Both the position numbers and the translations under genes were made by a program. A stretch of 20,627 nucleotides of DNA from a virus. The stretch lies in the IMG/VR virus record IMGVR_UViG_3300012936_000238, positions 1-20,627 of that record; one strand, given 5' to 3'. The notes below the pieces were generated by a model. That model saw only the letters and a program-made list of their open reading frames with translations. It did no database searches and was not told the origin of the DNA. Positions 1 through 20,627 of this stretch are shown one piece after another (positions within the stretch are counted from its first letter, which is position 1; the number at the start of each line of letters is the position of its first letter).

Positions 1-1374
1 TATGATATGTTCCTTACTGGTAGTATAGTATTATTAGATGGTGCGAATTTATATAATAGAATAGGATTTACTGGACAGGAATATATTCGAATACATATCG
101 GTGGTATACAGGGAAACGAACAAATAGTCCCAGAAGACCAGAGAATTAATCAAGTATTTCGAATATTTAATGTATCTTCTAAGTATCAAGACATAGAGAA
201 CCCTAAATTACAATTTTATCGTCTGGAATTTTGTTCACCATTACTCTACGAAGCACGAACTCAGAGAATATCTCAGGCATATAGGAATAATACTTCGAAT
301 TTAATCGGAAATATATGTAAAGAATATTTGGGTTTCTTAGATAATAAAAGTGTGCCTGAAGGCCGTGTGAAAGGGGGGAAGGAACTCGGTAACTTCTTCA
401 CTGAGTTTAGGACTAATGTGGGGAATCAGAGTCGTCTCGTAGTACCTAACTGGACTGTATATAAGACTTTAGAGTGGCTGAGAGACCATACATGTGACCC
501 AAATGACGAGACTTTCGGAGATTCTTTCTATTTCTATCAGACAGCGACCGAAGGATTCAAGTTTCATTCAGTCAGTAACATGGGAAATCGCCAGTATTTG
601 AAAGGTAGAGTGTCATTTGCACCGCGTATGAGTGATGGTAATGAGTCATTTAACTATGATTTTGAGGAAGGAACTGGTCATGACATCCTTGCATATGGTA
701 AAGATGACCTACATAACATAATTGAATCCCATCAACAAGGCTTATATAGTGGTAGTATAACACTTTACGATACCAAAAGCAAGGCCTATCAGACTATAGA
801 GAGTAACTTTAGTCAACAATTTAAGTTAAATAATGATGGAGAATATAAGGGTAATCCTAAGTTATTTGCAAAAGCGCCCAACTTTCGTCTGGGAGATGAG
901 AATATAAAGATACCAGCAGATGGTGGTAATGTAGGTGAAGATATGCCTCAGGCTGTAGATGCATTAAAGCGCCCAGATATTCAGAGACGCCATGGTGCAG
1001 TATACTTTGACTATAAGAATCCCTTTGCATTCTCTGGGGGCCGTGAAGGTATAGGGCCTGAGTCGTATGGGACTAGTACTCTAAGTAAGTTTAATAGAAC
1101 TAGAGTAGAACAATTATTTAAGAACAATAGAATGAATATACAGATTGCTGGTAGGACTAATATTGCATGTGGTATGACTATATTAGTTGATTTAAAACAA
1201 GGATATACTACCATGACCAAGGATGAGATGACACATAATAATGAGATGTTGGTTGAAGGTATTACATGGATAGGAACAGAAGATGGCTTGGAGACACAAC
1301 TCACAATCACTTCGACAGGACATGAAGTACCTATGGACTCATTCGTAGACCATGAACTTGCACCAGAACATTAG
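1..1374 (+). CDS. 27: Baseplate hub protein, gp27-like (5' partial)
   Basis: Probable baseplate hub subunit equivalent to T4 gp27, the ring that joins the tail tube to the central spike. The reading frame is open to base 1 (Tyr-Asp precede the Met at 7), and that Met falls inside what looks like the first hub domain, so the true start is probably upstream. At least 457 residues are present; T4 gp27 has 391. The order of elements fits gp27: a strand GQEYIRIHIGG, then FRIFNVSS, then a domain ending ICKEYLGF, then an aromatic helix YKTLEWLRDHTC. The C-terminal half has GRTNIACGMTILVDL and MLVEGITWIG, which parallel the C-terminal barrel of gp27. The gp5-like partner gene is just downstream. The assignment rests on remembered family patterns, not an alignment; another gpD-type hub protein is the main alternative. 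Arginine codons here are roughly half CGN, unlike later genes. Confidence 0.72.
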   Translation, partial: YDMFLTGSIVLLDGANLYNRIGFTGQEYIRIHIGGIQGNEQIVPEDQRINQVFRIFNVSSKYQDIENPKLQFYRLEFCSPLLYEARTQRISQAYRNNTSNLIGNICKEYLGFLDNKSVPEGRVKGGKELGNFFTEFRTNVGNQSRLVVPNWTVYKTLEWLRDHTCDPNDETFGDSFYFYQTATEGFKFHSVSNMGNRQYLKGRVSFAPRMSDGNESFNYDFEEGTGHDILAYGKDDLHNIIESHQQGLYSGSITLYDTKSKAYQTIESNFSQQFKLNNDGEYKGNPKLFAKAPNFRLGDENIKIPADGGNVGEDMPQAVDALKRPDIQRRHGAVYFDYKNPFAFSGGREGIGPESYGTSTLSKFNRTRVEQLFKNNRMNIQIAGRTNIACGMTILVDLKQGYTTMTKDEMTHNNEMLVEGITWIGTEDGLETQLTITSTGHEVPMDSFVDHELAPEH

Positions 1375-1398
1375 ACAGCCTCGAAGGGACAGTGTTTT

Positions 1399-1490
1399 GG
1401 GACTCCTAGACTATTTTTTTCTGCCCTTTTGCTGGCCTGAAAATGTCTTGGGAAGTTATGGGACTCCTAAGTTTATTTTGGGACTCCTAA
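1399..1490 (+). repeat. Three copies of the 11-base repeat GGGACTCCTAA between hub gene and panD island
   Basis: GGGACTCCTA occurs at 1399-1408 (followed by G), and GGGACTCCTAA at 1460-1470 and 1480-1490. The first and third copies share the longer core TTTTGGGACTCCTA. A fourth perfect copy lies inside panD (1779-1789). The 139-base gap from 1375 to 1513 has no other coding potential that I can support. I saw no further full copy elsewhere in the window when reading by eye. On the transcript the motif contains CUCCUAA, resembling the anti-Shine-Dalgarno end of 16S rRNA. Function is unknown. Confidence 0.85.
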
Positions 1491-1508
1491 ATAATATTTA
1501 ATAGGGAG
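1484..1508 (+). promoter_or_regulatory. Possible hairpin covering the ribosome binding site of the 46-codon ORF
   Basis: The ribosome binding site of the following ORF is AGGGAG at 1503-1508, five bases before ATG at 1514. CTCC (1484-1487, within the third repeat copy) can pair with GGAG (1505-1508), and TAAAT (1488-1492) can pair with ATTTA (1496-1500). The loop is AAT, with a four-base bulge (1501-1504) on the 3' side. If formed, this would hide the ribosome binding site. The stem is AU-rich, so its stability is uncertain. CCTAAATA at 1486-1493 also matches the T4 late -10 box TATAAATA in six of eight positions. Confidence 0.3.
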
Positions 1509-1513
1509 ATTAT

Positions 1514-1654
1514 ATGTTAAAAGATATACTAGAAACTCACAGAAAAATGATGTATGAATTTATGGAAGTTGCTGGAGTTGATGATTATGGATTGGCATGG
1601 ATTTGTTTTTTAAAAGGTGTTGCATTTACATCTTTTATTGTTTGGATATTCTAA
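1514..1654 (+). CDS. Small putative membrane protein coupled to panD (46 aa)
   Basis: This is an unrecognised 46-residue ORF. It starts at ATG 1514 with a good ribosome binding site (AGGGAG at 1503-1508). The first ~25 residues are polar and probably helical (MLKDILETHRKMMYEF...). The last ~20 (LAWICFLKGVAFTSFIVWIF) are strongly hydrophobic and could form one membrane segment ending at the C-terminus. The stop TAA (1652-1654) overlaps the panD ATG (1654-1656) as TAATG, the same stop/start coupling used between the structural genes here. This suggests it is translated and that PanD synthesis depends on ribosomes ending it. It could be a leader peptide for panD or an independent small membrane protein; no function can be assigned. 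Confidence 0.6.
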   Translation: MLKDILETHRKMMYEFMEVAGVDDYGLAWICFLKGVAFTSFIVWIF

Positions 1655-2016
1655 TGAGTTATGAAATGAAAGGTATAAGATGTTTTTTAAATAGTAAGAT
1701 ACACAATGCAGTCTGTACACATACAGATGTGGACTATGAGGGTTCTATTCTCATAGATGAAGACTACATGGATGAGGTGGGACTCCTAACTCATGAACAG
1801 GTAGATGTATATAATAAGACAAATGGTAATAGACATACTACATATGTTCTACCACTACCCAGAGGTTCAAACCGAGTTGAAGTAAATGGTGCTGGAGCCC
1901 ACCTTACAGATGTAGGAGACGAATTAATTATTTGTTCCTACATTCTTTTAGACACTAATCTAGAAGTATTACCCTTACGACACGAACCGAAGATTAAAAT
2001 AATAGAGAATAATTAA
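1654..2016 (+). CDS. panD: Aspartate 1-decarboxylase (PanD), pyruvoyl-dependent
   Basis: Converts L-aspartate to beta-alanine plus CO2, supplying pantothenate and coenzyme A synthesis in the cytoplasm. The 120-residue product aligns with E. coli PanD (126 aa) at a constant offset of six from the active-site Lys to the active-site Asn. The autocleavage site YEGS is present (Gly30/Ser31, E. coli Gly24/Ser25), giving a ~30-residue beta chain and ~90-residue pyruvoyl alpha chain. Lys15, Arg60, Thr63, Tyr64 and Asn78 match E. coli Lys9, Arg54, Thr57, Tyr58 and Asn72. The segments TNGNRHTTY and VNGAGAH are family hallmarks. I chose ATG 1654 because it overlaps the upstream stop and puts the conserved start MKGIRCFL at residue 5. 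An in-frame ATG at 1597 would add 19 atypical residues over the upstream ORF. The gene abuts the spike gene (stop 2014-2016, ATG 2017), so it is probably transcribed with late structural genes. Confidence 0.95.
   Translation: MSYEMKGIRCFLNSKIHNAVCTHTDVDYEGSILIDEDYMDEVGLLTHEQVDVYNKTNGNRHTTYVLPLPRGSNRVEVNGAGAHLTDVGDELIICSYILLDTNLEVLPLRHEPKIKIIENN
1779..1789 (+). repeat. Fourth copy of GGGACTCCTAA, inside panD
   Basis: A perfect copy of the intergenic 11-mer lies in the panD reading frame, where it encodes part of Val-Gly-Leu-Leu-Thr (residues 42-46) using CTC and CTA leucine codons. It lies 299 bases after the third intergenic copy. The coincidence of an 11-base identity with non-coding copies suggests a selected DNA or RNA site, or shared origin, rather than protein constraint alone. 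Confidence 0.8.
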
Positions 2017-3183
2017 ATGGCAAAGTTTACAGGATTACATAATAATTTTTATACAGGTGTGGTAGAAGACCGAAATGACCCACTAAGTGTTGGTCGTGTT
2101 CGTGTGAGAATATATGGTCTTCATACCGATGATAAGTCTCTCATTGCAAGTTCCGATTTACCTTGGAGTGATGTTCTTATGCCTGTCACTGCACCAGCAC
2201 TATCTGGTTTAGGTATGTCTCCACATGGTTTAGTAGAAGGTTCTACTGTTATGGGATTTTACCGAGACGAAGACGATATGCAAGACTTTGTAGTCATTGG
2301 TAGTCTCTTTGGATTTCCAACCGAAGACTACCGAATTGAATCAAGTAACGATGGCAAGAGTACTACTAAAGGTCGAAGTGCTAATTTTGGATTTAATGAC
2401 CCTCGTTTACCAGAGAAAAAAGAAGATAACTTTGGGCCCGATATAATCAGTGGTTCATCCGATGTAACTTATAGTGGTGTAGAAGGTACTGATTCCGATA
2501 GTGGTAAGAACTGGACTCTACTGGGTAATCTAGACAATGCACCTCTTGGTAGACCGACCTCTTTAGAAGTTTCGACCACTAAAACTGGTGCATTAGGACT
2601 TACAGGAGACCCTATTGTCGATGGTAAAGGTGTCAAAATAAACAATGCAGAACGAGGGATTAATTATCCTAGAGATTTTTATACTAAAGATGCTCTATCA
2701 GATGTCAATGAAAATGCAATCACAGGTGGTAGTTCGACTTATCCAAATAATTTAATTCTAAAACACCAAGGTAATACAGTCAAAGAAGATTATGACAGAG
2801 GACTTGCACCGAAGTATCCATATAATCATATGATAGAAAGTGAGGCTGGTCATGTCCTAGAGATGGATGATACACCAAATCACGAAAGACTACATTTATA
2901 TCATAGGTCTGGAAGTCGTATAGAGTTTATGCCTAAGGGTGATGCAGTCATGAAGGTCATGAATAATTCCTACGAGGTAATATTAAAAGATAAAAAAATA
3001 TTAATTGCTGGTAGTGCAGATATAGAACTTGCAAATGGTGATTATAATTTAATTACTAAAAAGGGTACAACCGAAGATGGTGGTAATGTTTTTATTACAT
3101 GTGATTCTGATATTAATCTTACAGCCACAGGTGCAATTAAATTAAAAGGGAATGTATCAGTCAATGGTACTGCATATGATTAA
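2017..3183 (+). CDS. 5: Baseplate central spike / hub protein, gp5-like, lacking lysozyme domain
   Basis: Equivalent of T4 gp5, the needle beneath the hub that pierces the outer membrane. Residues ~8-105 form a typical gp5/VgrG OB-fold (FYTGVVEDRNDPLSVGRVRVRIYG; SPHGLVEGSTVMGFYRDED; FVVIGSLFG). Residues ~255-300 carry the spike-entry signature MIESEAGHVLEMDDTP...ERLHLYHRSG. The C-terminal ~85 residues are alternating short strands (VMKVMNNSYEVILKDKKILI; INLTATGAIKLKGN), fitting a trimeric beta-helix. At 388 aa it is shorter than T4 gp5 (575 aa). The region from ~110 to ~255 is Gly/Ser/Asp-rich with no lysozyme-like sequence, so I infer a structural spike without muramidase activity. It starts directly after the panD stop with only a weak AGAGAA at 2004-2009. 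Nine of 15 arginine codons are CGN. Confidence 0.88.
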   Translation: MAKFTGLHNNFYTGVVEDRNDPLSVGRVRVRIYGLHTDDKSLIASSDLPWSDVLMPVTAPALSGLGMSPHGLVEGSTVMGFYRDEDDMQDFVVIGSLFGFPTEDYRIESSNDGKSTTKGRSANFGFNDPRLPEKKEDNFGPDIISGSSDVTYSGVEGTDSDSGKNWTLLGNLDNAPLGRPTSLEVSTTKTGALGLTGDPIVDGKGVKINNAERGINYPRDFYTKDALSDVNENAITGGSSTYPNNLILKHQGNTVKEDYDRGLAPKYPYNHMIESEAGHVLEMDDTPNHERLHLYHRSGSRIEFMPKGDAVMKVMNNSYEVILKDKKILIAGSADIELANGDYNLITKKGTTEDGGNVFITCDSDINLTATGAIKLKGNVSVNGTAYD

Positions 3184-4289
3184 TGCCAGAAGAAACTACA
3201 GTAGAAAAAATACCATGTCCGAAGGTAATTGTTCCAACTGCTGACGACCTAGAAAAAATAATAATTTTTATTGGTAACAAATATGGTTGGGAATATATTG
3301 AACCTCTCAACGAAATATTAGGTGCATTTCCATTATCTCATTCTTGGGATGGTATTACTTTAGATATACCAGAACTAGAATGGGAAAACAAAATACAAGC
3401 AATCATCGAAGAATTTAAATTATATCCGATTGTAAAGATTGCAGAAACAATTGGAAAATTAGTTCCCATAGATTTAGTTATAATAGAACCTATCACAGGT
3501 ATTCAAGTCGATGTAGTTGCATTGATATCAGACCCAGATTATAAAGCAAAACTCCTAACAGAATTCCAAGAGGCTGGTGATGAAATAATAGATTTACTTG
3601 TTCCAGACTTTGTTCTAGAAAACTGGGATGGTACAGAAGGTATTGATGTACCAGCAATTAAATTATCTAAAGCATGGAAAGAGTTTGTACGAAAAGTTAA
3701 AAAGATAATGCAAGGGAATATCTTTGAAGCATTTGAACCTTTATTTGACAATGCAGCTGTAAAGGCAGTGGTGGAAGTATTAGAATTATTACCAGCACCA
3801 ATCTCAACAATACTTAAAATATTACTTGACTTACCTAAGATGGTTGCAAATGGTGGTAAATTAGATTTTGATACTGATAAATTTCTTATGGACTTGAAAA
3901 AAGAATTCAAAGAAGCAGGAAAAGATTTTCAAGAAGAACTACTTGCAATGCCTATACCAGTAGTATCAGAGATTGCTAGTGAAGCTGAAGTGTTAGGTCT
4001 TGAGTTACCAGAGACACTAGGTGATTTAATTAATCTAGAAGATATAGGTGAGTTTAAGAAAATAGATTTTCCAAACTGGAATATAGATAAGTTGGGAGAT
4101 AGACTCAAGAACTTTATAGAAAACTTACCTCAAATGTTACTTGAAGCGTGTCTCGAAAAACTTACGAAACTTATTAAGTTCTTTATACCAGCAGATTTAC
4201 CACTACCATTTACTCTATGTTCGTTCTTAGAAATAATTGGTATGCCAAAAGAAATATCAATTGATAATCTAATAGAAGAAGGTGCATAA
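3183..4289 (+). CDS. Conserved-position helical protein of unknown function between spike and gp25
   Basis: I do not recognise this 368-residue protein. It starts at ATG 3183, overlapping the spike stop by one base (TAATG), and has no clear ribosome binding site, so translation is probably coupled. It is acidic and appears almost wholly alpha-helical. Several hydrophobic helices are bounded by prolines: IVKIAETIGKLVPIDLVIIE, VLELLPAPISTILKILLDLP, ELLAMPIPVVSEIASEAEVL and, near the end, KLIKFFIPADLPLPFTLCSF. Amphipathic Lys/Glu helices lie between them. There is no signal peptide or classic long membrane span. Its place between spike and gp25 suggests a tail-tip, hub-assembly or membrane-interacting role. 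That is inference only; it could be a virion component or a chaperone. Confidence 0.85.
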   Translation: MPEETTVEKIPCPKVIVPTADDLEKIIIFIGNKYGWEYIEPLNEILGAFPLSHSWDGITLDIPELEWENKIQAIIEEFKLYPIVKIAETIGKLVPIDLVIIEPITGIQVDVVALISDPDYKAKLLTEFQEAGDEIIDLLVPDFVLENWDGTEGIDVPAIKLSKAWKEFVRKVKKIMQGNIFEAFEPLFDNAAVKAVVEVLELLPAPISTILKILLDLPKMVANGGKLDFDTDKFLMDLKKEFKEAGKDFQEELLAMPIPVVSEIASEAEVLGLELPETLGDLINLEDIGEFKKIDFPNWNIDKLGDRLKNFIENLPQMLLEACLEKLTKLIKFFIPADLPLPFTLCSFLEIIGMPKEISIDNLIEEGA

Positions 4290-4297
4290 ATAATAGT

Positions 4298-4717
4298 ATG
4301 AGTGGAAATTATGTAAAAAATCAAAACAAGATAACTGCAAGAAGGTGGTATACTGATATGGATTTAAATATCACACCACATCCTTCTACTGGAGATTTAA
4401 TTCTTAAGTATGACAAAGACGCAATCAAAAGGTCACTAAGAAATATTATGTTGACTAATGATTACGAAAGACCTTTTAGACCAGGCTTTGGTGCAAATCT
4501 AAGAAGTCTTTTATTTGAACTTGCAGATGATATTACTAAGTTTGAAATAAGAAAACAAATTACAGAAGCAATAGAAGACTTTGAACCTAGAGTTGCGATT
4601 GATGAGATATATTTAAATCAAGATAGAAATAATAGAATGTATATCAATATTCACTATGGAATTAGAGGTGTACCAGAAGCACAAGAGTTGGAAGTTGTAT
4701 TGGAGAGAGTACGATAA
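4298..4717 (+). CDS. 25: Baseplate wedge protein gp25 (TssE/lysozyme-like fold family)
   Basis: Small baseplate wedge subunit that, with gp6, forms the core connecting wedges to the hub and the first sheath ring. At 139 aa it is close to T4 gp25 (132 aa). Family features are the N-terminal RRWYTDMDLNIT (T4 has LYSDID), the central IKRSLRNIMLTNDYERPFRPGFGANLRSLLFE, and the near-invariant FEPRV motif followed by two strands. I kept the start at 4298 because it retains the YxDxD segment; the later ATG at 4358 would delete it. It follows the previous stop by eight bases with a poorly placed AGAAGG (4277-4282), and ends in a TAATG overlap with gene 6. Only one of its 14 arginine codons is CGN, in contrast to the spike gene. 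Confidence 0.92.
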   Translation: MSGNYVKNQNKITARRWYTDMDLNITPHPSTGDLILKYDKDAIKRSLRNIMLTNDYERPFRPGFGANLRSLLFELADDITKFEIRKQITEAIEDFEPRVAIDEIYLNQDRNNRMYINIHYGIRGVPEAQELEVVLERVR

Positions 4718-6585
4718 TGGCAGTTAAAAGTTCACAAATTAATATCACCGATTTAGACTTTGATGATATTTCAAAAAATTTAAAAGAATATCTTAAGGGT
4801 CAACAGACTCTTAAAGATTACAATTTTGAAGGGAGTAATATTAGTTTACTCATAGACCTTCTTGCATATAGTTCACATGTATCAGCTTTCAATGCAAACA
4901 TGGTTGCATCTGAGTTATTCTTAGATACTGCACAGATAAGAAAGAATGTAGTTTCTCGTGCAAAAGAAATAGGTTATACACCTACTAGTGCAACTGCCTC
5001 AATGGCAACAATAGATTTACAAGTAAACAATCCTATTATTGGTGGACAAGTACCCACAACACTTACACTTAATAGAGGTCATAAATTCAAAACAGTATTC
5101 GATGGATTTAATTTTCCATTTGTATTACTAGAGTCAACAACAATATCACCATTGAATGGTGTTTATAAATTTGAAGGTCTTGAGTTATATCAAGGAACAA
5201 TGAACTCAGACATATTTTTATACAATGGTCAAGTACAAAATCAAAGATTCCCATTGACAGAGGAAGGAGTAGATACAAAAAGTATTACAGTTACAGTAGA
5301 GTCAACAGGTGGTTCTAGTTCTGCATGGACAGAATCTACAGATATTAGTGGTTTAGATTCTACAAGTAAAGCATGGTATGTACAAGAAAATGACTTAGGA
5401 CAATTTGAAATATATTTTGGTGATGGTGTAATTAGTGCAGAACCTTTAGATGGTGACACGATTACAGTGTCATACTTAGTAACAAATGAAGACCATATAA
5501 ATGGTGCAACAGTATTTACCATGACAGATTCAATTGCAAATAATACAGATGTTACAATAACAAATGTAACACAGTCTTCTGGTGGTAAAGAAAAAGAGTC
5601 TGTAGACTCAATTAAGTTTGCAGCCTCTAAGTTTTATACATCACAAAATAGATTAGTAACAGTAGATGATTACAAATCTAAACTACAAACTTTATACCCA
5701 GGCGCAGATTCTATATCTGTTTGGGGTGGAGAAGATAACAATCCACCACAATATGGAAAGATATTCATTGCAATTAAGCCTGGGCAAAATGTAAATAGAT
5801 TAACAAGTTCTGAAAAAGTTATCCTAAGAGACAAGATGAAATCACTAAATATGTTAACAGTCAGACCACAAATAGTTGATGCTGATATTATTGATATTGC
5901 AATTACAAGCAACTTCAAATTTAACCCTCGTGCAACAACTAAAACTGTATCTGAACTAGAAACACTTGTTAGGGCTGCAATTGTAACACACGACAGTACC
6001 TATCTAAGTGGGTTTGATAGTATTTTTAGGCACTCAGTTCTAGCAAGAGACATAGACAGTGCAGAATCTTCGATTCTTTCGAACACTACAACTGTCAAAC
6101 TTCGTAAAACAATCTCACCTACACTGAGTGAGAGTAAAGGTTACACTGTAGAATTTGGCAGTGGTAACTCTTTCTACAATCCACATACAGGACACAACAA
6201 ACACAATGGTGGTATATTAACAACCACAGGATTTATCGTATCTGGTGATACCCAGACTTCTTTCTTTGACGATGATGGAGAGGGAAATCTTCGAAGATAT
6301 TCTATGGTTGGTTCAACAAGAGTTTATAGTGATAATCAAGCAGGAACAGTTGATTACACAAATGGTAAAATAACAGTTAATGGTATTAATATAATTTCAA
6401 CAAATAATACCGATGGAACAATTCACTTTGTAGTGATTCCAAATTCATATGATGCAGTTGCATTTAGAAATAACCTTCTAGATATTAACACATCATTGAT
6501 AAATGTGACTGGTGCAACAGACACCATCGCATCTGGTGATACGAGTGCTGGGGTGGGATATACATCCTCGTCTAGTTACTCCTAA
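4717..6585 (+). CDS. 6: Baseplate wedge protein gp6
   Basis: Core wedge protein of the gp6/gpJ family. It forms the continuous inner ring of the baseplate whose rearrangement triggers sheath contraction. At 622 aa it is near T4 gp6 (660 aa). Residues ~1-90 carry the family N-terminus: ITDLDFDDISKNLKEYL, then SLLIDLLAYSSHVSAFNANM, then ELFLDTAQIRKNVVSRAKEI. The middle has VTVDDYKSKLQTLYPGADSI followed by VWGGEDNNPPQYGKIFIAIK (~residues 316-355), another characteristic stretch. The C-terminus is beta-rich and ends in Ser/Gly repeats. Its ATG overlaps the gp25 stop by one base. It is followed by two hairpins, so the upstream transcription unit probably ends after this gene. Confidence 0.93.
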   Translation: MAVKSSQINITDLDFDDISKNLKEYLKGQQTLKDYNFEGSNISLLIDLLAYSSHVSAFNANMVASELFLDTAQIRKNVVSRAKEIGYTPTSATASMATIDLQVNNPIIGGQVPTTLTLNRGHKFKTVFDGFNFPFVLLESTTISPLNGVYKFEGLELYQGTMNSDIFLYNGQVQNQRFPLTEEGVDTKSITVTVESTGGSSSAWTESTDISGLDSTSKAWYVQENDLGQFEIYFGDGVISAEPLDGDTITVSYLVTNEDHINGATVFTMTDSIANNTDVTITNVTQSSGGKEKESVDSIKFAASKFYTSQNRLVTVDDYKSKLQTLYPGADSISVWGGEDNNPPQYGKIFIAIKPGQNVNRLTSSEKVILRDKMKSLNMLTVRPQIVDADIIDIAITSNFKFNPRATTKTVSELETLVRAAIVTHDSTYLSGFDSIFRHSVLARDIDSAESSILSNTTTVKLRKTISPTLSESKGYTVEFGSGNSFYNPHTGHNKHNGGILTTTGFIVSGDTQTSFFDDDGEGNLRRYSMVGSTRVYSDNQAGTVDYTNGKITVNGINIISTNNTDGTIHFVVIPNSYDAVAFRNNLLDINTSLINVTGATDTIASGDTSAGVGYTSSSSYS

Positions 6586-6592
6586 ACTATGA

Positions 6593-6610
6593 TTCATGTG
6601 TATGCATGAA
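6593..6610 (+). other. Short hairpin after gene 6
   Basis: TTCATG (6593-6598) and CATGAA (6605-6610) can form a six-base stem with a TGTATG loop, just before the terminator hairpin. There is no U-tract, so it is not itself a terminator. It could protect the 3' end of the gene 6 transcript or be incidental. Confidence 0.4.
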
Positions 6611-6618
6611 GTAATATT

Positions 6619-6638
6619 CCCACATGGTGTGGGTTTTT
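6619..6638 (+). terminator. Rho-independent terminator after gene 6
   Basis: CCCACA (6619-6624) pairs perfectly with TGTGGG (6628-6633) around a three-base loop TGG, followed directly by TTTTT (6634-6638). It is the only clear intrinsic terminator I found in the window, and it separates the hub/gp25/gp6 unit from the next genes. Confidence 0.82.
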
Positions 6639-6667
6639 AAAATGCTAAATTAGAGAGGAAACTTAAA

Positions 6668-7138
6668 ATGGCAGATAAAAAAGTAACGGCCTTATCAGAC
6701 CTTGGTACAGGCATAGCAGGTGAAGACTTGCTTCATGTTATTGACGACCCTTCTGGTACTCCAGTAAACAAAAAGGTTACAGTCAGTAATGTTTTAAACA
6801 ACCTTCCAGATTATCTTGGATTTGCTCAATCAGCAGAAGCTGTATCATTCAGTTCAAACGCTGCAACTGCAACAATAGGTAAATGGGCACACTACTTAAC
6901 TTCAAGTTCAAGTGGACAAGATATCCTAACTTTAGGAAATGGTTCTACAGGACAAATCAAATATTTTTGTCTAGTAAGTGATGGTGGAAGTTCTCCAAGA
7001 ATTACTCCATCAGGCACATTTACTGGTGGTTCAAATGTAGAACTTGACAGTGCTGGTGATTCAGTTGTAATGTTATACACTGGCTCAACATATGGTTGGG
7101 TTGTTATAGGTGGAAATTCCTATACTGTTAATGCTTAA
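6668..7138 (+). CDS. Small beta-rich virion structural protein between gp6 and gp7
   Basis: A 156-residue protein with a strong ribosome binding site (AGAGAGGA, 6651-6658) and its own position after a terminator. The N-terminal ~45 residues ([32 protein letters not shown]) resemble the anchor segment found at the front of many marine phage fibre and virion proteins. The C-terminal ~100 residues are predicted all-beta, with [28 protein letters not shown] and YGWVVIGG. This pattern is common in trimeric fibre or decoration domains. In T4, genes 6 and 7 are adjacent with nothing between them, so this gene is an insertion relative to T4. I infer a surface or fibre-type structural role; a precise function cannot be given. 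Confidence 0.85.
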
Positions 7139-7150
7139 GGATAATTAATA

Positions 7151-10100
7151 ATGCCCATTCTCAATAATAGAATAACCGACCAATTACATGAACTCTTACC
7201 AGAGTACATGAATGAGGAAGGACAAGGATTTAAGAAGTTTCTAACTGCTTACTTTGATTTCTTAGAGAAGGGCATCCTTACATATGAACAGGGAATAGAC
7301 CTAGAAAAAATAGGTTTAGAAGATGGGGAAGGAAGTCTTCTTCAAGAAAGAGGAACTTTCGACCCATCTCCTTTATCTAAAGCAGAATTCCTATATGAAC
7401 AAAACACGACAGGTGTATCACAAACTGGTTCATGGGAAATAGGTGAATATGTAGTTGGTTCTACTTCTGGTGCAACTGCAAGAATCGATGTTATTGGAGA
7501 TGGCACCAATAAACTTTATATCGAAGTATTTACTGAAGCACAATTTTTACCAGAAGAAACAATCGTTGGACAAAATAGTAACTACACTGCAAAGGTAGGT
7601 TCTTTCGAAGGTGGTGCATTATTCGCTGCAAACAATTTGTTAGACTATGCAGATGTAGATAAAACAACAGGAGACTTTTTAGAATACTTCCGAAGAGACT
7701 TCATGCCTTCGATTGATGCAACTATTCTTGCAGATAAAAGATTACTTGCAAAACATATAAATCAAATCTATCTTGCAAAAGGTAGTATGGCATCATACGA
7801 TTTTTTATTTAGAGCTCTATACAACGAAGACATATCAATTAGTTATCCACAGGATAATGTTATAGCACCATCACAATCTAAATGGACAGAATCTACAGTT
7901 ATACATTTACATTCTACAGAAAATCTACTTGAGTATAACAAAGGAAAAGTAGTAAAGAAAAATTCAGAACAACAAGTAGTAACAGAAATACAAGCAGACA
8001 CAATTACAAGAGTCACTTCTGGAGAAGGAGACAATGTTTATAGAGTGGTAATTATGGAGCCATTCATAGGTTCATTGACTATAGGTGACTCAGTAGAATT
8101 ACAATCAAGAACAGACAATTTAAAATTTCATCTTGCAACAGTAAGAGGTATCATAACAGACTTAGATGATACAGAGGGTAACATATTACTTAGACTTGAA
8201 GATGGTAATGGATTCTTTTCATCTGAATCAGATGACACAGAAGCATTTCAATTAGAAGACCAAGAGGCTGGAAGTTTATTAGTATTAGAAGAAGGAACAC
8301 AAACAGATAATAGTCTAAATGAGTTACATGGTAAGACACCAATACTAGTTAGAGAAACAGTTAACACTCCAAATACAGAAGCAGAAATTGGTGGTGCAAT
8401 GAAATCAGAACAAGTATCTAGGGGTTCATTATATTCACTATCAGAAAATGTTACAGTAAATTTACCACAATCAGAACTTGGTGTAGGAACAGCTGCAAAA
8501 ACATTAGTAGGTGAAGCCACAGATGGTAAAGTAGAAAAAGTTTTAGTAGACCCATCTAATCGAGGAACAGGATACGAAGATGGTGACTTAGTAGTATTTG
8601 ATAATAGAGATAGCGGTGGAACACTTGCACAAGGTGTAATCACATCTATATCTGGTGATATACTATTAGAGTCTGGTACTACATTTGGTGCATTTGAATT
8701 TACTGCAACAGGTGGACAAACTACATTTACTGGAAGAGATAAACATAATAATCTTATGGTGTATGACCCAGAGAATGTTATAGTCCGAGTCAAGAGAGCA
8801 GATGCAACACAGAACATAACTGCACAAGGTGGTAATATTAACTTCTCAGTATTTGAGGAAGTTACAGGTGGTGCAAACATAGCACTCAATGGTAGTTCAG
8901 TAGTATTCATAGGAACTTATGCAAACGCTTCTCATGCAAATTATGTTGGTAATGCTGGTACAGTTATAGAAGTATTTGCACAACCAGAAGAAACAACTTT
9001 AATTCTAGAAGATGGATTACAATCTTCTGGAGATGACAAACTTATTTTTGACCAGTCTGGTGCAAATCCAACTGGTGCAGTACAAAGAGTTAGAGTAACA
9101 ACAAGTGGTGTAGGATATACTTCTTTACCTAAAGCTTTTGCTGGTGGTGAGGTATTCTATACAGAAGAGACTACACCAGAATTTACTATAGGTGAAACTG
9201 TTACATCTGGAACAACAACAGGTATTTTAGTTGACCATGATATAGGTGCAAAGAAACTTGTCATAGGTAAACTACAAGGTACAACAGATACTACAACATT
9301 TGCTGTAGGTGGTACTATTACAGGGTCATCTTCTAATGCAACTGCAACAGTAAAACAAAATAGTTTTACAACAGGAACAGGTCTTAAGGTATTACCTTAT
9401 GGTGATTCAATTGGAAGAATAGGAAAACTTAGAGTTATTGAAGAGGGTAATCACTTTGATAAATCAAAAGGTATACCAGACTTTGTATCACACTTTATTG
9501 TAGGTAGTGTATCATCATCACCAACTGTAGATACAACTGCAACAGGAGATGTAAGTGGTGCAATAGGTACAATTAAAAACTTTGATGGTGATAGAGGGAT
9601 ACTTTCTATAGACACCTCATCTGGTTTCTTTTTGAAAAATGAAACTGTAACTACATCCGACAATAAAACATTTAAAATATTAGAAGGTAACCCAGCAACA
9701 GTCAGTGCAAACAATAATGTATTTGCAAAAATAGATGGTAACTATACTAGTGATGTAGGATTCCCATCTGTTACTGCACAAAGAATACAAGACTCAAGAT
9801 TCTACCAAGACTTTTCATATGTAATTAAAGTAGGACAAAGTATTAATAGATATCGTTCTATTGTTCAACAATTACTAAATCCAGCAGGTACAATTTTCTT
9901 TGGTGAAGTTGCAATTAAAAATGTTATACAAGCAAGTGCAGAAACATATCGTGCTGGTTCTAATACTGAGGGATTTGATGGTGATAGAGTTACAAGGTCT
10001 TTCATACCAACACTTATTATTGGTTCTAAAATTGACCCAGCAAAAATTATCCTAGAAACAGGAACAGTTGCACCAGGCGAAGAAGAAGTATTCTATGCAG

Positions 10101-11983
10101 AAGAACAAAATGTTATTTTAGAATCTGGAGAAGGTGTTGCAGTAACAGAAAGATTTATTGCAGATGACAGATTAAGATTAAATCTAAGTACAACTGATAT
10201 GTCACCAGCTGGTGCAAGAGACTTTACTATAGGTGAGACAGTATCACAAAAATTATTTAAAGCTCCAATTAGAGGAGACATAGGAGAAATCACAGGTAGA
10301 GTTGTTGATAGAGAAAGAGATGAAAGTGGTAACTTACTTGCAGACCCATCATTTATAATTATTGATACTATTAGACCAGACCACACTGCAATGAAACAAT
10401 TAACTGTAGAAGGTGGTAGAGCAGGTATCTTTACTTTGTTTATGGAAACACATGGTGACTGGAAAACAGACCAGTCAGATACAGATATAGAATTTATACA
10501 TGGTCTTGTTGGACAGTCGTCTGGTAAAAAAGCAATTATAAACTCAGTAGTTGACAACAGTGTTAAAACAGACCAAGGTTCTGGACAAGCATTTATTGTT
10601 GGGGAAACAATTACAGAATCCGATGTTGGATTGTATGATAGGATTATTCGTGCAAATGTAACTGCACATGGACATCAAGTTATCAAAGAACTAGAGATAT
10701 ATCCTCATTATGCACATCACCGAATCTATTATAACACTTTAGACAATGCATTGTCAATAGGTCAAACCATAAAAAATAATGGTGTGTTAGGTCGTGTTAT
10801 GGAACATGATACAGTTAATAAGTTCATTATAGTTTGGTCTGGTGCAGATTCGTTTGGTTCAAATGTAGGTAACTTTACTACAGGTGCAGTCACAAACGAA
10901 GCAGGGACTACAACACACTTTACTGCAACTGTAGTAGAAATGCATCATGTACATGAAAGTATAGTTGAATTTGATGAAGGACACAACTCTCCAGTATCAG
11001 TCCCAAGTAGACCATCAACAAGTGTCGACCCAAATGCAGCTTCACATTTAACATCTGAATTTTATAATGGTGAAACAAGACAACATAGAAAGAACATTAC
11101 AATACTACAAACTTTTGCAAGTGCAAATACTAAGTCTGGTAAATTACTAACTATCGTACCAGATAGTAAAGAGGATGCAAATCAACAAGGACTAAGAGGT
11201 AGTGGTGGTGGAACAACTGCAATCGTACAAACAGGTGGATTGGATTGGGGTGAAACAATTAAGAGTGCAAATAGAGATTCTATAATTAACAACCTTGTAA
11301 CAGGAAGAGAAAGACATAAAGTTCCATCTGATGCAAAACGAATTAACTCAGTTGCAAATGTAGATGAAGAGTTTATCATAACAGAAGATGGTTCATATCT
11401 AATAGAAGAATTAGACCATGGATTCTTGATGGCAGAACCAGAGGCAGAAAAATATAATTCACTAACTACAACAGATGGACATTATTATGTTGGTGATAAA
11501 TGGACTGTAGACCCAACAGAAGAACTAACATTAGAAAATGGTGGTAGACTTGCATTAGAACTTGCAACAGACATAGAAGAACATGAAAGATTTGTGACTG
11601 AAAGGTCATATAACTTGGGTTCATATTTTATGAAATCCGAAGTACAAGATACACTTGTATATGAAGATGGAACAAGAATAATCCAAGAAGATGCAATATC
11701 ATTTGGTGAACCAGTCGAAAGACTTGGCCCAACACTAGGTGACCTTGCAAAAGTAGGTTTCTCTCAAACACTTAAGTTTGAGGAAAGGATAACACAGGAA
11801 GATGGTAGTGAGATTCTCTTTGAGAATGAGGCAGGTAGATTACTTGTAGAAGCACCATATGAAGGTGTTAAAATTAGTGATATAAGTACTTTATATCCAA
11901 ATAGAAGTATTTCTGATTTACAGGAACATGGTGGACGAAGTATGATACTAAATTATCCAGCTTCTGTACAATCTGGTGTATAA
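7151..11983 (+). CDS. 7: Very large baseplate wedge protein, gp7-like
   Basis: A 1610-residue structural protein in the slot of T4 gene 7 (1032 aa). Residues 1-235 hold the conserved head: LPEYMNEEGQGFKKFLTAYF, FLEYFRRDFMPSI, then HINQIYLAKGSMASYDFLFR ALYNE, as seen in large wedge proteins of marine T4-like phages. A second conserved block at ~885-930 reads YQDFSYVIKVGQSINRYRSI followed by LNPAGTIFFGE. The rest is beta-rich repeat material: IGE/SGAT modules (~93, ~677, ~1200), GxGY modules (~461, ~643), and at least seven LEDG-type stretches, most dense at the C-terminus (e.g. LTLENGGRLALELA, YEDGTRIIQEDA, ITQEDGSEILFENEAGRLLVE). It follows the small structural gene by 12 bases with AGGA at 7138-7141. 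The gp7 assignment is by position and conserved head; the wedge role is inferred. Confidence 0.75.
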   Translation: MPILNNRITDQLHELLPEYMNEEGQGFKKFLTAYFDFLEKGILTYEQGIDLEKIGLEDGEGSLLQERGTFDPSPLSKAEFLYEQNTTGVSQTGSWEIGEYVVGSTSGATARIDVIGDGTNKLYIEVFTEAQFLPEETIVGQNSNYTAKVGSFEGGALFAANNLLDYADVDKTTGDFLEYFRRDFMPSIDATILADKRLLAKHINQIYLAKGSMASYDFLFRALYNEDISISYPQDNVIAPSQSKWTESTVIHLHSTENLLEYNKGKVVKKNSEQQVVTEIQADTITRVTSGEGDNVYRVVIMEPFIGSLTIGDSVELQSRTDNLKFHLATVRGIITDLDDTEGNILLRLEDGNGFFSSESDDTEAFQLEDQEAGSLLVLEEGTQTDNSLNELHGKTPILVRETVNTPNTEAEIGGAMKSEQVSRGSLYSLSENVTVNLPQSELGVGTAAKTLVGEATDGKVEKVLVDPSNRGTGYEDGDLVVFDNRDSGGTLAQGVITSISGDILLESGTTFGAFEFTATGGQTTFTGRDKHNNLMVYDPENVIVRVKRADATQNITAQGGNINFSVFEEVTGGANIALNGSSVVFIGTYANASHANYVGNAGTVIEVFAQPEETTLILEDGLQSSGDDKLIFDQSGANPTGAVQRVRVTTSGVGYTSLPKAFAGGEVFYTEETTPEFTIGETVTSGTTTGILVDHDIGAKKLVIGKLQGTTDTTTFAVGGTITGSSSNATATVKQNSFTTGTGLKVLPYGDSIGRIGKLRVIEEGNHFDKSKGIPDFVSHFIVGSVSSSPTVDTTATGDVSGAIGTIKNFDGDRGILSIDTSSGFFLKNETVTTSDNKTFKILEGNPATVSANNNVFAKIDGNYTSDVGFPSVTAQRIQDSRFYQDFSYVIKVGQSINRYRSIVQQLLNPAGTIFFGEVAIKNVIQASAETYRAGSNTEGFDGDRVTRSFIPTLIIGSKIDPAKIILETGTVAPGEEEVFYAEEQNVILESGEGVAVTERFIADDRLRLNLSTTDMSPAGARDFTIGETVSQKLFKAPIRGDIGEITGRVVDRERDESGNLLADPSFIIIDTIRPDHTAMKQLTVEGGRAGIFTLFMETHGDWKTDQSDTDIEFIHGLVGQSSGKKAIINSVVDNSVKTDQGSGQAFIVGETITESDVGLYDRIIRANVTAHGHQVIKELEIYPHYAHHRIYYNTLDNALSIGQTIKNNGVLGRVMEHDTVNKFIIVWSGADSFGSNVGNFTTGAVTNEAGTTTHFTATVVEMHHVHESIVEFDEGHNSPVSVPSRPSTSVDPNAASHLTSEFYNGETRQHRKNITILQTFASANTKSGKLLTIVPDSKEDANQQGLRGSGGGTTAIVQTGGLDWGETIKSANRDSIINNLVTGRERHKVPSDAKRINSVANVDEEFIITEDGSYLIEELDHGFLMAEPEAEKYNSLTTTDGHYYVGDKWTVDPTEELTLENGGRLALELATDIEEHERFVTERSYNLGSYFMKSEVQDTLVYEDGTRIIQEDAISFGEPVERLGPTLGDLAKVGFSQTLKFEERITQEDGSEILFENEAGRLLVEAPYEGVKISDISTLYPNRSISDLQEHGGRSMILNYPASVQSGV

Positions 11984-11986
11984 ATA
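11979..11986 (+). promoter_or_regulatory. T4-type late promoter box, first copy
   Basis: TATAAATA is an exact match to the T4 late -10 consensus recognised by the gp55-type sigma factor. It overlaps the end of the gp7-like gene and lies 50 bases before the gp8 ATG. Confidence 0.65.
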
Positions 11987-11988
11987 CA

Positions 11989-11996
11989 TATAAATA
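11989..11996 (+). promoter_or_regulatory. T4-type late promoter box, second tandem copy
   Basis: A second exact TATAAATA, ten bases (about one helical turn) after the first. Transcription would start near 12002-12005, leaving room for the gp8 ribosome binding site GAGGAAGG (12022-12029). Confidence 0.7.
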
Positions 11997-12035
11997 CTTA
12001 ATAGAAAATATTTTTAACTTAGAGGAAGGAAAAAA

Positions 12036-13487
12036 ATGGCAGCGATAATTACAGAAAAATTTCGTCTCCACAATGCAAAGGAATTTAAACAAAGTGCTAC
12101 TGAGACTAATAACTCAATGTACATGTTTATTGGAAGACCTTTGTCGTGGCCAGACGACAACACACCGCCTACTCCAGTTGACTCTCTAAATGATGAGTAT
12201 GATGCATATGCAAATATGACAGCACTTAAAAAAGTTAACGCAACAGATGTAAGTCATGCCATTATCCGAAGAGACTGGACAAGCGGAACAGTATATGACG
12301 AATATCGTCATAACTATACTTCAAGCAACACTGCAAACAGTGGTGCATCAACCTTATGGGCATCATTATTTTATGTTGTCACCAGTGATTACAATGTATA
12401 TAAAGTAATCTCAAACAACAATGGTGCAAACTCAACAGTTATGCCAACAGGAACTTCAACAAACATCTTAACAACAGCAGATGGATATAGATGGAAATAC
12501 ATGTATTCTATTTCTGCATCCGATGTTATTAAGTTTGTGACATCTGATTTTATACCAGTAAAAACTATTGGTAGAAAAGAAGCAGTAGAAGGTGATGTTG
12601 GTGGATTAGGAGTTGCAGCTGCAGATGATAACTCTGCACAATGGGATGTAGAAAATGCAGCTGTTGATGGAACAATCGAACATGCAAGAGTCACAGCAGG
12701 TGGTTCTTCATATGGTTCAGATGGTACATCTAATGTTGCAATCAGTGGAGATGGTCAAAGTGGACAACTTACAGTAACAGTATCTTCTGGTGCTATTACA
12801 GCAGTATCAGTAAATGCAGTGGGTAGTGGATACTCAGTTGCAAGTATAGATAATTCTTTACTACAAACTGCAACAAGTTCTTCTGGAACAGGTGCAACTT
12901 TTGACATTATTGTCAGTCCTAAGAATGGACATGGTTCAGATGCAGTAGAAGAACTAGGTGGAAACTATGTCATCGTAAACTCTCGTTTAGAATATGCAGA
13001 GGGTTCTGGTGACTTCCCAACAGACAACGATTTTAGACAGATTGGACTTATTACCAATCCAACAAATGCTGGTGGTAACACATTATCAAGTGCAACCACA
13101 CTAAGTGCATTAAATAGATTTACAATGACTTCTGGTGCAACTATGCCTGTAGTTGATGACTTTATTGCAAATGCTGGAACAGTTGTTGCTGGAACAGCAG
13201 TAGGTAGAGTGGTATCAGTAGATGCAACAAATAGACATGTATTCTATTTACCAGCATCTGATTCAGTTGGAAACTTTAGTAATTTTGCAAATGGAAATAC
13301 TATACACGCAGGAAGTACATTAGGTTCACTTGCAAGTAAAGGAACAATCTTATCTAGTGGTGGTATAAGTGCATCGTTTCCAGAAGTACAAAGAAACTCT
13401 GGAGATATTGTATATCTAGAAAATAGAGGTGCAGTTGCAAGGGCAGCTGACCAGATTGAGGATATTAAACTAATTATAGAAATGTAG
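12036..13487 (+). CDS. 8: Baseplate wedge protein gp8
   Basis: Wedge subunit corresponding to T4 gp8, which binds gp7 and gp10 in the outer part of each wedge. The first ~175 residues are typical: AKEFKQSATETNNSMYMFIG, RPLSWPDDNTPPTPVDS, HAIIRRDWTSGTVYDEYRHN, and DGYRWKYMYSI at 149-159. At 483 aa it is longer than T4 gp8 (334 aa). The extra length includes a Gly/Ser-rich insert at ~213-298 with two GxxY/GSGYS units (VTAGGSSYGS; VNAVGSGYSVAS), then a stretch resembling the SGAxG modules (~370-440). The gene has an excellent ribosome binding site and its own tandem late promoters, so it probably begins a transcription unit. Confidence 0.9.
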   Translation: MAAIITEKFRLHNAKEFKQSATETNNSMYMFIGRPLSWPDDNTPPTPVDSLNDEYDAYANMTALKKVNATDVSHAIIRRDWTSGTVYDEYRHNYTSSNTANSGASTLWASLFYVVTSDYNVYKVISNNNGANSTVMPTGTSTNILTTADGYRWKYMYSISASDVIKFVTSDFIPVKTIGRKEAVEGDVGGLGVAAADDNSAQWDVENAAVDGTIEHARVTAGGSSYGSDGTSNVAISGDGQSGQLTVTVSSGAITAVSVNAVGSGYSVASIDNSLLQTATSSSGTGATFDIIVSPKNGHGSDAVEELGGNYVIVNSRLEYAEGSGDFPTDNDFRQIGLITNPTNAGGNTLSSATTLSALNRFTMTSGATMPVVDDFIANAGTVVAGTAVGRVVSVDATNRHVFYLPASDSVGNFSNFANGNTIHAGSTLGSLASKGTILSSGGISASFPEVQRNSGDIVYLENRGAVARAADQIEDIKLIIEM

Positions 13488-13498
13488 GATAACTAACA

Positions 13499-16400
13499 GT
13501 GGCTCAAAAAACAGACCTTAATGTTAGTCCTTATTATGATGACTTTGATGAGAGCAAGAGTTTCCATCGTGTTCTCTTCAAACCATCAGCTGCAATTCAA
13601 GCTAGGGAACTAACACAATTACAATCAATACTTCAAAACCAGATTGAGAGGTTTGGTTCTCACATGTTCAAAGAGGGTGCAATCATCCTTGGTGCAAGAA
13701 CTAACTATGACAATCAATACTTTGGAGTAAGGGTTGAGGATTTAAATCCAAATGGAAGTGGTGTGTCTGCCACTGAATCTTTTCGTGCAGACTCAGTAGG
13801 TAAGTTTTATAAAGGACTTACTTCTGGTGTCATAGGTAAAGTAGTAAATACAAGTCAGAAAACAACAGATGATAATTTAACATTACATGTCAAATATCAA
13901 GCAACAGGTAATTCTGGTTCTACATTTTTTACAGAATTTCAAGATGGTGAAACTTTAGATGAAGTAACACAGGATGCAAATGGTCTTGGTGGTTATACAA
14001 GTGCTGGTTCAGCAAATCAATTCAAAGTATTCTCAGTAGCAGGTTCTATAGATGTAGGGTCAATGGTAGGTTCAGCTGCAAGTATATCCGAAGGTATTAT
14101 ATACACACGAGGTATGTTTGTCAAGGTGCCTGCACAAACAATCATACTAGAAAAATATTCTAATACTCCATCATTTAAAGTTGGTGTAGACATTGCAGAA
14201 ACACTTACCACATATTCAGAAGATAATAGTCTACTAGATAATGCACAGGGGTCATCTAACGAAAATGCTCCTGGCGCAGACAGATTAAAAGTACAATTAG
14301 TTCTTGCAAAAAAATCATTAACTGCAACAGACTCAACAGACTTTATCGAACTCATGAGATTAGAAGGTGGTGAAGTTGTTAGAAAACAAGAAATTACCGA
14401 ATACAATAGACTACAAGAAACACTTGCAAGAAGAACATTTGACGAGTCTGGTGACTACACATTACAACCTTTCACTTTAGGGTTTAGAGAACATTTTAAT
14501 GACCTATCAAATAATGGGGTATTCACATCTACAGATACTCCAGCTGGAAATATTAACAAATTTGTTTCTGTAATATCTGCTGGTAAAGCATATGTTAGAG
14601 GGTTTGAGGTCGATAAACAAACACCTACATTTTTGACAATAGACAAAGCAAGAACAGTAAAGTCAAGAACTAGTGTTGCATCTCCATTTAGAATTGGAAA
14701 CTTTTTAAAGATATTTAATGTTTCTGGTCAACCAGACATAGGTGCATCTGGTAGTTTAGATGCATTTTCAACAGTAAATCTTTATGACACAGCAGGTGGT
14801 AGTGTTGCAAATAACGCTGCAGAAGGTTCTGGACAACACATAGGATTTGCAAGAGTCAGAGCATACGAACAATTTGATTCATCAAATGATTCATTACATT
14901 TATTTGATGTACAAATGTTTACTAAACTTACAACAGCTTCAGTATCATTTTCAAAAGGACAAAAAATTAAAGGTGTAACTTCTGGTGCAACAGGTATTGT
15001 TGCAGAAGCAGTTTCAAGTGGAACGACAGTATTAGTACATAGTGTTGTTGGTACTTTCCAAATAGGTGAGACAGTAAGAAAACATCAAAATGCATCTGGT
15101 GGTGTTGCAATTCAATCAAATGGAATAAGGAACTATGACATCGGTGCAATCAGAAAAGTATTCCAAGACAGAGCATCTGGAACATTCCAAGAGTTTGGTG
15201 CAGATGTTAGATTAGAAGATAACTTTACAATAACAGGACAGGGAACAGTTACAGTAGATGGTGACTCAAGTAACGATACTATAGAAGGTATTGCATCCAG
15301 ATTTACAAGTGAACTTGTTGAAGGTGATAAGTTACTACTTTCAAATGGTGCAACTACAAATGTAATATCAATAACAGATAATGATACAGTAGTTGTATCT
15401 GATATTTCTGGAACAACTGGAGATATCATTAGTGGTAACATAGTCAGACAAAGAGCTAAGTTTTATAATCCAGACCAAACAGTTGCAATATCTGGATTAC
15501 CTAATACTGGTATTAAAGAAATAAGTGCTGTTCAATCAGAAGTTATAAGAAGACAATTTTTAGAGGTCACCAATGGTAGTGGTCAAGTTACTTTAACTGC
15601 AAGTGATGGTACATTCAATACATTTAGTGAAGATGATTATCATGTAAGCAGTGTCGCAAGTAATGGTGCAAAGATATCAATATCAAGTAGTGATATTGCA
15701 AACCAAGGAACAAGTGCAATTACAATTAGTAATTTACCAGCAAGTCAGACAGTAAAAGTTATTGCAACAGTAACTAGGACATCTGTAAGTTCTGCAAGTA
15801 AAGCTTTAGTACAAGGTGCATGTGTTGTAGTTGGTACTTCAAACTCAACAAGTACTTATGGTAATTCATATTCTCACAAAGATATAACTTTAGGTGTAGG
15901 AGACATTTATACAATTAGAGGAATATTTGAAGGTGGTAATAGTATAAGTTCTGGTGGTGGAACATTATCAACAAACCCAGTACCACCATCATTTACATAT
16001 ACTGCTGATTCTGGTGGTAATGCATTATCTACAGGTGGAACAGAAGTTGTAGGTAATGTATCTGGTGCAAGAGGTATACTAATAGAAAATGCTGGTAATG
16101 AATTAGGTGGTACAAATGTATGTTATTTCTATTACAAAGAAAACTCTCCACTATTTCAAAATGGAGAAGGTATAACATTTAATGACAGTGGTTCAAAGTC
16201 TGGTGTCATTAGTAATTTATCAGCAGGTTCAAAAAATATAACAGATAACTTTATTCTTGATGATGGTCAAAGAGATGGATTCTATGCAAATGGTAAACTT
16301 ACTAGAAAAGAATCTGCACCAGCACCTACAAATTCAATCATGGTCGTATTTGATTACTTTACACATAGTTCTGGTAATCATTTTAGGGGTGTATCATCAT

Positions 16401-19400
16401 ACCCTACTGAATTATCAATAGAGGAAATACCTACTTATCAAGCAGATAGATTTGACCCATCTGCATCTTTTGATGTTGATGGTGATTTTGCTCTTGCAGA
16501 TGCAATAGACTATAGACCAAAATGTGCTCGTCTACTATCATCATCTCCAGATGCAAATGTTAGGTCAGCACCAGATATTTCTGATATAACTAATAATCCA
16601 TTCTCGTATGGAAACACTACATTTGAAGGTAATGATGCAAATCCTTTAGACCTTGCAAAAATAGGTTCTAATATATTTGTAAATTATGAACATTATTTAC
16701 CAAGAATTGATAGAATATTTTTAACAAACCAAGGAGAGTTTGAAGTTGTAAAAGGTGAACCTAGTGAAAAACCTAAAAAAGGTGCAAAGGTTGATAATGC
16801 AATTGAGATTGCAGAATTATTCATACCAGCGTTTACTCCAGTAGTCGGAGATATAATATCGAAGTTAGTGCATCACAGACGATACACTATGAGAGACCTT
16901 GATGGTATACAAAAAAGATTAACACAATTAGAAACTGCTGTTTCACTTTCTATGTTAGAAGAGAAAACAGAAACATTACAAGTTTTAGATGACGAAGGTT
17001 TTGATAGATTTAAATCTGGTTTTGTTGTAGATGCATTTAAAGGTCATGGGGTAGGAGATGTATTCCATCCAGATTATGGTGTTGCAATAGACCAAGCAGA
17101 AGGACTTGCAAGACCATCTCATAGAACAAATTATTTTGATTTAAGTTTTAATAGTGGTACATCATCAAACATAACACAAAGTGGTGATTTACTTACTTTA
17201 CCATTTACCGAAGTTGCACATATTACTTCTAATAAAGCATCACAACAAGTAAATGTTAATCCATATGATGTTGCAAACTTTGTGGGTAGAATAGAATTAA
17301 GTCCAGACAAGGATGTCTGGCATGACATGGAAACTCTTCCTAGTATTACATCAAACAATGAAGGAAACTATGATGCAATATTAGCTGGAATAGAATTAGG
17401 AACAGTCTGGAATGACTGGCAACATTCATGGTCTGGAAGACCTATTGAAACTAGAGTTACAGATGAAGTACAAGAAACATTTTTTGGTTCTGGAGTTGCA
17501 ATGGACGAAAGAGAACTTGTAGAAGAACAACAAAGAACAGGAAGACAAAGAAGAGGTCAAAGAGGAAGAGAAGGTAGGAGAGGTATTCGTACTACAATTA
17601 CAAGAACAATTCCTACAAGAGCAACTAGAACAGGTATTATCTCAAATGTTGTAGAAGATATAGTAGAAACAAGAAATGACAGAGTAGTGGCTGTTTCTGC
17701 AATTAATTTCATGAGAGAAATTGATATTACAATTACAGGTGAATTACTAAAACCAAACACTGCATTAAATGTATTTTTTGATAATGTCAAAGTAAATGCA
17801 CACTGTACTCCAGCATCTGCAACTTATGGTGTAAGTGGTGGAACTTCAAAGGGAACTCAGTTAGTAACAGATTTCCAAGGTAAATTAAATGCAACATTCT
17901 CAGTACCTAATAATGATACATTAAGATTTGAAACAGGTGTAAGAACACTTAAAGTTACAGATTCAACAACAGTAGATGGTGCATTATCAACTACATCTGG
18001 ATTTGCAAACTTTATGGCAAATGGTTCATTAACATCTACACAAACAGAAATAATATCTACAAGAAATGGTAGAGTAGTACAAGAAACAGTAAACGAATCA
18101 AGAGCAAATCAACTAGTAACAACTAGTTCATCAACAGAATGGATTGACCCTCTTGCACAATCATTCCTTATAGAAAAAGAAGAAGGTGTATTTGTAAACT
18201 CAATAGAAGTGTTCTTTAGTGCAAAAGATGGTGGTGGATTACCAGTAACATGTTCAATTAGACAGATGTTGAATGGTTCACCAACTCAAAAAGTATTACC
18301 TTTTGCAGAAAAAACTTTATATCCAAGTGAAGTATCAGTTAGTGCAAATGCACAAACAGCTACTAAGTTTACCTTCCCAGCACCAGTATATCTAAATCCA
18401 AATACAGAATACTGTTTTGTGCTTGAGTCAAACTCAAATGCATATCTAACTTGGGTTGGTCAAATGGGTGATTTTGATGTTCATACAAAAGAACCAATCG
18501 ATAGACAACCATACGCAGGTGTATTATTTAAATCACAAAATAGTTCAACTTGGAGTCCAGAACAATTACAAGATTTAAAATTTAATATTAATAGATGTAA
18601 GTTTACTCAATCATCTGGTAAAGTCATATTAGAAAACAATGCAATACCAGCTAAAAAGTTAAAGAATAACCCAATAGAAGTTGTAGGTTCTAGTGATAGA
18701 GATAGAATAAGAGTATTCCATAGTTCACATGGTATGTACGATACAGACTCAAGTGTAACTATAACTGGTGTTGTAGGTGACAAAGATAATGGTATAAAAA
18801 CTCTTACAGAATCATCATCTGGAACAGGTGTAATTGGTACTTATACAGTAAGTAAAGATGGTAATGGAAATGGTAAAAATGCATCATTTGATATTACACT
18901 TGATACTACTTCTAATATATCTAATGTTATAATCAATGACCCAGGCGTAGGTTTTGCAGTAAACGAAACAGTTACAATTACACAAGCTGATGTGGGTGGT
19001 TCTGGTTCAACAACATTTGCAACATTAACAGTTACAGCAGTAGAACAAACTTTAGGTGGAATACCAATTAGTAAAATTAATACAACACATAACAAAGCAG
19101 TAAAATCATTTGATTTAGACTCTTATGAAATAGATATTAATCTAGGTAGTGGTAGTGGAGCTACTCATGGTGGTGGTACTGCAAATGTGAAAGGTGGTGG
19201 TAATAATGTTACTGCAACAGAAAACATGTACTATGATGTATTGCATACTTTAGTACCTAATATTATTTATCCTAAGACAGGAATAACATCTGAAATATTT
19301 AGAACTAGTACAAATACACCACAGGGTACTTCATCAAGTTATTCAAGAAATAATACAAGTGAAACAGTTATTCTAAACGATAATAACTTTATGACTACAT

Positions 19401-19972
19401 CTGGTATAGTTGCATCTCAGATAAATGAAACAGATAATATGTCATCTCAGAAATCATTTAAATTAGAATTAGATATGATATCAACATCTGATTTTGTATC
19501 ACCAATTGTTGATATAGGTTCTATAGGTGCAAATACAGTCATGAATAGAATTAATCATGTAAGTTCATCTAGTGACCTTTCAGCTAATAATACATTTATA
19601 GACCCAACAGAACCAGAAGGTGATAACAACGCTGCAATTTATTGTACAAGATTAGTACAATTAGAAAATCCAGCATCACAACTCAAAGTTATTTTTGATG
19701 GATTTAGACCAAGTGGTGCAGCCGATGGACAAATAAAAACATACTTTAAATTATTGAAATCAGATAGTACTCTTCCACCAGAAGAATTAGGTTGGACAGA
19801 ATTTGCAACTACAAATGTACCAGATGCAGATTCAAGTAAGTTTAGGTCATATGAATATGATGCAGATAATCTAGAAGAGTTCATAGGATTTTCAATTAAG
19901 ATTGTGATGAAGAGTAAAGATACTACACAACCATGTGGTATCAGAGCATTTAGAGGACTAGCACTTGCCTAA
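13499..19972 (+). CDS. Giant virion structural protein at the gp9/gp10 position (DUF4815-like N-terminus)
   Basis: A 2157-residue baseplate or fibre-attachment protein. It begins at GTG 13499, nine bases after AGGA (13486-13489). The N-terminus, TDLNVSPYYDDFDESKSFHR then ARELTQLQSILQNQIERFGS, is characteristic of the DUF4815-type structural proteins of marine T4-like phages. A central helical block (~1125-1200) has RRYTMRDLDGIQKRLTQLET then FKSGFVVDAFKGHG. Next is an unusually basic Arg/Gly stretch (~1345-1380). A conserved block DPLAQSFLIEKEEG lies at ~1548, and a Gly-rich linker at ~1883-1905. The C-terminal domain (RLVQLENPASQLKVIFDGFR; IKTYFKLL) is also typical. Beta modules shared with gp7 and gp8 fill the spaces. 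It sits where T4 has genes 9 and 10. I infer a peripheral baseplate role linking wedges to fibres; exact equivalence to gp9 or gp10 is unproven. Confidence 0.8.
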   Translation: MAQKTDLNVSPYYDDFDESKSFHRVLFKPSAAIQARELTQLQSILQNQIERFGSHMFKEGAIILGARTNYDNQYFGVRVEDLNPNGSGVSATESFRADSVGKFYKGLTSGVIGKVVNTSQKTTDDNLTLHVKYQATGNSGSTFFTEFQDGETLDEVTQDANGLGGYTSAGSANQFKVFSVAGSIDVGSMVGSAASISEGIIYTRGMFVKVPAQTIILEKYSNTPSFKVGVDIAETLTTYSEDNSLLDNAQGSSNENAPGADRLKVQLVLAKKSLTATDSTDFIELMRLEGGEVVRKQEITEYNRLQETLARRTFDESGDYTLQPFTLGFREHFNDLSNNGVFTSTDTPAGNINKFVSVISAGKAYVRGFEVDKQTPTFLTIDKARTVKSRTSVASPFRIGNFLKIFNVSGQPDIGASGSLDAFSTVNLYDTAGGSVANNAAEGSGQHIGFARVRAYEQFDSSNDSLHLFDVQMFTKLTTASVSFSKGQKIKGVTSGATGIVAEAVSSGTTVLVHSVVGTFQIGETVRKHQNASGGVAIQSNGIRNYDIGAIRKVFQDRASGTFQEFGADVRLEDNFTITGQGTVTVDGDSSNDTIEGIASRFTSELVEGDKLLLSNGATTNVISITDNDTVVVSDISGTTGDIISGNIVRQRAKFYNPDQTVAISGLPNTGIKEISAVQSEVIRRQFLEVTNGSGQVTLTASDGTFNTFSEDDYHVSSVASNGAKISISSSDIANQGTSAITISNLPASQTVKVIATVTRTSVSSASKALVQGACVVVGTSNSTSTYGNSYSHKDITLGVGDIYTIRGIFEGGNSISSGGGTLSTNPVPPSFTYTADSGGNALSTGGTEVVGNVSGARGILIENAGNELGGTNVCYFYYKENSPLFQNGEGITFNDSGSKSGVISNLSAGSKNITDNFILDDGQRDGFYANGKLTRKESAPAPTNSIMVVFDYFTHSSGNHFRGVSSYPTELSIEEIPTYQADRFDPSASFDVDGDFALADAIDYRPKCARLLSSSPDANVRSAPDISDITNNPFSYGNTTFEGNDANPLDLAKIGSNIFVNYEHYLPRIDRIFLTNQGEFEVVKGEPSEKPKKGAKVDNAIEIAELFIPAFTPVVGDIISKLVHHRRYTMRDLDGIQKRLTQLETAVSLSMLEEKTETLQVLDDEGFDRFKSGFVVDAFKGHGVGDVFHPDYGVAIDQAEGLARPSHRTNYFDLSFNSGTSSNITQSGDLLTLPFTEVAHITSNKASQQVNVNPYDVANFVGRIELSPDKDVWHDMETLPSITSNNEGNYDAILAGIELGTVWNDWQHSWSGRPIETRVTDEVQETFFGSGVAMDERELVEEQQRTGRQRRGQRGREGRRGIRTTITRTIPTRATRTGIISNVVEDIVETRNDRVVAVSAINFMREIDITITGELLKPNTALNVFFDNVKVNAHCTPASATYGVSGGTSKGTQLVTDFQGKLNATFSVPNNDTLRFETGVRTLKVTDSTTVDGALSTTSGFANFMANGSLTSTQTEIISTRNGRVVQETVNESRANQLVTTSSSTEWIDPLAQSFLIEKEEGVFVNSIEVFFSAKDGGGLPVTCSIRQMLNGSPTQKVLPFAEKTLYPSEVSVSANAQTATKFTFPAPVYLNPNTEYCFVLESNSNAYLTWVGQMGDFDVHTKEPIDRQPYAGVLFKSQNSSTWSPEQLQDLKFNINRCKFTQSSGKVILENNAIPAKKLKNNPIEVVGSSDRDRIRVFHSSHGMYDTDSSVTITGVVGDKDNGIKTLTESSSGTGVIGTYTVSKDGNGNGKNASFDITLDTTSNISNVIINDPGVGFAVNETVTITQADVGGSGSTTFATLTVTAVEQTLGGIPISKINTTHNKAVKSFDLDSYEIDINLGSGSGATHGGGTANVKGGGNNVTATENMYYDVLHTLVPNIIYPKTGITSEIFRTSTNTPQGTSSSYSRNNTSETVILNDNNFMTTSGIVASQINETDNMSSQKSFKLELDMISTSDFVSPIVDIGSIGANTVMNRINHVSSSSDLSANNTFIDPTEPEGDNNAAIYCTRLVQLENPASQLKVIFDGFRPSGAADGQIKTYFKLLKSDSTLPPEELGWTEFATTNVPDADSSKFRSYEYDADNLEEFIGFSIKIVMKSKDTTQPCGIRAFRGLALA

Positions 19973-20180
19973 GATTAAAGGAAAAGAACATCTTGTCAAG
20001 GATGAGTTTAGTAAAGCAGTTATAAATACTGATAAGAATGCTTATGCATTATACAAAAAAAGACAAACTATAATGCAAATGAAAAACAACGAGATACAAG
20101 AACTAAGAACAGAAATGTCGGAATTAAAAGTAATGATGACACAAATATTGGATAAATGTAATGGCGAAGAATGTAAGTAA
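19965..20180 (+). CDS. Short coiled-coil protein, function unknown
   Basis: A 71-residue basic protein starting at TTG 19965, overlapping the end of the giant gene by eight bases, with AGAGGA at 19952-19957 seven bases upstream supporting that start. The N-terminus (PKIKGKEHLVKDEFSKAVIN) is followed by Tyr/Lys/Arg-rich residues, then a probable coiled coil from ~35 to ~65 (MQMKNNEIQELRTEMSELKV). It resembles small proteins found beside structural genes in marine T4-like phages, but I cannot name a function. The oligomeric helix suggests a virion connector or assembly factor. Its 3' end overlaps the next gene by 20 bases. Confidence 0.8.
   Translation: MPKIKGKEHLVKDEFSKAVINTDKNAYALYKKRQTIMQMKNNEIQELRTEMSELKVMMTQILDKCNGEECK
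20021..20028 (+). promoter_or_regulatory. Possible late promoter box inside the coiled-coil gene
   Basis: An exact TATAAATA lies within codons for Val-Ile-Asn-Thr, about 130 bases before the fibre gene start. It could drive that gene, but the codons may be conserved for the protein, so coincidence is quite possible. Confidence 0.35.
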
Positions 20181-20627
20181 TAACGATACCTTAGAAGTAT
20201 TAAGACAGTCTTATAACGACCTCGTAGATGAGGTTGGTGGAATAGGTACACTTAGAACAAGTCAAAAAGGTTCTTTAGTAGATTCTATTAATAGTATTAT
20301 TGACCAGTATTTCTTTTTCCAAGACTTTGAATATAATGGTTCAGATGGTTCAAGTTCAAATAGAACATTTAGTGGTGCAGATAACTTTGGTGAAACACTA
20401 CAGTATTCTGTTAACAGACTATTAGTATTTAAGAATGGTGTACTACTTAGAAGTGGTACAGACTATTCTGCAACCAATGGTACAAGTATTACCCTACAAT
20501 CATCAGCTGCAAACTCAGACATTATAAGAATTACATCCTTTACAGGTTCATACGAAGGTGTTGCTGGTGCAACTCAAGGTGCAGTAACACAATGGACTAA
20601 GACTGGTGCTGGTTCTATTTACAATCA
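20161..20627 (+). CDS. Fibre-like virion structural protein (3' partial)
   Basis: The reading frame opens at ATG 20161 and runs past the end of the window (155 complete codons seen). The N-terminus, NDTLEVLRQSYNDLVDEVGG, is a helical segment typical of the front of marine phage tail-fibre or virion proteins. Residues ~50-125 form a beta domain: FEYNGSDG, RTFSGADNFGETLQYSVNRL, LVFKNGVLLRSGTDYSATNG, SITLQSSAANSDIIRITSF. This domain recurs in fibre-type proteins, and a relative occurs in the gp7-like protein (~517-560). The gene overlaps the coiled-coil gene by 20 bases, with a weak GGA at 20150-20152 as ribosome binding site. Its place after the gp9/gp10-like protein supports a fibre or fibre-attachment role, but the receptor-binding part is outside the window. 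Confidence 0.75.
   Translation, partial: MAKNVSNNDTLEVLRQSYNDLVDEVGGIGTLRTSQKGSLVDSINSIIDQYFFFQDFEYNGSDGSSSNRTFSGADNFGETLQYSVNRLLVFKNGVLLRSGTDYSATNGTSITLQSSAANSDIIRITSFTGSYEGVAGATQGAVTQWTKTGAGSIYN

Follow-up and report, generated by a model that had tools for sequence, protein, structure and literature searches.

PanD proteins, the pyruvoyl-dependent aspartate decarboxylases, have been divided into classes, of which class II matures by itself without PanM/PanZ (PMC4537548). Among isolated phages an annotated panD is found in two, the Gordonia/Rhodococcus phage Jace and Achromobacter phage 2-1, and elsewhere viral PanDs are sporadic, some of them on contigs of 100-390 kb. Here we analyze a stretch of viral DNA of 20,627 nucleotides (IMG/VR record IMGVR_UViG_3300012936_000238; "the window"), where panD lies in a cluster of baseplate genes. 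The original prediction for this locus had called the gene unexpected and perhaps undescribed. This is softened by the annotations above; for panD in a hub gene cluster, no published description was found in the literature searched, which takes in few subscription journals.

The open reading frame at 1654-2016 on the + strand encodes a protein of 120 amino acids, and was assigned as panD by Pfam, PDB match, alignment and fold model. The product matched Asp_decarbox (PF02261) with E=3.6e-33 and a bit score of 114 (cut-off 25). With NCBIfam TIGR00223 the score was 102.5, just below the equivalog cut-off of 106, and we read this narrow miss as divergence rather than loss of function. The best solved structures in the PDB were those of E. 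coli PanD (E~8e-25). An ungapped alignment of residues 7-99 to residues 1-93 of E. coli PanD gave 42/93 identities and placed E. coli K9 at K15, Y22 at Y28, G24-S25 at G30-S31, R54 at R60, T57 at T63, Y58 at Y64 and N72 at N78. An intact PanD with its active-site residues and Gly30-Ser31 in gap-free register had been predicted, and all catalytic positions agree. The catalytic residues did not vary across the aligned phage and bacterial PanDs, and the Gly-Ser pair (codons at 1741-1746, +), which is the predicted site of zymogen self-cleavage, was likewise invariant among phage and bacterial relatives. An AlphaFold model built from an alignment of phage and bacterial sequences had a pLDDT of 89.5, while a model from a phage-only alignment reached 38 and was discarded. 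The retained model has the double-psi beta-barrel fold and superimposed on unprocessed E. coli PanD (1PPY/1PT1) with a TM-score of 0.86-0.90 and an rmsd of 1.5. A structure search of BFVD returned zero viral models below E 0.001. The window PanD is very probably an active enzyme.

Upstream of panD, a tail/baseplate gene occupies 1-1374 (+), with its 5' end outside the window. It matched the "tail protein" family phrog_350 (E=1.3e-30). Neither a PDB nor a Pfam match names this gene as gp27, and it is therefore termed gp27-like on synteny; a full-length homologue (E=6.7e-45) is found on contig L007, where a phrog_232 wedge gene precedes it. Between this gene and panD lies orf46 (1514-1654, +), encoding a protein of 46 amino acids with a hydrophobic C-terminus that is conserved throughout the clade, had no match in Pfam or PHROG, and shares one base with the start of panD (TAATG). 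Relatives carry additional small ORFs between orf46 and panD, so that this interval is variable while panD is constant. The baseplate hub gene gp5 (2017-3183, +; Gp5_OB E=2e-14, phrog_430 E=2.3e-65) contains an OB domain and begins directly 3' of the panD stop codon. It is followed by a gene for a 368-aa protein, by the baseplate wedge genes gp25 and gp6 (4298-6585, +; assigned by Pfam/PHROG and used as clade markers), and later by gp8. The T4-like setting foreseen for panD is supported. The placement between two baseplate hub genes holds on the side of gp5, but on the other side orf46 intervenes and the upstream gene is gp27-like by synteny only. No match to the Gp23 capsid family was obtained anywhere, a result with no bearing either way.

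The original prediction came with the advice to search viral genomes for PanD and its synteny. By IMG/VR protein scans, panD was found at this place in 42 contigs, and in one more contig within a Synechococcus metagenome-assembled genome (MAG). Both flanks were readable in 34 contigs, and the order of the tail genes was identical in all of them (34/34). The clade contigs without panD that were found via gp6 or gp5 all start downstream of the panD position, and L259, found via the repeat TGGGACTCCTA described below, stops at orf46. In 3 contigs of the closest sister lineage (59-60% identity in gp6), gp5 comes immediately after the gp27-like gene, and in a more distant contig (gp6 53%) a 79-aa ORF lies between the two. 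From these contigs panD looks to have been acquired within the window clade.

Relative to 17 relatives, the median pN/pS was 0.23 for panD (dS ~1.3), 0.23 for gp25, 0.25 for gp6, 0.45 for gp5 and 0.47 for the gp27-like gene. Purifying selection on panD was hence equal to that on the most conserved wedge genes and stronger than that on the gp27-like gene and gp5. In most of the 82 core panD codons the amino acid never changes despite variation at synonymous sites, which together with the low pN/pS indicates that panD is kept for its protein. An auxiliary metabolic gene would lie in a true phage genome under purifying selection, both of which were found for panD, and would alter host metabolism during infection. 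An isolated metabolic gene within a tail cluster could in principle have arrived recently as a passenger, be decaying or stem from faulty assembly, and one mosaic contig, L231 (1-14915, found via TGGGACTCCTA), lacks panD; in this contig a different lineage's terminase-side genes follow the gp27-like gene, orf46 and a small ORF. However, L231 is also without gp5, gp25 and gp6; with essential baseplate genes missing as well, it is rearranged or chimeric and gives no clean case of a genome without panD. Dozens of independent contigs with the same arrangement leave no room for a chimera at 1375-2016, the event that had been named as a possible refutation, and a dS above 1 with low pN/pS and frozen catalytic residues does not fit a newcomer or a gene in decay. 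Synteny and selection mainly refute this explanation, to which we give almost no credence.

By gp6, the nearest isolates were Methylophilales phage Melnitz (OM43) and the Pelagibacter phages Mosig and HTVC008M (40-43%), and the best gp6 matches thus place the structural genes nearest the Pelagimyophage/Kyanoviridae group. These three phages had no match to panD, nor was one found around their gp5 and gp6. A relative of 146 kb, G001, may be near complete, as a sequence of 37 bases recurs close to both of its ends. It carries curli-type, Hsp20, IscU and adenylate-cyclase genes, several of which we take to be such by eye; Curlin repeat and NifU_N were found by Pfam. The psbA motif was absent from G001. 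A clade contig of 30 kb (L043, NYUU01000001.1) is binned in the Synechococcus MAG, as a mis-binning or as a hint to the host. A cyanophage reading was not adopted, given the lack of psbA motifs in G001 and a gp6 nearer to pelagiphages and OM43 phages. The nearest isolates and the gene content of G001 suggest that the host is likely a streamlined marine heterotroph.

For three Pelagibacter (SAR11) strains, a homology survey, on which the panD status of SAR11 given here rests, lists KPHMT (panB) and PS (panC) as 1 and ADC (panD), GAD and PYD3 as 0 (PMC7142369, Table A2). In the picocyanobacterial family, panD was found in 0/120 genomes, excluding one that holds the phage contig, and panC in 56/61. 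Either host group would thus have a gap that PanD fills, which makes the suggested link to a streamlined marine host without panD a plausible one. No panC was found in 15 phage contigs.

In a phylogenetic tree the clade PanDs group with those of a second viral type (L188-L191) on a long branch (support 99/95), apart from every bacterial sequence sampled. A phylogeny against host PanD had also been advised; the tree with bacterial PanDs points to a phage-specific lineage whose deep placement it does not resolve. The best bacterial match was 50% identical among about 85,000 species genomes, in a search that reaches close relatives only. The second viral type (L188:809-9722) carries the closest other PanD, whose gene lies near AMP-binding and carbamoyltransferase genes and a gene that we take, by eye, to be PhoH-like.

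This neighborhood bears on the question whether the beta-alanine could serve another phage use, such as decorating hypermodified DNA or a surface structure. The AMP-binding and carbamoyltransferase genes close to panD would suit such a use, as would G001 (L062, L063), in which a C5-methyltransferase-like gene is directly followed by a Tet/JBP oxygenase gene with a P-loop nucleotide kinase gene nearby. The latter set suggests that the phage DNA is modified. None of these genes adjoins panD in the window clade, however, the set was read from one near-complete genome, and we know of no DNA modification that uses beta-alanine. We regard decoration as very improbable.

Most clade PanDs (e.g., L003:2203-2598) end in a C-terminal tail found only in the phage proteins, DPKDRxYRELLGL, with conservation and selection at the protein level. 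This tail, together with the invariant position and the coupling to hub genes, would be expected if PanD, whether repurposed or moonlighting, served in the virion or in assembly of the hub, and such a function would explain the fixed site. Against it, the whole catalytic set is retained, which is needless for structure, and the tail is missing from the window (2005-2016), L001 and L002 and occurs in no other protein of G001. Moreover, the closest PanD kin belongs to a different viral type, where panD is near the PhoH-like gene, and the panDs of isolate phages adjoin exonuclease/ParB or polymerase genes. A virion role is therefore considered unlikely, less so than decoration.

We consider it likely that panD, as an auxiliary metabolic gene expressed late, encodes a working aspartate 1-decarboxylase. 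Self-cleavage of the zymogen would occur at Gly30-Ser31, with maturation assumed to proceed without PanM/PanZ, and the cleaved protein would assemble as the usual tetramer and turn aspartate into beta-alanine, from which host PanC and the CoA enzymes would yield pantothenate and CoA during virion production. As the probable hosts have panC but no panD, the phage would open the single blocked step. We infer activity, late timing, host identity and CoA as the benefit. The late expression that had been proposed is probable from the position in the tail cluster and from TATAAATA late-type motifs, of which G001 contains 23 on the coding strand and 3 on the opposite strand, many of them preceding structural genes. 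The total was close to that of shuffled sequence, and the support from these motifs therefore lies in their strand bias and position. An exact TATAAATA precedes orf46-panD in some relatives, whereas the promoter in the window has no exact copy. As counterpoints to a supply of CoA, phage relatives infecting SAR11 and OM43 manage without panD, SAR11 and OM43 are cultured in media with added pantothenate, and unrelated host enzymes may be a source of beta-alanine. The physiological purpose of the phage panD is well motivated but unproven. Vitamin limits shape the ecology of streamlined ocean bacteria, and if the enzyme is active, the phage gives such cells back precisely the step that their vitamin pathway lacks. 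Two questions thereby become testable, namely if phage production is limited by the supply of CoA and why a metabolic gene is fixed among tail genes.

A putative element not described before this analysis was found at the panD locus. It consists of a conserved non-coding region upstream of orf46-panD (1386-1513, +) with three copies of TGGGACTCCTA, a near-palindromic 11-mer, at 1398-1408, 1459-1469 and 1479-1489 (+), and was present in the clade contigs wherever the region was readable. Copies 2 and 3 could pair to form a hairpin, and copy 3 adjoins a late-promoter-like TAAATA/TATAAATA. RNAalifold predicted pairs between the motif copies with almost no covariation, since the motif is invariant, and Rfam gave chance matches only in the region upstream of orf46. 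A fourth copy (1778-1788, +) lies within panD codons 40-44 (GAT GAG GTG GGA CTC), which showed no difference among the distinct clade sequences (34/34). This is so although CTC and GTG are seldom used there (for 4% and 9% of the respective amino acids), so that the nucleotides themselves seem to be constrained. In the 146 kb of G001, TGGGACTCCTA occurs four times, all at the panD locus. When IMG/VR was scanned for two nearby copies, about 40 unrelated contigs were recovered besides the clade; a rough base-count estimate puts the chance expectation at only a few such pairs. Among the unrelated contigs (including L225, L238, L249, L252, L258, L261, L263, L267 and L299), AT-rich clusters with irregular spacing are present in many, and plain tandem coding repeats in some. 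An element common to unrelated viruses, bound by a factor or spread by a mobile process, might control the panD locus and make the output of beta-alanine a switched late function, an idea that we hold only tentatively and rate as doubtful. The conserved repeat is a separate question that is directly testable.

Compared to bacterial PanD (PF02261, e.g., E. coli 1PPY), the phage form has the same fold, catalytic residues, Gly-Ser site and gap-free core. It differs in forming a phage-specific lineage on a long branch, in having Tyr53 where E. coli has Trp47, in the C-terminal tail added in most members, and in the setting of its gene, a cluster of tail genes that has no panC. The genes of Jace and Achromobacter phage 2-1 are likewise phage-borne aspartate decarboxylase genes, but they come from other phage types, have other neighbors and encode proteins of 31-38% identity. 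By alignment, Achromobacter phage 2-1 PanD has His at the positions of both Arg54 and Asn72, which makes its activity doubtful. HTVC008M, Mosig and Melnitz share a similar gp25-gp6-gp8 order with the window clade, and curli-type genes with G001, whereas they lack panD and have other genes around gp5. As with phage auxiliary metabolic genes in general, a metabolic enzyme of host type is kept by the phage; here, however, it is an enzyme for a pantothenate precursor, and its gene is fixed within the hub gene cluster.
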